A DNA stretch of 64,000 nucleotides from Clostridia bacterium (GTDB lineage: Bacteria > Bacillota > Clostridia > Oscillospirales > Acutalibacteraceae). A model generated the notes under the pieces. It saw only the letters and a program-made list of their open reading frames with translations. It was not told where the DNA came from and did no database searches. The stretch is from the NCBI GenBank assembly GCA_017465085.1, contig JAFTWW010000028.1, positions 79,296 through 143,295 on the forward strand, in the 5' to 3' direction. This document shows, in pieces, positions 1-64,000 of this stretch; within the stretch, counting starts at the first letter, position 1, and every line of letters begins with the position of its first letter. Position numbers and translations under genes: made by a program.

Positions 1-1249
1 TGCGGATTATACCACCTATAAGTACATTTGATTTAAGCTTCATTTCCTTAAGAGGAATTTGCTGAGCCTTAAATTCGTTGCTTACATTAAATTCTAATGC
101 CTCGATTTTGCCATCCATAAATTTATAAAGGGTTTCAACATTACTGCCAACCGAATTCTGAAGGGCGCGGGCATATCTTGTTATAACATCGGACACGATA
201 CGCTTAGGCGAAATGACCGAATCTATACCTAACTTTTCTGCCATAGAAATAAGCTCGTTACTGTTTATCTTAGCAATGACCTTAGGCACTTTCTGTGACA
301 TTGCGAAGAAGGAAACAAGGATGTTTTCCTCATCTATACCCGTAAGGGTAACGAGAGCATCACTTGTAAGGAGTCCCTCCTCCAAAAGCACCTCCTGACT
401 TGCTCCATCGCCGTTGATAACAACTGCGCCAGGAAGCCTTTGCGCTGCAAGAGAGCAACGGGCTTCATCCTTATCGACAATAGTAACATTGCTTCCCGAA
501 CTCAAAAGCATTTTGGCAAGATAAAATGCGGTAGTGCTTGCGCCTAAAATCATAACATTTTTTGCCTGCTTTTGTATAGCGCCCATAGTTTTGAAAAACT
601 TATGAATTTCGTGAGGAGTGGCTATAATGCCTATTCTATCGCCATTTTTAAGCACAAAATTACCATCGGGAACGAACACCTCATCATTGCGCACAACGAG
701 GCCTATAAGGAAATTTGATTTATATTTCTTCCTTAAATCCATCAGGCTTACGCCATCAAGATTGGAGTTCTCCTTAAGTATAAATTCCACCATTTCAAAA
801 TTCCTTCTTGAAAAGGTTTCTATATTAACGGCGGAGGGCAATTTCAGTATATTAAAAAGCTCACTTGCCACCAAAAGCTCGGGGTTGATATGAAGCGATA
901 GGCCGAGGTACTGCTTAACATAGGGAAGGTTCTTATCGTTATACTCGGGGTTCCTTATTCTCGCCACGGTATGCTTTGCGCCCATCTTTTCAGCTATAAC
1001 GCAGCTAAGCATATTAAGCTCATCCGAGCCCGTTATGGCAACGAAAATATCGGTTTTATCGATGCCTGCTTCAAGCAGAGTATCATAATCCGCGCCGTTA
1101 CCGCAGATGCAGATTATATCATATATATCTCTTATTTCATCTATAGCGGCGCTGTTGCTATCAACCGCTACAACATCATGGCCCTCTGACACCAGACTTG
1201 ATATAACGGTGTTGCCAATTTTGCCGCAACCCATAACTACTATTTTCAT
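1..1249 (-). CDS. trkA: Trk-type potassium uptake regulatory protein TrkA (3' end outside window)
   Basis: This is the cytoplasmic NAD-binding gating subunit of a Trk/Ktr potassium uptake system. The ATG is preceded by a GGAAGG Shine-Dalgarno, and an open frame of 416 codons runs off the left edge. The N-terminal Rossmann fold has a GCGKIG nucleotide-binding loop at residues 8-13. A second RCK unit starts near residue 226 (VMILGAS), so the protein has the duplicated TrkA_N/TrkA_C layout of full-length TrkA. Only the last few dozen residues should be missing. It is divergent from the LCP gene. A trkH membrane partner would be expected beyond the left edge but is not visible. Confidence 0.93.
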   Translation of the reverse strand, partial: MKIVVMGCGKIGNTVISSLVSEGHDVVAVDSNSAAIDEIRDIYDIICICGNGADYDTLLEAGIDKTDIFVAITGSDELNMLSCVIAEKMGAKHTVARIRNPEYNDKNLPYVKQYLGLSLHINPELLVASELFNILKLPSAVNIETFSRRNFEMVEFILKENSNLDGVSLMDLRKKYKSNFLIGLVVRNDEVFVPDGNFVLKNGDRIGIIATPHEIHKFFKTMGAIQKQAKNVMILGASTTAFYLAKMLLSSGSNVTIVDKDEARCSLAAQRLPGAVVINGDGASQEVLLEEGLLTSDALVTLTGIDEENILVSFFAMSQKVPKVIAKINSNELISMAEKLGIDSVISPKRIVSDVITRYARALQNSVGSNVETLYKFMDGKIEALEFNVSNEFKAQQIPLKEMKLKSNVLIGGIIR

Positions 1250-1340
1250 ATATACCTTCCTTACAAAGTATTTACGCCTATTATACTACAAACCTTTACA
1301 TATTTCCATAGTTTCTGCAAAGATTTTTTTATTTACCCGA

Positions 1341-1369
1341 TTGACATAAATTATTGGGCATAATATAAT
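1341..1369 (+). promoter_or_regulatory. sigma-A type promoter of the LCP gene
   Basis: A perfect TTGACA and a perfect TATAAT are separated by 17 bp. The predicted start near 1376 places the short palindromic repeat at 1379 inside the 5' leader, between promoter and ribosome binding site. Confidence 0.8.
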
Positions 1370-1378
1370 TATATTATC

Positions 1379-1425
1379 TTAGCCAAAGCATTGGGACCCG
1401 AATTTGAGTTCGAATGTTTTGATTA
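1379..1425. repeat. Short (hairpin-only) copy of the TTAGCC TIR repeat
   Basis: The sequence opens with the same TTAGCCAAAGCATTGGGACC end seen in the longer copies near 18.4 and 45.3 kb, and closes with a diverged inverted copy. It is effectively two terminal repeats joined with no internal region. The centre can form a CGAA/TTCG-tipped stem, and the outer part pairs AAGCATT with AATGTTT imperfectly. It lies in the LCP leader directly upstream of the Shine-Dalgarno. Confidence 0.7.
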
Positions 1426-1443
1426 GGGAAAGGAAGCGTTGCC

Positions 1444-2448
1444 GTGAAAAAAAGTATTAAGATACCCATTATCATTCTCTCCTGTTTTGTGGGTGTTTGT
1501 ATTGTTCTCGGCGGTATTTACGGTGCCTTTTATTTAAGCGGTAAAAATCTTTTTCGCGGCAGCCTTCAGAACATTGACGCAGATAATATAGAGGTCGATG
1601 AAAACGAAATTATATATAAGGATAAGACCTATACCCTTAATAAGAACATTATAAGTATGCTCTTTATCGGTATTGATAGAGATAATATCAATGAAAACGA
1701 GGGTTATGGAGAAAATGGGCAGGCGGATAGTATTTTCGTAATGGCGCTTGATACCAAAACGGGCTCAGTTAAAATTTTACCCATTTCAAGAGAAACTATG
1801 GTTGATGTTGATATATACTCCTCTACGGGAATATATACAGGGGTAAAAAACGAGCAGGTTTGCCTATCCTATGCCTATGGCGGCACAACGCAGGAAAGCT
1901 GTGAAAATGTGCTTAAATCGGTTAAGCGTATACTTTACGGCATAAACATTAACAGTTATGTTGCAATAGAGCTTGACGGAATGGCCGCTATCACCGATAA
2001 AATCGGAGGCGTTGAGGTTGAAGCCCTTGAGGATATGAACGGCTTCGGTTTCATCTGCACAAAGGGAGAAAAAATTAAATTATACGGAAAAGATGCTATC
2101 ACATATATTCAGACAAGGGGCGAAGATTTAGAAGCAAATCAGCGGAGAATGGAAAGGCAAAAGCAATTTTTATCCGCCTTCGCCTCGACCTCGGGAAATG
2201 CGATTATGAAGGATTATTCCAATATTTTAACCTTCTACAACACCCTTTCCCCCTATCTTTCAACCAATTTAAGCCTATCACAGATAACCTATGTGGCAAC
2301 CAATTTTATAAAGGCTGATATTGGTAGCTCCTTTGAATTTATGTCGATACCAGGCGAACACAAAAAGGGCGATAAATATATAGAATTTTATCCCGATGAG
2401 GATGCTCTGCTTGATGCTATCGTGGATATATTTTATGTTGCCAAATAA
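1444..2448 (+). CDS. LytR-CpsA-Psr (LCP) family cell-wall polymer transferase
   Basis: LCP enzymes attach lipid-linked anionic glycopolymers such as teichoic acid or capsule to peptidoglycan on the outer face of the membrane. The 334-residue protein has one N-terminal membrane anchor (about residues 7-31). The LCP core follows: MLFIGIDRDN near residue 76, an aspartate in QADSIFV, ISRETMVDVDI, and the arginine-rich EANQRRMERQ segment that binds polyprenyl phosphate in the family. Translation starts at a GTG behind AGGAAG. The gene is monocistronic, with a structured hairpin element on each side. The natural substrate cannot be read from sequence. Confidence 0.9.
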   Translation: MKKSIKIPIIILSCFVGVCIVLGGIYGAFYLSGKNLFRGSLQNIDADNIEVDENEIIYKDKTYTLNKNIISMLFIGIDRDNINENEGYGENGQADSIFVMALDTKTGSVKILPISRETMVDVDIYSSTGIYTGVKNEQVCLSYAYGGTTQESCENVLKSVKRILYGININSYVAIELDGMAAITDKIGGVEVEALEDMNGFGFICTKGEKIKLYGKDAITYIQTRGEDLEANQRRMERQKQFLSAFASTSGNAIMKDYSNILTFYNTLSPYLSTNLSLSQITYVATNFIKADIGSSFEFMSIPGEHKKGDKYIEFYPDEDALLDAIVDIFYVAK

Positions 2449-2459
2449 ACCGTATAAAG

Positions 2460-2837
2460 AAAGCTCGGCGTTGATGCACACTCCGTAAGGAAGTGTGCAT
2501 CAGTTATATTCGCCTGACGGCGAGTTATATTGCTTTGCAGTTATATGATGCTTCGCATCGTTATATTGTCCTTCGGACAGTTTTTAGCCAATATAATATC
2601 ACTGAAACCGCAAGGATTCAATATCACTTTTGCCGCAAGGCAAAAATATCGCTGCAAACGATAGTTTGCAATATCACTTTACCTGCCAATAAAGATATTC
2701 TTTATTTTCGGCAAGTATTTACCTTTTATCAAAGTATGTACCCACTATGACACTTTCCGTTTTGAAAGTGTCATTTTTAATTATAAAAAGAACAACGGAG
2801 ACAACTTCCTTACGAAGAGTCCCCGTTGCCGAGCTTT
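2460..2837. repeat. Modular hairpin-ladder element, copy A
   Basis: This fills the 394-bp gap between two convergent genes and holds no credible ORF. Outer inverted repeats AAAGCTCGGC (2460-2469) and GCCGAGCTTT (2828-2837) bound it. Inside the left end is a hairpin with a CCGTAAGGA loop; the right end has a matching hairpin on the other strand. The left arm carries four TTATATT/G-type spacers alternating with short palindromes (CGCCtgaCGGCG, GCtttGC, ATGCttCGCAT, GTCCttcGGAC). The right arm carries AATATCAC-type spacers alternating with palindromes (for example TTTTGCCgcaaGGCAAAA). The spacers of the two arms are mutually complementary. Copy B near 5.2 kb shares this plan. Confidence 0.75.
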
Positions 2838-2842
2838 TCTTA

Positions 2843-4267
2843 TTATATGATCATTCCGTCTTTTTTGAGTTGCTGTGTTAAAAGATTTGTATCCACATCA
2901 CACACATCGGTATTGGTTTTAACCGCCAACGCGGCCGCGCAGCCTGCCGCTTGACCTGTAAGAATACAGGTTCCCTGTATTCTTGTTGCAGAATGCGCCA
3001 CGTGGTCCACCGAAATACATCTGCCGCAGGCGAGAAGATTTGTAAATTTATTGGAACAAAGGCTTCGGTAAGGCACTTCAAAATAATCCTTCTTAAGATG
3101 GCCTCCTATGGCCCCGTGCCTGCCACGCGGATCGTGGATATCAACTATGTAATATCCGCGGCATACGGTATCCTCGAAGGAAGCGCCGTTAATAAGCTCA
3201 GAGCCGCTTAATACATATCTTCCGCGAAGTCTATATGATTCTCTTATGCCGAGTCGGGAAGAGGTCTCTACAAGGTAGGCATTTTCAAATCCAGGAATAA
3301 AGGTTTTAAGAAAATCCACAATGGCTATCAGCTGAAGCTGCGCCTGCGCCTCACCCCTTGAAAGCTCCTCGGCATTGCCGCCGTTGATATTAAGTATGCG
3401 GGACATATTTACTACTGCCTCATCCTGATGTCTGCCCAAGGTTACAAGCACTCGGTTTTGTGGAGTAGGTATATTTTCGGAAACGATTTGGAAACCCGTG
3501 GTTCCTGCAAATTCCCAACTGTTAAAGCGTTCTTTTGTTATACCAAGGTCACCGAAAACCAATTTTTTATTGTTAAGCTCGCTTGCTTTTTTAACATCTA
3601 CACCCCTCATAACAAAGAAAAGGGATACGGGCTGCATCAGATGTTCATCCTCGTATTTATCATCCTTTGCATTGTTGCTATGGTTTATATCAAGCTGATT
3701 CTCTACAAGCTGTTCAAAAACATCCTTTTCGCTTCCAAGTGTGTTATCATCCCCTGAAAGAAGGATGAGATCGGCATCGCCCGAAGCATCTATAAAGCTT
3801 TTTGCCGATATCTGCAAAAATCCTGACTTATCCTTAATTATAACGCTATCCACTTTTCCGTTTCGGGTTTCAGCATCACATAGCATTGAATGGAAATGAA
3901 CATCTACCCCATACTCCATACACTTTTTCAAAAACACATACTTAAGTATGTGCGGTGAAACGGGATAGCCTCTATTCCCCTCTTCGTTAGAAAATACGTA
4001 TTTTTTGGTAAGGGCAATAACCTCCTTGATGATCTCATCGGTAAGGCCGCCGAATCTTTCGCCGCTTTTTGAACTTGTTGAGGATAAAGGAGTAACAAGA
4101 CCTATACCCGCTTGACCGCCAAGCGTTCCGCCTGCTTCAACGAGTATCGTTTTTGCTCCGCCTCTGGCGCTGGAGATAGCCGCCGCGCAACCTGCCACGC
4201 CGCCGCCGATAACAACGGTATCGCATTCGATTTTACGGTTAGTTGAAATATTGTAATTAGAAGACAT
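2843..4267 (-). CDS. FAD-dependent oxidoreductase (FAD_oxidored family)
   Basis: A 474-residue soluble flavoprotein. The N-terminal dinucleotide-binding loop reads VVIGGGVAGCAAAIS (about residues 19-33), followed by a glutamate-ended strand (ILVEAGG) and LGGQAG, typical of the FAD-dependent oxidoreductase family related to fumarate reductase and thioredoxin reductase folds. The conserved C-terminal part includes GRCISVDHVAHSATRIQGTC, where FAD and substrate contacts usually lie. A strong AGGAGGTAA precedes the ATG. It is transcribed away from an AraC-type regulator 99 bp upstream, which probably controls it. Homologues act on sugar or polyol derivatives, but the substrate is unknown. Confidence 0.8.
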   Translation of the reverse strand: MSSNYNISTNRKIECDTVVIGGGVAGCAAAISSARGGAKTILVEAGGTLGGQAGIGLVTPLSSTSSKSGERFGGLTDEIIKEVIALTKKYVFSNEEGNRGYPVSPHILKYVFLKKCMEYGVDVHFHSMLCDAETRNGKVDSVIIKDKSGFLQISAKSFIDASGDADLILLSGDDNTLGSEKDVFEQLVENQLDINHSNNAKDDKYEDEHLMQPVSLFFVMRGVDVKKASELNNKKLVFGDLGITKERFNSWEFAGTTGFQIVSENIPTPQNRVLVTLGRHQDEAVVNMSRILNINGGNAEELSRGEAQAQLQLIAIVDFLKTFIPGFENAYLVETSSRLGIRESYRLRGRYVLSGSELINGASFEDTVCRGYYIVDIHDPRGRHGAIGGHLKKDYFEVPYRSLCSNKFTNLLACGRCISVDHVAHSATRIQGTCILTGQAAGCAAALAVKTNTDVCDVDTNLLTQQLKKDGMII

Positions 4268-4366
4268 ACTATTACCTCCTTTTTTCGAAAATTATAGTGG
4301 AAAAACGGAAAAAAGTATAGTACAATATAAATATAAAATTGTAAAAATCAAACATTGAGGTAAAAT

Positions 4367-5173
4367 ATGAAATATGCCGAATTGTTCCCCTGCCTTTTAA
4401 GCGCCGTAAAATTCCGCTCCACCCATGAATCGCCCAACAGTGAAAAGGTTAAAAATCAGTATTATTACAGAGTTATGGCTTTTATTGATGGCAAAGCAAC
4501 CGTTTCCACGGATGAATTTAACCTTGTATTAAAAAGAGGCGATGTACTATTTCTTACGCCCAACTTCCCATATCGCATTCTAAACACACACGGTGAATTT
4601 GAAGTATTGAATATATATTTTGATTTTTCAAGAAAAAGCGATTTTTTACCCAGAGCATCTATTAACACCGTTTTGCAATCCAACTTCGATAGCAATCGTA
4701 TAAAAAATCTTTTTCATTTTGAGGATGCTCCCCCACTTAACTCAAGCAAGGTTATTGCGAATAATAAAAACATCATAGATTATTCACTTAAAATTGCCGC
4801 TTTATCGGACAACGGGGCTGAAATGCGTCTTAAAAGGCATCTGCTTTCCTGTATTTTAGAAGAAATTATTATCAGTGAACAAAGAAACAACTCCCCCATT
4901 AAAGCAGATGAAATTATAAACTATATAAAGGAAAATGCAGAAAAGAAAATCACCGCTGATGAGCTAAGTGAAATTTTTCATTATCACAAAAATCACATAA
5001 ACCGAATTGTTAAGGTCAAAACGGGTTATACGCTGAAAGCCTTCATTTTAAGATGTAAAGCAGATCTTGCGAGAGGACTGCTTGAGGAAACGGATATGAC
5101 GACAACCGAGATTGCGGGATATCTTAATTTCTTTGATGCAAGTCATTTAATAAAGACAATGAAAAGATTTTAA
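4367..5173 (+). CDS. AraC family transcriptional regulator, C-terminus apparently clipped
   Basis: A 268-residue one-component regulator. The N-terminal half looks like a cupin-type ligand pocket (VLKRGDVLFLTPNFPYRI). The C-terminal half carries the two AraC helix-turn-helix motifs (ITADELSEIFHYHKNHINRIVK and MTTTEIAGYLNFFDASHLIKTMKRF). Family members normally continue about a dozen residues past this phenylalanine (F-K-K-x-x-G-x-S-P-x-x-Y-R). Here the stop comes at once, and hairpin element B begins 8 bp later, so the tail may have been lost when the element arrived. It is divergent from the FAD oxidoreductase, its most likely target. Confidence 0.88.
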   Translation: MKYAELFPCLLSAVKFRSTHESPNSEKVKNQYYYRVMAFIDGKATVSTDEFNLVLKRGDVLFLTPNFPYRILNTHGEFEVLNIYFDFSRKSDFLPRASINTVLQSNFDSNRIKNLFHFEDAPPLNSSKVIANNKNIIDYSLKIAALSDNGAEMRLKRHLLSCILEEIIISEQRNNSPIKADEIINYIKENAEKKITADELSEIFHYHKNHINRIVKVKTGYTLKAFILRCKADLARGLLEETDMTTTEIAGYLNFFDASHLIKTMKRF

Positions 5174-5180
5174 CAAAAGG

Positions 5181-5519
5181 AAAAAAGCAGAGCTTTGCGA
5201 GACTTCTCTAAGGGAAGTCTCGCAGTTTTATTCGCCAAAGGCGAGTGATATTGCTTCGCAGTTATATTATGCTTTCGCATAGTGATATTGTCCCACGGAC
5301 AGTTTTTAGGGCGAATAAAATATCACTACGACGGTAAGGAGTAATATCACTTTCACAAGGTGAAAATATCACTCTGTGCGTCAGCACAGAATATCACTAA
5401 AGCATTTGTACTTACAAATGCGATGCTGGTTCTATCAGATAAATACAAAAACCACGATGAATTTCATCGTGGTTTTTATTATCCTTATGAGAAGCAGCCT
5501 TTTGCTCTGCTTTTTTTAT
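5181..5519. repeat. Modular hairpin-ladder element, copy B
   Basis: This fills the 358-bp gap between the convergent araC-type gene and hndD. Outer inverted repeats are AAAAAAGCAGAGC (5181-5193) and GCTCTGCTTTTTT. A terminal hairpin GCGAGACTT/AAGTCTCGC has a TAAGG-containing loop as in copy A. The left arm has four T-K-ATATT/TTTTATT-type spacers separated by palindromes (CGCCaaaGGCG, GCttcGC, ATGCtttcGCAT, GTCCcacGGAC). The right arm has four AATATCAC-type spacers separated by others (TTTCACaaGGTGAAA, CTGTGCgtcaGCACAG). The last hairpin, AACCACGATGAAATTTCATCGTGGTT-like, is at about 5450-5475. Individual palindromes differ between copies while the spacers are conserved. Confidence 0.75.
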
Positions 5520-5531
5520 CACAAATAGATA

Positions 5532-7283
5532 TTACTTTGTATACTTCTTACGGGCTACATAAGAGGTATGGAGATCGTGGTGAGCCTTGTGGCCGCCGAA
5601 GCCATCGTACCACTCGCTGTAAAGGGCCTTTACAACGGGAGATTCGTGTGACTTTCTGATGGTCATAGCTGCATCCTGATCATAGAGAGCTTTAGCGCGA
5701 ACTGCCTTAAGATCAACAGTATCGCGAACGCTCTGAGGCTGAATGGGCTGACCGCCGCCGTTTACACAGCCGCCGGGGCATCCCATAATCTCAACGAAGG
5801 TCCAACCATCAGGATTGCCTGCCTTCATTCTATCCATAACAACCTTAGCAGCAGCGCCGCCTGATGCAACGGCTACCTTAATTTCAAGGTCGCCAAGCTT
5901 AGCGGTAGCCTGCTTAAGACCCATAGTGCCGCGAACTGCTTCGTAATCAACCTCTGCATTATCCTTACCTGTAATCCAGTCGTTAGCGGTACGAAGAGCA
6001 GCCTCCATAACACCGCCTGTAGCGCCGAAGATAACGGCTGCGCCCGTATCCTCACCAAGAGGATTATCAAACTCTTCATCGGGAAGAGCGGTGAAGTTGA
6101 TACCTGCGCGGTCAATCATTCTGCCGAGCTCTCTTGTGGTGATAGCAATATCAACATCGGGAACGCCTGCGGCGGACTGATCCTCACGGCCTATCTCAAA
6201 CTTCTTAGCGGTACAGGGCATAACGGATACAGAAACGATATCCTCTGCCTTAACGCCTGCTTTTTCTGCCCAATAGGTCTTAATAACCGCGCCTGCCATC
6301 TGCTGAGGAGATTTGCAGGTTGAAAGATGGTTAATCATATCGGGGAAATAAAGCTCGCAGAACTTAACCCAACCCGGTGAGCAGGAGGTAATCATAGGAA
6401 GAACGCCGCCGTTCTTTACACGGTCGAGAAGCTCGTTAGCCTCTTCAACGATGGTAAGGTCGGCCGCAAAATCGGTATCAAATACCTTATCAAAACCGAG
6501 TCTGCGAAGAGCAGCTACCATCTTGCCCTCAACATTAGTGCCAACGGGCATACCAAAGCACTCGCCTAAAGTAGCGCGGATGGAGGGAGCTGTCTGAACA
6601 ACAACGGTCTTGGTGGGATCAGCTAATGCTGCCCAAATCTTATCAGTATCATCCTTCTCGGTAAGAGCGCCTGTGGGGCAAACTGCAGTACACTGACCGC
6701 AGGAGATACAGGGAACGCTGTTAAGGGGAAGGTCGAAGGGCTGACCGATATTGGTATCAATACCGCGGTCATTAGCGCCGATAACGCTTACATACTGCTC
6801 CTTACATACTGCTACGCAACGGCGGCAGAGTATGCACTTGTTGTTATCACGAACAAGGTGAGGAGTGGTTTCATCAAGCTCATATACGGGCTTGAAGCCG
6901 CCGAAAGCGGATTCCTCAACGCCGTAGTCACGGCAGAGCTTCTGCAATTCGCAGTTGGTAGAGCGAGCACAGGAAAGACACTTTTTATCGTGAGTTGAGA
7001 GGATAAGCTCAAGAGTAGTTCTTCTTGCCTTCTGAATCTTTTCAGAGTTGGTGAGAACCTCCATACCCTCGCTTACGGGGTAAACGCAGGCGGTAACAAC
7101 ACGGAAGCCGCGGCCTTCATTTACTTCAACAACGCAGATACGACAAGCGCCTATTTCGTTCTTTTCCTTCATATAGCAAAGGGTGGGAATTTCAACACCT
7201 GCTACACGGGCAGCCTCTAAAACAGTGGAGCCCTTGGGTACGCTTACAGCAATACCGTTAATTTTTAAGTTAATCATATCCAT
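5532..7283 (-). CDS. hndD: NAD(P)-linked [FeFe] hydrogenase catalytic subunit HndD/HydA
   Basis: The catalytic subunit of a multimeric hydrogenase that makes or oxidises H2 and, in studied relatives, confurcates electrons from NAD(P)H and reduced ferredoxin. The 583 residues hold a plant-type [2Fe-2S] domain (cysteines about 37-66), a His/Cys [4Fe-4S] site (HDKKCLSC, about 96-103), two [4Fe-4S] motifs (CILCRRC near 148, CISCGQC near 190), then the H-cluster domain with L1 TSCSPGW, L2 MPCTAKKFE and L3 GCPGGCVNGGGQP, and a C-terminal small-subunit region. L1 has Ser where many enzymes have the second Cys. The start sits behind AAAGGAG, 18 bp after hndC. It is the last gene of the operon. Confidence 0.95.
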   Translation of the reverse strand: MDMINLKINGIAVSVPKGSTVLEAARVAGVEIPTLCYMKEKNEIGACRICVVEVNEGRGFRVVTACVYPVSEGMEVLTNSEKIQKARRTTLELILSTHDKKCLSCARSTNCELQKLCRDYGVEESAFGGFKPVYELDETTPHLVRDNNKCILCRRCVAVCKEQYVSVIGANDRGIDTNIGQPFDLPLNSVPCISCGQCTAVCPTGALTEKDDTDKIWAALADPTKTVVVQTAPSIRATLGECFGMPVGTNVEGKMVAALRRLGFDKVFDTDFAADLTIVEEANELLDRVKNGGVLPMITSCSPGWVKFCELYFPDMINHLSTCKSPQQMAGAVIKTYWAEKAGVKAEDIVSVSVMPCTAKKFEIGREDQSAAGVPDVDIAITTRELGRMIDRAGINFTALPDEEFDNPLGEDTGAAVIFGATGGVMEAALRTANDWITGKDNAEVDYEAVRGTMGLKQATAKLGDLEIKVAVASGGAAAKVVMDRMKAGNPDGWTFVEIMGCPGGCVNGGGQPIQPQSVRDTVDLKAVRAKALYDQDAAMTIRKSHESPVVKALYSEWYDGFGGHKAHHDLHTSYVARKKYTK

Positions 7284-7301
7284 TATATTACGGCTCCTTT
7301 C

Positions 7302-9119
7302 TTATGCCTTACTGATGGCCTTAAATTTACAGTTACCCATACAAACGCCGCACTTAATGCACTTTTCAGCATCAATCTCATAAGAGGGAAGCTTGTGACC
7401 GGGGGCAACATAATCGGTTTTGTTAATTGCGGAAACGGGGCAGTTCTTAGCGCAAAGACCGCATCCGATACATTTTTCTTTATCAATGGTAAAGGAAAGA
7501 AGATCCTTACATACGCCTGCGGGGCACTTCTTATCAACAACGTGAGCTATATACTCATCGCGGAAGAACTTAAGTGTTGCAAGAACGGGGTTAGGAGCAG
7601 TCTGACCAAGACCGCAGAGAGAATTCTGCTTTATGTAGTTGCAGAGCTCTTCAAGACGATCGATATCCTCAAGTGTGCCCTTGCCCTTGGTAATATCATC
7701 AAGCATTTCAAGAAGACGCTTGGTACCGATACGGCAGGGAGTACACTTACCGCAAGATTCATCAACGGTGAACTCGAGGAAGAACTTGGCCATATCAACC
7801 ATACAGTTATCCTCATCCATTACGATAAGTCCGCTCGAGCCCATCATACAGCCGATGGCGGTGAGGTTATCAAAGTCAACCTCAGTATCGATAAGGGACT
7901 CAGGAATACATCCGCCTGAGGGACCACCTGTCTGAGCGGCCTTGAATTTCTTGCCGTTAGGAATACCGCCGCCGATATCGTAGATGATGTGACGAAGGGT
8001 TGTACCCATAGGAATTTCAACAAGACCTGTATGCTCAATCTTTCCGCCCAAAGCGAATACCTTAGTACCCTTGGATTTCTCGGTACCCATAGAGGTAAAC
8101 CAATCAACGCCCTTAAGGATAATCTGAGGAATATTAGCAAAGGTTTCAACGTTGTTTTCAACGGTAGGCTTATTGTAAAGACCCTTAACTGCAGGATAAG
8201 GAGGACGGGGACGGGGCTCACCGCGGTTACCCTCGATAGAGGTCATAAGAGCGGTTTCCTCGCCGCAAACGAATGCGCCTGCGCCAAGACGGATATAAAG
8301 GTCGAAATCAAAGCCTGAATCAAAGATGTTCTTACCGAGGAGGCCATATTCATAAGCCTGATCGATAGCCTTCTGTAAACGGTCAACAGCGATAGGATAC
8401 TCAGCGCGAACATAAACATAACCCTTAGTAGCGCCGATAGCATAGCCTGCGATAGCCATAGCCTCGATAATACAGTGGGGGTCACCTTCAAGGATGGAAC
8501 GGTCCATAAATGCGCCTGGGTCACCCTCATCGGCGTTACATACAACATATTTCTGGTCTGCCTTGTTAGGAGCGCAGAGAGACCACTTAAAGCCTGTGGG
8601 GAATCCGCCGCCGCCACGGCCGCGAAGACCTGAATCGGAAATAGTTTTGATAACCTCTTCAGGAGTCATTTCGGTAAGAGCCTTACCGAGAGCTGCATAG
8701 CCATCCATAGCGATATACTCATCAATCTGCTCGGGATCGATAACGCCGCAGTTACGGAGAACTACACGGTTCTGGGATTTATAGAAAGAAGTTTCACTAA
8801 GGGGAACTACATCTGCAACCTTCTCTTCGGCGCCTGTATCACTATATACAAGGCGATCAACAATTCTACCTTTGAGAAGATGCTCTTCAACTATTTCTTT
8901 TACATCTTCGGGGGTAACACGGCTGTAAAAAGTACCATCAGGATAAACGATAACAACGGGACCTAATGCGCAAAGACCGAAACAACCGGTCTGAACGAGT
9001 TTTACCTCTTCGGTAAGTCCGTTTGCCTCTATATTGGCAGCAAATGCTTCCTGAATAGATTGGCTTCCTGATGAGGTACAGCCTGTACCGCCACAGATAA
9101 GGACATGTGCACGAATCAT
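7302..9119 (-). CDS. hndC: NAD(P)-linked hydrogenase NuoF-like subunit HndC/HydB
   Basis: The flavin- and NADH-binding subunit that passes electrons between NAD(P)H and HndD. In its 605 residues, an N-terminal thioredoxin-like [2Fe-2S] domain (CGGTGC and TGCFGLC) precedes the NuoF core. The core carries the glycine-rich nucleotide loop GRGGGGFPTGFKW near residue 168, an SLBB segment, and the ESCGKCTPCRIG iron-sulfur site near 472. The C-terminus adds two ferredoxin motifs (CIGCGLCAKNCP and CIKCGVCMGNC), the extended form used by electron-bifurcating hydrogenases. It lies between hndB (14 bp gap) and hndD (18 bp gap), so the subunits are co-translated. Confidence 0.95.
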   Translation of the reverse strand: MIRAHVLICGGTGCTSSGSQSIQEAFAANIEANGLTEEVKLVQTGCFGLCALGPVVIVYPDGTFYSRVTPEDVKEIVEEHLLKGRIVDRLVYSDTGAEEKVADVVPLSETSFYKSQNRVVLRNCGVIDPEQIDEYIAMDGYAALGKALTEMTPEEVIKTISDSGLRGRGGGGFPTGFKWSLCAPNKADQKYVVCNADEGDPGAFMDRSILEGDPHCIIEAMAIAGYAIGATKGYVYVRAEYPIAVDRLQKAIDQAYEYGLLGKNIFDSGFDFDLYIRLGAGAFVCGEETALMTSIEGNRGEPRPRPPYPAVKGLYNKPTVENNVETFANIPQIILKGVDWFTSMGTEKSKGTKVFALGGKIEHTGLVEIPMGTTLRHIIYDIGGGIPNGKKFKAAQTGGPSGGCIPESLIDTEVDFDNLTAIGCMMGSSGLIVMDEDNCMVDMAKFFLEFTVDESCGKCTPCRIGTKRLLEMLDDITKGKGTLEDIDRLEELCNYIKQNSLCGLGQTAPNPVLATLKFFRDEYIAHVVDKKCPAGVCKDLLSFTIDKEKCIGCGLCAKNCPVSAINKTDYVAPGHKLPSYEIDAEKCIKCGVCMGNCKFKAISKA

Positions 9120-9133
9120 AACTTTACCTCCAA

Positions 9134-9499
9134 TTAATTGTTAGAAATGGTATATTCAGCAATTACATTGCCGCCCTTAAGGTGCTTTTCAACAACCTCT
9201 TTTGCCTTTTCGGCAGTCATCTTAACATAGGTTACCTTTTCCTTACCTGCCTCGTGAACCTCAACAACGGGCTCAAACTGGCAGATGCCGATGCAACCTG
9301 TTTGAGAAACGGTTACCTTATCGGCAAGACCGCCCTCATTTACGGCTTCAACAAAGGCATTAAGTACGGGACGCGCGCCTGCTGCAATGCCGCAGGTAGC
9401 CATACCTACTACTACGCGGGTTTCGTTTACGCCCTCACGGATAACAACCTTATCCTTCATTTTGTCTTTGATAGCCTGTAATTCAGCCAAAGATTTCAT
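9134..9499 (-). CDS. hndB: NAD(P)-linked hydrogenase [2Fe-2S] subunit HndB
   Basis: A small 121-residue thioredoxin-fold ferredoxin of the HndB type. The four cluster cysteines are apparent as ATCG (near residue 34) and QTGCIGICQFEP (near 69-73), with one position less certain. It resembles the N-terminal domain of the following NuoF-like subunit and serves as an electron-transfer part of the hydrogenase complex. It follows the stand-alone ATPase gene by about 25 bp and is 14 bp ahead of hndC. Confidence 0.92.
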   Translation of the reverse strand: MKSLAELQAIKDKMKDKVVIREGVNETRVVVGMATCGIAAGARPVLNAFVEAVNEGGLADKVTVSQTGCIGICQFEPVVEVHEAGKEKVTYVKMTAEKAKEVVEKHLKGGNVIAEYTISNN

Positions 9500-9523
9500 A
9501 TATATCTTCCTCTCTGCAAAATA

Positions 9524-10075
9524 CTAATTTATTTGTGAATACTGCTCTCGCAAATATTCTTCTATCCATTTTATAACATCGTAGGTATCGAGGGGTACAT
9601 CCTCTAAAACCTGACGAAGTTCCCTTGTATCAAGGGTTGCCTCTCCCCCGTTTTTCCTATGGATAAATAAGAAATCCGTATCGGGATGGCCCTGAACAAG
9701 TGTGGTGACCGTGGCCGTTATATCACCCAAGGGGGTAAAATCAAGATGTTCCTTATTAAAGGTTGCCGTAACGCAGGTGCCGTGGGGAGAGTTTTCATCC
9801 TTTGCCACGACGGAGGTGATCTCAATTCCTCCTCCTGTTTGCTCGGCGGCAAGCTTCAAAAACGGAAGACCTAAGCCTACCTTTCTGGTAGTGCGGGTGG
9901 TATAAAAGGGGTCTGTAACGGATTTAACCGTTTCTTCTGACATACCGCAACCATCATCTTTAATGGTAAGGATAAGATTTTTATCACTTTCATCAAGGGT
10001 TATCTCGGTAAGGGTTGCCCCCGCCTTAACCGAGTTTTCGGTAATATCCAGAATATTTAGTGATAATTCCTTCAT
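9524..10075 (-). CDS. Stand-alone histidine-kinase-like ATPase (GHKL)
   Basis: A 183-residue HATPase_c protein without a visible dimerisation/phosphoacceptor domain. The N box is LDITENSVKAGA, the G1 box IKDDGCGM and the G2 region RKVGLGLPFLK. Such orphan ATPases sit inside clostridial [FeFe] hydrogenase operons, where a redox-signalling role is presumed but not shown. The ATG chosen lies 6 bp after AAGGTGAT; an in-frame GTG at 10084, overlapping the PHP gene stop, is the alternative. A second, different ATPase is four genes upstream. Confidence 0.85.
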   Translation of the reverse strand: MKELSLNILDITENSVKAGATLTEITLDESDKNLILTIKDDGCGMSEETVKSVTDPFYTTRTTRKVGLGLPFLKLAAEQTGGGIEITSVVAKDENSPHGTCVTATFNKEHLDFTPLGDITATVTTLVQGHPDTDFLFIHRKNGGEATLDTRELRQVLEDVPLDTYDVIKWIEEYLREQYSQIN

Positions 10076-10080
10076 AATAA

Positions 10081-10806
10081 TCACCTTAACAGCTTAAATA
10101 ACTGACTTCGCACATATGCGCTGCTATATGGCTCATCATCAATATCGAAATAATATTCCTTATCTCGCATATCGGTAAGGTAGTGGGCATCTGAGCATAC
10201 CACCATTTTCTTACCCTCAAGACCATATTGCTTAATATATTCCTCCGCCTTTGCTCCATCGTGCAGCTCAAAGCAGGAAAAATTGCTGTTTTCGGGAAAG
10301 GTTCCTAAAACCGCGATTATTCCGTTTGCCTGACGGTCGATATGGGCGGGATAGCAGATACCGTTAAACCTTTTTACCAGTTCGGGAACGCTATCAACCG
10401 AAATATCGGTAGCGTTGGAAAGCAGATTTTCCTCGGTGCCGATTACATTATCATCGCCATCCATTATCATCTGCTCACCAAAGATATCAACGCGGTTGGG
10501 GAACGGAATACGGTGTTTTTCCACCTCTTCCGAAAACTGCATTGCATCTGAAAGCTCCTCAAAAAGACATATAATATGTATATCCTCCGAGGTGGTAAGT
10601 TCCATACCTGCAACGGCTATAATGCCGTATTTCTTGGCCGCCGCAAAGAATGCGGGGCAGTTTTTGCAGGTATTATGGTCGGTAAGCGCTACAATATTAA
10701 GTCCGCAAAGGGAAGCCATACCAGCTATGTTATTGGGTGTGTTATCATCATCTCCGCAGGGAGATAAGCAGGAGTGAATGTGCAAATCGTAATAGTATCT
10801 GTTCAT
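10081..10806 (-). CDS. PHP domain metal-dependent phosphoesterase
   Basis: A 241-residue PHP-superfamily protein. Metal-binding histidines are visible in DLHIHSCLSPCGDDD at the N-terminus, ALTDHNTC (near 41-44), CYPAHIDRQ (near 156), and the C-terminal CSDAHYL. These are the signature motifs of PHP phosphoesterases of the YciV/TrpH type. It starts on the last base of the preceding DRTGG gene and its stop overlaps the GTG option of the ATPase gene, so it is translationally coupled. Homologues recur in hydrogenase operons of Clostridia. The substrate, perhaps a nucleotide or signalling phosphodiester, is unknown. Confidence 0.88.
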   Translation of the reverse strand: MNRYYYDLHIHSCLSPCGDDDNTPNNIAGMASLCGLNIVALTDHNTCKNCPAFFAAAKKYGIIAVAGMELTTSEDIHIICLFEELSDAMQFSEEVEKHRIPFPNRVDIFGEQMIMDGDDNVIGTEENLLSNATDISVDSVPELVKRFNGICYPAHIDRQANGIIAVLGTFPENSNFSCFELHDGAKAEEYIKQYGLEGKKMVVCSDAHYLTDMRDKEYYFDIDDEPYSSAYVRSQLFKLLR

Positions 10807-11132
10807 TACACCATACCGCTCAATGCTATCGCCGTTTCATAGGACGGAAGATTTGTTGAAAGGATATTTATACCCTTTTCCTTAGCGGCATTAAGCACAT
10901 CTTCTTCAAGCTCTACGCCCTCGGAAAGAATAACACAGGAAACATCGGCAAGGGATGCCACCGCTACCACATTGATATTACTCATTATGGTAATCCAGAC
11001 ATTTGACTCCCCTGCTCTGCCCATTACCCAGCTAAGCAGGTCGCCCATATAGGCGCCTATTACCTCGCGTTCGGGATCGGGCATTGAAAGTATTTTTAGC
11101 TCTGCCTTTTCGGCAATTTCTCTTACTTTCAT
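10806..11132 (-). CDS. DRTGG domain protein (second copy in operon)
   Basis: A 108-residue single-domain DRTGG-like protein (IGAYMGDLLSWVMGRAGESNVWITIMSNINVVAVASLADVSCVILSEG shows the characteristic sandwich pattern; quoted only to locate it at residues 25-72). DRTGG domains accompany CBS domains and phosphotransacetylases and are thought to bind nucleotides or regulate partners. It overlaps the sensory hydrogenase stop by 4 bp and abuts the PHP gene. It is a paralogue of the DRTGG gene further upstream in the operon; paired DRTGG genes are a recurring feature of this hydrogenase locus type. Confidence 0.82.
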   Translation of the reverse strand: MKVREIAEKAELKILSMPDPEREVIGAYMGDLLSWVMGRAGESNVWITIMSNINVVAVASLADVSCVILSEGVELEEDVLNAAKEKGINILSTNLPSYETAIALSGMV

Positions 11133-12412
11133 TCCTTACCCTCCTTATCGGGCGGGTTATAACAATTAAGTATAAGACAGCCGTTTCCATCCGCAAGGTT
11201 TCTGACTACATCCTCTGCAAAGGCTCTGCAAGTGGGAGCGCCGCAGGAGCCGCAGTCAATACCAGGGAGCCGTTTTTTAAGCTTTTGAATATCCGCCATC
11301 ATTCGCATTGACTCAGCCATACTATCGCTGAGCTTGGTCATGGGTTGATACTCAGGTAATTCATTAAACAGGTAATTATCCGGAATATATTTTGATTCTT
11401 CTTCACTTAGAAAGTTCTGAGATACGGGAAGGTATCTTCTCAGTGTCTGCAAACGGGCTTTTGCAATAAATGGGTTCTGCATGGTGAGTACACCGCCGAC
11501 ACATCCGCCCGTACAAGCATTAAGCTCGATAAACTCAAGGGGCGGTATATTGCCGTTTTCCACCTGATCAAGCACCCTAATAACATTATCTATACCATCG
11601 GCGGCAAGGTAATCTTCATTGAAGATTGCCGTTGCTTCTCCGCCCGATCTTGCCCAGCCTATACCAATCATACCAGATTCGGAAAGGGACTCAATGCTAT
11701 CATCCTGCTTCATTTCGCCGATGAGTAAAAAGTAGATATCACTTATGGATACAACCTCATCCACCTGACTTTTGTATCCTGCGAAGCCGTTTTTAACATA
11801 GCTTACTTTTGCAGGGCAGGGTGTTATAAAGCATACGCCTATTTCTTCGGGCTTAAGCTCGGGATGAGCCTTTAAGGCTCGCTCACGGGCAAGCTTTGCC
11901 GCAACCTCCATGGGAGGAAGCATATGGATAATGTGATCGTTAAGGGATGGGAACCTCAGACCTATAAGCCTTAAAACCACGGGACAAGCCGAGCTGATGG
12001 CGGGCTTTTTAACGCCATCGGTTTTAAGATAGAGTCTTGTATAAGCCGAAACAAGCTCGGCTGCCTTTGAAACCTCATAAACATCGTCAAATCCGATTTT
12101 AAGCAAACCATCAAGCACATAATCTATATCATCAAGATTATCAAACTGACCGTAAAGAGTGGGGGCAGGAAGAGCAATCTTCCATTTGAAGCGCTCCATA
12201 TCCTGAAGCTTTCCGCACACCGCTTTTTTTGCTTTATGGGGGCAGTTTCTTATACATTCGCCGCAATCAATACATCTTTCGTTATTGATAACGGCGTGAC
12301 CGTCACGAATTCTTATAGCCTCTGTAGGACAATGCCTTAAGCAAGTGGTGCAACCTGTGCATTTGCTTTCATCAAGCAGAACGGAATGTTCATAAGTATG
12401 CAAAGTTATCAC
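11129..12412 (-). CDS. Sensory-type [FeFe] hydrogenase (HydS-like)
   Basis: A 427-residue protein with two N-terminal [4Fe-4S] motifs (CTGCTTCLRHCP, CIDCGECIRNCP), a modified H-cluster domain, and a C-terminal [4Fe-4S] domain of PF04060 type (DCGSCGAPTCRAFAEDVV). L1 reads SSACP, so the proton-relay cysteine of catalytic enzymes is alanine. L2 is TPCPAK without the final glutamate. L3 is ACTGGCVGG without GGGQP. The cluster-ligating cysteines remain. This is the pattern of putative sensory group C/D hydrogenases, suggesting an H2 or redox sensor for the operon. It starts at a GTG directly after the upstream stop; a TTG nine bases on fits the Shine-Dalgarno better. Confidence 0.87.
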   Translation of the reverse strand: MITLHTYEHSVLLDESKCTGCTTCLRHCPTEAIRIRDGHAVINNERCIDCGECIRNCPHKAKKAVCGKLQDMERFKWKIALPAPTLYGQFDNLDDIDYVLDGLLKIGFDDVYEVSKAAELVSAYTRLYLKTDGVKKPAISSACPVVLRLIGLRFPSLNDHIIHMLPPMEVAAKLARERALKAHPELKPEEIGVCFITPCPAKVSYVKNGFAGYKSQVDEVVSISDIYFLLIGEMKQDDSIESLSESGMIGIGWARSGGEATAIFNEDYLAADGIDNVIRVLDQVENGNIPPLEFIELNACTGGCVGGVLTMQNPFIAKARLQTLRRYLPVSQNFLSEEESKYIPDNYLFNELPEYQPMTKLSDSMAESMRMMADIQKLKKRLPGIDCGSCGAPTCRAFAEDVVRNLADGNGCLILNCYNPPDKEGKE

Positions 12413-12838
12413 CTACACAATATTTACTCGCATTACCACTGTGGTACCGACACCGACTGTGGAATCAATCTCCATACTATCGGTATAACGCTTCATATTA
12501 GGCAGGCCCATACCTGCGCCGAAGCCTAAGGAGCGTATTCTATCAGGCGCGGTGGAGAAGCCCTCCTGCATAGCCTGATCAATATTCTTTATGCCGGGAC
12601 CGCTATCTTTAAGAATGATCTCGATATAATCCTCACACACCTTAACGGTGGCTTCGCCGCCGCCTGCGTGGATAACCATATTGATTTCACCCTCATACAT
12701 TGCTATTGAAACTCTTCTGATTATCTCGGGGTTAATCCCAAGCTGCCGTAAATTTTTCTTGATTTGCACCGATGCCTGACCTGCAGATGTAAAATCATCG
12801 CCATCAACATCGAAAGTAAAAACTAATTCTTCGCCCAT
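12413..12838 (-). CDS. Anti-sigma-factor-like (RsbW/SpoIIAB-type) ATPase
   Basis: A 141-residue GHKL ATPase of the serine-kinase anti-sigma type. Motifs are YEGEINMVIHAGGG (N box), LKDSGPGI (G1) and RSLGFGAGMGLPNMKRY (G2). No cognate sigma factor or anti-anti-sigma gene is adjacent; its neighbours are a DRTGG gene (sharing one base) and the sensory hydrogenase (directly abutting). Its place next to the sensor suggests it transduces the H2/redox signal, possibly as a protein kinase. That is inference from context. Confidence 0.85.
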   Translation of the reverse strand: MGEELVFTFDVDGDDFTSAGQASVQIKKNLRQLGINPEIIRRVSIAMYEGEINMVIHAGGGEATVKVCEDYIEIILKDSGPGIKNIDQAMQEGFSTAPDRIRSLGFGAGMGLPNMKRYTDSMEIDSTVGVGTTVVMRVNIV

Positions 12839-13188
12839 TACTTAACCTTATTACCTACAAGACCGTTGGTATAAAGCAGACCGCAGGCCTCATAAAGTCT
12901 TTTATCGGTTTTCATAATTACTATGCCGCTCTCTTTTGCTAAAGCCAGCATTTCATCGGTGGGAGCTTTGGAACGAACGAAAACTATGCAAATCATATCC
13001 ATCATTTCGGCAGTGCGGATAACCTGTGGATTTACTAATCCTGTGAGAAGAACAGCCTGATCCTTAACATAAGCCAAAACATCGCTCATAAGGTCACAGC
13101 CGCAGGCGGAATATACGTGTTTATCAATATTTTCCTCGCAGCAAAGCACCTCGGCCTCAAGCAGCTCCTTCATATTACTGATTTTCAT
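12838..13188 (-). CDS. DRTGG domain protein (first copy in operon)
   Basis: A 116-residue single-domain DRTGG protein. Its central strand-helix pattern (VLTGLVNPQVIRTAEMMDM, about residues 46-64) and acidic C-terminal half match the paralogue three genes downstream. It follows hndA by 28 bp and overlaps the ATPase gene by one base. The likely role is small-ligand sensing or a regulatory interaction within the hydrogenase module; no catalytic motif is visible. Confidence 0.8.
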   Translation of the reverse strand: MKISNMKELLEAEVLCCEENIDKHVYSACGCDLMSDVLAYVKDQAVLLTGLVNPQVIRTAEMMDMICIVFVRSKAPTDEMLALAKESGIVIMKTDKRLYEACGLLYTNGLVGNKVK

Positions 13189-13216
13189 ACAGACACTTTC
13201 CTTCTAAATCTCAAAA

Positions 13217-13714
13217 TCAGTCGGCGTATTTTGCCAGAATATCATCAACATCATCAACTGTAAGGCGGCCGTAAACATCCTCGTTTACAGTAAGTACGGG
13301 AGCAAGTCCGCACGCGCCTATACAACGGCAAGCGGTAAGAGAGAACTTACCATCTGCGGTGCATTCATCTGCACCTATACCAAGGCGTTCGCTGAGCTTA
13401 TCAAAGATATCGCCCGAGCCCTTAACATAACAAGCAGTGCCAAGGCAAACTGAAATGTTGTACTTACCCTTGGGAGAAAGCGAGAACTGGGCATAGAAGG
13501 TTGCAACGCCATAGATTTTTTCCATGGGTACCTCCATACCTTCGGAGATCATTTCCTGAACTTCGATAGGCAGGTAACCGTAAATGTCCTGAGCCTTCTG
13601 CATAACTACCATAAGGTTGCTCTTATCATGCTTGTTCTCTTCGATAACCTGCATAAGCTTAGCTTCCTGCTCGGCAGTTCCCTGAAAGGGAAGTGTGCTG
13701 ATTTTCTTCTTCAT
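13217..13714 (-). CDS. hndA: NAD(P)-linked hydrogenase NuoE-like subunit HndA/HydC
   Basis: A 165-residue NuoE-family [2Fe-2S] subunit. Cluster cysteines lie in SVCLGTACYVKGS and SLTACRCIGACGLAP, and the N-terminal helical region (VMQKAQDIYGYLPIEVQEMIS) is typical. The chosen ATG has a strong GGAGGA 7 bp upstream. An in-frame ATG 14 codons earlier exists but lacks a ribosome binding site and would start inside the leader. This is the first gene of a ten-gene minus-strand operon ending with hndD. Confidence 0.93.
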   Translation of the reverse strand: MKKKISTLPFQGTAEQEAKLMQVIEENKHDKSNLMVVMQKAQDIYGYLPIEVQEMISEGMEVPMEKIYGVATFYAQFSLSPKGKYNISVCLGTACYVKGSGDIFDKLSERLGIGADECTADGKFSLTACRCIGACGLAPVLTVNEDVYGRLTVDDVDDILAKYAD

Positions 13715-13784
13715 TAACAGAATCCTCCTCTGAAAATAATATGTATCAAGCGTCACCCGTCAAAAATTGACATAGTACGCAACT

Positions 13785-13822
13785 ATACTATTGTAGTATA
13801 ACACATAAAACTCTTTTTGCAA
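13785..13822 (-). promoter_or_regulatory. Hydrogenase operon promoter with overlapping palindrome
   Basis: On the minus strand TTGCAA (13822-13817) and TATACT (13800-13795) are separated by 16 bp. A perfect 6-3-6 palindrome, ATACTA-TTG-TAGTAT at 13785-13799, overlaps the -10 box and the predicted start. The same palindrome overlaps the rimP operon promoter near 43.5 kb. It may be an operator or partly reflect a common -10 context (TGTAGTATAAT). Confidence 0.55.
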
Positions 13823-13930
13823 AGTGTTTTTATTAAAAAATGTTAAAATTTTATCAATTTATTTTTAATATAATAAAAAAGCGTGCCGATTGATGTAAAT
13901 CATACTCTATTTATACATCCCGACAATAAA

Positions 13931-13972
13931 AAAGCAGAAGAAATTTCAGAGAATCTCTTGAATTTCTTCTGC
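13931..13972 (-). terminator. Intrinsic terminator of the GltS-like gene
   Basis: A 12-bp stem GCAGAAGAAATT/AATTTCTTCTGC with further inner pairing is followed on the minus strand by TTTTTTATT. It separates the symporter gene from the upstream region of the hydrogenase operon. Confidence 0.75.
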
Positions 13973-14034
13973 CCAATTTTACTTGGTTAAAATTTATATT
14001 TTTCTGATATCTCGGTTAAAAGCGTTTATATCTG

Positions 14035-15474
14035 CTACTGCTCATCCTTCCAGACTATTTCGGGCGTATTCTTATACCGCTTTTTGAAAATCTTTCGACG
14101 GAATAAATATATGGTATAAGCAGACCACAGCACGAAAAATATTACAAAAGCAATAATAGCGTTGGTTGGGGATTTCCCTGCAAAGCTCAGCAAGAACAGC
14201 AGCGGCGCTATCATCACCATAGCGGGAAAATTCGAAAGAATATAAAGGCTTGAGGTTGGAGTTCTAAGCCCCGGGTCTATTTCCTTCATAAGTATCATAC
14301 CGTTTGATGCGGTACCTGTCATTGTGCCGAAGCTCATCAGGAAAAATTCGTGTTCAAAACCTTTAAAGCATTCCTTGGCAACCAAACGAATGTAAATATA
14401 TGTAACTACGGTGCCTACTACGCTGAGTACAACGATGGGCAGAATATAGTTTTTGATATCGTTTATCTCAATAGCCGCTACGCCTGCCACTATCATCAGG
14501 TCAAAAGAAAATCCTGAGATACGGTCCATTTGGTAGTTATTTATATAATCTCTTTCCATTATATTGCGTTTGCGTAGCTGATTGACTACAAACTTTATCA
14601 GCATAGCCGCAAGAGAAGCCCAAAGGAAATTGAAGCCCCAGGCAATACTGTTTGTGAAATTGGAGATTTTGCCAAGCAGACACATAAAGCCAAATGAAAG
14701 GGCATACGCCAATGCTACGAAGCCTACCTGCAAGGTGAATTTATCCACCGATTCGTTATCGGGGATTTCCTTACCGCTTTCATTGCTTTGATTATTGGTT
14801 TCGCTGTTGGTGTTGGCATTGCGAACCTGCAAATCGCCGCGCTTTTTATAAATATTGATATATAATACGCCAAACACAGATGCAACCACAAAGCCGATGG
14901 AAGCAAGTGATAAACCGAAGCTTCCGTTACCTGCAAACTGGGTGGCAGGAGTATTGGTAAAGTTGATATCCCAACTAAGCGCATTGCCCGGTCCCTGACC
15001 GTAAGCAAGAGGCAGAATCAAACCGCAGATATATGAAATTATCTTATCGCCGTGCTTGGTAAAAAGGAACATAAGCAAGGTAATTCCAAGACCTACAAAG
15101 GCTTGTAGCATATACGAGCCGCCCTGCAAGGCGCCGAATTCAACTACCTGAGCCTTATTGGTTTTATGAGTACTCTTTTCTGTTTTTAGCGTCATAGAAG
15201 CAAATCCTATGGCTAAGCAATGATATGTAATAACCTGCATTAGTCGGTTGTTGACCAATGTGAAACCGAACTGTTTTGCAATTATATCAACAACGAGCAA
15301 AAGGGCACCGCCCAAGAGCGCGGAAGGAATAAGGCACTTGCGAAACAGCGGAACGATACGGCGGAGAATATTACCTAACATAAGAAACAACAGTAAAAGC
15401 CCAAGCTGTACCATAAACGCCCAGACTGCATCATAATTTGCCAGTGTAAAATCCCAGCTTGATGCATAATCCAT
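14035..15474 (-). CDS. Sodium/glutamate symporter family (GltS-like) membrane protein
   Basis: A 479-residue polytopic protein with about eleven hydrophobic segments in two halves, separated near residues 210-240 by an Asn/Glu-rich cytoplasmic loop. The N-terminal half (LGLLLLFLMLGNILRRIVPL, then a glycine-rich re-entrant segment around ICGLILPLAYGQGPGNA) and the C-terminal SFGTMTGTASNGMILMKEIDPG match the two repeat hairpins of the ESS/GltS sodium:glutamate symporter family. It is monocistronic with its own terminator. Glutamate as substrate is an assumption; clostridial homologues of this length are usually left as GltS-like. Confidence 0.72.
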   Translation of the reverse strand: MDYASSWDFTLANYDAVWAFMVQLGLLLLFLMLGNILRRIVPLFRKCLIPSALLGGALLLVVDIIAKQFGFTLVNNRLMQVITYHCLAIGFASMTLKTEKSTHKTNKAQVVEFGALQGGSYMLQAFVGLGITLLMFLFTKHGDKIISYICGLILPLAYGQGPGNALSWDINFTNTPATQFAGNGSFGLSLASIGFVVASVFGVLYINIYKKRGDLQVRNANTNSETNNQSNESGKEIPDNESVDKFTLQVGFVALAYALSFGFMCLLGKISNFTNSIAWGFNFLWASLAAMLIKFVVNQLRKRNIMERDYINNYQMDRISGFSFDLMIVAGVAAIEINDIKNYILPIVVLSVVGTVVTYIYIRLVAKECFKGFEHEFFLMSFGTMTGTASNGMILMKEIDPGLRTPTSSLYILSNFPAMVMIAPLLFLLSFAGKSPTNAIIAFVIFFVLWSAYTIYLFRRKIFKKRYKNTPEIVWKDEQ

Positions 15475-15608
15475 AAAAGAATCACTCCTATTCTCAAATT
15501 AAAAACGATAAATAAATAATATTGCAAAAAAGTTTTTTTGTCAATAAAAAATCACTCGTTTTTTATTGCCTTCGTTTGTAACCAAAAATGCTTTTCCTTG
15601 CAAAATCG

Positions 15609-15637
15609 TTGAAAATGTGGCCATTATGGTTTATACT
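15609..15637 (+). promoter_or_regulatory. Promoter of the PAP2 phosphatase gene
   Basis: TTGAAA and TATACT are separated by 17 bp. The promoter lies over an upstream in-frame ATG at 15588, which rules out that longer start and supports the ATG at 15666. Confidence 0.7.
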
Positions 15638-15665
15638 TATATTATCAAGTGAGAGGTGGAATTCT

Positions 15666-16598
15666 ATGTCGTTTTTATATTTTTTAGAAGATTTGCGAAA
15701 TCCCGTTTTGGATTATTTCTTTTCCTTCATCACTCTCTTTGGTGAAGAAACCATTTTTATGGCAGTTGGAATGATTGTTTTTTGGTGTGTGGACAAGTTC
15801 AAGGGTTATTACATTCTTTGCGTAGGCTTTTTCGGCACGGTGTTAAACCAATTCTTAAAAATAGTTTGCCGTGTGCCGCGGCCTTGGGTTAAAGGCCCCC
15901 ATTTTACCATTGTGGAATCCGCAAGAGAGGCCGCAGGCGGATACTCCTTCCCCAGCGGACATACCCAGACCTCTGTGGGACTTTACGGTGGCATTGCCCG
16001 TATCACAAACAACAAAGCGCTACGTATAGCTATGATTATTTTAGCCTGCCTGGTAGCCCTCTCCCGTATGTATTTGGGAGTACATACCCCCGCCGATGTG
16101 CTCGTATCGGTGGCGATTGCCACTATATTGATTTTTGTGGCATACCCTATTTTCAGAAAAGCCGAAAAATCTCCAAAGGTTATGTATGCGCTGTTATTTT
16201 CCTTTCTGGGCATTATGATAGCTTATCTCTGCTTTGTTCATTACTTCCCCTTTCCCTCGGAGGTTTACGCCGCCCAAGCCATTCACAACTTAGAATCCGC
16301 TCGCAAAAACGGATTTACTCTACTGGGTTGCGCTATGGGGCTTATCGTTGTTTACACCGCTGATTTAAGGTGGATTAAATTTGAAACAAAGGCAGTATTT
16401 TGGGCGCAAATACTTAAGGTTGCAGGAGGGCTTATCCTCGTTGTTTTGGCTAAAGAGCTGTTACGCGCCCCTCTTGACGTTTTATTTAACGGCAGCTTAA
16501 TAGCAAGAAGCGTTCGCTACTTTATTATGGTTATAGTTGGCGGCGCCCTCTGGCCGATGACCTTCCGTTTCTTTGCAAGACTCGGTAAAAGTAAATAG
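15666..16598 (+). CDS. PAP2-family membrane phosphatase
   Basis: A 310-residue integral membrane phosphatase of the type-2 phosphatidic acid phosphatase superfamily, acting on lipid phosphates such as undecaprenyl pyrophosphate or phosphatidate at the outer membrane face. All three catalytic motifs are present: KIVCRVPRPW (K-x6-RP), FPSGHTQ (PSGH), and SRMYLGVHTPADV (SR-x5-H). About eight membrane segments are visible, with extra C-terminal helices beyond the PAP2 core. The start follows GAGAGGTGG. The gene stands alone and is followed by a strong hairpin. The exact lipid substrate is undetermined. Confidence 0.9.
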   Translation: MSFLYFLEDLRNPVLDYFFSFITLFGEETIFMAVGMIVFWCVDKFKGYYILCVGFFGTVLNQFLKIVCRVPRPWVKGPHFTIVESAREAAGGYSFPSGHTQTSVGLYGGIARITNNKALRIAMIILACLVALSRMYLGVHTPADVLVSVAIATILIFVAYPIFRKAEKSPKVMYALLFSFLGIMIAYLCFVHYFPFPSEVYAAQAIHNLESARKNGFTLLGCAMGLIVVYTADLRWIKFETKAVFWAQILKVAGGLILVVLAKELLRAPLDVLFNGSLIARSVRYFIMVIVGGALWPMTFRFFARLGKSK

Positions 16599-16703
16599 GA
16601 CTTATCTTACATCAAGCGCAAAGGCTTGCAAAATAGCTTTTCACTACTTCCAAAAACCTTCTCGAACAGATTTAGTGAAAAGTGAAGAATGAAAAAGCAA
16701 CAA

Positions 16704-16736
16704 AAAACATCCTCGGAAAATTTCCGAGGATGTTTT
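16704..16736. terminator. Strong palindromic terminator between PAP2 gene and convergent gene
   Basis: A near-perfect stem AAAACATCCTCGGAAA/TTTCCGAGGATGTTTT has A/T tracts on both sides and could terminate transcription from either direction. Confidence 0.8.
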
Positions 16737-16785
16737 GGCATGTCAGACCAAAATGATATTATAGGTAAATACGCAAAATTTAATA

Positions 16786-17178
16786 TCAAAGCGCTTGACG
16801 GAGCGTTTTCTCTTTTATAATACCGTTAACGATAGTGGTAATTACAACAATTATAGTCCCCAAAAAAACCAGTCCCATTCCAATACCCGACGTCATAGGA
16901 TCGCTGCTTATGTTGTTGTAGTAAAGATATGTAGAAATATATCCGGAACAAATCATGCAAACAAGAAGATAAAACTGAATAATCACATAATGTAAGGTTT
17001 TATCAAAGAAATCATAATTCAGAGATGTGAGCACGAGAAACACCGGCAGGAACGCAACAATCTCTAACGGAGCGCCAAATCGGTACATTGTAATATTCAG
17101 GGCAAAAGGAAGCATATTGATAACAATAAACAATGGCCACCTATATTTCTTGGCCCATCGTAATGCCTTATCTTTCAT
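16786..17178 (-). CDS. Small four-helix membrane protein, function unknown
   Basis: A 130-residue protein with four predicted membrane helices (about 15-35, 39-57, 64-84 and 97-118) and a positively charged N-terminus (KDKALRWAKKYRW). I do not recognise a family. AAGGAGGAATC precedes the ATG. It is monocistronic, transcribed towards the PAP2 gene with a bidirectional terminator between, and about 230 bp from the initiator tRNA gene. Confidence 0.7.
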   Translation of the reverse strand: MKDKALRWAKKYRWPLFIVINMLPFALNITMYRFGAPLEIVAFLPVFLVLTSLNYDFFDKTLHYVIIQFYLLVCMICSGYISTYLYYNNISSDPMTSGIGMGLVFLGTIIVVITTIVNGIIKEKTLRQAL

Positions 17179-17290
17179 ATTATGATTCCTCCTTTGTTAC
17201 TTAATTACAACACGAATAAACAGTCTTTTCAATGAAAAATAAGAGTTGGCTTATAAGTTTGGAGTCCTGCTCTTTAATAAATCTTTAATA

Positions 17291-17325
17291 AAAATGAAAG
17301 CACCACAAAAGTGGTGCTTTCATTT
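17291..17325 (-). terminator. Terminator of the initiator tRNA gene
   Basis: The perfect stem GAAAGCACCAC/GTGGTGCTTTC with a T-run on the minus strand lies immediately behind the encoded CCA end of the tRNA. Confidence 0.85.
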
Positions 17326-17326
17326 T

Positions 17327-17402
<76 letters not shown>

Positions 17403-17597
17403 ATATTTAATTTTTGGCGTAAAGGTATTATACTACAAAGCAAATAATAATGCAAGTGTTTTTTTGAAAAAATTAAATATTTTTTCGCAGGGGAATTTTG
17501 GCTATGTAACTTTTTGTAAAAGAATGTCACAATTCGTTATTGAAAATGCTTTTATATATGTTAAAATTAAATCACAGAACAGCTTTGGAGGGCAATT

Positions 17598-18461
17598 ATG
17601 GATAAAGATATACAAGAAATGTATGAAAAGCATGATAAGCTTATCAGAAAGCTACGCCGCAGGCGCAATATTACAATAATACTTCTTAGCGTTCTGGCAT
17701 TTGCAACGGTTATTGCAGGCTTCCCCATACATATTGATACTTTGGACGGTACTATAATTGATTACGAAGGTCTACCCATCGCCGTTACGATTATTCTGCT
17801 TATATTTATCTATTTGTTTGTGTTTATCTTATCGGTTATTAACCAAATTCCTATCAACGCCGCTTTATACAACGAATGCGACCCGAAGAAGCATCTGGCG
17901 CTTAACCTTGCTATCAACTTTGCATCAAGGCTTGATCACGTTAAGGCTATGGATTATTTCTATATGGGTAAGTTTGATGCTTCCGTTAAATACGCCGATA
18001 TAATGATAAACAGCAAGAATCGAAATATGGTAATTGCAGGATATTTTAACAAGGCCCGTTGCGAATTCTTCACTGAGGATTTTGAAACGCTTAAGGAAAC
18101 CGTTAAGCTTTACAAAAACCTTGTTTCAACCCTTAAAACCAAGGGCAAGAACAGAATCTCGGCCGAAAAGATGCTTGACTCGTTAGACTTAATGGTTGCA
18201 ATTGCCGATGAGGATAAGGAAAAGCTCTCGGGCTATCGCGATGTAAAGCCCTGGACTGATAGCTTGATAAATCTCGGTTTTGTTAACTACATAAAAGGAA
18301 GAGCCGCATATATATTAGATGATAAAGAAGATGCCGCTTACCGATTTAATTTTGTTAAGGAAAACTGCGCGAAAACCATACTTGCCGAATACTCGGAAAG
18401 ATATCTCAGTAGCCAAAGCATCGGGACCCGAACCAGCCTAAAAGGGCGGAGAATTTTGTGA
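17598..18461 (+). CDS. Membrane protein with tetratricopeptide-like cytosolic domain; 3' end rewritten by a repeat
   Basis: A 287-residue protein with two N-terminal membrane helices (about 29-47 and 62-84) and a soluble helical remainder resembling TPR-type repeats (AMDYFYMGKFDASVKYADI and AGYFNKARCEFFTEDFETL). I do not recognise a named family. GGAGGGCAAT precedes the ATG. The last 15-16 codons and the stop are encoded by the left end of the TTAGCC TIR element, so the native C-terminus ended near ...EYSERYLS or has been lost. The gene is otherwise intact. Confidence 0.75.
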   Translation: MDKDIQEMYEKHDKLIRKLRRRRNITIILLSVLAFATVIAGFPIHIDTLDGTIIDYEGLPIAVTIILLIFIYLFVFILSVINQIPINAALYNECDPKKHLALNLAINFASRLDHVKAMDYFYMGKFDASVKYADIMINSKNRNMVIAGYFNKARCEFFTEDFETLKETVKLYKNLVSTLKTKGKNRISAEKMLDSLDLMVAIADEDKEKLSGYRDVKPWTDSLINLGFVNYIKGRAAYILDDKEDAAYRFNFVKENCAKTILAEYSERYLSSQSIGTRTSLKGRRIL

Positions 18462-18588
18462 TAAAAGGATTTTGTGGTGGGCGAGGCATAAAACGCAGTT
18501 AATCCTGTCGGATTAACGAGTATTTTAACGAAGCCACAGCGTAAAATCCTTATCCCAAAATCTGATTCAGGTTTGAATGCTTTGGCTA
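18410..18588. repeat. Medium copy (about 180 bp) of the TTAGCC TIR repeat
   Basis: The left end TAGCCAAAGCATCGGGACCCGAACCAG and the right end CTGATTCAGGTTTGAATGCTTTGGCTA are imperfect inverted repeats of about 27 bp. The interior (GATAAAAGGATTTTGTGG... TTAATCC/GGATTAA ... AAAATCCTTATCCC) is itself palindromic and nearly identical to the interior of the 45.4-kb copy, but lacks about 100 bp present there. It contains no ORF and overlaps the 3' end of the preceding CDS. It occupies most of the 235-bp gap before the next gene. Confidence 0.78.
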
Positions 18589-18696
18589 ATCTGAAATAAT
18601 AATGATCGCAAGCGTTACTTTACAAAATCAAGTGATATTTGCTTTTAATATTCCTGTGTTTCTGTTATAATAATGGCAGAAAAGGAGGTTCCTTTT

Positions 18697-20121
18697 ATGA
18701 CCGTTGGAGAAAGAATTCAAAATTACAGAAAACAGCTTGGTCTTTCGCAAGAGGAATTGGGACAAAAGTTATTTTTAAGCAGACAGACCATCAGCCTTTG
18801 GGAAAAGGATCAAACTGCTCCCACAATAGAAAATCTGATAAAACTTAAAGATATCTTCGGCGTAACGGTTGATGAAATATTAGGTTTTGAAAAAGAGCAA
18901 CAAGACTTAGAAATCAAGCCCTATGAATTACATCAACACAGCTTTACGAAATCCGAGTTAGACGAGATATTAAAGCTGGTTAAAAAGCAATTTTATAAAA
19001 GCTTTATAATTATCTTATCGCTCGGGGCCTTTTTCCTTGCAATACTGCTTCTTCTCTCAGCACCCGAGGGCGGACTTTACTTTTATTTAGGCATCCTTGC
19101 CACAGTTATCGTATATTTTATAAAAACCATCAATACGTACGTTAAAAGCTGGAAGAGCAAATATGATAAAATGTGCAGTTCCATCTACGAATATAAAATT
19201 TTCGAGGAATATTTACACGTCAGTATTTATCAAAACGGTGAGGAGACCCGCCGCTTCAAATGTTATTTCAGTGACATAAATAAGGTTTTTCTTTATGACA
19301 AGTGGATCCTGCTCGAGTTTAGCGGTCAATCATTTATTATTCCGAGAGCAAACCTGAAGAAGAATACTGCGTTTTTCAATTACATAAGCAGTCCTAAATT
19401 TAATTATTCCGATCCTATGAAGGATGCTTACTGGAAATTGGGATCAACTATACTGTTCGTGGCATCGCTGTTATCTTTAGTTATCGGATTGGCCTTGGTT
19501 TCGCACGTATCCGAAGCTAATCATCTATTCACCGAAAATACTTGGCTGTTCTTCTTGGTAACGCCGATACCCATCGCCTCGATAGTTTTCGGTTTTATTC
19601 TCAAAGCCAAGGGACATAAGTATAAGAAAAATATTATAACGGGAATCATTATACTGATTTTGCTTTGTATTTACGGTTCTTTCTCCTTCATCTTTTCGAA
19701 TTTCCAAGCCCACTCCGATGAGCCTATTACGAACGTTGAACAGATGATAGGTATAAATATTCCCCCTCACGAACAGATAAATACGCAGGATTGGACTCTG
19801 GGAACCCAATCGGTTTCAAGAGGATATGTTTATTATACCAGCGATATCTACTTTGAAGAGGAGGCTGTAGAAATTTTCGAAGAAAAGATACGAACAGATG
19901 ATAGGTGGATGTTTTATACGCCTAACGAACTGATAGGCATCACCTCTCCCCTGACCGAATACAACGATTATGACTATATTTTAATATATAATGTAGATGA
20001 GGATACATTTAATGCCCTGCCTGAAACGCTGGGAAATAACCGTTTTATAAATCTTACCTACGATTGCGATTCAAATATGATGAAGATAGTAGAATACGAT
20101 ATTGATTATACGATGCAATAA
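18697..20121 (+). CDS. XRE-family DNA-binding protein with membrane and extracellular domains
   Basis: A 474-residue one-piece membrane regulator. Residues 1-60 form a classic Cro/CI helix-turn-helix (LGLSQEELGQKLFLSRQTISLWEKD). Two membrane helices follow (about 103-142), a central soluble region, then three more helices (about 255-335) and an extracytoplasmic-looking acidic C-terminal domain of about 120 residues. This layout suggests a transmembrane one-component sensor. The start follows AAAGGAGG. An in-frame ATG eight codons upstream overlaps the Shine-Dalgarno and is rejected; TATAAT at 18665-18670 marks the promoter -10. The ligand and targets are unknown. Confidence 0.8.
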   Translation: MTVGERIQNYRKQLGLSQEELGQKLFLSRQTISLWEKDQTAPTIENLIKLKDIFGVTVDEILGFEKEQQDLEIKPYELHQHSFTKSELDEILKLVKKQFYKSFIIILSLGAFFLAILLLLSAPEGGLYFYLGILATVIVYFIKTINTYVKSWKSKYDKMCSSIYEYKIFEEYLHVSIYQNGEETRRFKCYFSDINKVFLYDKWILLEFSGQSFIIPRANLKKNTAFFNYISSPKFNYSDPMKDAYWKLGSTILFVASLLSLVIGLALVSHVSEANHLFTENTWLFFLVTPIPIASIVFGFILKAKGHKYKKNIITGIIILILLCIYGSFSFIFSNFQAHSDEPITNVEQMIGINIPPHEQINTQDWTLGTQSVSRGYVYYTSDIYFEEEAVEIFEEKIRTDDRWMFYTPNELIGITSPLTEYNDYDYILIYNVDEDTFNALPETLGNNRFINLTYDCDSNMMKIVEYDIDYTMQ

Positions 20122-20124
20122 TCA

Positions 20125-20152
20125 AATTCCCCTTGAATTTCAAGGGGAATTT
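20125..20152 (+). terminator. Terminator of the membrane XRE regulator gene
   Basis: The stem AAATTCCCCTTG/CAAGGGGAATTT is followed by TATTTTTTA. Confidence 0.85.
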
Positions 20153-20160
20153 ATTTTTTA

Positions 20161-20189
20161 TTGTTAAGTATTTTAGGTTGTGCTATAAT
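20161..20189 (+). promoter_or_regulatory. Promoter of the 184-residue anchored protein gene
   Basis: TTGTTA and TATAAT are separated by 17 bp, directly after the preceding terminator. Confidence 0.7.
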
Positions 20190-20210
20190 CGGGTTTAAGG
20201 AGGGGTTAAT

Positions 20211-20765
20211 ATGCCGAGAAAAATCAAAGCTTTAATTATTGCGGTCATACTAATTCTTGTTTTGGCGCTTACAGTATTTTTGGTTTATCCCCATATTGAA
20301 TTTAGAAAAGATGGCAAACTATATGTTTGCAGATTTAATGATGATTTCTCCGAATTTGAGGAAAACCCATCCTATAACGAGATTTATTTCTATAACGGGG
20401 AACGGGATATTTCCATAAAAACCTTTGATGTTAAAAGCTTTTTATGCTTTTATCTTTTTACCTTTGAATATATTGAGGGTGATGCGAGGGAAACACAGTT
20501 CATTTTAGAAGAGGAGTTTATAGAGTATTGGCTCAAAAACGCCGAGATAACCGATAACGCCCGTAATATTGATATTGCAACGCTTATAGAAGGTAAAGAA
20601 GCCATCGTTAGCAACACCCGATATTTAGGCAACGAATACAATAAGGCTATTTACTATAAGCTTGATGGAGAATATGGAGAAATGTATGTTTTTGAAAGCG
20701 ATGGATTAACCGTTATACAGGTGGGATCCCCCGATGAACAGCCAAGATTTATAGCGTATAAATAG
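20211..20765 (+). CDS. Membrane-anchored extracytoplasmic protein, function unknown
   Basis: A 184-residue protein with a single N-terminal hydrophobic anchor (about residues 6-26) and an acidic, aromatic-rich exported domain. I do not recognise a family. AAGGAGGGG precedes the ATG, and its own promoter and the upstream terminator make it a separate unit. The next gene's promoter begins within one base of its stop, so no terminator separates them and some read-through is likely. Confidence 0.7.
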   Translation: MPRKIKALIIAVILILVLALTVFLVYPHIEFRKDGKLYVCRFNDDFSEFEENPSYNEIYFYNGERDISIKTFDVKSFLCFYLFTFEYIEGDARETQFILEEEFIEYWLKNAEITDNARNIDIATLIEGKEAIVSNTRYLGNEYNKAIYYKLDGEYGEMYVFESDGLTVIQVGSPDEQPRFIAYK

Positions 20766-20794
20766 TTGACATATAATTTTCATTTTGCTATAAT
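20766..20794 (+). promoter_or_regulatory. Promoter of the SGNH hydrolase gene
   Basis: A perfect TTGACA and perfect TATAAT are separated by 17 bp, giving a predicted leader of about 30 nt. Confidence 0.85.
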
Positions 20795-20830
20795 TCCCGT
20801 AGTCTGAAAAGAAATAAAGGAGACCTATTT

Positions 20831-21382
20831 ATGAAAAAAGTAACTTTGCTTGGCGATTCTATACGTTTAATCGGATACGGCACTAAGGTGCCCGAGCTTC
20901 TCGGTAGTAACTATGAGGTTTTACAGCCTACCGATAACTGCCGTTTTTGCAAATACACACTGAGGGGTGTATCTCTTGAGTGGAAGAATCTGATTAAAGA
21001 CCGTGACGTTATTCATTGGAATAACGGTTTATGGGATTTTAACGATTTAGGCGACGGCGTTTTCACAACATCAGAAGAATATATTGAAACTATGGTACGA
21101 ATCGCAAAAATACTGAAGGCTAACGCCAAAACCGTTATCTTTGCAACCACCACCCCCGTAAGACCTGAAAACGCTCATCACGATAACGATAGGATTAAGC
21201 GCTACAATGATTTAATAGTTCCTGTTTTAAGTGATATGGGAATTATTATAAATGACCTATATTCCACCGTTTACCCGCATATTGATTCATATATTCGATC
21301 CGATGATTTAATTCATTTAACCGATGAGGGTATAGCCGCCTGCTCAAAGCAGGTTGCCGATATTATTAAATCCGCCATCTAA
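20831..21382 (+). CDS. SGNH/GDSL-family hydrolase
   Basis: A 183-residue cytosolic hydrolase. Block I is LLGDSIR with the nucleophilic serine near residue 10. Block III is represented by NNGLWD, and block V by DLIHLTDEG with the catalytic Asp/His near residues 158-161. These are the hallmarks of SGNH esterases and acetylhydrolases that remove acyl groups from carbohydrates or lipids. No signal peptide is present. AAAGGAGACC precedes the ATG. The natural ester substrate is unknown. Confidence 0.85.
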   Translation: MKKVTLLGDSIRLIGYGTKVPELLGSNYEVLQPTDNCRFCKYTLRGVSLEWKNLIKDRDVIHWNNGLWDFNDLGDGVFTTSEEYIETMVRIAKILKANAKTVIFATTTPVRPENAHHDNDRIKRYNDLIVPVLSDMGIIINDLYSTVYPHIDSYIRSDDLIHLTDEGIAACSKQVADIIKSAI

Positions 21383-21393
21383 GATTAAAATTT

Positions 21394-21419
21394 AAGCCCC
21401 GCTTATCGCGGGGCTTTTT
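21394..21419 (+). terminator. Terminator between the SGNH gene and the convergent zinc-ribbon gene
   Basis: The stem AAGCCCCG/CGGGGCTT is followed by TTTTTATA. Confidence 0.85.
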
Positions 21420-21424
21420 ATATA

Positions 21425-22219
21425 CTATACATTTTCAGAAATAAGATATTTATCAACAAGTATGCTTCCAAGTATTAAGCAAACACCTGAGCAAGCGCCT
21501 GTTACGGCGGAATTTACCTGCCACAAGAAAAGGCCAGAAGCGGCAGAAACCAATTCAAATACCGCAAACGCTATCATCCAGTTTTTAGCGCCCCTTGCAT
21601 TTTCAAAATTAGGCACACAGGTATCAACGCTTATATATGTGGATTTAGCAAGGCGGTGGATTTTACGGAAGCCCAAAACATTTATAAGAAGACCAACAAC
21701 GCCTACAGCCGCGATAATACCCGCCACTAAAGTTCCCGAAATATTAAATAGGGTTTCAACCATATATGTATTTTCAATACCTACCGTGCTGATTATCTCA
21801 TCAATAAGCTCCTGCGCCATAGATGCATCTGTAATAAACTGCCAGGCTAAGCCGAACAAGGCGCCTGAAACTATAACACAGATTACCGCAACATTAACCA
21901 AAACATAATTGGCATATATAGTTCCGCTCACATTTCTAAGCTGAGAAGAATCGGCAATGTTTTTTCTACCCTGCGCAAAAGCAAGCCAGAGGAAAACGGC
22001 CATCAGAATCTGAAGCAGAGGCATTCCGCCCGTGCTCAATGATGCAAGGCAGGAAACACTTACAATAATGCAAATCACCAAGAACAAGCCATCCTTAAGC
22101 AAATTAAGCACCTTATCGGCGGCAGGGTTAACGCTAACGGGCTCTAAAAATTCGCCTTTACAGTTAGGGCATGCGCCAATAGCTTCATCATACTCGAAGC
22201 CGCATTTTTCACATTTCAT
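21425..22219 (-). CDS. Zinc-ribbon membrane protein, function unknown
   Basis: A 264-residue protein opening with a four-cysteine zinc ribbon (CEKCGFEYDEAIGACPNC), then about five membrane helices between residues 38 and 260. The zinc ribbon plus multi-helix arrangement is common in clostridial proteins of unknown function. GGAGGATTAG precedes the ATG. It is monocistronic and convergent with the SGNH gene. No catalytic motif is visible. Confidence 0.75.
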   Translation of the reverse strand: MKCEKCGFEYDEAIGACPNCKGEFLEPVSVNPAADKVLNLLKDGLFLVICIIVSVSCLASLSTGGMPLLQILMAVFLWLAFAQGRKNIADSSQLRNVSGTIYANYVLVNVAVICVIVSGALFGLAWQFITDASMAQELIDEIISTVGIENTYMVETLFNISGTLVAGIIAAVGVVGLLINVLGFRKIHRLAKSTYISVDTCVPNFENARGAKNWMIAFAVFELVSAASGLFLWQVNSAVTGACSGVCLILGSILVDKYLISENV

Positions 22220-22305
22220 AAACTAATCCTCCACAAATAAATTGGACCTCAAAGTCCTATGCTAATTATACATTATTTTTAGCTAAAATACAATATTTTC
22301 TTTGG

Positions 22306-23343
22306 CTAAATTTCTGCTCTTGATTTTTTGTTTATTAACTTCATTATACCGCTTCCTATCAGATAAACCAATAAGCTTGAAGCGATTATGAGGATAAAAT
22401 ATAAGAAGTGCTGTTTAGAAAGCGGTAATTCACCAAACTGTTTTTCTATAAATCTTGCCCAATAATAATGATTCATATAAATTACGGTGCTGATAGTCGC
22501 TAAATACTTAGTCTGCTCAAACTGGATCAAATACGATAGATATGATAAACGATTTATTCCGATTATCAGCAAACCGAACATAACAAATATAACAATGGAA
22601 TCAAATATTCCTTCTGGATGCTGATTCATTATGAAAACACAATATGCCCAACCTGAAATTTCTAAAAGCGTAAACATAATTTTTGCGCCGACTGAAATTC
22701 TTTTTTGCTTTAACCGTTCCGTACACTCGTAAAGGAAGCAACCCGCGCACAAACCCGCCACGCCTCTAAGCAGACCGCTATTAAAAATATTGTTTATCCA
22801 TACACTAGGCTGATTCATATTGCCGTTAAAATTAAACGATATGTACCCATATATAAGTATGGCTACCAGCGGCGCAATCCAAATTGTAAAATTGGTTTTG
22901 AACTTTTTAGCAAGCGGGAAAACTATCATGGAGCCTAAGAACAGCGCGCCCAAATACCACGATACTCCCGTAGAATAAAAGGCGCTGTATCCTGCAACCT
23001 GGAGGGGCACAATTTCAAAAATCAACATAGCCGACTCCAACAGCACATACTCTGTACCGCGAGGCAAGGCAAATATGTAAACTATATAGCCTATAATTGC
23101 AGAGGGGATAAAAAACCACACTAAAGATTTATATTTTCGCAAAACGAATTTAACTGTTTGTTCTCCAATAGGCAACTCATCGTTTAATCCTGCAATTTTC
23201 AGCATCATAAAATATCCTGAAATCATAAAGAACGCTTCAACCACAATATATCCGCCAAAGAAAAAGATATTAAAATGGTGCATAATAATTATTATAGAAA
23301 ACAGGAATTTTGCCACATCAAGATAACAGTTTCTTTTAATCAT
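22306..23343 (-). CDS. Acyltransferase family 3 membrane protein
   Basis: A 345-residue protein with about ten membrane helices, typical of the Acyl_transf_3 family that O-acylates (often O-acetylates) exopolysaccharide, peptidoglycan or lipid-linked sugars. The N-terminal block YLDVAKFLFSIIIIMHHFNIFF carries the histidine expected in the first helix (R/K-x10-H pattern), followed by VEAFFMISGYFMM, the conserved second block. It is monocistronic. AGAGGGT precedes the ATG. The upstream intergenic region carries the double cloverleaf palindrome. The acceptor is unknown. Confidence 0.85.
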   Translation of the reverse strand: MIKRNCYLDVAKFLFSIIIIMHHFNIFFFGGYIVVEAFFMISGYFMMLKIAGLNDELPIGEQTVKFVLRKYKSLVWFFIPSAIIGYIVYIFALPRGTEYVLLESAMLIFEIVPLQVAGYSAFYSTGVSWYLGALFLGSMIVFPLAKKFKTNFTIWIAPLVAILIYGYISFNFNGNMNQPSVWINNIFNSGLLRGVAGLCAGCFLYECTERLKQKRISVGAKIMFTLLEISGWAYCVFIMNQHPEGIFDSIVIFVMFGLLIIGINRLSYLSYLIQFEQTKYLATISTVIYMNHYYWARFIEKQFGELPLSKQHFLYFILIIASSLLVYLIGSGIMKLINKKSRAEI

Positions 23344-23383
23344 ACAAACCCTCTAAACCAATTCATTGCGTTCATTATATCAT

Positions 23384-23530
23384 AAACCCAAAGGCGACAG
23401 CCTTTGAAACTGCAAAGCAGTTGCCGCATCGCAATGCGGTAGGTTTTTTGATACAATGTTCTCAAACGAAAATCGAAAGATTTTCAAACGCGAATGCGTT
23501 TCGATGGCGTACCACCGCCATCGGTTTGAG
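23384..23530. repeat. Two tandem three-arm cloverleaf palindromes
   Basis: Unit 1 is closed by AAACC (23384-23388) with GGTTT (23442-23446) and encloses exactly three hairpins: CAAAGGC/GCCTTTG, AACTGC/GCAGTT and CCGCAT/ATGCGG. Unit 2 is closed by CTCAAAC (23461-23467) with GTTTGAG (23524-23530) and also encloses exactly three: GAAAATC/GATTTTC, AAACGC/GCGTTT and CGATGGCG/CGCCATCG. Loops are three to six bases. The stem sequences differ between units but the architecture is the same. It lies between two divergent genes and holds no credible CDS. Confidence 0.78.
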
Positions 23531-23592
23531 GTTATTATAGCACAGGCCAATTCTCTTTTCAAGGCGTTTTAGCCGAAACAGTATTTTCGATA

Positions 23593-23621
23593 TTGTTATA
23601 AAGAAATAAATGTGGTATAAT
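23593..23621 (+). promoter_or_regulatory. Promoter of the MFS-GDPD transcription unit
   Basis: TTGTTA and TATAAT are separated by 17 bp, about 36 bp upstream of the MFS start. Confidence 0.7.
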
Positions 23622-23657
23622 TCATAAAGATAATATGGAAATGAAAGGAAAAGGATT

Positions 23658-25034
23658 ATGAAACTTAACTATAAGCGCGTTTTACTCGTTGGTATGGCAT
23701 TTTTCCTTATAACTGCCTTTTGGCAGGCCTACGATGCCATTGTTCCTCTGATTCTTACTAACCACTTTGGTCTTCCCCAATCCGCATCAGGCGCGGTTAT
23801 GTCTATTGATAATGTTTTAGCGGTATTTTTACTGCCCATTTTCGGCTCGCTTTCAGATAAGGTAAACACCCGTTTTGGCAAACGCACCCCCTTTATTTTC
23901 ATCGGTACGATTATTGCTACAATCTCCTTTATCTGCCTTACCTTTATTGATAACTATCAGTTAGCGCAGATTGTAAATGCAGGTGTTCCCGAAAGCTCCG
24001 ATGCGGCTAAAGCGGCCCTTGAGTTTACATTAAGCAACCCCTTAGCCCTTGTAGGCTTTATTGCAACTCTACTTGTAACACTTATTGCTATGGCCATTTT
24101 CCGCTCTCCCGCGGTGGCTCTTATGCCCGATGTTACGGTTGAGCCCCTTCGTTCCAAGGCTAACGCCATAATAAATCTTACGGGTACTGCAGGCGGAATT
24201 ATCGTACTTGTTTTAGGTATGGTATTTGCCACCTCCAAAAACAGCTTTATGCAATATACACCCTATGTTATCGCTGTTTGTATCGTCATGATATTAGGCT
24301 TTATCATCTTCCTTTTGGGCGTTAAGGAAAACAAGTGGGCAAGGGAGATGGAGGAGGATTCCATAAGACTCGGCCTTGAAAAAGCAGAGGATGAGGAATC
24401 AAATGAAAACTCCTCACATAAACTATCAAAAGCAGAGTTTAAATCCTTTATGCTTATTCTCGCATCGGTTGCCCTTTGGTATATCGGATATAACTCCATT
24501 ACAAGCAAATACTCGGTTTATGCCACCAATATATTGGGCTTTGATTTTAACTTTACGCTTATCATCGCTCAGGCGGCGGCTATTGTTTCCTACATCCCCG
24601 TTGGTATAATTGCCTCTAAGGCAGGAAGAAGAAAGACCGTTCTTGCAGGCGTTGCAATGCTCACTATAGCATTCTTCCTTGGCGTTTTCGTAACCCCACA
24701 AACCCCCGAGATAATTATGTATCCCATATTTATTCTTGCGGGTATCGGTTGGGCTACCATTAACGTTAACTCCTTCCCCATGGCAGTTGAGCTTGCCAAG
24801 CACGGTAATGTGGGTAAATACACGGGCTACTATTACACCGCCTCTATGGCAGCGCAGATTGTGGCTCCCATACTCTCAGGCTTCTTATATGATATATTCG
24901 GTATGAGATTTACCTTCTTTACCTTTGGCGCCTTGTTTGTGGCATTCTCCTTTGTAACTATGTTTTTTGTTAAGCACGGTGATGCTCAGAAGATAGAGGA
25001 AAAGAGCATCCTTGAACACCTTGATGTAGATTGA
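23658..25034 (+). CDS. Major facilitator superfamily transporter (GPH/SLC45-like)
   Basis: A 458-residue, twelve-helix secondary transporter. The loop between helices 2 and 3 reads GSLSDKVNTRFGKRTPFIFIG, an MFS motif A variant of the type found in GPH and SLC45-like sugar carriers, and a long charged cytoplasmic loop separates the halves (about residues 220-255). It is co-transcribed with a glycerophosphodiesterase whose start overlaps its stop, which suggests uptake of a glycerol-containing or sugar substrate. The specific substrate cannot be read from sequence. Confidence 0.85.
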   Translation: MKLNYKRVLLVGMAFFLITAFWQAYDAIVPLILTNHFGLPQSASGAVMSIDNVLAVFLLPIFGSLSDKVNTRFGKRTPFIFIGTIIATISFICLTFIDNYQLAQIVNAGVPESSDAAKAALEFTLSNPLALVGFIATLLVTLIAMAIFRSPAVALMPDVTVEPLRSKANAIINLTGTAGGIIVLVLGMVFATSKNSFMQYTPYVIAVCIVMILGFIIFLLGVKENKWAREMEEDSIRLGLEKAEDEESNENSSHKLSKAEFKSFMLILASVALWYIGYNSITSKYSVYATNILGFDFNFTLIIAQAAAIVSYIPVGIIASKAGRRKTVLAGVAMLTIAFFLGVFVTPQTPEIIMYPIFILAGIGWATINVNSFPMAVELAKHGNVGKYTGYYYTASMAAQIVAPILSGFLYDIFGMRFTFFTFGALFVAFSFVTMFFVKHGDAQKIEEKSILEHLDVD

Positions 25035-25036
25035 TT

Positions 25037-25831
25037 ATGATACCTTTAATTATTATATTTTCTATTTTATTTATTCTTTTCTTGGTTTATATTCTGTTTC
25101 TTGTAAGGCCTTATAAAATTGAGTTTGATAAAAGGCTTCTCGGTGATTATGCCCATAGAGGTCTTCACGGCAAGGGTATACCCGAAAACTCTCTTTTCGC
25201 TTTTGAGGCGGCCGTTGGTAAGGGCTTTGGAATTGAGCTTGATGTTCAGTTATCAAAAGAGGGAGAGGTTATGGTTTTTCACGACTATAATCTAAAAAGG
25301 ATGACGGGGCTTGATAAAAAGCTACGCGACCTTACCCTTAGTGAGCTTAAAGAATTAAGGCTCAAAGAAACAGATGAAAAAATCCCAACGCTTAAAGAGG
25401 CTTTAGAGCTTGTAGGCGGCAGGGTGCCAATACTCATTGAGCTTAAAGGCGAGGATTTTGATGTTTCCCTTTGCGGAAAGGTTGCCGAAATTCTTAAAGG
25501 TTACAAGGGACTTTACTGCTTAGAATCCTTTAATCCCTTTTTGGTAAGAGAAATAGGCCGACTTCTCCCCAACTCTTTCAGAGGCCTTCTCTATACCAAT
25601 TATCTTCGCGGCAGTAATATTACCATACTTAAAATATTCGGTTCGGCAATGGCTCTTAATTTTATAGCAAAGCCCCATTTTATATCCTATAATAAGGATG
25701 ACCGAAACAGTATTCCCGTTAAGATAACTACAGGGCTTTATAAGGCGCCAAAGTTTGTTTGGACTGTGGGCCCCAAGGGATATACGCTTGCAAAAGAGCT
25801 TGGGGAAAGCCCCATATTTGAAAACCCGTAA
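25037..25831 (+). CDS. Glycerophosphodiester phosphodiesterase family protein
   Basis: A 264-residue GDPD-family enzyme that hydrolyses glycerophosphodiesters to glycerol 3-phosphate and an alcohol. An N-terminal membrane helix (about residues 1-23) precedes the TIM-barrel domain. Catalytic signatures are YAHRGLHGKGIPENSL (HR, EN), GIELDVQLSKEGEVMVFHD (E-x-D and second His), and LIELKG. An upstream TTG (25031) that overlaps the MFS stop is an alternative start. The enzyme probably acts on products handled by the upstream transporter or on membrane lipids and teichoic acid polyglycerol. Confidence 0.9.
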   Translation: MIPLIIIFSILFILFLVYILFLVRPYKIEFDKRLLGDYAHRGLHGKGIPENSLFAFEAAVGKGFGIELDVQLSKEGEVMVFHDYNLKRMTGLDKKLRDLTLSELKELRLKETDEKIPTLKEALELVGGRVPILIELKGEDFDVSLCGKVAEILKGYKGLYCLESFNPFLVREIGRLLPNSFRGLLYTNYLRGSNITILKIFGSAMALNFIAKPHFISYNKDDRNSIPVKITTGLYKAPKFVWTVGPKGYTLAKELGESPIFENP

Positions 25832-25843
25832 CCACCAAATCAG

Positions 25844-25872
25844 TTGACCTTACAAAAAATTTATGTTACTAT
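25844..25872 (+). promoter_or_regulatory. Ferritin promoter
   Basis: TTGACC and TACTAT are separated by 17 bp. No clear Fur or PerR box was recognised around it. Confidence 0.65.
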
Positions 25873-25899
25873 GAATAAAAATTAACGGAGGTTAAATTT

Positions 25900-26409
25900 A
25901 TGAACGATAAAGTGCGCGAACTATTAAATCAGCAGATTAACAAGGAGTTTTACTCTGCTTATCTTTACCTTGATTTTTCAAACTATTTTGAGGATAGAGG
26001 GCTTGATGGCTTTGCCAACTGGTATATGATTCAGGCTCAGGAGGAGCGTGACCACGCAATGCTCTTTTACAGATATCTTCAGAACGAAAATCAGAAGGTA
26101 ACCTTAGAGGCAATTGATAAGCCTGATAAGGTTTTTGAGTGCGATATGGATGTTCTTAAAGCAGGTCTTGCCCATGAGGAGTATGTAACCTCGCTTATTA
26201 ACGATATTTATGCCGCCGCATATGAGGTTAAGGATTTCCGCACAATGCAATTCCTTGATTGGTTTGTTAAGGAGCAGGGCGAAGAGGAAACTAACGCCAA
26301 CGATATGATTACCAAGATGGAGCTTTTCGGCTCTGATCCCAAGAGCCTTTATATGCTTAATCAGGAATTGGCGGCAAGAATTTATTCTGCCCCCTCGCTC
26401 GTTTTATAA
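25900..26409 (+). CDS. ftnA: Bacterial non-haem ferritin
   Basis: A 169-residue four-helix-bundle iron-storage protein that oxidises Fe(II) and stores Fe(III) in a 24-mer shell. Ferroxidase ligands are visible: E17 (NKEFYSAY), E49/E50 and H53 (QEERDHAM), E94 (AHEEYV), E127 and Q/E around KEQGEEE. The length matches FtnA-type ferritins and there is no haem-binding methionine pattern of bacterioferritin. ACGGAGGTTAA precedes the ATG. The gene is monocistronic with its own promoter and terminator. Confidence 0.95.
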   Translation: MNDKVRELLNQQINKEFYSAYLYLDFSNYFEDRGLDGFANWYMIQAQEERDHAMLFYRYLQNENQKVTLEAIDKPDKVFECDMDVLKAGLAHEEYVTSLINDIYAAAYEVKDFRTMQFLDWFVKEQGEEETNANDMITKMELFGSDPKSLYMLNQELAARIYSAPSLVL

Positions 26410-26416
26410 TAATATT

Positions 26417-26444
26417 AAAAGTCCCGAAAATTCGGGACTTTTTT
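26417..26444 (+). terminator. Ferritin terminator
   Basis: The stem AAAAGTCCCGAA/TTCGGGACTTTT ends in a T-run. Confidence 0.9.
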
Positions 26445-26445
26445 A

Positions 26446-26474
26446 TTGCCATTTTCTGTTTATAATGGTATAAT
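26446..26474 (+). promoter_or_regulatory. Promoter ahead of the esterase gene
   Basis: TTGCCA and TATAAT (26469-26474) are separated by 17 bp. The predicted leader of about 135 nt contains a short frame-shifted ORF remnant before the esterase start. Confidence 0.55.
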
Positions 26475-26503
26475 TACTTAAATCCGTATCAAAAGGTGAG
26501 TTT

Positions 26504-26577
26504 ATGAAAAAATTTGGATTGCGTCATCCAAAACAAGTGAAGTAAAAGAAATTAAAATATTTTTAGATAAAATGTAA
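26504..26577 (+). pseudogene. Possible frameshifted remnant or leader ORF upstream of the esterase
   Basis: An ATG behind AAAAGGTGAG opens a 13-codon ORF (MKKFGLRHPKQVK). In a shifted frame, from 26521, the text continues ASSKTSEVKEIKIFLDKM to a stop. The join would read like the middle of a HAD-type hydrolase (ASS motif followed by a helix). It may be the relic of a decayed gene, or simply a leader peptide with chance resemblance. Evidence is weak. Confidence 0.25.
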
Positions 26578-26616
26578 AATTTAGACTTTTTAACTAGTTC
26601 TATTGAGGTGAATTTA

Positions 26617-27627
26617 GTGAATTATACAGAAGATAAAATAAACTCTAAAGAAGGTAAAGAAGAGTATGTAAATAATCTTCTTGATATCATTGAAAAAAGG
26701 CAGGAAGAGGCTAAAAAGATACGCCGAGATTATATTTCCGATATTTTTTCCAATCAGGAAAAATACCGAAACGATTTTAAGGAGATGCTCGGTTGGCCCC
26801 TTGTAAATTATAAGGCCGAGGGCGCCCCTAAGGTTACCTTAGAAAAGCTTTTTGAAAACGAAACCCACGAAAGTTTTCGTATGAGCCTTCAGGTTTTGGA
26901 GGGGTTAAGCGTTTCGGGACTCTTCTTTAAGGTTAAATCTAAAGAGGCAAAGCCCCTTGTTTTAGTTCAGCACGGAGGACTCGGAACACCCGAATTTATA
27001 GCGGGCTTTTACGGGGGCACCTCTAACTACAACGATATGCTGGAGCGTGTTGCCTCTAATGGTGTTCACGTGTTTGCCACACAACTGCTTTTATGGGATA
27101 AGCCTTCTTACGAGGTTGATTTTAACCGCGAAAACATTGATGCAAGGCTTAAAAGGGTAGGCAGCTCTATTACGGCGATAGAGGTATTTGCTCTTACCCG
27201 AATCCTTGATTATTTTGAGGATAAGGATTATGTTAAGAATTTCGGTATGGTGGGTATGTCCTACGGGGGCTTCTATACCCTATTTACCACCGCTGTTGAT
27301 ACGAGAATTAAATCGGCGGTTTCCAGCTCCTTTTTCAACACAAGGGATAAGGTTGGCTGGAGTGATTGGGTATGGCATAATTCGGCATATAAGTTTGATG
27401 ATGCCGAGGTTGCCTGCTTGGTTTATCCGAGAAGAATCCATCTTGCTATAGGCGATAATGATGAGTTATTCAACTACAAGCACAGTGAAAAATCCTTTGA
27501 AGAAATTAAGGAAATCTGCAAAGAGGTTGGCACCGATTGGGTAAAACTTCAGATTTACGAGGGCACCCACGAATTTATAAAAGACGATGAGGCCATAAAC
27601 ACCTTAATTAACGACCTCAATAAATAA
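26617..27627 (+). CDS. Alpha/beta hydrolase (acetyl-xylan esterase-like)
   Basis: A 336-residue alpha/beta hydrolase. The nucleophile elbow is GMSYGGFYT (serine near residue 215), and the histidine near the C-terminus lies in YEGTHEFIKDDE; LAIGDNDELF provides the acidic residue region. An N-terminal 90-residue helical extension precedes the hydrolase fold. The start is a GTG 6 bp after GAGGTG; an in-frame GTG at 26608 lies within the ribosome binding site and is rejected. Similar proteins are annotated as acetyl-xylan or cephalosporin-C esterases; the substrate is unproven. Confidence 0.82.
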   Translation: MNYTEDKINSKEGKEEYVNNLLDIIEKRQEEAKKIRRDYISDIFSNQEKYRNDFKEMLGWPLVNYKAEGAPKVTLEKLFENETHESFRMSLQVLEGLSVSGLFFKVKSKEAKPLVLVQHGGLGTPEFIAGFYGGTSNYNDMLERVASNGVHVFATQLLLWDKPSYEVDFNRENIDARLKRVGSSITAIEVFALTRILDYFEDKDYVKNFGMVGMSYGGFYTLFTTAVDTRIKSAVSSSFFNTRDKVGWSDWVWHNSAYKFDDAEVACLVYPRRIHLAIGDNDELFNYKHSEKSFEEIKEICKEVGTDWVKLQIYEGTHEFIKDDEAINTLINDLNK

Positions 27628-27632
27628 TTTTT

Positions 27633-27668
27633 AAGCGGAATTTACAAGTTTTGTAAATTCCGCTTTTT
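27633..27668 (+). terminator. Terminator of the esterase gene
   Basis: The 13-bp stem AAGCGGAATTTAC/GTAAATTCCGCTT is followed by TTTT. Confidence 0.9.
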
Positions 27669-27673
27669 TATGC

Positions 27674-27702
27674 TTGACTTTGGTGATATATGGTGGTATT
27701 AT
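27674..27702 (+). promoter_or_regulatory. Promoter of the DeoR-MFS unit
   Basis: TTGACT and TATTAT are separated by 17 bp. The promoter overlaps an upstream in-frame ATG, so translation must begin further downstream, at the TTG behind GGAGGT. Confidence 0.7.
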
Positions 27703-27728
27703 GTGGATATTGTTGGAGGTGTGTGGAT

Positions 27729-28508
27729 TTGTTTGCAAATGAAAGACAGGAAAAAATCTACGAGCTTTTACAGAAAAACGGCGCTGTTACCACATCGGGT
27801 TTAGTGGAGACCTTTAAGGTATCCATTGAAACGGTGCGCCGTGACCTGCTTAATATGGAGCTTGAGGGCAGGCTTACCCGAGTTCACGGCGGAGCTGTGG
27901 CTAAAAATGATATGAAGCCCTTTTTCAACCTTGAAAAGAGGAATACCGAATTTGAAGCAGAAAAGGAAGAGCTATCCATTAAAGCAATGGAATTTATAAA
28001 TGAGGGCGATATTATCGGTATTGATTCGGGAAGCACCGCTATTATTTTCTCAAAGCTTTTAAGAACTAAGTTTTCAAAGCTTACCGTTGTTACCCACAGT
28101 CTTGATGTGTTTAATTTGCTATGCTGCCATAAAGAGTTTTCGGTAATTTTATGCTCGGGGCAGTTTCTAAAAGGAGAAAATGCTTTTTACGGTGCTTTAA
28201 CCCTTGATGCCCTATCCACCCTGCACATTCAAAAATCCTTTATATTCCCAAGCGCAGTTTCTCTTGAAAACGGCATCTGCGATTACCAGAGTGAACTTTA
28301 TCAGATTCAAAGAGAATATTTTAAGCACTCAGATGAGATTTTTGTTCTTGCCGATAGCAGTAAATTCCAAAAAAATGCGATGCTTAAGGTTTCGGATATG
28401 AGTAAGGCTCACATCTATATAACCGATTCAAAGCTCCCGCAGGAGCTTGTTTCTGTTTATAAAGAAAATGATATCATCATTTACAAAGGAGATAATCAAA
28501 ATGGTTAA
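27729..28508 (+). CDS. DeoR/GlpR family transcriptional regulator
   Basis: A 259-residue sugar-responsive repressor. The N-terminal helix-turn-helix spans VTTSGLVETFKVSIETVRRDL, followed by the family signature RVHGGAV; the C-terminal half is the DeoR sensor domain (IGIDSGSTAIIFSKLL) that binds phosphorylated sugars. The TTG start gives the typical MFANERQEKI N-terminus and has GGAGGT 8 bp upstream. It overlaps the following transporter gene by 8 bp, so it probably regulates that transporter and itself. Confidence 0.92.
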   Translation: MFANERQEKIYELLQKNGAVTTSGLVETFKVSIETVRRDLLNMELEGRLTRVHGGAVAKNDMKPFFNLEKRNTEFEAEKEELSIKAMEFINEGDIIGIDSGSTAIIFSKLLRTKFSKLTVVTHSLDVFNLLCCHKEFSVILCSGQFLKGENAFYGALTLDALSTLHIQKSFIFPSAVSLENGICDYQSELYQIQREYFKHSDEIFVLADSSKFQKNAMLKVSDMSKAHIYITDSKLPQELVSVYKENDIIIYKGDNQNG

Positions 28509-29709
28509 GTTGGCGGGCAAGAAGCAGGTAAACGCTTTTGCATATCTTCTTGCCTTTACCTATATGGCTAGCTATATAACGAGAATCAACTTTGGCACCG
28601 TAATATCCGAGATGGAAACGGCAACAAGCATTTCCCGAAGCCTTTTATCGCTTTCCCTTACGGGAAGCTTTATAACCTACGGGATAGGTCAGATTATAAG
28701 CGGAATTATCGGAGATAAATTCTCTCCTAAAAAGTTGGTTTCAATGGGATTTATTGTAACAATTGTTATGAATCTGCTTATTCCCCTTTGCAAAAGCCCA
28801 TATCTTATGCTGATAATTTGGTGTGTAAACGGCTTCGCTCAAAGCCTTATGTGGCCGCCTATGGTTCGGCTTATGACTACGCTTTTAGATGATATAGATT
28901 ATAAGAATGCCGTGGCTAAGGTTTCTTACGGTAGTAGTTTAGGCACCATCGCAATTTATTTCATCTCCCCCGTTTTAATATCCCTGTTTAATTATAAGGC
29001 CGTATTTATTTTCTCAGCAATATTCGGTGCGATTGCCCTTTTAGTATGGAACAAAAAATGTGTTGATATAGATATTTCGATACCCGTAAAGAAAGAAAAT
29101 AATAAAAAAAGCAGGGAGTATTCCTTGTTTACTCCCCTACTCCTTCTTATTATGGTGGCAATTATCCTTCAAGGACTTCTCCGTGACGGAATAACCACCT
29201 GGATGCCAACCTATATTGCCGATACATATAATTTCAGCAACTCTATTTCTATTTTAACAAATGTTATTATGCCGATTTTCAGTATTGTTTGCTTTAAGTT
29301 AGCGACAAGACTTTATGTTACAAGATTTACAAATCCCTTAACCTGCGCCGCAATGTTTTTCGGTATAGGCTCAATGTTCGCTATATCGCTTTACTTTGTT
29401 ACGGGCAACAACGCTATATTATCGATTATCTTTTCCGCTCTGCTTACGGGAAGTATGCACGCAGTTAACCTGATGCTTATCTGTATGCTCCCAGCTTTTT
29501 TTGAAAAAAGCGGAAATGTTTCCACCGTTTCGGGTGTGCTTAATTCCTGCACCTATATAGGAAGCGCCTTATCCTCTTACGGTATTGCCTATATATCAGA
29601 AAAAGCAGGCTGGAACACCACCCTGTTTTTATGGATTGCTATTGCGCTTTTAGGAACGGCTATATGCGTTGTTTGCATAAAACCTTGGAGGAAGAAATTT
29701 ATTTCTTAA
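28501..29709 (+). CDS. MFS transporter, organophosphate:phosphate antiporter-like
   Basis: A 402-residue, twelve-helix transporter resembling the OPA family (GlpT/UhpT/UhpC). Helix 1 carries the YITRINFGTVI region, the 2-3 loop is GDKFSPKKLVSMG, and the signature segment WCVNGFAQSLMWPPMVRLM matches the N-G-x-x-Q-x-x-x-W-P motif of OPA transporters. The start is the ATG behind AAGGAGAT, overlapping the deoR-type gene by 8 bp. The pairing with a DeoR regulator supports a phosphorylated carbon compound as substrate. Its 3' end overlaps that of the convergent EamA gene by 11 bp. Confidence 0.87.
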   Translation: MVKLAGKKQVNAFAYLLAFTYMASYITRINFGTVISEMETATSISRSLLSLSLTGSFITYGIGQIISGIIGDKFSPKKLVSMGFIVTIVMNLLIPLCKSPYLMLIIWCVNGFAQSLMWPPMVRLMTTLLDDIDYKNAVAKVSYGSSLGTIAIYFISPVLISLFNYKAVFIFSAIFGAIALLVWNKKCVDIDISIPVKKENNKKSREYSLFTPLLLLIMVAIILQGLLRDGITTWMPTYIADTYNFSNSISILTNVIMPIFSIVCFKLATRLYVTRFTNPLTCAAMFFGIGSMFAISLYFVTGNNAILSIIFSALLTGSMHAVNLMLICMLPAFFEKSGNVSTVSGVLNSCTYIGSALSSYGIAYISEKAGWNTTLFLWIAIALLGTAICVVCIKPWRKKFIS

Positions 29710-30580
29710 TTCTCTTAAACGAAATCTCGTTTAAAAGTGTGAAAATCAAAATCAAGGCCCCTCCGATAATTTGAACAGCGGTTATCTCCTCTTTAAGTAT
29801 AAACACCGAAACGACCACCGCTATTAAGGGGTCTATGTAGCTTAGCACCGCCGCCTGCTGTCCCTCAATTTCCTTAAGTGAAGAAAAATAAAGCAGATAG
29901 GTGATTCCCGTGTGGATAACACCTACTGTAAGCAAGCAAATTAAACCATCGGTCCTCAAAGAGATTATATTTATACCTTCACTCAAAAGAACATAAGGAA
30001 TGAGAACGGCAGCGGCGGAGGCGAACTGCAAAAATGTTCGGTATATACCGCTAATGCCCTTAATAGCCTTATTAAGCAGCATAACCGTAGCATAAAGGCA
30101 GGCGGCGCCAATGCCGAAGCCTATTCCCTTAAGATTGCTTTCCTGACCGCTCATATTGCCTATACCCGTTAGCAAAACAAGACCTACGCTGGAAAAAACA
30201 AAACAGATGGCCTTTTTCAAGGTCATTTTTTCTTTGAATAGAATAGGGCTTAGTACCGTTACTATAACGGGGGCAAAATAATAGCTGAGAGTTGCCACCG
30301 AAACGGTGGTATATTTATAGGCCTCAAACAGAAATATCCAGTTAAAGCCCATTGCCGCCCCCGAGAGAAGCAATAGTGCTATTTCCTTTTTGGCCTCATA
30401 AAGTGCCATCCTTTGCTTTGATATTAAAAGATAGGCGCCTACAATAACCAAGGCGAGTAATGCTCTGTAAAGAGCAATCTCCCCCGAAGGAAGCGGTATA
30501 TACCGCACGAAAACACCTATGGTACCGAAAACCGCCATAGAAATTGCAAAGGTAAACTTACTGTTAACAGAACGCTTCAT
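29699..30580 (-). CDS. EamA/DMT-family transporter (RhaT-like)
   Basis: A 293-residue protein with ten predicted membrane helices in two EamA repeats (for example FGTIGVFVRYIPLPSGEIALYRA in the first and LSYIDPLIAVVVSVFILKEEIT in the second), typical of drug/metabolite exporters. The start has GAGGT 7 bp upstream; an in-frame ATG 19 codons earlier overlaps the promoter and is rejected. It is divergent from azlCD with overlapping -35 boxes. Exported metabolite unknown; amino acids are common substrates in this family. Confidence 0.87.
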   Translation of the reverse strand: MKRSVNSKFTFAISMAVFGTIGVFVRYIPLPSGEIALYRALLALVIVGAYLLISKQRMALYEAKKEIALLLLSGAAMGFNWIFLFEAYKYTTVSVATLSYYFAPVIVTVLSPILFKEKMTLKKAICFVFSSVGLVLLTGIGNMSGQESNLKGIGFGIGAACLYATVMLLNKAIKGISGIYRTFLQFASAAAVLIPYVLLSEGINIISLRTDGLICLLTVGVIHTGITYLLYFSSLKEIEGQQAAVLSYIDPLIAVVVSVFILKEEITAVQIIGGALILIFTLLNEISFKRIKK

Positions 30581-30608
30581 ATAATACCTCAAAAAATTTA
30601 TATAAACC

Positions 30609-30659
30609 ATTATAATACGCTTCTTATCAATTGACAAGGTTTTACTGCTGTGGTAAACT
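30609..30659. promoter_or_regulatory. Overlapping divergent promoters (EamA / azlCD)
   Basis: On the plus strand TTGACA (30631-30636) and TAAACT (30654-30659) are 17 bp apart. On the minus strand TTGTCA (30637-30632) and TATAAT (30614-30609) are also 17 bp apart. The two -35 hexamers share five bases, so one polymerase should exclude the other. Confidence 0.7.
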
Positions 30660-30688
30660 AAAATAAGTTTTTATTAGGAGGCGATGCT

Positions 30689-31372
30689 ATGAGGAACACC
30701 GTTAAACAAGCTCTTATATCTACCCTTCCCGTGCTCACGGGATATCTTGTTTTAGGCTTTGGCTTCGGTATTATTCTTAAAGCAAACGGGTTTAGTATTG
30801 CCCTTGCCGCCGCTATGAGCATATTTATTTATGCAGGCTCTATGCAGTATGCGGCTATCGGTCTGCTTACAGGCGGCGCATCTCTTATAACAGCGGCTCT
30901 CACCACCCTTATGGTTAATGCCCGCCATATTTTCTATGGAATTTCTATGATAGAGCGCTATAAGGGTATGGGAATTAAAAAGCCATATCTCATTTTTGCC
31001 TTAACCGATGAAACATATTCCCTTGTATGCCACGACAACGAGGATATAAGCGAAGCAGACAGAGGAAGATATTATCTTTTAGTATCGCTTTTTAATCAGA
31101 TATATTGGGTTTTGGGCTCCCTCTTGGGCGCCGTTGTGGGTACCGTTGTTAAATTCAACAGCGAAGGCGTAGATTTTGCCCTTACAGCCCTTTTTATAAC
31201 CATCTTCCTTGAGCAGTGGTTAACGGCAAAAAGGCACTCCCCCGCTATTATCGGCGTTATAGTATCGGTTATTTGCCTTTTAATCTTCGGGGCGGATAAA
31301 TTCCTTATACCCACTATGCTTATTATTGCTCTTCTTTTGAGTCTTGAAAAGGAGGCGCAGGAAAATGAATAA
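30689..31372 (+). CDS. azlC: Branched-chain amino acid exporter, large subunit AzlC
   Basis: A 227-residue AzlC-family membrane protein that with AzlD exports branched-chain amino acids and analogues. Signature segments are LGFGFGIILKANGFSIALAAAMS, IYAGSMQYAAIGLL and MVNARHIFYGISM. About seven helices are visible. AGGAGGCGATG lies before the ATG. Its 3' end overlaps azlD by 8 bp. The promoter overlaps that of the divergent EamA exporter. Confidence 0.94.
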   Translation: MRNTVKQALISTLPVLTGYLVLGFGFGIILKANGFSIALAAAMSIFIYAGSMQYAAIGLLTGGASLITAALTTLMVNARHIFYGISMIERYKGMGIKKPYLIFALTDETYSLVCHDNEDISEADRGRYYLLVSLFNQIYWVLGSLLGAVVGTVVKFNSEGVDFALTALFITIFLEQWLTAKRHSPAIIGVIVSVICLLIFGADKFLIPTMLIIALLLSLEKEAQENE

Positions 31373-31691
31373 TCTACATATATGGCTCACGGTAGCTGTA
31401 ATTGCCCTTGTTACTGCCGCTCTTCGTTTTCTTCCCTTTGTTATATGGGGTGATAAAAGAAAAACACCAAAGCTTATAACCAAGCTTGGCGGCACCCTGC
31501 CATATGCGATTATGGGTATGCTTGTGATATATTGCCTTAAAGAAACAAGCTTTGCAAGTTTAGATGGCTTTTTACCCGCGCTTATATCATGCATTGTGGT
31601 AGCGGTATCCTATATATTAAAGCGTAATACCCTTATAAGCATTATTTTGGGTACCCTTTGTAATATAATTCTCGTTCAGTTTGTTTTTTAG
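31365..31691 (+). CDS. azlD: Branched-chain amino acid exporter, small subunit AzlD
   Basis: A 108-residue protein with four membrane helices of the AzlD family, partner of AzlC. The characteristic ALRFLPFVIWGD and LPYAIMGMLVIYCLK stretches are present. The ATG with GGAGGCGCAG upstream overlaps the azlC end. Upstream in-frame starts would lie within azlC without a better binding site. Confidence 0.92.
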   Translation: MNNLHIWLTVAVIALVTAALRFLPFVIWGDKRKTPKLITKLGGTLPYAIMGMLVIYCLKETSFASLDGFLPALISCIVVAVSYILKRNTLISIILGTLCNIILVQFVF

Positions 31692-31700
31692 GAGGCACTT

Positions 31701-32342
31701 ATGTTCAGCGTGATTTTTGATATGGATGGAACATTACTTGATACCCAGCGTATTTTCATTTATGCCTTTGACTATGCAGGGGAAATACATGGTATTCAAA
31801 ATATGGGAAAATGTGTTCCCGATGTTTGCGGAACTAACGAAGCAGGTTCAAGAAAATATCTTGAAAACAAATTCCCACAGCTTGATGTAATAAAGTTCAG
31901 AAGCGATATGAGAGAATATATTGCGAAGAATTTAGTTGTGCGATTTATGAAGGGCGCAAAGGAACTTTTGGATTTTCTTAAAAGCAACAATATAAAATTT
32001 GCCCTTGCATCAGGCACATCAAGGCCATCGGTTATGCACCACTTAAACGAGCTTGGTATTGCCGAGGATTTCTACGCAATCGTTTGCGGAGATGATGTTA
32101 TAAACGGCAAGCCCGCCCCCGATATTTTCCTTTTAACCGCCGAAAAATTAGGCGTGGCGCCCGAAGATTGCTTTGTTTTCGAGGATAGCGAAAACGGAAT
32201 TAGAGCGGGTGTGGGCGCAGGTATGAAAACCATAGGCGTTGAGGATATTGTGCCATTTAGTGAGGAGGTTAAGGGGCTTATGTTTAAGCAGCTTAATTCT
32301 CTTGATGAGGCAATACCTCTATTCGAAGAATATCTTAAATAA
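31701..32342 (+). CDS. HAD superfamily hydrolase (phosphoglycolate phosphatase / beta-PGM type)
   Basis: A 213-residue HAD phosphatase with a helical cap. Motif I is VIFDMDGTLLDT at the N-terminus (Asp nucleophile near residue 7), motif II is ALASGTS, and the motif III/IV region is GKPAPDIF...VFEDSENGIRAG. The layout matches beta-phosphoglucomutase and phosphoglycolate phosphatase-like enzymes. AGGAGGCACTT precedes the ATG. It follows azlD by 9 bp and probably belongs to the same transcript. The substrate is not predictable. Confidence 0.88.
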   Translation: MFSVIFDMDGTLLDTQRIFIYAFDYAGEIHGIQNMGKCVPDVCGTNEAGSRKYLENKFPQLDVIKFRSDMREYIAKNLVVRFMKGAKELLDFLKSNNIKFALASGTSRPSVMHHLNELGIAEDFYAIVCGDDVINGKPAPDIFLLTAEKLGVAPEDCFVFEDSENGIRAGVGAGMKTIGVEDIVPFSEEVKGLMFKQLNSLDEAIPLFEEYLK

Positions 32343-32370
32343 AAAACTCCCTTAGGGGAGTTTTTATTTT
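32342..32370. terminator. Bidirectional terminator
   Basis: The stem AAAACTCCC/GGGGAGTTTT with T-runs on both strands ends the azlCD-HAD unit; it overlaps the 3' end of the convergent M20 peptidase gene. Confidence 0.75.
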
Positions 32371-33509
32371 AATATTTCGACGGCGCATTTGCAAAAGGCA
32401 GCAACACCCAAGGGCAATACATCCTCATTAAAGAGCACTCTCGGATGATGGGCTGTATATTCCCCTTTATTATCACTAAATCCTGCCGAGAGATAGATAT
32501 ATGCCGAAGGTACCCTCTCGGATATAAAGGCAAAATCATCGGAGGCGGTTACGGATATATCGGGGATGGTCTTAATATCCCTACTGAGTTCCTTTATATA
32601 CTCTACCACTCTTTCGGTAAAATCCCTATTGCATATAAGGGGCGGTGTTCCCGAATTAAACCGAAGCTTTGCGCTACCGCCTAACTTTTCCGCGATTCTT
32701 TTTACGGTTTTTTCGGTTTCCGCCTTAAGCTCCTCCCGTTTAGAGCTGCTACTTGTTCTGATTGTTCCTTCTATATATACTCTTTCGGGAATAACATTAG
32801 CCGTATTGCCACCCGAAAATTTTCCTATTGTTATGAGGCTTTCATTTTCCTTTGCCAAGGCTTCAAGCACCTTATAGATATTTACTCCTATTTTTATGGG
32901 GTTAACCGTTAAATGAGCCATGGCGCCGTGACCGCCCCTACCCTCCACCGTTACGGTAAATCTATCGGCGCTGTTCATCATAACTGCAGTATTGTTATAC
33001 ATAACGGTACCAACAGGTATATTCCCCGCCCCTACATGAAACGCAAGGGCAAAATCGGGGGAAGGCTCATCAAAAAGCCCATTATCCATCATATTTTTTG
33101 CGCCCTCCAAGGTTTCCTCGGCGGGTTGAAACATAAGTTTAACGGTACCCTTTAGTTTATCCTCCATCTCACACAGTATTTTTGCGGCGGTGAGCAGCAT
33201 TGCGGCGTGTAAATCGTGGCCGCAGGTATGAGCGCAATTTGTTTTTGAGGCAAACTCAAGTCCGCTCTCCTCCCGCATGGGCAGAGCATCCATATCAGCC
33301 CGTAAAAGCAAAACGGGTTTTCCTTTGCCTAAGGCGGCCGTAACACCGTTACCGCAAAGTATGGGAGTTAGCTTAAGCGCCCTTAATTCATCGAAAATAT
33401 ATTTTACTGCTTTTGACATATTAAGGCCATCCTCCGCATTTTCGTGAAAAAATCGGCGGTGCTTTATTGTTTCTTCCTTTAACTCTTTAGCCCTTTTATA
33501 AAAATCCAT
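32364..33509 (-). CDS. M20 family metallopeptidase / amidohydrolase
   Basis: A 381-residue M20D-type amidohydrolase (hippurate hydrolase, N-acetyldiaminopimelate deacetylase or indole-acetyl-amino-acid hydrolase relatives). Zinc-site residues occur in CAHTCGHDLHAAM (Cys and His), FQPAEETLEGA (Glu pair), and FHVGAG; the dimerisation domain follows RGGHGAMAH. The ATG chosen has GGGTGAT 5 bp upstream; a TTG four codons earlier is possible. It lies just after the DUF1015 gene terminator, and no clear promoter was found. The amide substrate is unknown. Confidence 0.88.
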   Translation of the reverse strand: MDFYKRAKELKEETIKHRRFFHENAEDGLNMSKAVKYIFDELRALKLTPILCGNGVTAALGKGKPVLLLRADMDALPMREESGLEFASKTNCAHTCGHDLHAAMLLTAAKILCEMEDKLKGTVKLMFQPAEETLEGAKNMMDNGLFDEPSPDFALAFHVGAGNIPVGTVMYNNTAVMMNSADRFTVTVEGRGGHGAMAHLTVNPIKIGVNIYKVLEALAKENESLITIGKFSGGNTANVIPERVYIEGTIRTSSSSKREELKAETEKTVKRIAEKLGGSAKLRFNSGTPPLICNRDFTERVVEYIKELSRDIKTIPDISVTASDDFAFISERVPSAYIYLSAGFSDNKGEYTAHHPRVLFNEDVLPLGVAAFCKCAVEILK

Positions 33510-33535
33510 TATATCACCCAATTTATTATGCCCAT

Positions 33536-33562
33536 AAAAAAAGCCTCCTTAAAGGAGGCTTT
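33536..33562 (-). terminator. Terminator of the DUF1015 gene
   Basis: The stem AAAGCCTCCTT/AAGGAGGCTTT is followed on the minus strand by a T-run. Confidence 0.85.
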
Positions 33563-33566
33563 GATT

Positions 33567-34766
33567 TTATTTGATTTTTCTGGCTTCAATATAGAAGCGT
33601 TTATCATCGGCGTGGCCCATAGAAAAGGTTTTACGGGGTAGTGAGCCATCCTGATAAACAGCGGCAAAGAGCTCGCTTTTACCCATACCATCGAATATAA
33701 AGCCCACGGTATTTTTTTGCTTGCAAAGCTTTTTAACCGATTCTTCACCATGGATATAATCCACCTCGGCGCTGCTACCTTTAAGATACTCATCAAGGAA
33801 ATTCTGTAAAGTGGCAACGGCTAACTTTTCCTTTGAGCTTATGCGAATTTCGCGAAGCTTATCACCGTAAACACAGGTGTAGGTCTTGGCATCTGCGCTC
33901 TTGCTCTCGCCTCCACAGTATTTTACAAAATCATCAATTATCTTTTCGGGATTTGCGCCGAACACAACTCTGTAAATCGGCTCAAATTCAAGGGCGCTAT
34001 CGTGGATATTAACAACCTCCACAGCGGCATAGCGGGAAAGCTCGGAGCCGCTTTGCTCATAGCATTTCTTAGCGGTAGCAAGGGAGTGATTACCATCACC
34101 CACACAGAAAAGAAGACCGTTATTTCTTTCTGCCAATTTTTGAAGGGCTTCCTCTATTTGCTCGGCGCGGGCCTTATCCACTTTATAGCCCTTTATATCA
34201 CCGCCGTTTTCCATAAGAGAAAAATCATAAAGCTTATCTAAGTCTTCCGAGCTTTCCTTTAAGATGCCCATAACTAAATCCTCAGGGTCATCAATAAGCA
34301 GCATTACGTGGGGTAGCTCCAAGGGGGCATTTTTTCTTATCTCAACCCTCGGGGGAATACGGGATAAAACCGTTTGCTCGGTGGCTCTTACAGCGGCAGT
34401 GGTGCCGGGGATGAAATCATAGCACTCTAAATCGATTTTTCCCACAATACCAAGACGCTTTCTACCATCCGACTGTGTTCTCTCTACAAATATAAAGGAA
34501 TCCTTAACCTCACTAAAAACATTATCTGAGCGATACTGCTCCATTGTTTTGTTTATTTTTTCGATAGCCCTAGAATTATCCTCTTCAAGATAAACCTCGG
34601 GCAAAATGCAATTAAGGGCAGAGGGGCTATTCCCCACATTATCCTTAACCCTCTGCCAATATTCAGGCTCAGAGGTATATTGGTCACAAGCGATAACCGC
34701 CCACTTATCAAAATCCTTTTCAGGAAGAAGAAAATCGGCGGGAGTGAAACATTTTTTGAAATCCAT
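33567..34766 (-). CDS. DUF1015 family protein
   Basis: A 399-residue soluble protein of the DUF1015 (SerC-associated, HTH/kinase-like) family, widespread in Clostridia and often next to serine/phosphoglycerate genes. Recognisable segments are FLLPEKDFDKWAVIACDQYTSEPEYW at the N-terminus (first part), PGTTAAVRATEQTVLSRIPPR, and LFCVGDGNHSLATAKKCYE, which hold the family's conserved acidic and histidine residues. AAGGAGTA precedes the ATG. The molecular function is not established. No serine biosynthesis genes are next to it here. Confidence 0.85.
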   Translation of the reverse strand: MDFKKCFTPADFLLPEKDFDKWAVIACDQYTSEPEYWQRVKDNVGNSPSALNCILPEVYLEEDNSRAIEKINKTMEQYRSDNVFSEVKDSFIFVERTQSDGRKRLGIVGKIDLECYDFIPGTTAAVRATEQTVLSRIPPRVEIRKNAPLELPHVMLLIDDPEDLVMGILKESSEDLDKLYDFSLMENGGDIKGYKVDKARAEQIEEALQKLAERNNGLLFCVGDGNHSLATAKKCYEQSGSELSRYAAVEVVNIHDSALEFEPIYRVVFGANPEKIIDDFVKYCGGESKSADAKTYTCVYGDKLREIRISSKEKLAVATLQNFLDEYLKGSSAEVDYIHGEESVKKLCKQKNTVGFIFDGMGKSELFAAVYQDGSLPRKTFSMGHADDKRFYIEARKIK

Positions 34767-34786
34767 AAAAATACTCCTTATGATAA

Positions 34787-34810
34787 ATGCCGCTTTAATT
34801 CAAGCGGCAT
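34787..34810 (-). terminator. Hairpin between the lipoprotein and DUF1015 genes
   Basis: The stem ATGCCGCTT/AAGCGGCAT is followed by a weak T-run (TTTAT) on the minus strand. It is a modest terminator for the lipoprotein gene. Confidence 0.55.
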
Positions 34811-34821
34811 CCTTTATTCCG

Positions 34822-35550
34822 TTAATAATATGAAACCTCGATAGAATTTACGGTATCGTTTTGGGGATCAATCACCACCATAATTCCGCTGCGCTTATCA
34901 TCCTTTGATATGAAATAATCAAGATGATATTCGGTATCGCTTACGGCATAGAAATGGGAGGGCGCGCCCAAACGCTCAATAACATCGGTAACTGCCGAGC
35001 CGTTGCTAACGCCGTTTACCCAGAACTGACCGAACTTTGATTCGGGAATGTTAAGGGAATTTTCAGCGATGACAAACTTAACGATATCGCATTTCTTTAT
35101 AGCCGCAGAGGATTTGCCGCCGTTATAGAAAACAACATCTATAACATTTTCATATTCATTAACAAAGCGCACCTGCAACTTTTCACCTGCGAATACAACG
35201 GTTTTTTCATTATATTCCTCGGGGCTTTCAAAGCTCCATCCCTCTTTTATAAAGGTTTTATAATCTGTGGGCAAGGAGAGATTACTGCCTGAATAGGTAA
35301 TACGGTATTTATAATTCTTACCGAGATAAACATTGGAATAATTTTCCTCATCATAGAGGCTTATATCAAAATAGGTTGGCATTACCTTATCTGAGGATTT
35401 AATTTCGGGTATCTCCACCTTGAAAGTAGGCTCCTCTGCCGAAGATACATCGCTTACACCGTAATTTTCATCTACCTCACTGCATCCTGCAAGGGAAACA
35501 CAGCTGATAATAAGGATTAAAACTGCCAAGATACTGAAAAATCTCTTCAT
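34822..35550 (-). CDS. Lipoprotein, function unknown
   Basis: A 242-residue exported lipoprotein. A type-II signal peptide covers about residues 1-22 with lipobox LAGC (cysteine at 23). The mature part is acidic and beta-rich, with two similar-looking strands-rich segments around residues 50-130 and 140-240; no family was recognised. TAGGAGTAA precedes the ATG. It is downstream of ribF on the same strand with a 66-bp A+T-rich gap, so it may or may not belong to that operon. Confidence 0.75.
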   Translation of the reverse strand: MKRFFSILAVLILIISCVSLAGCSEVDENYGVSDVSSAEEPTFKVEIPEIKSSDKVMPTYFDISLYDEENYSNVYLGKNYKYRITYSGSNLSLPTDYKTFIKEGWSFESPEEYNEKTVVFAGEKLQVRFVNEYENVIDVVFYNGGKSSAAIKKCDIVKFVIAENSLNIPESKFGQFWVNGVSNGSAVTDVIERLGAPSHFYAVSDTEYHLDYFISKDDKRSGIMVVIDPQNDTVNSIEVSYY

Positions 35551-35616
35551 AGCTTACTCCTAAAAATCTTTATATATTTATTTTATATTTATTATTATTA
35601 AATGTCAACCAATTTA

Positions 35617-36459
35617 TTATTCTAAAGCCCTTTTAATATCGAATAAAACTGCCTCTTTAAGCTCATTTGCATCGGCAAATTTTCTTTCTTCCCTTAAAAA
35701 CTCCTTGGGTTCTATGCGGATATCCTTTCCGTATAGGTCATCATCAAAATTCAGAATATGGGTTTCGCTCATAACACACTTGGTTTCAAAGGTGGGGCGG
35801 ATGCCGATATTGGATATAGCCTTATATTCCCTGCCATCAATTAAAACGACCGAAGAATAAACGCCAAGCCTTACCCTTTGAAGCTCTTGGGGGTACGCTT
35901 GATTAACTGTGGGAAAGCCTAATTCCCTGCCCCGCTTATCTCCGCTTATAACCCTTGCCGTAAATCCGAAGGGCCGATACAAAAGCTTATTGGCTAAGGC
36001 TATTTCACCCTTTGATATATAATCTCTTATAAGGGTTGAGGATACGGTCACTCCTTGGGTTTTTATGCCCTCGGCAACCCTCAGCTCAATACCTTTCTTA
36101 AGGCAATACTCACCAAGCGTTTTCGTATCACCTTTGGCGCCCTTGCCAAAGCGGTAATTAAAGCCGCATACAAAAAGCTCGGGGGCAAACTCGCGGCAGA
36201 TCATATCAAGAAAATCATATGGCTCAATATTGCAAACCTCATTAAACTCAAGCGCCTTGATTTCTGTTACGCCTAAATCTTTAAGACCTACAAATCTATC
36301 CTCCTTGGTCATAAGAACGCCAAGGGAAGCATCGGTACTTTTTTTAGGAGGCATATTGAAGGTTACGGCAATTATATTAAAGCCCCGCGCTTTTTCTATA
36401 ACGGCGCGGTGACCTATATGCAGGCCATCAAAGGTGCCGAGAATTACCGCATTTTTCAT
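35617..36459 (-). CDS. ribF: Bifunctional riboflavin kinase / FAD synthetase
   Basis: RibF converts riboflavin to FMN and then FAD. In its 280 residues the N-terminal nucleotidyltransferase domain shows GTFDGLHIGHRAVIEKA (the HIGH-like motif) and CGFNYRFGKGAKGD. The C-terminal riboflavin kinase domain starts near residue 165 and contains ELGFPTVNQAYPQ and RIEPKEFLREERKF. It is the last gene of the rimP-to-ribF operon, 13 bp after truB, in the order common in Firmicutes. Confidence 0.95.
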   Translation of the reverse strand: MKNAVILGTFDGLHIGHRAVIEKARGFNIIAVTFNMPPKKSTDASLGVLMTKEDRFVGLKDLGVTEIKALEFNEVCNIEPYDFLDMICREFAPELFVCGFNYRFGKGAKGDTKTLGEYCLKKGIELRVAEGIKTQGVTVSSTLIRDYISKGEIALANKLLYRPFGFTARVISGDKRGRELGFPTVNQAYPQELQRVRLGVYSSVVLIDGREYKAISNIGIRPTFETKCVMSETHILNFDDDLYGKDIRIEPKEFLREERKFADANELKEAVLFDIKRALE

Positions 36460-36472
36460 ATACCCTACCCTC

Positions 36473-37369
36473 CTAAATATTATTTATTATACACTTAATT
36501 GCCAATTGATTTTTTTCTTTTTCTATCACGCCGAGACCTAAGAATAAATCGTTATACTTTACTCTGTATAAATCGCCATCCTCAACCTCGGTCAATTTAA
36601 GGCGATCAAGATCCAACTGACCTCCGTTTGAAAAGCGGATTGCCTGCTTTTCAGTTATATTAACCCTCGGCAGATACTCCACCGCTTTTTCTTCGCTTAT
36701 TATAAACTTACCTATATTTTCTTCGGTTAAATCTTCAAGCTTTACGCAGGAAGAAATATCTATACCCGAAGCATTTGTTCTTGAAAGCGCCGCAAGGGTT
36801 GCGCCACAGCCTAAACGCTCGCCTATATCTCTGCAAAGCGAACGGATATATGTACCCTTAGAAACCCTTACGCTTATATCGAACTCATTATCTTCTACGG
36901 GTGAGCGCAGAGCTATTTCTAATATCTCTACCTGCCTCGGCTCTATCTCCACGGTTTTACCCTGCCTTGCAAGCGCATACATACGCACGCCATCCTTTTT
37001 AATAGCGCTGAACATAGGCGGAGTTTGCAGCTGTTTGCCGAGAAATGAATCAAGAACCTTATTTATATCCTCTTCGGTAAAGGCATTTTTTATCTCTTCC
37101 CTGCGGTCACACAGAACATTGCCCGTAATATCATCCGTATCGGTGGTAACGCCTAATCTTATTCTTGCGGTATAGGTTTTATCCGCCTCTAAAAGATAGG
37201 AGGAAAGGGCGGTTGCTCTTCCCAAAAAAACGGGCAAAACGCCGGTAGCCATAGGGTCAAGAGTTCCCGTATGGCCTACTCGGCGCTCATTTGCTAATCT
37301 TTTAATTCGTGCAACTGCACCGAAGGAGGTTATGTTTTCGGGTTTATTTACAAGTAGCAGACCTATCAT
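36473..37369 (-). CDS. truB: tRNA pseudouridine(55) synthase TruB
   Basis: TruB makes the T-loop pseudouridine 55 of tRNA. The 298 residues start with GLLLVNKPENITSFGAV; the catalytic Asp is in VGHTGTLDPMATGVLP (near residue 38). The TruB C-terminal/PUA-like part closes the protein. GGAGGAAACAG precedes the ATG, which lies inside nrnA: the two reading frames overlap by 26 bp, indicating translational coupling. Confidence 0.96.
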   Translation of the reverse strand: MIGLLLVNKPENITSFGAVARIKRLANERRVGHTGTLDPMATGVLPVFLGRATALSSYLLEADKTYTARIRLGVTTDTDDITGNVLCDRREEIKNAFTEEDINKVLDSFLGKQLQTPPMFSAIKKDGVRMYALARQGKTVEIEPRQVEILEIALRSPVEDNEFDISVRVSKGTYIRSLCRDIGERLGCGATLAALSRTNASGIDISSCVKLEDLTEENIGKFIISEEKAVEYLPRVNITEKQAIRFSNGGQLDLDRLKLTEVEDGDLYRVKYNDLFLGLGVIEKEKNQLAIKCIINNI

Positions 37370-38348
37370 CTGTTTCCTCCAAAGCCTTTTCGATAAAGCC
37401 TAACACCTTTGACTTTACCTCTTCTAAGCTACCGTTAACAGTAGCGCCTGCCGCCGCAGTATGTCCCCCGCCGCCTAACTGCTTACAGATAGCCGAGGCA
37501 TTAAGGGGCGGATAGGTGCGAAGGGAGGCCTTAAACTCGTTATCACCCGTTTGCTTAAGCGTTACACCTGCGATAACACCCTCTACGCTTCGGGATAAAA
37601 CGGCAATACCCTCAAGGTCGGTGCCTGAGCAACCCGTTTTCTCCTGCATATCGGCTGTAACGCAGAGAAGCATACATCTTCCATCAAAGTGATATTCGGC
37701 GCCTTCAAGCACCATTTTTTCAAGCTCAACCAGCTTTCTTGATTTGGTATCAAACATAAGTTTGTTGATTTTTGCGGCATCAAGCTCAAACTCATAAAGC
37801 TCTGCGGCAATTATATGGGTTTTAGCCGTAACGCAGGAATACTTAAAGCAACCCGTATCGGTGGCAATACCCGTATAAAGAGCCTTTGCGGTAATATCAT
37901 TAACATTAACACGCATTTTAAGCAGTAATTCGTAAATAATTTCGCAGGTGGCAGAGGCGGCTGAATCAAGATAAAGATTTTGCGCATACATAGTGTTTGA
38001 AATATGGTGATCTATTGTAAGATCCACCCTATCGCCAAACTCATCTTTAAGTGAGCCTAAAAGTGATTTATCTGCCACATCAACCGCGATAACAGTGGTA
38101 TTATCCCCTTTAATATGGTCGGTTTCCCTTACGAAATAATCGTACTTAGAGGGGATAACCTCAGGGCACAAAACCGTTGCGCACTTACCAATCTCCTTAA
38201 GCCCGTAATAAAGGGCATAGGCGGAGCCTAATGTATCCCCATCGGGTGAAGCGTGGGTAAGAATCACATAGTTATCGTGTTTTTTAAGGAACCTTGCCGT
38301 TTGACTAAGATTAAGAAGACGGCAGGAAGCATTTTCTTTAATTCTCAT
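37344..38348 (-). CDS. nrnA: Bifunctional oligoribonuclease / PAP phosphatase NrnA (DHH family)
   Basis: NrnA degrades nanoRNA oligonucleotides and dephosphorylates 3'-phosphoadenosine 5'-phosphate. In its 334 residues the DHH domain contains LTHASPDGDTLGSAYAL, AVDVADKS and DLTIDHHISN (the DHH triad). The C-terminal DHHA1 domain includes the substrate-binding GGGGHTAAAGATV near the end. It sits between rbfA (32 bp gap) and truB (overlapping), its usual place in Firmicutes. Confidence 0.95.
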   Translation of the reverse strand: MRIKENASCRLLNLSQTARFLKKHDNYVILTHASPDGDTLGSAYALYYGLKEIGKCATVLCPEVIPSKYDYFVRETDHIKGDNTTVIAVDVADKSLLGSLKDEFGDRVDLTIDHHISNTMYAQNLYLDSAASATCEIIYELLLKMRVNVNDITAKALYTGIATDTGCFKYSCVTAKTHIIAAELYEFELDAAKINKLMFDTKSRKLVELEKMVLEGAEYHFDGRCMLLCVTADMQEKTGCSGTDLEGIAVLSRSVEGVIAGVTLKQTGDNEFKASLRTYPPLNASAICKQLGGGGHTAAAGATVNGSLEEVKSKVLGFIEKALEETDDRSATCK

Positions 38349-38380
38349 TAACTCCTTAAAATTCCTTTCATAAATTTTGC

Positions 38381-38725
38381 TTATTTATTAAAAGAATCAA
38401 TTATTCTTGAAATTTGGGCGCTTGTTTCAATGGAATTATCCGCAATGAATCTAAGCTCGGGGACCTTTCTCAGTGACATACGGCTACCAAGCTCTCTTCT
38501 TAAATATCCTGCAACGCTCTTGTTGAGAATTTTAACCGATTCCTCGGTTTTCTCAACGCCTTCAATGGCGCTTACATATACGGTTGCATAGGACATATCT
38601 CCCGAAACCTCAAGCTTAATTATGCTGAGCATCTTGCTTACTCTCGGGTCCTTTACCTCACGCAAAAGCTCCGAGAGCGCAAGTTTAATATCTGATGTTA
38701 CGCGATTTATTTTATATCCTGCCAT
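38381..38725 (-). CDS. rbfA: 30S ribosome-binding factor RbfA
   Basis: A cold-shock 30S maturation factor that acts on 16S rRNA helix 1/44. The 114 residues have the single KH-like domain, including REVKDPRVS, VYVSAIEG and the C-terminal LRFIADNSIETSAQIS segment. Its start overlaps the infB stop by one base. The order infB-rbfA-nrnA-truB-ribF is standard. Confidence 0.95.
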   Translation of the reverse strand: MAGYKINRVTSDIKLALSELLREVKDPRVSKMLSIIKLEVSGDMSYATVYVSAIEGVEKTEESVKILNKSVAGYLRRELGSRMSLRKVPELRFIADNSIETSAQISRIIDSFNK

Positions 38726-41292
38726 CAGTCTCTATACTCCTCCATAATGAAGGCTTCAAATACGTCGCCTTCCTTAATATCACCGAACTTCTCAAGACCG
38801 ATACCGCACTCATAGCCCTGAGCTACCTCGCGGACATCATCTTTGAAGCGGCGGAGTGATGCAATACTATCCTCGGCTACAACTATGCCATCGCGAACAA
38901 CACGTATCTGACAGTTTCTTGTAACCTTACCGTCGGAAACATAGCAACCTGCAATGGTGCCTACGCCCGAAATCTTATAGGTACTGCGGACCTCTACAGA
39001 GCCTAGGATGCTCTCTCTGAACTTAGGAGCAAGCATACCCTTCATAGCGGCTTCTACTTCCTCTATGCAATCGTAAATTACGCGGTACATACGAATATCC
39101 ACGCCATCCTTTTCGGCAGTTTCCTTGGCAACTGCATCGGGACGGACATTAAAGCCTACAACGATAGCGCCCGAAGCCTGAGCTAACATAACATCGGATT
39201 CGTTAATTGCTCCAACGCCACCGTGGATAACGCTAACCTTAACCTCTTCGTTAGAGAGCTTTTCAAGGCTTTCTCTTACTGCCTCAACGCTTCCCTGAAC
39301 ATCGGCCTTAACAATAATATTAAGGGTTTTAAGCTCACCCTCGCTAAGCTGACTGAAAAGATTATCAAGGGTAACCTTCTGTTTGGATTCAAAGAGCTCC
39401 TTCTTAATCTTTTCCTTTCTCTGCTCAACGAGTTCACGGGCAAGTCTTTCATCAGAAACGGCATCAAAGCCATCGCCCGCGCTTGGTGTTTCGGCAAGAC
39501 CTGTAATCTCAACGGGCACAGATGGACCTGCGCTCTTAACGGTTTTTCCGTTTTCATCAACCATTACTCTTACTCTACCAACAGAGGTACCTGCAACGAT
39601 GATATCACCTGTATTAAGGGTACCGTTCTGAACGAGTAATGTTGCAACAGGGCCTCTGCCCTTATCAAGACGGGCTTCAATTACGAGGCCCTTAGCCTTA
39701 CGGTCGGGATTTGCCTTAAGCTCGAGCATTTCTGCTACAAGCAGTACGCTTTCAAGCAGATTATCAATTCCATCGCCTGTTTTAGCCGAAACGGGAACAC
39801 AGATAATATCACCGCCCCAGATTTCAGGAACAAGAGAATGCTCGGTTAACTGCTGCATAATTCTATCGGGATTAGCCTCGGGCTTATCCATCTTGTTAAT
39901 GGCAACAATAATCTGTACCTCGGCGGCTCTTGCGTGGTTAATAGCCTCAATGGTCTGGGGCATTATACCATCATCAGCGGCAACAACGAGGATGGCAATA
40001 TCGGTAGCCATGGCTCCGCGCTGACGCATAGAGGTAAATGCGGCGTGACCTGGAGTATCAAGGAAGGTGATATCCTGACCGTTGCAATTAACTCTGTAAG
40101 CGCCGATGTGCTGGGTAATTCCGCCTGCCTCTGTATCGGTAACGGCGGTATGCCTGATGGAATCAAGCAAGGATGTTTTACCGTGGTCAACGTGGCCCAT
40201 AACAACTACTACGGGGCTTCTGGGCTTAAGATCCTCAGCGGCATCCTCGGTAACATCCATAATTTTTTCTTCAATGGTAACCACAACTGCGCGCTGAATT
40301 TTTGCGCCCATTTCGGTTACAACGATTTCTGCGGTATCGTAATCAATAACCTGATTTACGGTAGCCATCATACCAAGGGACATAAGGGTTTTGATAACCT
40401 CTGCCGCAGTTTTCTTAAGGGCGGCGGCAAGCTCGCTTACGGTTATCTCATCACCCACCGTTACGGTAACGGGGGTTTTCTTTATTCTCTCAAGCTGCAT
40501 TCTGCGAAGCTTATCTGCCTCGGTTTCACGCTTTGCGCCCTGAGGTCTTCTATAATCCTGAGATTTCTGCTTAATCTTCTGCTTACGGGTGAAGTTATCC
40601 TTCATTGAGTGAGCAGGAGCGATGGTTTCATATTTTTCGTTATACTTATCGATATTAACATTGGAGGTGCGGGTATCAACATGGCGAAGCTGAGCAGGGC
40701 CGCGGTTGGGAGCAACGCTCTCACCCTTCTCCTTTTTAGGAGGCGCAACCAAGGGACCTGTATAAACCTCTTTTTCCTTGGGTTTATCCGCCTTTTTCTC
40801 AGGCTTCTTCTCTTCCTTCTTTTCTACCTTTACCTCTTCCTTCTTGGCAGGCTTCCGAGGCTTCTCTTCAGCAGGCTTTGTTGAAGGCTTAGTTTCCTTC
40901 TTCTCTACCTTTTCGGGCTTTTTCTCTACTGACTTTTCAGCAGGTTTTTTAACCTCTTCCTTTTCAGCCTTTTCCTTGGCATCTGCGGCAGCAGCGGCCG
41001 CCTTTAACTGCTCAAGTATTGCCATCTGATCGGCAAGCTTTTTATCCTTTTCGCTCTGCCTTGCCTTAGCCGCCTGCTCTCTTGCTTCGGCGCCTGTGGC
41101 AAAGTATTCATCAAAGCTCTTAACGGCATTTTTCTTGGTTATATAATCAAAGAAAATACCGATTTCGGTTTCGTTAAGGGATGCTCCCGATTTTTTCTCC
41201 TCGCCCATTACCTCTAAAATAAGGGCGGTTATTTCCTTGGAGCTAACGCCGAAATCCTTAGCTATATCACTTACTTTATATTTATTGGTCAT
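38725..41292 (-). CDS. infB: Translation initiation factor IF-2
   Basis: IF-2 is the GTPase that places initiator tRNA on the 30S P-site. The 855-residue protein has an N-terminal IF2N-like segment, a lysine/glutamate-rich low-complexity linker (about residues 90-215), a second IF2_N domain ([13 protein letters not shown], near 275), and the G domain with [18 protein letters not shown] (G1), DTPGHAAF (G3) and NKMDKPEAN (G4). Domains II-IV follow to ...[17 protein letters not shown]. It shares single-base overlaps with ylxQ and rbfA. Confidence 0.97.
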
Positions 41293-41600
41293 TAAACATT
41301 TCCTCCCAAACTCATAATTGCATCAGCAAACGAACTGTTATTAACCGAAAGTATTCCGCATTTGCGGCCCACAGCATTTGTTACAGTAAAGGTATCTGTG
41401 TTTTGTAGCACCTTTACCTTTACATTATATTTCTCCCCGTGAAAATTTACTTCCTTAAGGCTTTTTTCGGAAATATCACTACATACTATAAGCAGTTTAG
41501 ATTTTCCTGCCATTACCGAGGCCTTCGAGGCGCCTAATCCATAGGATAGATTTCCCGATTTTGAGGCAAAACCTAATAGGGTTAAAAGCTTATTGTTCAA
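41292..41600 (-). CDS. ylxQ: L7Ae-family K-turn-binding protein YlxQ
   Basis: A 102-residue ribosomal L7Ae/L30e-fold protein that binds kink-turn [25 protein letters not shown] is the recognisable N-terminal block, followed by [10 protein letters not shown]. It lies between ylxR (11-bp overlap) and infB (1-bp overlap), the conserved Firmicute order. Confidence 0.9.
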
Positions 41601-41862
41601 TACCCTTTAACTCCTCTCTGAGTCCCTCATAAATCGTGGTATCAATCTGTTTTTCAAAAGCCTTTGCAAGAGCGTTTATCTTCTGTGCTTTATTAAGGCA
41701 ATCCTCACACCTGCAAATATAGGCTCCTCTTCCGCAAAGCTTACCCGTTAAATCAAGCTTAATCTCATTTTCGGGGGTTTTTACAATTCTTATCAACTCT
41801 GCTTTAGGCTTCATTTCACGACAGCCTACGCACATTCTTGTGGGAATCTTTCTGGGCTTCAA
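41590..41862 (-). CDS. ylxR: YlxR (DUF448) RNA-binding protein
   Basis: A 90-residue YlxR-family protein; the Bacillus homologue is reported to bind and modulate RNase P and carries a renamed symbol rnpM. The family signature RMCVGCREMKPKAELIRIV is at the N-terminus, followed by GRGAYICRCEDCLNKA. It follows nusA by 22 bp and overlaps ylxQ. Confidence 0.92.
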   Translation of the reverse strand: MKPRKIPTRMCVGCREMKPKAELIRIVKTPENEIKLDLTGKLCGRGAYICRCEDCLNKAQKINALAKAFEKQIDTTIYEGLREELKGIEQ

Positions 41863-41884
41863 TACAGTTCTTACCTTTCAAATT

Positions 41885-42967
41885 TTATTCGCCGAAAAAT
41901 CCGCTTTCGGGATGAATATCTATCTTCCAGCCTGTAAGCTTAGCGGCAAGGCGTACATTCTGACCCTTATTACCAATGGCAAGGGATAACTGAGCCTCGG
42001 GAACGCTGACCTTACAGATTTTAGCATCGGCATCCTCAATTTCAACCGAAACAACCTTTGCGGGTGAAAGCGCTTCGCTTATGAAGGCGGCGGGATCATC
42101 GCTATATTTAACGATATCGATCTTCTCGCCCGAAAGCTCTTCTACTATCTTGTTAACACGGGCGCCCTTAGGACCTATGCAAGCGCCTACTGCATCAACC
42201 TCGGGATTCTCAGACCAAACCGCAAGCTTTGTTCTGGAGCCTGCCTGACGGGAGATTGCTTTAATCTCGATAGTACCATCGAATATCTCAGGAACCTCGG
42301 TTTCAAAAAGACGCTTTACAAGACCTGGGTGTGTGCGGGATATCATAACCCTCGGTCCCTTTTCGGTTTCCTTAACGCCTACAACATAAATCTTGATGTG
42401 GTCACCCTCTGTGAGAATTTCATCGGGCACCTGCTCCATTTTAGGAAGGGTTGCTTCGTTATGGCCGATGGTAAGAATAGCATTACCTGTTTTGGTATCA
42501 ATTCTCTCAACAACGGCAGTAACAAGCTCTTTATTATGGCTCTGGAACTCTGCCAGCACCTGACCCTTTTCAACCTCTTTAACGCCCTGACGGAAGTTAT
42601 TCTTAGAGTTCTGCGCAACTATTCTGCCGAACTTTTTGGGGTCAAGCTTAATCTCGATAAAGCCCTCGGCAATAGCCTTGGGATCGATTTCGGCTGCCTC
42701 CTCCTTTGAAATCTGGGTAAAGGGATCCTCTACCACATCAACGATTTCCTTGCGGGCAACAACCCTGAAAATCTCGTTTTCCGCATCTATTTTGCAGGAA
42801 ACGATATCATTGCCGCCGTAATCCTTACGGGCAGCAACAACGATAGCCTCTGCTATCTTATCTGCGATGAACTCCATAGGAATTCCTCTCTCCTCTTCCA
42901 TAAGACGAAGAGCCTCAAAAAACTCCTTGCTTTCCTTTTTCTCTTTTGCTGTAATTCTCTTAGCCAT
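41885..42967 (-). CDS. nusA: Transcription termination/antitermination factor NusA
   Basis: NusA binds RNA polymerase and modulates pausing, termination and antitermination. The 360 residues have the N-terminal polymerase-binding domain, the S1 domain (about 130-200), and two KH domains (CIGPKGARVNKIVEELSGEKIDIVKY; SLAIGNKGQNVRLAAKLTGWKIDI). This short form, without the C-terminal acidic repeats, is normal for Firmicutes. It is 31 bp after rimP. A terminator-like hairpin lies in the operon leader, so autoregulation is plausible. Confidence 0.96.
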   Translation of the reverse strand: MAKRITAKEKKESKEFFEALRLMEEERGIPMEFIADKIAEAIVVAARKDYGGNDIVSCKIDAENEIFRVVARKEIVDVVEDPFTQISKEEAAEIDPKAIAEGFIEIKLDPKKFGRIVAQNSKNNFRQGVKEVEKGQVLAEFQSHNKELVTAVVERIDTKTGNAILTIGHNEATLPKMEQVPDEILTEGDHIKIYVVGVKETEKGPRVMISRTHPGLVKRLFETEVPEIFDGTIEIKAISRQAGSRTKLAVWSENPEVDAVGACIGPKGARVNKIVEELSGEKIDIVKYSDDPAAFISEALSPAKVVSVEIEDADAKICKVSVPEAQLSLAIGNKGQNVRLAAKLTGWKIDIHPESGFFGE

Positions 42968-42998
42968 TTTTATCTATTACCTCCGTTTAATATACTGC

Positions 42999-43451
42999 TT
43001 AAAAATCTTCAAGGGTGATTTTAGAGATTTCTTTTCTTGAAAACTCCTTATTATCACCGTTTATTTCCACGGTAACCGTTCCGTTTTCAAAGGAAACAAG
43101 CCTACCGATGAATTCCTTTGTTCCATCAACTGCCTTAAAGGTGCGAAGCTTAACATCTTTGCCTATCATAGCGGTAAAGTGTTCATCCCTTGTAAGCTCG
43201 CGGCCCAAGCCTGCCGAGCAAACCTCAAGATAATAAGAGCAATCGATTGGATCTGCCTCATCAATAATTGGATCTACCGCGTGGGAAACATTGGTGCAAT
43301 CATCAATTGTAACACCGTTTTCGCTATCAATAAAAATTCTTAGATAATGGGAAGCACCCTCTTTAACAAAGCGAACATCCCAAAGGTTTACGCCCTCATT
43401 TTCTACCGTTTCTTTAACAAGAGCAAAAACCTTTTCGGCTACACCTGCCAT
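42999..43451 (-). CDS. rimP: Ribosome maturation factor RimP
   Basis: RimP is a 30S assembly factor. The 150-residue protein has the N-terminal alpha/beta domain (GVNLWDVRFVKEGASHYLRIFIDSENGVTIDDC) and the C-terminal SH3-like domain. Key segments are YYLEVCSAGLGRELTRDEHF (PGLxRxL-like) and EFIGRLVSFENGTVTV. AGGAGGAAAATGA precedes the ATG. It is the first gene of the operon running to ribF. Confidence 0.94.
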   Translation of the reverse strand: MAGVAEKVFALVKETVENEGVNLWDVRFVKEGASHYLRIFIDSENGVTIDDCTNVSHAVDPIIDEADPIDCSYYLEVCSAGLGRELTRDEHFTAMIGKDVKLRTFKAVDGTKEFIGRLVSFENGTVTVEINGDNKEFSRKEISKITLEDF

Positions 43452-43477
43452 TCATTTTCCTCCTACTCAAAACAAAA

Positions 43478-43499
43478 GTGAGCGGGTTGCCCCACTCAC
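43478..43499 (-). promoter_or_regulatory. Terminator-like hairpin in the rimP operon leader
   Basis: On the minus strand GTGAGTGGG and CCCGCTCAC form a nine-pair stem (one G-U) with a GCAA loop, followed by TTTTGTTTTG. It lies between the predicted transcription start (about 43515) and the rimP start. It looks like an attenuator; NusA is encoded in the same operon. Confidence 0.6.
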
Positions 43500-43508
43500 C
43501 TTTCTTGC

Positions 43509-43549
43509 ATACTACAATAGTATTATATCACTTTTATTAAAAAAATCAA
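43509..43549 (-). promoter_or_regulatory. rimP operon promoter with ATACTA-N3-TAGTAT palindrome
   Basis: TTGATT (43549-43544) and TATAAT (43527-43522) are 16 bp apart on the minus strand. The perfect palindrome ATACTA-CAA-TAGTAT at 43509-43523 overlaps the -10 end and the start site. The same palindrome overlaps the hydrogenase promoter. Confidence 0.55.
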
Positions 43550-43563
43550 GTATTATTTTATAA

Positions 43564-45252
43564 TTAGTCAAAAAGGGATGTGCTTTCCTCTTCGCCCTTA
43601 TAGCTATTGAGATAAATACGAACTATCTGCTCTGTATTGGCGTTGTTGCCATACTCAGGCTCCTGACCGAGAACTACACCAGGCTTTGCCTCGGTATCGT
43701 ATTTCTCAACAACCTCGATATTCTCATAAAGGAAGCCCTGTTTGAGAAGCTCAAGCTTAGCCGAAGCCTCATCAAGACCAACAACATTGGCTATCTTTAT
43801 CTCTGTAGGTCCTAAGCTGATGGTTACGAGAATCTCGGTTTCGTTTTCTACCTGCTCACCTGCCGCAACAGACTGTGCGCAGATGGTACCTCTGGCAAAC
43901 TTATCGGAATACTCCTTACCCTTGATAATAATCTTGAAGCGTTCGTATTCCTCTTCATCGGTTACCTGATGATAATATTTGCCCGAAAGATCGGGAACCG
44001 CATACAAAATTTTCGATTCCTCGGCGCCCTCATCCACATCGCCTATGGAGGGGGTGGAGGGCATAACTACCGATTCGGGATTACTTACTACAGGCTCATC
44101 ATCGCCGCCCATAATACCATCCTTAAATACCGTTGCCGAAAGAATTCCAAACACTATGCCGAAAAGAGCTATGGTGCAAACGGCAGAAATGATTGCATAT
44201 TTTACTGCGGAATTCTTTTTAGCAGGTTCCTTACCTGCCGCGGCTGCCTTTGCCTCTGCCGCCTTCTTTGCGGCCGCGCGGCGTTCATTTTCCTTGGTTT
44301 CGCCGTATACAAGCTCGTTTCTGAAGGTATCAACGCTATCGGTACGGTTTTCTAAATCAAGCTGTAAGCCGTTGGCTATGGAAACCAATACCTGACGGGG
44401 CAGTTCATCGGCAAATCTTGCGGGAATAGAAAGGCTATCCCCATTTAATCTATCTTTTGCATCGGGAGGAACTGCGCCTATTAAAACTCTGAAAAGTGTG
44501 GCGCTAAGGCCATATACATCGGTATAACCGCCGATTTCATTATCATTAAGACCATACTGCTCGGGAGCCGCATAGCCGCTATATACTCCTGCGGAGAGCC
44601 CGCCCTTGCAGGTACGGGTTTCGTTTATGCAGATACCCGTTAAACGAAGCTTACCGTCACGGCAGACATAAACCGTTTCGGGAGAAATGGCGCCGTGGAT
44701 AATGCCAAGCTCATTAAGCCCCATAACTGTATCAATAAGGGGTAGGAACAGGGGCCTTGCCTGCTCCCATTTAAGACTGCCGTTATTACGGTCAAGAAAA
44801 GCCTTTAAGGTAATACCTGAAACAGTATCACTCACCGCATAGGCGGTGCCGTTCTCCTCAAACACCTGACGGGTGGAGGAAAGAACGGGCAAGGGATTTT
44901 CATTAAGCTTTTTATTAAGCTCAATAAACTTAAGCAAGCCCTCATTAAAGGCAAACTCCTTGCCATCAACCATAGAAACGGTTTTATCGGGGTTACGGTC
45001 AGCCGCGCCGACAGGAAAATACTCCTTAATGTTTACGGCGCTGTTCTCCGCATTATCCCAACCGATATAGGTAATGCCCTCGCCGTTTTTGAGGAGCGCC
45101 TTGCCTACCATATAACGATCATTAAGCCAGAATCTTACGGGGAGAGCCTGCGCATCATTTTTAGCATCGCTATCCCATCCGCAGATAGAGCATATTTTTT
45201 CATCACCGTTATCGTTCATACAACCGGGACAAAGTCTTTCTGTATTTAACAT
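43564..45252 (-). CDS. Zinc-ribbon serine/threonine pseudokinase with PASTA domains
   Basis: A 562-residue membrane protein. An N-terminal zinc ribbon (CPGCMNDNGDEKICSICG) precedes a kinase-fold domain (about 45-320) with a VNIKEYFP lysine motif. The catalytic loop reads HGAISPETV instead of HRDxKPxN, and the DFG position reads LTGICI, so catalytic Asp, Asn and metal-binding Asp are absent. Ala/Lys-rich linker, one membrane helix (about 355-377) and two extracellular PASTA-type domains (DLSGKYYHQVTDEEEYERFK; NVVGLDEASAKLELLKQG) follow. PASTA domains bind peptidoglycan or muropeptides. It is probably a signalling scaffold. Zinc-ribbon plus pseudokinase plus PASTA is uncommon. Confidence 0.85.
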   Translation of the reverse strand: MLNTERLCPGCMNDNGDEKICSICGWDSDAKNDAQALPVRFWLNDRYMVGKALLKNGEGITYIGWDNAENSAVNIKEYFPVGAADRNPDKTVSMVDGKEFAFNEGLLKFIELNKKLNENPLPVLSSTRQVFEENGTAYAVSDTVSGITLKAFLDRNNGSLKWEQARPLFLPLIDTVMGLNELGIIHGAISPETVYVCRDGKLRLTGICINETRTCKGGLSAGVYSGYAAPEQYGLNDNEIGGYTDVYGLSATLFRVLIGAVPPDAKDRLNGDSLSIPARFADELPRQVLVSIANGLQLDLENRTDSVDTFRNELVYGETKENERRAAAKKAAEAKAAAAGKEPAKKNSAVKYAIISAVCTIALFGIVFGILSATVFKDGIMGGDDEPVVSNPESVVMPSTPSIGDVDEGAEESKILYAVPDLSGKYYHQVTDEEEYERFKIIIKGKEYSDKFARGTICAQSVAAGEQVENETEILVTISLGPTEIKIANVVGLDEASAKLELLKQGFLYENIEVVEKYDTEAKPGVVLGQEPEYGNNANTEQIVRIYLNSYKGEEESTSLFD

Positions 45253-45302
45253 AAAATACCTCCGAAAACTCGAATTAAGTATATTATACCATACTTGTCA
45301 AG

Positions 45303-45613
45303 TTAGCCAATGTGTTGAGGCCCAATGCTTTGGTTAGCCAAAACATTCAAACCCGAACCAGCCTAAAAGGGCGGTTTTAAGGCGTCTTTCGGCTCTTTGG
45401 CGCACATAGGCGTTAGCCTTATGTGCTTCGCATCACCAAAATCCACTCATAAAACTGCACCTTTTAGGTCGTAGAATTTTGTGATAAAAGGATTTTATGA
45501 TGGGGCGAGGCACAAAACGCAGTTAATCCTATCGGATTAACGAGTATTTTAACGAAGCCACAGCGTGAACTCCTTATCCCAAAATCTGATTCGGGTTTGA
45601 ATGCTTTGGCTAA
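45303..45613. repeat. Composite long copy of the TTAGCC TIR repeat
   Basis: This fills most of the 357-bp gap upstream of the pseudokinase. A 34-bp hairpin-only copy (45303-45336, TTAGCCAA...TTTGGTTA) shares its last three bases with a long copy (45334-45613). The long copy has ends TTAGCCAAAACATTCAAACC and GGTTTGAATGCTTTGGCTAA. Its inner sequence matches the 18.4-kb copy (GATAAAAGGATTTT... to ...CCTTATCCCAAAATCTGATTC) but carries about 100 extra bp containing GCACATAggcgttagccTTATGTGC. The right end provides the TAG stop of the metallophosphoesterase gene. No ORF is present. Confidence 0.78.
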
Positions 45614-46332
45614 ATAGCATCTACCACGAATTCCGCATTTTCAGTTATCTGCTTTTTCTTCTTTATGGGAATAAGCTTTTTATACACACAGGTGTGGCGG
45701 TCGGTTATAGACCTATCCTCGTGAAGCGAGCCGAAATACCAATGACTGAAGGTGCAGGCTCTGCCGATTTCTTCAAGGTAACCGTTAAGCTTATTTACCC
45801 TATCGCTATCGCCGCGCCTTAAAAGCATTGCACTCTTAACAAGGGAGGGTGGCTCGTGGGTGATAATATAATCCACCTTACAGCCCACCTCATCTAAAAC
45901 GCGGGCGCCATCCGCCATCTCCATAGGGGTGGCCTCTTCCTCGCGCCACCAAAGGCCTTTATCCATCCGCATATCCTTATCGGTGCTCTCCCCTCCGCCA
46001 AAGGTGAAAAAGCTGTTGCCATCAATATTGAATATCTGACCTCGCATAAGGTGGAGCAGATTGCCCTTGATTCTATGGACCTTGCCGCCCTTCCAAACGG
46101 TTGTGCGGCATTTGAAGATGGTTTCCAGGTTATCGTGGGTACCTTCAACAAAGGCAGTTACAAACTTTTTCTTACTGAAGAAATCTATTACCTGCTTTTC
46201 GGTTTTAGAACCATCGAATATATAACCGAAATCGCCGCAAACTATAAGAACATCACCTTTTTTGAGTTTTCTGAACTCCTTATCGTAAAGCCTTTCAAGA
46301 CAGCCGTGCATATCTCCTGTTACATAAATCAT
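45610..46332 (-). CDS. Metallophosphoesterase (calcineurin-like)
   Basis: A 240-residue calcineurin-fold phosphoesterase. Metal ligands are visible in YVTGDMHGCLER, VLIVCGDFGYIFDG, EGTHDNLE (G-N/T-H-D variant), DYIITHEPP and FSHWYFGSLHED (normally G-H-x-H; here H-W-Y-F-G-S-x-H). ATG follows GGGGTG by 6 bp; an in-frame GTG three codons upstream overlaps the binding site. The stop codon TAG is made by the end of the TTAGCC repeat, so the native C-terminus may be shortened or changed. Its closest functional class is cytosolic phosphodiesterase or protein phosphatase; the substrate is unknown. Confidence 0.85.
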   Translation of the reverse strand: MIYVTGDMHGCLERLYDKEFRKLKKGDVLIVCGDFGYIFDGSKTEKQVIDFFSKKKFVTAFVEGTHDNLETIFKCRTTVWKGGKVHRIKGNLLHLMRGQIFNIDGNSFFTFGGGESTDKDMRMDKGLWWREEEATPMEMADGARVLDEVGCKVDYIITHEPPSLVKSAMLLRRGDSDRVNKLNGYLEEIGRACTFSHWYFGSLHEDRSITDRHTCVYKKLIPIKKKKQITENAEFVVDAI

Positions 46333-46441
46333 ACGGTTCACCCCACTTTATTAAATTTTTCTCTTTTCTTTTGAGAAACTTTAATGTATAATAAATTTAT
46401 TGATTGTTTGATAATTATACCACATATATACGGAGATTTCT

Positions 46442-47776
46442 ATGGTTAAAAAAATATTTTCGGTTATTTTTTGTATTTTACTGATTTTTTCCATATCCAC
46501 TACCGCCTACGCCTATGAGCCTACGGGCTTTGATGTGGATGCAAAAAGCGCGTTGCTTGTATCCCTTGATACCGATGAGGTAATCTATTCCAAGAATGAA
46601 ACCGCCAAGGTTTATCCCGCTTCTATCACTAAGATTATGACGGTAACCTTAATGCTCGAAAGTGAGCTTTTTGATCCCGAAGGTACCGTTGCTATGACCG
46701 AAAGCGCCCTAAAGCTTATAAGCGGTACGGGAAGCGTTGTATCCTGGTATAAGGCGGGGCAACAGATAAATCAGTTAGACCTTGTTTATCTTGTGCTGAT
46801 GTCCTCCTGCGGCGACTGCGCATATCTCGCCGCGGAATACTACGGCGGAACGGTTAATAACTTTGTAAATATGATGAACGCCAAGGCTCAGGAATTAGGC
46901 CTTAGCGGCACACATTACAGCAACCCCGTAGGTCTTCACGATGAAAACAACTATACCACCGCCAAGGATACCTACGTTCTTACCAAATACGCCCTTAAAA
47001 ACGAAATTTTCAAAGAGGTTTGCGAAACCTCAAGATATACGATAGAGGCTACCGAAACAGAACGGGCGCACACCCTTTCCACTACAAACTTTTTGCAGGA
47101 TAATACAACTAATTACTATTATATGTACGCCAAGGGTGTTAAAACAGGCTTTACCAATGAGGCAGGCAGATGCGTTGTAAGCACAGCCTCCTACAACGGC
47201 TACAACTATATGTGCCTTGTTTTCGGTTGTACTGCAAACGCGGGCAAGAGATATGAATTTATAGATAGTAAAAACCTTTATAAATGGGCATTTACCACCT
47301 TTGAATTTAAGGAGATAGCCCGTTCGGAAGAGCCAATCTGCGAAATGAAGGTTGAGCTTTCAATGGAAACGGATTTTGTTCCCCTTTATGTTGAGGAAAG
47401 CTTTATATCCGTACTTCCTCGGGATGCAGATGAATCCACCATAAGTATAGTTCCCAAGCTCTCGGGTGAAAGTGTTGATGCTCCCGTTAAGAAGGGACAG
47501 AAGCTCGGCACCGCCGATATAATCTATGCCGAAAAGGTTATAGGCACCGTTAATTTGGTTGCGGGTGAAAACATTTCGAGAAGCGCCATTTTAGCCATAG
47601 GAAGAGGCATTAAAAATTTCTTCACATCTCCCTATATGATAGCAGTTTACATTATTATTGCTATTGCAATTGTAATGTTCGCGGCAGCTGTTTATAAACT
47701 GAACAAGGGCCGCTCTAAAAGCCGAAAGGTAAGATATATTCCATACGAAAAGGATGATAGAAATGAAAAACATTAA
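46442..47776 (+). CDS. dacF: D-alanyl-D-alanine carboxypeptidase (PBP5/DacF type)
   Basis: A membrane-anchored serine peptidase that trims peptidoglycan stem pentapeptides. The 444 residues have a signal peptide (cleavage near AYA-YEP, residue 25), SxxK motif S61-ITK, KTG motif K234-TG, a C-terminal beta domain, and a C-terminal membrane helix (about 397-420) with a basic cytoplasmic tail. The second active-site motif, usually SxN, reads SSCGD (residues 121-125), without the asparagine. ACGGAGATT precedes the ATG. It overlaps the cyclophilin gene by 14 bp. DacF-type naming is by similarity only. Confidence 0.88.
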   Translation: MVKKIFSVIFCILLIFSISTTAYAYEPTGFDVDAKSALLVSLDTDEVIYSKNETAKVYPASITKIMTVTLMLESELFDPEGTVAMTESALKLISGTGSVVSWYKAGQQINQLDLVYLVLMSSCGDCAYLAAEYYGGTVNNFVNMMNAKAQELGLSGTHYSNPVGLHDENNYTTAKDTYVLTKYALKNEIFKEVCETSRYTIEATETERAHTLSTTNFLQDNTTNYYYMYAKGVKTGFTNEAGRCVVSTASYNGYNYMCLVFGCTANAGKRYEFIDSKNLYKWAFTTFEFKEIARSEEPICEMKVELSMETDFVPLYVEESFISVLPRDADESTISIVPKLSGESVDAPVKKGQKLGTADIIYAEKVIGTVNLVAGENISRSAILAIGRGIKNFFTSPYMIAVYIIIAIAIVMFAAAVYKLNKGRSKSRKVRYIPYEKDDRNEKH

Positions 47777-48374
47777 AAAAGTATTTATCTTATGTCTGGC
47801 GCTTTGCCTTATGTGCGCATGCTTTGCAGGCTGTGGCAGCAATGAAAACACCTCAACGGGCAAGTATAAAGCGACCCACACCGCCACCATTTCGGTTAAG
47901 GGGCACGGAGATATCCAGCTCGAGCTTTACGGCGAGGTTGCTCCCATAACCGTTGCTAACTTTGAGAAGCTTGCAAACGAAGGCTTTTACGATGGCCTCA
48001 CCTTCCATAGAATTATAGATGGATTTATGATTCAGGGCGGCGACCCCAAAGGCAACGGTACTGGCGGCAGCGATGAGGAAATCAAGGGTGAGTTTTCGGC
48101 AAACGGCGTAGAAAACCCCATATCCCACTCGCGCGGTGTTATCTCTATGGCGAGAAACAGCTACAGCAACGATAGCGCATCTTCTCAGTTCTTTATTATG
48201 CACGCTGACGGTAATTATCTTGACGGACAGTATGCCGCATTCGGTTGCGTAACCAAGGGCATGGATGTTGTTGATGACCTTGCCAAAAACACCACCGTTG
48301 TTGATGATAACGGCACCGTTCCCGCCAACCTACAACCCGTAATCAGCAAGGTTACCGTTGAGGCGGTAAAATAA
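47763..48374 (+). CDS. Peptidyl-prolyl cis-trans isomerase lipoprotein (cyclophilin)
   Basis: A 203-residue exported cyclophilin that catalyses proline isomerisation, likely helping secreted proteins fold. The signal peptide ends in lipobox FAGC (cysteine near 23). Cyclophilin residues are clear: FHRIIDGFMIQGGDPKGNGTGG (catalytic Arg and Phe/Met/Gln), MARNSYSNDSASSQFFI, and the substrate-loop LDGQYAAFG. The ATG has AAGGA 8 bp upstream; an ATG three codons earlier also exists. It overlaps dacF and probably forms a two-gene operon with it. Confidence 0.92.
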   Translation: MKNIKKVFILCLALCLMCACFAGCGSNENTSTGKYKATHTATISVKGHGDIQLELYGEVAPITVANFEKLANEGFYDGLTFHRIIDGFMIQGGDPKGNGTGGSDEEIKGEFSANGVENPISHSRGVISMARNSYSNDSASSQFFIMHADGNYLDGQYAAFGCVTKGMDVVDDLAKNTTVVDDNGTVPANLQPVISKVTVEAVK

Positions 48375-48383
48375 TAAGAAACA

Positions 48384-48424
48384 AAAAGGCAGAACTCGGA
48401 GTTAATCCGAATTCTGCTTTTTTT
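48384..48424. terminator. Bidirectional terminator after the cyclophilin gene
   Basis: The stem AGGCAGAACTCGGA/TCCGAATTCTGCTT (G-U tolerated) is followed by a T-run on the plus strand. It includes the stop codon of the convergent XRE gene. Confidence 0.8.
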
Positions 48425-48854
48425 CATTTTCTTCAATTTCTGCCTTGCGGATATTGTTAATAAAATCAAGTACCGCATCCCTGTTCTGCTTCTTTCTCAC
48501 AAGATGGAGAAGCTTTAAGCATTTAAGCTCATAGGGAGATATGGCGAAGGGTAAATCGCCCGCCCCCCGTGTTTGCTGAGCAAGGCGCTTAGGTCCTTTA
48601 GAGTTAAGCTCATAATTAAACTTAGAATCTCCCCTGCAATCATCCTCACCGTAAAGGAGCCAATCCGCCGAAACATTATAAAGGGCGGTTATCTTTGCAA
48701 GTTCCTCAAAGGTTGGGTTACCAAGCCGCTCCATACGGGCATAGGTATTCCTTTTCATACCAAGTCTTTCTGCAGCGGTTTCCTGAGTAAAGCCTGCTTT
48801 TTTTCTTGCCTCGCAAAGTCTTTGATTAGATATGGTTGCATAATCTGTTTTCAT
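48402..48854 (-). CDS. XRE family transcriptional regulator
   Basis: A 150-residue Cro/CI-type DNA-binding protein. The helix-turn-helix spans about residues 12-62 (KAGFTQETAAERLGMKRNTYARME), followed by SADWLLYGEDD, common in this group, and a Lys/Arg-rich C-terminal helix. It is monocistronic, convergent with the cyclophilin gene and divergent from tRNA-Thr. Its targets are unknown. Confidence 0.88.
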   Translation of the reverse strand: MKTDYATISNQRLCEARKKAGFTQETAAERLGMKRNTYARMERLGNPTFEELAKITALYNVSADWLLYGEDDCRGDSKFNYELNSKGPKRLAQQTRGAGDLPFAISPYELKCLKLLHLVRKKQNRDAVLDFINNIRKAEIEENEKKQNSD

Positions 48855-48906
48855 ATAAAACCCTCTTGACTATTGACCTTTTAGTTGGTATAATCTATTT
48901 ACTGAC

Positions 48907-48982
48907 GCTGATGTGGCTCAGTTGGTAGAGCAGCTGATTCGTAATCAGCAGATCGTGGGTTCGAGTCCCATCATCAGCTCCA
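48907..48982 (+). tRNA. tRNA-Thr (anticodon CGT)
   Basis: A 76-nt cloverleaf with acceptor stem GCTGATG/CATCAGC, D arm GCTCAGTTGGTAGAGC, anticodon stem-loop GCTGA-TTCGTAA-TCAGC, T arm GTGGGTTCGAGTCCCAT, and an encoded CCA. Anticodon CGT reads ACG threonine codons. Confidence 0.96.
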
Positions 48983-49015
48983 AAATCCTGATTGCAAATG
49001 CAATCGGGATTTTTC
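48982..49015 (+). terminator. tRNA-Thr terminator
   Basis: The stem AAATCCTGATTGC/GCAATCGGGATTT has an AAAT loop and a T-run. Confidence 0.88.
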
Positions 49016-49127
49016 TTTTATATTGTAAAACTTTTGTAGATAATTGTCAAGATATTTGGCATTTTAGCGAATAAAAAAGTTTCTGAAAATTCAAGTCTTT
49101 TTAGTCGAAAGGAAAAAAATTTAATAA

Positions 49128-49157
49128 GTTTATTCCTATTTACAGGCGGTAATAATG
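49128..49157 (+). promoter_or_regulatory. Candidate forespore (sigma-F/sigma-G) promoter of sigG
   Basis: GTTTA and GGTAATAATG are 15 bp apart, similar to the sigma-F/G pattern GYWTA...GGNRANANTW. No convincing sigma-A promoter was seen closer to the gene. Confidence 0.5.
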
Positions 49158-49188
49158 TTTATACAGAAAAATTTACTGAGGTGCCGCC

Positions 49189-49956
49189 ATGTATAATAAT
49201 AAGGTTATTATCTGCGGGGTTGATACATCTACCCTGCCACTGCTTAAAGAAAGCCGCAAGGAAGAGCTTTTAAGAAAAATCAAGCTTGGCGATAAAAATG
49301 CCCGTACCGAGCTTATTAACGGAAATCTCCGTTTGGTGCTGAGTGTTGTTCAGCGGTTTTCGGGCAGGGGGGAAAATCCCGATGATTTATTTCAGGTGGG
49401 TTGTATCGGGCTTATTAAATCAATAGATAATTTTGATATAACCCAGAATGTTCGGTTTTCCACCTACGCGGTACCAATGATAATAGGTGAAATCAGGCGG
49501 TATTTGAGGGATAATAATTCGGTGCGGGTAAGCCGCTCTATTAAGGATACGGCCTATAGGGCAATGCAGGTTAAGGAAAGGCTTATGAACGAAACCCAAA
49601 GAGAGCCTACCGTAACCGAAATAGCGAAGGAGCTTGATATTCCCAGAGAGGATGTGGTTATAGCCCTTGAAAGCATTGTTGACCCCATCTCTTTATATGA
49701 CCCCGTTTACTCAGATGGCGGCGATACCATATATGTTCTTGACCAGATAGGCGATAACAATGATGACCGCAACTGGCTTGATGAAATAGCCTTTAAGGAA
49801 TCTATCCGCAATTTGAGTGAGAGGGAGCGAAATATTCTCACATTGCGGTTTATAAGAGGTAAAACACAGATGGAGGTTTCTCAGGAGATAGGCATTTCTC
49901 AAGCGCAGGTTTCCCGACTTGAAAAGGGCGCCATAAACAAGATTAAAGAGGGATAA
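49189..49956 (+). CDS. sigG: Forespore-specific RNA polymerase sigma factor SigG
   Basis: Sigma-G directs late forespore transcription after engulfment. The 255-residue sigma-70 family protein has region 2 (NGNLRLVLSVVQRFSGRGENPDDLFQVGCIGLIKSIDNF), the FSTYAVPMIIGEIRRYLRD segment typical of sporulation sigmas, region 3 (EPTVTEIAKELDIPRED), and region 4 (GKTQMEVSQEIGISQAQVSRLEKGA). The N-terminal VIICGVDTSTLPLL matches SigG rather than SigF. It stands alone, without spoIIGA-sigE upstream, and ends at a strong terminator. Confidence 0.95.
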   Translation: MYNNKVIICGVDTSTLPLLKESRKEELLRKIKLGDKNARTELINGNLRLVLSVVQRFSGRGENPDDLFQVGCIGLIKSIDNFDITQNVRFSTYAVPMIIGEIRRYLRDNNSVRVSRSIKDTAYRAMQVKERLMNETQREPTVTEIAKELDIPREDVVIALESIVDPISLYDPVYSDGGDTIYVLDQIGDNNDDRNWLDEIAFKESIRNLSERERNILTLRFIRGKTQMEVSQEIGISQAQVSRLEKGAINKIKEG

Positions 49957-49987
49957 AAAATGCTCAGGATTATCCTGAGCATTTTTT
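49955..49987. terminator. sigG terminator (bidirectional)
   Basis: The stem AAAAAATGCTCAGGA/TCCTGAGCATTTTTT has T-runs on both strands and separates sigG from the convergent aldolase gene. Confidence 0.9.
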
Positions 49988-49998
49988 CTATTATTCTA

Positions 49999-50859
49999 TC
50001 ATATCAGATTAGCAAATACCTTTATTGCGCTTATAACGTTTTCCTCCATCGCCTTTTCGGCATCAAGAAGAACATCGTGAAATTGAGTATATTTCTTATC
50101 CGATACGGCCTCGGCTCCTGCCTTTGCCATATATGTATAATAATTGATTTTTCTAACGCCTCTTTTAATAACCTTTTTATAGTCTGCTTCGCTCACACCT
50201 GAGCCGCCGTGCATAACTATAGGAAGACCGTTAAGCGCCTCGCTCAGCGCCGACACTCTTTCAAAATCAAGCCTTGGAGTATCGTTATAAAAACCATGAG
50301 CAGTACCGAAAGCGCAAGCAAGAGCATCAATTCCCGTTTCTTCTAAAAAGCGCGCCGCAACATTGGGCTCGGTATAGATAGAAACTCTTTTATCATCATC
50401 ACTTGCAGTAACGGCGCCGCCAAAGCCGCCGCGCCTTGCTCCCATAGAGCCGAGCTCTGCTTCAACAGATGCACCGTAAGCCTTAGCCATACCTACCACC
50501 TGTTTGGTATTAGCGATGTTTTCCTCCAAAGGAAGCTCTGAGCCATCATACATAACCGAGGTAAAGCCAAGCTCTAAACCTCTTTTGATATAATTAATAT
50601 CTGTGCCGTGATCTAAATGAACGCAAATGGGCACCTTGGCATTTTTTGCATACCAGAGAACAGCTGAAATTATTTCCTCCATAGTGCAGATACCCTTTTC
50701 CTCGTGTATTTGCGCATGGGTTATAACAACAGGCTGATTGGTTTTTTCTGCCGCCCTTACAACAGCGCGAAGGCTTGCTATATTAGGCGCATTAAAACAG
50801 CCTACTGCTATATTCTTCTCTTTTGCAATATCAAGTATTTCTTTCAAATTAACAAGCAT
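49999..50859 (-). CDS. Class II ketose-bisphosphate aldolase
   Basis: A 286-residue zinc-dependent aldolase of the fructose/tagatose-bisphosphate family, splitting a ketose phosphate to dihydroxyacetone phosphate and an aldehyde. Zinc and substrate residues are visible: VCVHLDHGTD (His-x-Asp-His), YDGSELPLEENI, VEAELGSMG, FGTAHGFY and MHGGSGV. It is the last gene of a four-gene sugar operon and follows the epimerase gene directly. In this context it likely cleaves the kinase product. Confidence 0.92.
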   Translation of the reverse strand: MLVNLKEILDIAKEKNIAVGCFNAPNIASLRAVVRAAEKTNQPVVITHAQIHEEKGICTMEEIISAVLWYAKNAKVPICVHLDHGTDINYIKRGLELGFTSVMYDGSELPLEENIANTKQVVGMAKAYGASVEAELGSMGARRGGFGGAVTASDDDKRVSIYTEPNVAARFLEETGIDALACAFGTAHGFYNDTPRLDFERVSALSEALNGLPIVMHGGSGVSEADYKKVIKRGVRKINYYTYMAKAGAEAVSDKKYTQFHDVLLDAEKAMEENVISAIKVFANLI

Positions 50860-51858
50860 CTAAAAGGCTCCTTCAAAATTCTTTTTATCATTCACAAAGG
50901 TAAATTTAACAGCAGTGGTACAGCTTTCTTCAGGATTTAAGAATTTAAGCGTTCCATCAGCTCGCAAAACATCTCTGCCATCTGGGGTACAGTTACCTGG
51001 CTCAAGACCTAAAACATAATCGGTTTTACCCATCATTTTCCACTGGGTAAAGCAGGGCAGGGTATTTGTGTTATAGCTTAAAACAACGCCCTTACTTATA
51101 TCCTTATTATAAATACCTGCGCTTGCCACACCTTTTTTCTCTATCATATCGTAATAAAAGCAACACTCCTCATACTTTGCCTGAGGCTTTTCCATATTAA
51201 GAGCATTATCAAGGTCGCCCTTGGCACGCTCGTTTCTCGGCGTAACCTTATTGTTAGGTATCTTAACGATACTGTTTTCACTAAGCAGCGGATAACCCAT
51301 ATTGCAATGATACATAATCATATAGGGTGAAACGGTATCCCCCTCGTTTGAAACGGTATCCCTTACCTCAAAGGTGTTTTGGGTATAAGAAAAGGTGTAA
51401 ACCCTGTTCATAACAAGCTTTCTGCCAAAGATAACGCCATCGATTATTTTTAATTTTACAGTAAGGCTCTGGGTGGTTTCCTCAATTCCTATAAGCTCAG
51501 CGGGAATATGGGATACTGTGCCGTGAAGACCTAACTCCTCGCCATCATCCACGCAGGGCGAACCAACTGCCGTAAGACCGCAGGTGGTGAAAAATCCTGC
51601 AGTGAAGGATTTAAGAAAACCTGAGCCTTTACCATCGTAATACTGTGGCGCAACATAGCCGCAGGGGGAGAAAAAACCAAAGTTATCTCCGCCGAAGGAG
51701 AGCCTTGAAACATCGCCTGCTCTATCAAGGCTGAGCCACGCCTCAAGGCCTAAACCGTTGCGGATATAGAGAAACCGCATACCGTTTCCCTTGCCGTTTT
51801 TCAGAGCATACTGCTCTGCGCCTCTTATCTGTAAAGGATTACCAATATAATCTTTCAT
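50860..51858 (-). CDS. Aldose 1-epimerase-like protein (DUF4432 type)
   Basis: A 332-residue galactose-mutarotase-fold protein, related to DUF4432/aldose 1-epimerases. Characteristic segments are GLGLEAWLSLDRAGDVSRLSF at the N-terminus, DDGEELGLHGTVSHIPAE (the LHG...) and MIMYHCNMGYPLL (catalytic-His region). GLEPGNCTPDGRD provides the acidic region. It would interconvert anomers of the operon's sugar. It abuts the aldolase gene and overlaps the kinase stop by one base. Confidence 0.85.
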   Translation of the reverse strand: MKDYIGNPLQIRGAEQYALKNGKGNGMRFLYIRNGLGLEAWLSLDRAGDVSRLSFGGDNFGFFSPCGYVAPQYYDGKGSGFLKSFTAGFFTTCGLTAVGSPCVDDGEELGLHGTVSHIPAELIGIEETTQSLTVKLKIIDGVIFGRKLVMNRVYTFSYTQNTFEVRDTVSNEGDTVSPYMIMYHCNMGYPLLSENSIVKIPNNKVTPRNERAKGDLDNALNMEKPQAKYEECCFYYDMIEKKGVASAGIYNKDISKGVVLSYNTNTLPCFTQWKMMGKTDYVLGLEPGNCTPDGRDVLRADGTLKFLNPEESCTTAVKFTFVNDKKNFEGAF

Positions 51859-53339
51859 TATCTTAACTCCTTAACTTGATTATAAAGTTTTTTGTACTTT
51901 TTATAAAAAGACGAGTAAAGATTTTTCATTTCATTATCAGGCGCAAATACCTTGCGAATCGGCACCATTTTAGCTACAGTAGCCCTGATATTTTCGAACG
52001 CTCCTATGGCCGCTCCCGTAATTGCCACAGTACCAGCGGCACCTACCTCCTTGCAGTTAAGGGCGGTAATTTCTCTGCCGAGAATATCCGCTTTAATCTG
52101 AAGCCATAAATCAGAGGTTGCTCCGCCACCCGTTGCCCTAATTTCAGTAATATCAGCGGTGCTATCGCCCATCGCATCTAAATTAAGAAGCATTTCGTAG
52201 GCGGTCCCCTCCATCAGAGCCTTGTAAATATCATATTTATCGGTTTCAAGAGTAATCCCAACCATAGCCGCTTTTGAATCAATATCCATATAAGGAGTGG
52301 CGGCGCCTGCAAAATGCGGTAAAATCAAGATACCGGTAGGCTTATCCTTTACGGAATTATCAAGAAGCTCATAAACATTTTCGCCGTTTTCCCTTGCTCT
52401 TAAATTTTCGAGCTCGGCAAAATTATCTCTAAACCATTTGAGCGTTGCGCCGCCAGTGTAAGAAAGGGCATAACAAGCGTAACGCTCATTATCAAAGGGC
52501 ACTAAGGAATAACCCTTATCATAGAAAGACATATCCTTTGGTTTTTCCTCTAAAATAACGGGTATGCACTCTACCGTTCCCGTTCCATCCATGGCTTGAT
52601 GATAATCGAAAACACCCGCGCCCATCATAGCGGCGACCTGATCGTGATATCCGTTTACCACCTTAATATCATAGTCGATATCAAGCTCTGATCTAACCTT
52701 ATCGGTAATTTCCCCTGCCAATGTTCCGGACTCAACCGGCTTTGACATAAGCTTTACATCTATACCGCTTTTTTCGAAAACCTCGCTTATCCAGCATCTT
52801 TTTTCTATATCAAAGGCTCCCGTTCTTGCCGCGAGGGAATAATCTATATTAGCAACTCCTGTAAGGGTATAGACTATAAAATCTTCACCTAAAAGAATTC
52901 TTTTGCATTTTGAAAAGACTACAGGATTATTATTTTTTTGCCAAAGTATCTTTGAAATGCTATACATAGGATGGGGCTTGGCGCCTGTAAGGAGGGTCAA
53001 CCTCTCCTCACCTATTTTTTCGCAGAGCTCTTTGCACTCTGTGTTACCTCTCGGGTCGGTATAAAGCATAGAGGGAGATAAGATATTATCGTTTTCATCA
53101 AGCATTGCAAAGGTTTCGCCAAAGCTTGTAACGCCTAATGCATCTATTTTATACTTCCCTGCGGCAACCTTCAAAAGCTTCATAACGCCGTTTCTAAGGT
53201 CTTTGAAATCAATTTCGTGCTGACCATCCTTATGGGCGGTGTTATATTCGGTATAGTAGGTATCAAGCAACTGCGCGTTCTCATCATATAGCACAATTTT
53301 ACAGCCCGTTGTTCCTATATCAAGTCCACCAATAATCAT
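51858..53339 (-). CDS. FGGY-family carbohydrate kinase (xylulokinase-like)
   Basis: A 493-residue sugar kinase. The N-terminal phosphate-1 motif is IGGLDIGTTGCKIVLYD. The second-domain motif is MDGTGTVECIP, with the adenosine motif GGGATSDLWLQIKADILGREI toward the C-terminus, as in xylulokinase and related pentose/deoxy-sugar kinases. It is 3 bp after the isomerase gene stop. It probably phosphorylates the ketose made by that isomerase; xylulose, fuculose and rhamnulose-type substrates cannot be told apart by sequence alone. Confidence 0.92.
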   Translation of the reverse strand: MIIGGLDIGTTGCKIVLYDENAQLLDTYYTEYNTAHKDGQHEIDFKDLRNGVMKLLKVAAGKYKIDALGVTSFGETFAMLDENDNILSPSMLYTDPRGNTECKELCEKIGEERLTLLTGAKPHPMYSISKILWQKNNNPVVFSKCKRILLGEDFIVYTLTGVANIDYSLAARTGAFDIEKRCWISEVFEKSGIDVKLMSKPVESGTLAGEITDKVRSELDIDYDIKVVNGYHDQVAAMMGAGVFDYHQAMDGTGTVECIPVILEEKPKDMSFYDKGYSLVPFDNERYACYALSYTGGATLKWFRDNFAELENLRARENGENVYELLDNSVKDKPTGILILPHFAGAATPYMDIDSKAAMVGITLETDKYDIYKALMEGTAYEMLLNLDAMGDSTADITEIRATGGGATSDLWLQIKADILGREITALNCKEVGAAGTVAITGAAIGAFENIRATVAKMVPIRKVFAPDNEMKNLYSSFYKKYKKLYNQVKELR

Positions 53340-53342
53340 AGC

Positions 53343-54746
53343 TTAATCCTCGATGCTAACAACATCATAGCCAAGATAATATTTGAAAGCCTCTTCCAAA
53401 ACCAATTTAACATGGCCGTTTGCCACTGTTGTATGATGCTTAAAACCTCCGCGGGCCAAGCGGATAAGCTTATCCTGCAAGTTGTGAATTTTTGCAACGC
53501 CGCCGCAACCGAAAAATTCCTTTTCAATATCATCGGATGTAAACTCACCCTCGCTGAAATAGATGGTTATTTTGCCATTTTCCGTTTTGCAGTTTGAAAA
53601 GGTCATCGGGAACGCAGCAATTCTGCCCTCATTTGTTCCCCAACCGCTGCCCGGGTCACCCTTATCGAACATCTTATGAGAGGTAACGGTACCTTTCTCC
53701 TTCATAAGCTTCTGAGCAGTTGAACCGCAATGGAAAAGTATAACCTTATCAGGATCTTCCCCGTAGTTATTGTTCCAATCAAGGCAAGCGGCAGGTCCCT
53801 CAGTAGCCAAGGAGAGCGCTCTCATTGTTATAGCAGAGCACATATCTATTTCACAAGAGGCGGTAATTCCCCTATCGTTAAGCTCGGAGAGAAGCACACA
53901 GGGACAAACTCTGAGATAGGTTTCCATCTCATTCCAGCAACGAAGAGCTATGGCATCAAGATGATAGGTTTCTATGTATTCATCAATAACCACGCTGATT
54001 TTCGCCAACATATTCTTTTTATCCTCAGGTACATTAGAAAAATCAGTATATGCTTCCAGAGTCTTTTTCTTAGCAATCACCGCATTGTCATCATCGGATT
54101 TAGCTCTTACCAACTCGAAAAGCTCGGATAAATCAAAGCTTTCCACATTTATGCCATGGCGCTGCATAGTTATTTCATCAAAGCGCACCGTCTTAAAAGC
54201 GGTGGTACGAGCGCCGATACAACCTATGGTAAATCTCTTCATACCATTTACCACACGGCAAATCGCGGCAAAATCGTGAAGATTTCTAGTGAATTCAGGA
54301 GTCAAAGGATTTACCACATGGGGCTTCATAACGGTATAAGGAACCCTATACTGCTCAAAAACATCGGTTACAGAAAACTTACCGCAGTAGGCATCTCTGC
54401 GATGCTTAAAATCCATCTTGCCTATCTCATCTGGATAAGCCTGCATCAATATGGGAACACCTGCATCCTGTAGAGCGGCAATAGCGCCATTTTCATCGAT
54501 AAATATAGGCATACATAGGATAACGCCATCGTACTCACCCTTATGAGATTTAAGCCATTCGGCATAAAGCCTACCCTCATCTCTGGTTTCAACTGCACCG
54601 TAACGAGTGGCCGCCTTATCCATCATAATATACTCGTATCCCGCATCGGTAACGGCCTTTACCATATCCTCACGGGCGCCTTCAATTAGTTCGGCGGGCA
54701 TAAAGCCACGGTTTCCGAAGAATAGCGCAAAAGTCTGTTTTTTCAT
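53343..54746 (-). CDS. L-fucose/L-arabinose isomerase family protein
   Basis: A 467-residue sugar isomerase of the fucose/arabinose isomerase superfamily, which interconverts an aldose and a ketose with a Mn ion. The N-terminal domain begins FALFFGNRGFMPAELIEGAREDM. The metal-region residues occur around ALRCWNEMETYLRVCPC, CEIDMCSA and LFHCGSTAQ. The C-terminal KHHTTVANGHVKLV has two histidines near the usual site. It is the first gene of the sugar operon, divergent from the PocR-AraC regulator. No sugar transporter lies in the operon. Confidence 0.88.
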   Translation of the reverse strand: MKKQTFALFFGNRGFMPAELIEGAREDMVKAVTDAGYEYIMMDKAATRYGAVETRDEGRLYAEWLKSHKGEYDGVILCMPIFIDENGAIAALQDAGVPILMQAYPDEIGKMDFKHRRDAYCGKFSVTDVFEQYRVPYTVMKPHVVNPLTPEFTRNLHDFAAICRVVNGMKRFTIGCIGARTTAFKTVRFDEITMQRHGINVESFDLSELFELVRAKSDDDNAVIAKKKTLEAYTDFSNVPEDKKNMLAKISVVIDEYIETYHLDAIALRCWNEMETYLRVCPCVLLSELNDRGITASCEIDMCSAITMRALSLATEGPAACLDWNNNYGEDPDKVILFHCGSTAQKLMKEKGTVTSHKMFDKGDPGSGWGTNEGRIAAFPMTFSNCKTENGKITIYFSEGEFTSDDIEKEFFGCGGVAKIHNLQDKLIRLARGGFKHHTTVANGHVKLVLEEAFKYYLGYDVVSIED

Positions 54747-54856
54747 AAATTACCTCCCAAAAAATTTCAACTTGATTTTAACAAATTTTATGATATAATC
54801 ATAGTCAATAATATACCTAAAATTGTAAATTTGTACGGAAGGTGCGAATTTTTGTG

Positions 54857-55678
54857 ATGATAGAATTAGAGTTGGCTCAGATACAAGAGGTTATGAAATC
54901 CTTTTATATTACATCGGGTATAAGGTTTGTGCTTTTTGATGCCGCTTTTAAGGAAATCTTATCCTATCCCGAAAGGGATTGTGATTTCTGCAAAATTATG
55001 AAAGCCTGCCCGAACACACGAAGAAAATGCCGCCTTGCCGATCGCCGTTCCTTTGAAAACTGTGAAAAAACGGGCAGGCTTTTTATCTATAAATGCCACG
55101 CAGGGTTAGTTGAGGCTGTTATTCCCCTCTACGAAAATAAAAAAATCATCGGGTACCTTATGTTTGGTCAGATTACCGATGACAGTGACAAAGAAAAGCT
55201 TTATGATAATATTACCTTTTGGTCCCAAAGGTACGGTATGGAAAAGACCGCTCTTCGAGGCGCAATAAAAAATATAACCTATAAAACAGAGGAGCAAATT
55301 TACGCCGCCGCAAAGATTATGGAAATATGCACCTCCTATATAATATACAAAGAGCTTATCTCCCCTGAAAGCGACCGAGCAATTAAGCTTGCCAAGGGTT
55401 ATATAGAAGAGCATTTAAGCGAGGAGCTTGATATAAAAACTCTTTGCGAAAATCTTGGTATGGGCAGAACAACCCTATATGAGCTTTTCAAAAAAGAAAC
55501 GGGAATGGGCATTGCCGCATATATAAGAAAAAGGCGATTGCATAAAGCTAAAAAACTACTTAAAACCACCGATTTAACAATATCGGAAATCGCCTTATCA
55601 ACGGGTTTTAGCGACTATAATTATTTCAGCCGCATATACAAAAAAGTCTACGGTAAATCGCCTAAAAACTACAGATAA
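54857..55678 (+). CDS. AraC family regulator with PocR ligand-binding domain
   Basis: A 273-residue one-component activator. The N-terminal PocR domain (about residues 1-150) shows the cysteine pattern CDFCKIMKACPNTRRKC...C near 37-70 and the conserved YKCHAGLVEAVIPL. The C-terminal AraC domain (about 175-273) has both helix-turn-helix motifs (LDIKTLCENLGMGRTTLYELFKKE; LTISEIALSTGFSDYNYFSRIYK) ending at YGKSPKNYR. The start is the ATG after GGAAGGTG; a GTG one codon earlier is also possible. It is divergent from the sugar operon, which it most likely activates. Confidence 0.9.
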   Translation: MIELELAQIQEVMKSFYITSGIRFVLFDAAFKEILSYPERDCDFCKIMKACPNTRRKCRLADRRSFENCEKTGRLFIYKCHAGLVEAVIPLYENKKIIGYLMFGQITDDSDKEKLYDNITFWSQRYGMEKTALRGAIKNITYKTEEQIYAAAKIMEICTSYIIYKELISPESDRAIKLAKGYIEEHLSEELDIKTLCENLGMGRTTLYELFKKETGMGIAAYIRKRRLHKAKKLLKTTDLTISEIALSTGFSDYNYFSRIYKKVYGKSPKNYR

Positions 55679-55680
55679 AA

Positions 55681-55715
55681 AAACGCCATAGATTAAGGTG
55701 TAATCTATGGCGTTT
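55681..55715. terminator. Bidirectional terminator between the PocR-AraC and DUF1622 genes
   Basis: The perfect 15-bp stem AAACGCCATAGATTA/TAATCTATGGCGTTT has T-rich sequence on each side. Confidence 0.85.
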
Positions 55716-55719
55716 AATT

Positions 55720-56061
55720 TTAATCTCTTATGTTATCTTCTTTTTTCTTTTTAAGCTCTATATGGATAAGAATACTCAAAAGGGCTCTTAGCAGTATTAC
55801 CGCGCCTAAGATATAAAGCTCGCTTAAATCCTTAACGAGAACCGTTCTCAGAATCTCTGCGCCCATCTTAAATTCAAGGCCCGTTGCAAATCCGCGAGCA
55901 AGATTTGTTTGCAAATCTATGTTTTTCTTCATAAAAGAGTTTTGGATATAGCTCCAAAATCCCTTGAGAGCAGTCCAAGTAACAACGAAAATGCCCATAA
56001 GCTCCAGCAGAGTGATGATATAAGGCAGGCCTGTTTCTATTATGTGACTAATAACCTTCAT
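55720..56061 (-). CDS. DUF1622 membrane protein
   Basis: A 113-residue membrane protein of the DUF1622 family with about three helices (roughly 13-31, 66-84 and 83-100). The signature is LQTNLARGFATGLEFKMGAEILRTVL between helices, typical of this family. It is monocistronic, and its function is unknown. Its 5' side borders the MITE-like element, so it marks the last chromosomal gene before the accessory region. Confidence 0.85.
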   Translation of the reverse strand: MKVISHIIETGLPYIITLLELMGIFVVTWTALKGFWSYIQNSFMKKNIDLQTNLARGFATGLEFKMGAEILRTVLVKDLSELYILGAVILLRALLSILIHIELKKKKEDNIRD

Positions 56062-56126
56062 ATGTTATCTCTCCATATATTTTTTACCATTGTATCACAA
56101 AAGATTACTGTTTGCAATAAAAAAAG

Positions 56127-56377
56127 CAAAGGCTCCCTTGTGTAAAGGGAGCTGTTGAGCGATAGCGAAACTGAGAGATTGGCTATTAAAGAATAAATAA
56201 TAAAGAAGAAAAAATAAATTTGGAGTTTCGCAAGGCCAAACCGTATATTTCGTCGGCATTACCGACACCAATTTTATTATTTATTATTTCTTATTTACAA
56301 AAGACTGAGGGGTTGTTGGTTTTACAATCCTCCCACCGCTAACGAGGTCCACCCTCCTTTACACAAGGAGGGCTTTG
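56127..56377. mobile_element. MITE-like element of 251 bp
   Basis: The ends are imperfect terminal inverted repeats: CAAAGGCTCCCTTGTGTAAAGGGAG on the left and, read as complement, CAAAGCCCTCCTTGTGTAAAGGAGG on the right. Each end also forms a hairpin on its own. An inner pair of A+T-rich inverted segments (AATAAATAATAAAG...TTTATTATTTATT) surrounds a short core with CGTCGGcattaCCGACG. There is no ORF. No clear target-site duplication was found. It ends 3 bp from the stop of the spoIVB fragment. Confidence 0.75.
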
Positions 56378-56380
56378 TAT

Positions 56381-56605
56381 TTACGACGCTTCTTTTAATT
56401 GTTCGTTTGCAACGGATTGCGCGGTTTCGAGCATATTTTCTGCGAAAATGCCGTAGCCTTTGGTGCTATCATCCACAAGTACGTGGGTAACGGCGCCGAT
56501 AAGCTTGCCGTTTTGAAGTATGGGTGAGCCGCTCACGTGTGTGTCAATATAGGACCAACACATTTTTTGCATTTTATACTTTTCAAATTCCCCCATAAAA
56601 TACAA
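56381..56605 (-). pseudogene. spoIVB: 3' fragment of the SpoIVB serine peptidase gene
   Basis: The 74-codon frame ends with residues 24-61 reading [19 protein letters not shown], then a diverged [13 protein letters not shown], which is the conserved C-terminal catalytic part of sporulation peptidase SpoIVB (the SGSPI serine). The first 20 residues come from an unrelated terminator-like hairpin, so the frame is not a working gene. The PDZ domain, signal anchor and catalytic His are absent. A direct repeat (ATAGGACCAACA) lies at the junction. It is probably a deletion or transfer relic; an intact spoIVB is expected elsewhere. Confidence 0.75.
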
Positions 56606-56685
56606 AGAAATCGCACCAAATCGGCACGATTTCTTGTATTATAGGAAATCTATATTTGTTTATACGTGTTATAATAGGACCAACA
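56549..56685. repeat. Direct repeat ATAGGACCAACA flanking the spoIVB junction
   Basis: Two exact 12-bp copies (56549-56560 and 56674-56685) flank a 113-bp segment containing the terminator-like hairpin. The first copy falls at the point where spoIVB similarity stops. This could be a target duplication or the product of a recombination or deletion. Confidence 0.6.
56599..56640 (-). terminator. Hairpin behind the defence operon
   Basis: On the minus strand AATACAAGAAATCG pairs with CGATTTCTTTGTATT (one bulge), followed by TTATGG. It lies about 130 bp after the 183-residue gene and plausibly ends that transcript; the spoIVB fragment frame starts inside it. Confidence 0.55.
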
Positions 56686-56770
56686 TTTTAAGACATAGAA
56701 CCGTCACATGTCTTCTTAGGCCCAATACACAAAGTGTATAACTTAATATACTTTATAAAAATTTCCTAAT

Positions 56771-57322
56771 TCAAAATTCGAATCCTGATTTATACCATTT
56801 AGATAAGTTCTCAAAATACAATAAATGATTTTTCAACCAGAGATTTTGGTCAAAATCAGAATCATCTCCATGAATGTAAGATGCATCAATTTTAACCAAA
56901 AATTTTATCAAGTATGGTAATAATTTGCCTTTATTTATATCCATTTCATCCATATTATGCAATATGGATAAAAAACACTTCGTGCGCTCAAACATAAGAT
57001 AATCACGTATACGTGCGGTTAATAAATATTCATTTAAACTTTCCTTTGTGTATTTCATTTTCAGAATTTTTGTTATAAATTTGTATTCAATTTCACTAAT
57101 TTCCCCTTGTGTCAACACAAAAGAAATATAGTCTAAAATAACTTGATTTATTGTTTCGTCCATATCAGAATCAGATTGTAATTGCAATCCTGTTACTTCT
57201 GTTATTTCATTTTTCGTATTTTTTGCAAGCAATCGAAACACATCGAGCTCAACGCACAAAATACCCGCCCCAACCAAATCAAGTAATTCTTCATCTGAAA
57301 GCTTTTCATCATTTTCGAGCAT
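56771..57322 (-). CDS. Uncharacterised 183-residue protein next to the Hhe-like gene
   Basis: The protein is acidic and predicted all-helical, with no signal, membrane segment or recognised family. A stretch at residues 75-98 (LTQGEISEIEYKFITKILKM) weakly resembles the acidic loop-helix pattern of TerB-like domains, with a second acidic stretch near 152-158. The 38-bp gap to the upstream 2118-residue gene, same strand and no terminator between them, indicates co-transcription. It could be a regulator or partner of the defence protein; this is inferred only from position. GGGGGATTAAA lies before the ATG. Confidence 0.7.
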   Translation of the reverse strand: MLENDEKLSDEELLDLVGAGILCVELDVFRLLAKNTKNEITEVTGLQLQSDSDMDETINQVILDYISFVLTQGEISEIEYKFITKILKMKYTKESLNEYLLTARIRDYLMFERTKCFLSILHNMDEMDINKGKLLPYLIKFLVKIDASYIHGDDSDFDQNLWLKNHLLYFENLSKWYKSGFEF

Positions 57323-57360
57323 ATATTTAATCCCCCTTTCCTGATTTTAAAATTTTAGTC

Positions 57361-60300
57361 TTACAGAGTCCACTTGCCATTGGAACCCAATTTTATTTTA
57401 CTTTGCTCGGTAGCCTGTTTGACAGCTTCTTCAAACAATGCGACTACAATATTACCCATTCTTGTATATCCCATAAGCTTTGCTGCCTCGCGAATTAAAT
57501 CTTCTTCCGAGAGGCTAATTTGCTGTTCAAGAACATAACAAACCGCATTGACGGCTTCGGTAATAGGAACATCTTTGGTATCACGCTTATTATCACCATC
57601 GCCTGTTGCACGGATAAATGTATAATTTTCAGACAGTTGACCATTGTTCCAATAAATTTTTTCGCCATTCTGCATTGTAAAGTTGAGCTTTAGGGCAGCA
57701 TAAACTCTATCCATATACTCCTGAATTCTACTTCCAGAACGGGCAATACCGAAGCTTTGTACAACCCTTTTAGTAAGCATACTATGGCTTATTGGTGCTT
57801 CGCTGAGCATAACAAGTTGAACCGACTGCACAATCTCGGTCCTATGCCAACCTGAAATAAACTCGTCGGCTGACATATATCGATTATTAAGTTTAGCGGC
57901 TTTATATGCTGTTAAATTGTCATTCGTTTTAATGGACACAGGTTCATTAAAATGCATATTTGCCGACAAAACTTCAGGTGTTTTTGCTTGTACAGTTTCA
58001 TGTTGTTCTTCGATTTGGCTTTTTATACCATTTTGCAAATCTTTAATTTTTGAAATAATACGGTCGATTTCTTTTTGACTATTATCCCACCAGTCCATAG
58101 TCCAAATGCGTATGATATCCCAACCAAGTCCGTTAAGCACATTGATTTGAGCGATTTCACGGTCTCGTGTAGTCTTAGCGGTTTCATACGAAGCTCCGTC
58201 CAACAAAATACCAAGAATATATTTATCTGTATTTTTCGGATCAATAACACCGATATCAATGCGGTATTCCGAATGGCCTACCGACATATCTGTATCAAAC
58301 CCTTCGGATTTTAGAATTTCGCAAATAGTTTTAGCAATTCCTTCCTTACTGTGACGATACTGCTCGGAGGTATTTTCATCAAGGGCAAGTTCATGTCCTC
58401 CAGCATATTCTAAAAATGCTTTTAAAGCGGCAACGCCTTCGGAACTTGTACGCGAAAGGTTTATTTGATCTGGCTTCAAAGCAGAAAAAACGATCATTTC
58501 ACTTCTGGCACGTGAAACCGCAACATTAAGTCTTCTCCAACCACCTTCGCGATTAAGTGGACCAAAATTCATATATACCTTTCCGTTTTGATCAGGTCCG
58601 TAACCGATAGAGAATAAAATAACATCGCGTTCATCACCCTGAACATTTTCAAGGTTTTTAATAAATAAGGGTTCTTCAGATTCATATACCCATTTTTCCA
58701 AGTCGCTGTCTTTTTCGCAAGCTTCGCTAAGCAAATCGTCTATTAAATGTTGCTGTGATATATTGAATGTAACTACACCGATGCTACATTTAGAAAGTTC
58801 AGGGTCATGGCATCTGCGTTTGATTTCAGAAACGACCGCTTCGGCTTCGGCTTGGTTTTTACGGGATTTTCCGCGTTCAAATACACCGTCAACATGCACC
58901 AGTGAAACTTTTGATTCACGGTCATTTACCGATGGGAAGGTATATAACTTATTCTCATAAAACTGATTGTTACTAAAGGCAATCAAGCTTTCGTGACGGC
59001 TTCGATAGTGCCAAAGCAAATGTGTCTGAGGCATGTTAAGGGCAAGACAGTCATCCAATATGCTCTCCAAATCCTCAATATCCAGATTATCCTCATCGAC
59101 AGTATTGGTTGCAAAAAACGATGTTGGTGGCATCTGTTTAGGATCCCCTACAATTACTGCGTCCTTACCTCTTGCCAGTACGCCCACAGCCTTACAGGTT
59201 GGAAGCTGTGATGCTTCATCAAATACAACAATATCAAAAGCTTCCCGTTTGGAATCCAAATATTGAGCAACAGAAATAGGACTCATAAGCATACACGGGC
59301 AGAGACGCGGCAAAAGATTTGAAATATCCTCAAATAATTTTCGGATACTTGTACCCCTTCCTCCGCTTTTTATCACTCTTTGAAGTATACCAATTTCCGA
59401 ACTATGTGCTGCAGCCGCAACAAAGTTAGGAACTTTGCTTGCTAATCGGCAATAAACTTCTTTTTGCGACAATTTAGTCAATTCGGCATCTATACGCTTG
59501 AATTGCTCGATTTTTTCATTAAACACAGCGCCAGAAAAAGAATTTAATGCAGAGTTTTTATCGATTGCGATAATGCATAAGGCATAGAATATGGCTTTTT
59601 TATATGCGGGGATTATATCGCTATGTGTCATTCCGCCGTTATATGCCTCAATCACACCATCTAATCCTGCGTTTAATGCTTCGCCTACAATTCCTTTATA
59701 TGAAATCCATTCTTTTATTTGATCAACGTTAGATAAAATATTATCACATATGATGATTTGCTCTGATATCCAGTTTGACTCTGCGGTCATTTCTGATATT
59801 TGCAAAATTCCATAACAGTTATTTTTAGTCTCAGGCAATGCAGTATACTTTTCGAGTATTGAATTAACTGTTTTTTGTAATGTGGATTCACCGCAGAAAG
59901 TTAAACGCATTTTTTCATCACCAGTAATGGTAACTAATGCATTAGCACTCAACTTTGCAGCATCAATCAGTTTGATAACATTAGACCAATCGGTTTCTTT
60001 ACCAACGTACAATTCGCCAAGATCATCGCCATATTTTGCAAACAGTTCATTTGCAGATTTGAGTTCGGTTTGATAATTGCAAAGCGTTGTTATAGCATTA
60101 CCTAAATCCGATTTTATTACTTCACCGTGTGAAAATACAGCTAATTTTTTCGCAAAACCATTTATTCCTGTTATCTTAGCTAAAAACCATTTTGCGGAAA
60201 TATCATTATACTCTTTAAGTAATTGTTCGCCGCTTTGTTGCAAAAACATCTCATTCCATGTTTGCATCAAACTATTATGTAAATTGTTTGCTTTAATATA

Positions 60301-63300
60301 GTGTTCAGCCATTTCTTTTAATTCTGTAAGATAACGGGTTAAGTTTTCAACTTTTGCCCATGATTTTGGGAAAGAAAACCAGAAGCTGAATTCTTTTGCA
60401 ATTAAATATAGTTTTTGCACATCGGAGAAGGAATGTGGACTCGAAATCCCCAGTTTGTTAGAGAAATCTTCGAGCGTATCGGAAATTTCGGTTAAAGCAT
60501 TTTTATATGCAAAAACCTTATCTTGCAACTCTGCACGCAAATTCTGCGTATAGGATGTGACACCTATACATGAAAGGGGATGATTATAAGGATGTTTTAC
60601 TGCCTTTGCGGCAGCAATTAACCTTTCGAGTAGAATTGTATGGTCTTCGAGAGTAAACTTTCCTAAGCCCTCAACATAATCTCTTGAAAAAGCAGAAATG
60701 TCGGGAGCTTTTTTATATTTTTCATATTCGTTTATTAACTCATATAAAGTATAACCGCATGGTTGTGAACTATGTAGTTGCAGAGCATAGGAATCAAGTT
60801 CGGAACGCAATTTTGCGATTTGTTCTGCTTTCTGTGCGTATTGTTCTGCCGTTGTGTATTTAGTCACTTCGGTGACACGTCTCAATTGTTCAAGAACATC
60901 TTTTTTCTTGGATTTATTAGAGTGAAGTTCCAAACAAAATGGCCCGATTCCTATATTTTCAAGGCGTTTTTGCACTACTTCAAGCGCAGCCATTTTTTCG
61001 GCCACGAAAAGCACAGATTTTCCTTGCGATAATGCATTTGCTATTAGAGATGTGATTGTTTGAGACTTACCAGTTCCTGGAGGTCCGTGCAAAACAAAAC
61101 TTTCACCCTTGCAGGCGGCTTCGATTGCATATAGTTGTGAGGCATCAGCAGGCATAGGCAAAAGCACATTATCTTCAGATACACGAGTGCCAATTTCCAT
61201 AGGATTTGCTTCCCATGAAAGTTTGCCTTCAACCAAGCTCTTAACAACCTTGTTCTTCATTAAATCTTCTGTACGATTACGCAGATCGTTCCACATTACG
61301 AATTGCGAAAAAGAAAATATGCCAAGGTATGCCGATTCCAACACATCCCAATGTGGCTGTTCCATAATAGCCTTACGCAAAATTGTAAATACTCGGCGCA
61401 AATCCACACCATGCTCATCCGCAGGTAATGGATCAAGCCCTTCTACTACAACGCCAAAATCTTGTTTAAGCTTTTCGAGAACTGTAATATTCATTTGAGG
61501 CTCATCGTCGCGCAAGCGGATAACAAAACCTCTGTTTGCGGATTTTCGTATAATTTCAACAGGTAAAAGAACTATAGGTGCATAGCGTGGCTTTGTGCTG
61601 CGCGGATTTTCATACCAACGCAAAAGTCCTAACGCCAGATAAAGTGTGTTAGCGCCATTTTCTTCAAGAGCTGTTTTGGAAGTACGATATAAGCCTTTTA
61701 TAATTTTGGTTAATTCGGCTTCCGTCAAGGTTGAACGTAGGCGTTTGTTGGCGAATTCGGATTTGATAACACTAACATAGGGGCCTAAATCATGAGTGCT
61801 TTCAAAACTTTGTTCTTCTGTATTCATAGGCCAATCGGTTGGCCTTGCTAAAACTGAAAAATCGCTACCGCTCGAAAGTGCATCTTCAAAATCGTCCAAC
61901 GAAGAAGAAAGTAAGGGAATAAGTGTTTTAGAAAAGCGTAAATTTATAAGATTATTACGCAAACCTAAATCAAGCAACTTTCTTTCCCATTGCATCAATT
62001 TAGGATCATTTTGTTCGGTAGAACCTACATTGACATCAACGATTCCGTCAATAGCTTTTGGTGCGGCTGTATTGTTTTCATCTTTTATGGAATCATGATC
62101 AATATGCCATCCGTCTTCATTATGTATTCTTTGAGGCAAAGGCGAGATTCCGCTTATTCTCGCACGATGTACATCTATAATACACTCAACAGGATCTGTG
62201 CCGACTAAATTATGCTCAGCAACGGTTCTTGCGTCATCAAATGTAGCATTTTTCCCGTTTACAACACAGGTTGTTTCAACCACTGCAATTTCATTAACAC
62301 CTGCGGCTAAACGTTTAGTCACTACAGAAGGATCGTCTTGCACAGCTTCTGGGAAAGATAACGCCTCTAACCAAACGCCGCTGAATATGTGACCTTTTGT
62401 CAATACCATAATTGGATGTAGACCAACTGCTTCCAAACATGAAGCATAAAGAAGTGTTAAATCAAGACAGGTTCCAAACTTTTGTCCGATAACAGCATCA
62501 CATAAGCGAACACGCTGACCAATTTTTTCAAAACTTGCGGGAGGAACACTGTAAATAATATTTTCTTCTTTAATAGCATTGAATATTGCTGCCGCTTGAT
62601 TTAATACACGATTAGGATCCTGCGTCTGATAAGCGTCCATCGAAGGATCTCCAGTCCATTCTTTTAGCAATTCAGCAGCACGAGCTATTATTTTTATTAA
62701 ATTTGGATGATTTGGCGTAACAAAAGAAGTGAGCAACTCAGGATAATAAACATAGCCATGCCATTCATCAAAAGCTAATACGGTTATTTCAACACTTTCT
62801 TCGGTTACTAATACCTCATCTTTAAACAGTTCAACAATTAAGCGACCTTTAATTTTTTCGGTTATTCCTGCTAAAAACTCTGCATTTAATGATACAGGAA
62901 CATTTTTAATTTCATAATTTTTATTTTCAGGTATATAATCTATGGTTGTTGAGAAAGGAATAATCGCATCTGTATCGGCAGAAATGCGAATTTCAACATT
63001 CTCAAGGCCAATATTTGAATTATTGTTTATTGTTATGTTTTGTACCGTAGGAATATTATTTTGTTGCAACGCATAATTAAGCACAGGAATAGTAGATACA
63101 TCTATACGTATCTGTTCTTTGTTGATGATTAAAGATTCTGCTTCAGTTAATTCAATGCTTTCAGAAACTTTTGTTGCACGTAATGCACGTTCTATGCTAG
63201 GCGTTTCGGTTGCTTTAGTTTTTATAGTTTCTACCGCCGCGATAAGTTCGTTCAATTTTTCTTCTTGAGCTTTAATTCTTTCTTCATAATCATTTTCATC

Positions 63301-63717
63301 AACACAATTAACTGGCTCTTTATATTCTTCTGCCTGATATTCCCAATCGCCATATACCTCCATAAACCAATTAGATAAGGTATATGCCATGTGAAGTAAT
63401 GTTTTAGCAGAATCTACAGAACTCAATCCATTATGAACCGCATTGTTCCGAGCTTTCCTGAGTGAAAATAAAATATCATCAATATTTTTAGGAATAACGC
63501 CTATGCTTTTTAAAGACCTAATACGATCAGCATTATTCGATTCTTCAGGCATGTCAAGTTTTTCGAATTTGCAGATTTCTAAAACTACACGTTCCCCAAG
63601 CAGTCCAAGTTTATATATGCAAGCATTAGTATCTGAATAAAGATGCATCTCGGCCATTTTGCCGATTTCTGCTAAATCTGGCCAATACTTAGCCAAGAAA
63701 TTAAAATTAGATAACAT
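57361..63717 (-). CDS. hhe: Hhe-like defence protein: HEPN, DUF4011, SF1 helicase, Vsr-like nuclease
   Basis: A 2118-residue multidomain protein. Residues 1-130 are HEPN/DUF4145-like with R90-x4-H95 (RNNAVH). Residues 400-490 are transglutaminase-like (C417, D419, H443, E481). DUF4011 begins near 574 (WERKLLDLGLRNNLINLR). SF1 helicase motifs are GPPGTGKS (879-886), DEASQ (1501), GDPKQMPP (1525), WHYRSRHE (1570), QGDERDVI (1694) and NVAVSRAR (1732). A Vsr/MTES_1575-type nuclease has RIDIGV (1820-1825), DG (1841) and RDRE (1852). A DUF3320-like tail follows. The combination matches the Hhe anti-phage system (HEPN, helicase, Vsr). GAGGGG precedes the ATG. The sequence is visibly more A+T-rich than the rest. 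The system name is from memory and not database-checked. Confidence 0.9.
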   Translation of the reverse strand: MLSNFNFLAKYWPDLAEIGKMAEMHLYSDTNACIYKLGLLGERVVLEICKFEKLDMPEESNNADRIRSLKSIGVIPKNIDDILFSLRKARNNAVHNGLSSVDSAKTLLHMAYTLSNWFMEVYGDWEYQAEEYKEPVNCVDENDYEERIKAQEEKLNELIAAVETIKTKATETPSIERALRATKVSESIELTEAESLIINKEQIRIDVSTIPVLNYALQQNNIPTVQNITINNNSNIGLENVEIRISADTDAIIPFSTTIDYIPENKNYEIKNVPVSLNAEFLAGITEKIKGRLIVELFKDEVLVTEESVEITVLAFDEWHGYVYYPELLTSFVTPNHPNLIKIIARAAELLKEWTGDPSMDAYQTQDPNRVLNQAAAIFNAIKEENIIYSVPPASFEKIGQRVRLCDAVIGQKFGTCLDLTLLYASCLEAVGLHPIMVLTKGHIFSGVWLEALSFPEAVQDDPSVVTKRLAAGVNEIAVVETTCVVNGKNATFDDARTVAEHNLVGTDPVECIIDVHRARISGISPLPQRIHNEDGWHIDHDSIKDENNTAAPKAIDGIVDVNVGSTEQNDPKLMQWERKLLDLGLRNNLINLRFSKTLIPLLSSSLDDFEDALSSGSDFSVLARPTDWPMNTEEQSFESTHDLGPYVSVIKSEFANKRLRSTLTEAELTKIIKGLYRTSKTALEENGANTLYLALGLLRWYENPRSTKPRYAPIVLLPVEIIRKSANRGFVIRLRDDEPQMNITVLEKLKQDFGVVVEGLDPLPADEHGVDLRRVFTILRKAIMEQPHWDVLESAYLGIFSFSQFVMWNDLRNRTEDLMKNKVVKSLVEGKLSWEANPMEIGTRVSEDNVLLPMPADASQLYAIEAACKGESFVLHGPPGTGKSQTITSLIANALSQGKSVLFVAEKMAALEVVQKRLENIGIGPFCLELHSNKSKKKDVLEQLRRVTEVTKYTTAEQYAQKAEQIAKLRSELDSYALQLHSSQPCGYTLYELINEYEKYKKAPDISAFSRDYVEGLGKFTLEDHTILLERLIAAAKAVKHPYNHPLSCIGVTSYTQNLRAELQDKVFAYKNALTEISDTLEDFSNKLGISSPHSFSDVQKLYLIAKEFSFWFSFPKSWAKVENLTRYLTELKEMAEHYIKANNLHNSLMQTWNEMFLQQSGEQLLKEYNDISAKWFLAKITGINGFAKKLAVFSHGEVIKSDLGNAITTLCNYQTELKSANELFAKYGDDLGELYVGKETDWSNVIKLIDAAKLSANALVTITGDEKMRLTFCGESTLQKTVNSILEKYTALPETKNNCYGILQISEMTAESNWISEQIIICDNILSNVDQIKEWISYKGIVGEALNAGLDGVIEAYNGGMTHSDIIPAYKKAIFYALCIIAIDKNSALNSFSGAVFNEKIEQFKRIDAELTKLSQKEVYCRLASKVPNFVAAAAHSSEIGILQRVIKSGGRGTSIRKLFEDISNLLPRLCPCMLMSPISVAQYLDSKREAFDIVVFDEASQLPTCKAVGVLARGKDAVIVGDPKQMPPTSFFATNTVDEDNLDIEDLESILDDCLALNMPQTHLLWHYRSRHESLIAFSNNQFYENKLYTFPSVNDRESKVSLVHVDGVFERGKSRKNQAEAEAVVSEIKRRCHDPELSKCSIGVVTFNISQQHLIDDLLSEACEKDSDLEKWVYESEEPLFIKNLENVQGDERDVILFSIGYGPDQNGKVYMNFGPLNREGGWRRLNVAVSRARSEMIVFSALKPDQINLSRTSSEGVAALKAFLEYAGGHELALDENTSEQYRHSKEGIAKTICEILKSEGFDTDMSVGHSEYRIDIGVIDPKNTDKYILGILLDGASYETAKTTRDREIAQINVLNGLGWDIIRIWTMDWWDNSQKEIDRIISKIKDLQNGIKSQIEEQHETVQAKTPEVLSANMHFNEPVSIKTNDNLTAYKAAKLNNRYMSADEFISGWHRTEIVQSVQLVMLSEAPISHSMLTKRVVQSFGIARSGSRIQEYMDRVYAALKLNFTMQNGEKIYWNNGQLSENYTFIRATGDGDNKRDTKDVPITEAVNAVCYVLEQQISLSEEDLIREAAKLMGYTRMGNIVVALFEEAVKQATEQSKIKLGSNGKWTL

Positions 63718-63868
63718 TATTAGTCCCCTCGACTTTCAAATTCCCATATACTAATAATTAAATCGATATCTCGCATCGCAATAAATTTAAAATGAGATTA
63801 GCACATAAAAACCAACAAATTTTCTTATCATTAGTTTATCACGATATATAGAAAAATGCAATAAATAT

Positions 63869-63992
63869 CCACCCGCATAGCGGGTGGTTTTTCATTTTCG
63901 GGCATAGCCCTAACCGATACTGGCGGCGCACAAGTGCGCTTTTTTGTTGGCCTGCCAGCCATGCAAACACTACTTGCTACCAGTAAACTGGT
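63869..63992. repeat. Cluster of intergenic hairpins at the right edge
   Basis: In 124 bp there are CCACCCG/CGGGTGG followed by TTTTT (terminator-like), GGGC/GCCC, GCGCAC/GTGCGC nested inside CTGGC/GCCAG, and ACCAGT/ACTGGT. There is no ORF. The region upstream of the Hhe-like gene (63718-63868) is A+T-rich without a convincing promoter. The cluster resembles the dense hairpin repeats elsewhere in the window and could be the edge of a larger repeat cut by the window end. Confidence 0.55.
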
Positions 63993-64000
63993 CGTTTATA

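Follow-up and report, generated by a model that had tools for sequence, protein, structure and literature searches.

Giant proteins that combine a HEPN domain, a transglutaminase, an SF1 helicase, a Vsr-type nuclease and winged helices (wHTH), including MTES_1575 and its relatives, were described in 2013, and a mechanism has been proposed for this class (Anantharaman et al., PMC3710099). In the description given there, the N-terminal HEPN of MTES_1575 is assigned to the SWT1/Abi2 family and regarded as active, and two wHTH are named for the class. Two NCBIfam models cover the closest families, NF058533 (antiphage_ProA, cut-off 1500 bits) and NF042953 (Hhe, cut-off 2000 bits). As our literature search found no paper describing ProA, the term anti-phage rests for this family on the NCBI model name. 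Prometheus is the name of a defence system in the literature, and that ProA stands for Prometheus A is our guess.

The gene studied here lies in a 64,000-nt stretch of a Clostridia bacterium contig (JAFTWW010000028.1), hereafter the window. It is a single intact ORF of 2118 codons with an ATG start (57361-63717, minus strand), and its product is a ProA-family protein with an apparently HsdR-derived HEPN N-terminus. An SD-like GAGGGG, read by eye, is located 7 nt 5′ of the ATG, and the first residues of the protein (MLSNFNFL) align with the annotated start (MKSNFDFL) of R. albus HsdR. The 2118-residue protein and all the domains listed in an earlier, sequence-only reading of this DNA were borne out, including profile matches to both the HEPN and the nuclease. 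Upstream of the gene only 283 bp of contig remain, and the contamination estimate of the assembly is 2.1%, leaving a small doubt about the locus context.

Assignment to the ProA family and domains of the core

The ProA model NF058533 matched the protein with 2073.5 bits, model positions 1-1903 aligning over residues 214-2086, and a genome-wide search gave the same protein 2073.7 bits. Judged by this full-length match above the curated cut-off, the product of the giant gene is a member of the ProA family (PDC-S37 in PADLOC), from which it differs in carrying about 204 additional, HsdR-related residues ahead of the model start at 214. The sequence-only reading had named the protein Hhe (HEPN-helicase-Vsr). 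This name has to be corrected: the Hhe model gave only 805.9 bits against its cut-off of 2000, and PADLOC ranked PDC-S37 (1220.8 bits, residues 572-2110) far above Hhe (570.6 bits). Direct comparison with an annotated Hhe, WP_009309938 (1911 aa), agreed with the curated cut-offs, and the Hhe identity was dropped. The two proteins have DUF4011, the SF1 helicase and the MTES_1575 nuclease in common at about 30-35% identity (35% over residues 1375-2007 and 30% over residues 636-1091). However, significant BLAST alignments begin at residue 636, none was found for residues 1-206 of the window protein, and neither DUF4145 nor DUF3320 was matched in WP_009309938 by Pfam at E ≤ 0.01. DUF4011 occupies residues 580-750 in the window protein but 30-308 in WP_009309938, which leaves no room for a preceding transglutaminase-like part. 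An N-terminal position of DUF4011 is a trait of the one annotated Hhe compared and also occurs in a Yersinia similis relative (L097, DUF4011 at 30-210) that is ProA by score (1620.5 bits, above the cut-off, and 1084.7 bits for Hhe). The two families thus intergrade, but for the window protein we regard an Hhe identity as extremely improbable.

The N-terminal part of the ProA model, residues 214-530 (62128-63078, minus strand), appears to hold a transglutaminase-like region with a predicted triad of C417, H443 and D515, which the earlier reading had overlooked and which is added here. The triad is kept in 31 of 32 relatives; Transglut_core gave weak matches in 12 of 38 members (best E 0.0093) and DUF553 matched 7 of the 38 (best E 1.3e-4). 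The Pfam transglutaminase models did not match the window protein itself, and a sequence search of the PDB with residues 1-575 gave no match. DUF4011 follows at residues 580-750 (61468-61980, minus strand; Pfam 1.7e-46). The SF1 helicase (residues 858-1745; 58483-61146, minus strand) is of the UPF1/SMUBP-2/DNA2-like type; Pfam places AAA_11 at 858-976 and AAA_12 at 1553-1745, with a long insertion separating the two halves, the PDB sequence matches were SMUBP-2, SEN1, DNA2 and UPF1, and the motif residues are conserved in 30-32 of the 32 relatives compared. Residues 1796-1891 (58045-58332, minus strand) form the Vsr-like nuclease MTES_1575 (Pfam 1.8e-23), whose residues D1821, D1840, R1853, E1854 and Q1857 are conserved in all 32 relatives; conserved acidic residues had been claimed previously. 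DUF3320, described as a winged-helix region (PMC3710099), was matched once, at residues 1951-2000 (57718-57867, minus strand; Pfam 1.6e-8). Searched by sequence against the PDB, the nuclease/wHTH end gave only matches at E 0.36 or worse.

SF1 helicase, MTES_1575 nuclease and DUF3320 are present in one chain, and the protein appears to have the same kinds of domains as the giants of 2013, an N-terminal HEPN included. The HEPN of MTES_1575 is of the SWT1/Abi2 family by the paper's description, whereas that of the window protein is of the DUF4145/HsdR type. The architecture has been known since 2013, and the HsdR-type HEPN head appears to be the new part.

The N-terminal HEPN head and its kinship with HsdR

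Residues 1-204 (63106-63717, minus strand) comprise a HEPN (DUF4145), a linker and the very start of HSDR_N. A profile built from HsdR N-termini, two members of which were seen to match DUF4145, aligned its positions 1-209 onto these residues with 203.4 bits; PRK11448 matched the head at 4.5e-34, and an annotated R. albus HsdR is 50% identical to it. DUF4145 itself was matched at residues 26-101 (E 2.6e-4) with 21.4 bits, slightly below the Pfam gathering score of 23.1, which a sister protein (L078) exceeds with 25.4 bits. The HEPN-like domain proposed earlier is thus upheld. The junction is clean: similarity to HsdR runs as far as residue 204, and from 214 onwards the ProA model takes over. 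The likeness to type I HsdR with a DUF4145 N-terminus (PRK11448 family) is confined to residues 1-204: the window protein lacks the HsdR nuclease domain past its first residues, the SF2 motor and EcoEI_R_C, a domain seen in the R. albus HsdR, and neither HSDR_N nor EcoEI_R_C was among the 25 Pfam families listed for it. These similarities suggest that residues 1-204 were apparently captured from the R subunit of a type I restriction system. That the head of a restriction subunit should sit on a helicase-nuclease to which it is otherwise unrelated indicates an exchange of entire modules between defence proteins.

In a search of 394 genomes from the order, the best HEPN match outside the source genome was an 1100-aa frame with 53% identity. 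When fast-evolving copies were left out, the HEPN tree grouped the window protein with L078 (99/96) and placed the pair beside three rows of HsdR type (98/96), nested inside HsdR-type HEPN. With all copies, ProA stood apart from the HsdR-type rows with moderate support only (84/92; 75/97), so that the direction and number of HEPN captures may be read in more than one way.

The head contains R90-x4-H95 (RNNAVH; 63433-63450, minus strand), the predicted HEPN RNase motif, of which about 0.1 would be expected by chance from composition in the first 130 residues; the motif is intact, as had been claimed. Among ten aligned ProA HEPN copies it is intact in two, the window protein and L078 (RNDAVH), and lost in eight, and RNase action is consequently not general to the ProA-HEPN fusion. 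In HsdR or HsdR-type copies it is intact in 10 of the 15 examined. Five dead copies from one clade are 63-74% identical, and their dN/dS, computable for 5 of 10 pairs, was 0.07-0.22; by this measure, the dead HEPN copies compared remain under constraint. The N-terminus of ProA is a variable slot: the 35 relatives whose core start is complete divide into 20 without an extension, 7 with a HEPN, 7 with a SWIM-like module and 1 with another extension. Given that the HEPN bearers do not form one clade in the core tree (AU p 1.3e-69, quick tree), the head has been gained or lost several times.

Possible roles of the head and the core

We consider it likely that the product is an anti-phage protein of the ProA family in which an HsdR HEPN-linker, fused N-terminally, acts together with the core. 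For this action we infer the following steps. The core would recognize invading DNA through its winged helices, the SF1 helicase would move the protein along the DNA and the Vsr-like nuclease would cut it, while the transglutaminase-like domain might add protein cleavage. A HEPN head with an intact site, as here, would be a second, RNA-directed effector, and the dead heads of relatives may have been retained to do something else, for instance binding or oligomerization.

It is also possible, though we hold it to be the less probable reading, that the head is catalytically idle even here, serving docking, oligomerization or regulation, and that the ProA core alone does the work. The loss of R-x4-H from most ProA copies, the constraint on the five dead ones and the repeated coming and going of the head are consistent with this, but the intact motif in the window protein and L078, and in the majority of the HsdR or HsdR-type copies, argues against an idle head. 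With HEPN heads that are intact, dead or missing on one core, these proteins form a natural series in which it can be asked directly whether the HEPN of such giants works as an RNase effector or as a sensor.

A more speculative reading, which we think unlikely, is that the ProA N-terminus serves as a slot for exchangeable sensors, the head derived from HsdR being an integrated decoy that triggers ProA. Phage anti-restriction proteins would then land on this imitation of the restriction subunit as on a bait and thereby activate ProA. Such a role would account for the continued constraint on heads that have lost the RNase site and for the SWIM-like module or empty slot of other ProA lineages, and would explain why the giant itself was the only protein match to this HEPN in its genome (96% complete).

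Distribution and surroundings of the gene

The gene is far from being universal and syntenic in close relatives: of 70 genomes of the genus, the source genome alone carries it. In the family, 25 of 200 drawn genomes matched at E ≤ 0.001, a count that includes partial and helicase-only matches. The core (residues 206-2118) matched 353 plasmid records at E ≤ 1e-30, and in 63 of these the match spans 80% or more of the core; viral contigs also carry relatives, and two ProA relatives lie near restriction-modification genes (type I for L079, type IIG for L078). Relative to 34 long ORFs of the window, the giant ORF is A+T-rich, as noted before: the reference ORFs average 42.5% GC (sd 3.3) and three of them fall below the 37.8% of the giant ORF, whose GC3 of 29.0% is clearly deviant (mean 42.7%, sd 3.3, minimum 34.2%). 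The gene is thus accessory and probably transferred, in line with the sequence-only reading. One could instead suspect a helicase-nuclease that serves the host in DNA repair or housekeeping, given the resemblance of the core to UPF1, SMUBP-2 and DNA2 and a report that some DUF4011 genes belong to the core genome, as in P. aeruginosa (PMC10250203). However, the sparse distribution in genus and family, the deviant GC3, the plasmid and viral-contig relatives and the curated ProA name make this very improbable.

Directly downstream on the same strand is an orphan gene of 183 aa (56771-57322, minus strand) with an SD-like AGGAAAGGGGG, read by eye, which is possibly an operon partner of the giant gene. 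Searches of the family's other 299 genomes, of plasmids, phages and viral contigs and of the PDB gave no relative, and 391 genomes of the class gave one marginal match (5.5e-4), covering residues 31-142 and lying inside a longer frame from another family. With no relative beside other ProA genes, the orphan was rejected as a conserved ProA partner, and 310 neighbour ORFs of 37 loci yielded no other candidate. The largest neighbour similarity group (6 loci, members of 251-598 aa, including an ABC transporter ATPase) was taken as chance, and both 4-locus groups are confined to a single close clade (L038, L039, L059, L096).

The adjoining gene fragment reported earlier proved to be the C-terminal end of SpoIVB (56381-56605, minus strand; Peptidase_S55 175-210 of 210, 1.1e-17; TIGR02860 361-400 of 402). 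The neighbouring MITE-like element was borne out in part, as a dispersed repeat (56179-56310, no strand assigned): elsewhere the same genome contains three further copies, each partial and 85-88% identical, together with shorter pieces.

ProA identity and domain architecture

Residues 214-2086 of the window protein match the complete NCBIfam equivalog model of the anti-phage protein ProA (NF058533), with 2073.5 bits against a cut-off of 1500. The name Hhe (NF042953), proposed in the sequence-only reading, was rejected, as the Hhe model gave 805.9 bits, below its cut-off of 2000; by the curated cut-offs and the full-length match the protein falls on the ProA side, and its identity as ProA is well supported. 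All relatives scanned (four plus four) were likewise above the ProA cut-off and below that of Hhe. The top PADLOC model was PDC-S37. In the annotated Hhe protein WP_009309938 (1911 aa), DUF4011 spans residues 30-308, and Pfam matched neither DUF4145 nor DUF3320 (E ≤ 0.01). BLAST aligned this protein significantly with the window protein at residues 636-1091 and 1375-2007 of the latter, but gave no significant alignment for residues 1-206. Nevertheless, the transition between the two curated families is gradual, with no sharp line, as seen in a Yersinia similis relative (L097, 1034-6595) that has DUF4011 from residue 30 in an Hhe-like layout, passes the ProA cut-off (1620.5 bits) and fails that of Hhe (1084.7).

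The frame of the earlier reading, 57361..63717, lies on the minus strand and is open over all of its 2118 codons. The start fits because its residues MLSNFNFL align with the annotated start of the R. albus type I restriction R subunit (HsdR) and an SD-like GAGGGG, read from the sequence, lies 7 nt 5′ of the ATG. The last base of the window (G000:C15:79296-143295) is the contig end, 283 bp upstream of the gene; two terminator-like hairpins lie at 63869-63940 (+), just 5′ of the gene.

Three regions named in the earlier reading were matched in Pfam: DUF4011 (residues 580-750), the SF1 helicase, in two halves (858-976 and 1553-1745), and the Vsr-like MTES_1575 nuclease (1796-1891). Pfam also matched DUF3320 (1951-2000). 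The solved structures closest in sequence are the helicases SMUBP-2, SEN1, DNA2 and UPF1. Among 32 relatives (the 35 scan loci with a complete core start minus L070, L076 and L082), helicase motif residues are conserved in 30-32 and nuclease residues D1821, D1840, R1853, E1854 and Q1857 in all; L042, a distant relative outside this set, has P at the D1821 position. The region between HEPN and DUF4011, left unnamed before, appears to be transglutaminase-like. Pfam gave no transglutaminase match in the window protein itself; of 38 aligned members, among them five HsdR N-termini without this region, 12 matched Transglut_core (best E 0.0093) and seven DUF553 (best E 1.3e-4) at E ≤ 0.5. The triad C417/H443/D515 is present in 31 of the 32 relatives, the exception being L063 (1635-2738), where I and R replace C and H, suggesting that this domain, too, can be dead.

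This architecture fits a class of giant proteins described by Anantharaman et al. 2013 (PMC3710099), in which HEPN, transglutaminase-like, SF1 helicase, Vsr and wHTH domains are combined. The authors proposed that such proteins act without DNA modification, recognize DNA via the wHTH and use HEPN for suicide if DNA cleavage fails. We infer the mechanism of the window protein from its domains and this proposal. The HEPN type differs, being HsdR/DUF4145 here and SWT1/Abi2 for MTES_1575 in the table of that paper. The present analysis brought out two features, the variable N-terminal slot of ProA and the loss of the active site from HEPN copies in this family; neither was seen in the passages of PMC3710099 consulted, and the literature searches, made with other aims, covered few subscription journals.

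A variable N-terminal slot and a head related to HsdR

The genome scan gave 55 loci, comprising 35 with a complete core start, 15 partial or internal (truncated or matching only farther into the core) and five HEPN-only with HsdR-size frames. Ahead of the core, 20 of the 35 have fewer than 80 residues, seven have HEPN, seven are SWIM-like and one has another extension. The SWIM-like count rests on a C-x-C...C-x-H pattern resembling that of SWIM modules and includes L082 despite a core split into two frames; Pfam confirmed SWIM in L105 (2.7e-6), the one copy tested. This zinc pattern occupies the HEPN slot in Lachnospiraceae ProA (L105, 8560-14901; L074, L079, L082, L089, L090 and L107), and in L077 a 2371-aa ProA frame carries an extension of about 249 residues of a different kind. 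HEPN is absent from L071, which of the relatives found is closest in the core (73% identity). A 34-row core tree, in which a single clade of the nine HEPN bearers was rejected (AU p 1.3e-69, quick tree), calls for a minimum of four gains or losses of the head. Among plasmid records, 353 matched the core at E ≤ 1e-30, with 63 covering at least 80% of it, and many are Klebsiella records annotated Hhe; in the whole-protein search, all of the matches listed (40 of 519) begin at residue 163 or later, and therefore none of those 40 shows the HEPN head.

The N-termini of nine HsdR or HsdR-type proteins were combined into a profile, which gave 203 bits over residues 1-204 of the window protein, ending there, and 199, 103, 91 and 34 bits for L078, L056, L095 and L084, respectively; it was not significant against the HEPN-less L071. 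HsdR identity was checked with Pfam for L048 and the R. albus protein (hsdR in the PLSDB annotation), whereas for the remaining rows the label HsdR-type rests on their match and on frame length, about 1070-1115 aa (L049, 815 aa, excepted). R. albus HsdR is 50% identical across residues 1-204 and its HSDR_N match begins at residue 192; the window protein therefore retains HEPN, the linker and roughly the first dozen HSDR_N residues, followed by ProA. Among 394 genomes of the order, the top head match outside its own genome was a 1100-aa frame (53%), and a head-only plasmid search matched 89 records, with every named feature among the 15 matches listed being hsdR.

In a 15-row HEPN tree, which leaves out fast-evolving copies, the window protein and L078 grouped together (99/96), adjoining three HsdR-type rows (98/96). 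ProA and HsdR-type rows split into two groups at 75/97 (seven and 13 rows) and at 84/92 (ten and nine rows). We read this as a probable single capture of the head from HsdR, although several captures from similar donors may have given the same picture.

Loss of the HEPN active site and constraint on the head

DUF4145 was matched at residues 26-101 with 21.4 bits, against a gathering score of 23.1, and the motif reads R90-NNAV-H95. R-x4-H is intact in only two of ten aligned ProA HEPN copies, the window protein and L078 (the set leaves out L125, one further ProA-size match); it was removed in six related copies by a four-residue deletion across the motif and lost through substitution in L056 and L084. 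Of the HsdR or HsdR-type copies examined, 10 of 15 keep it. Identity among five dead copies from the deletion clade is 63-74% in HEPN, compared with 72-82% for 300 core residues, and dN/dS is 0.07-0.22 for HEPN (5 of 10 pairs computable, the others saturated) and 0.04-0.11 for the core (6 of 10 pairs). By these values the dead copies are not decaying, and the head therefore has some function independent of the RNase site, at least in the deletion clade. For the window head, with its intact motif, an RNase role and a non-RNase role are both possible.

Genomic context

The gene, which the earlier reading placed in an accessory region, was found in one of 70 genus genomes, its own. A neighbouring block of AraC and a sugar operon is common to L043-L045 in other genomes, and L046 has it minus one gene; on the far side of AraC, the position of the ProA gene in the window, gene content varies among L043-L046 and the window. 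GC3 of the frame is 29.0%, compared with 42.7% (sd 3.3) for 34 long window ORFs. The repeat next to the gene has three other partial copies in the same genome, and the gene fragment likewise reported next to the ProA gene proved to be a SpoIVB fragment. An orphan 183-aa gene (56771-57322, minus strand; GC 29%, strong SD-like site) begins 38 bp past the ProA stop, and no convincing relatives of it were found in the several collections searched.

Elsewhere, ProA occurs near a type IIG RM gene (L078), and a relative lies on a contig of a viral collection (L114). L079 (2668-16826) is a compact defence island in which type I HsdS and HsdR genes are followed, with a single gene in between, by a SWIM-type ProA and then by a gene matching PADLOC HEC-05. 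Its R subunit matches PDC-M16A at residues 2-183, as does the N-terminus of the window protein at 2-189. An island that holds ProA and hsdR this close together would offer a plausible route to the fusion.
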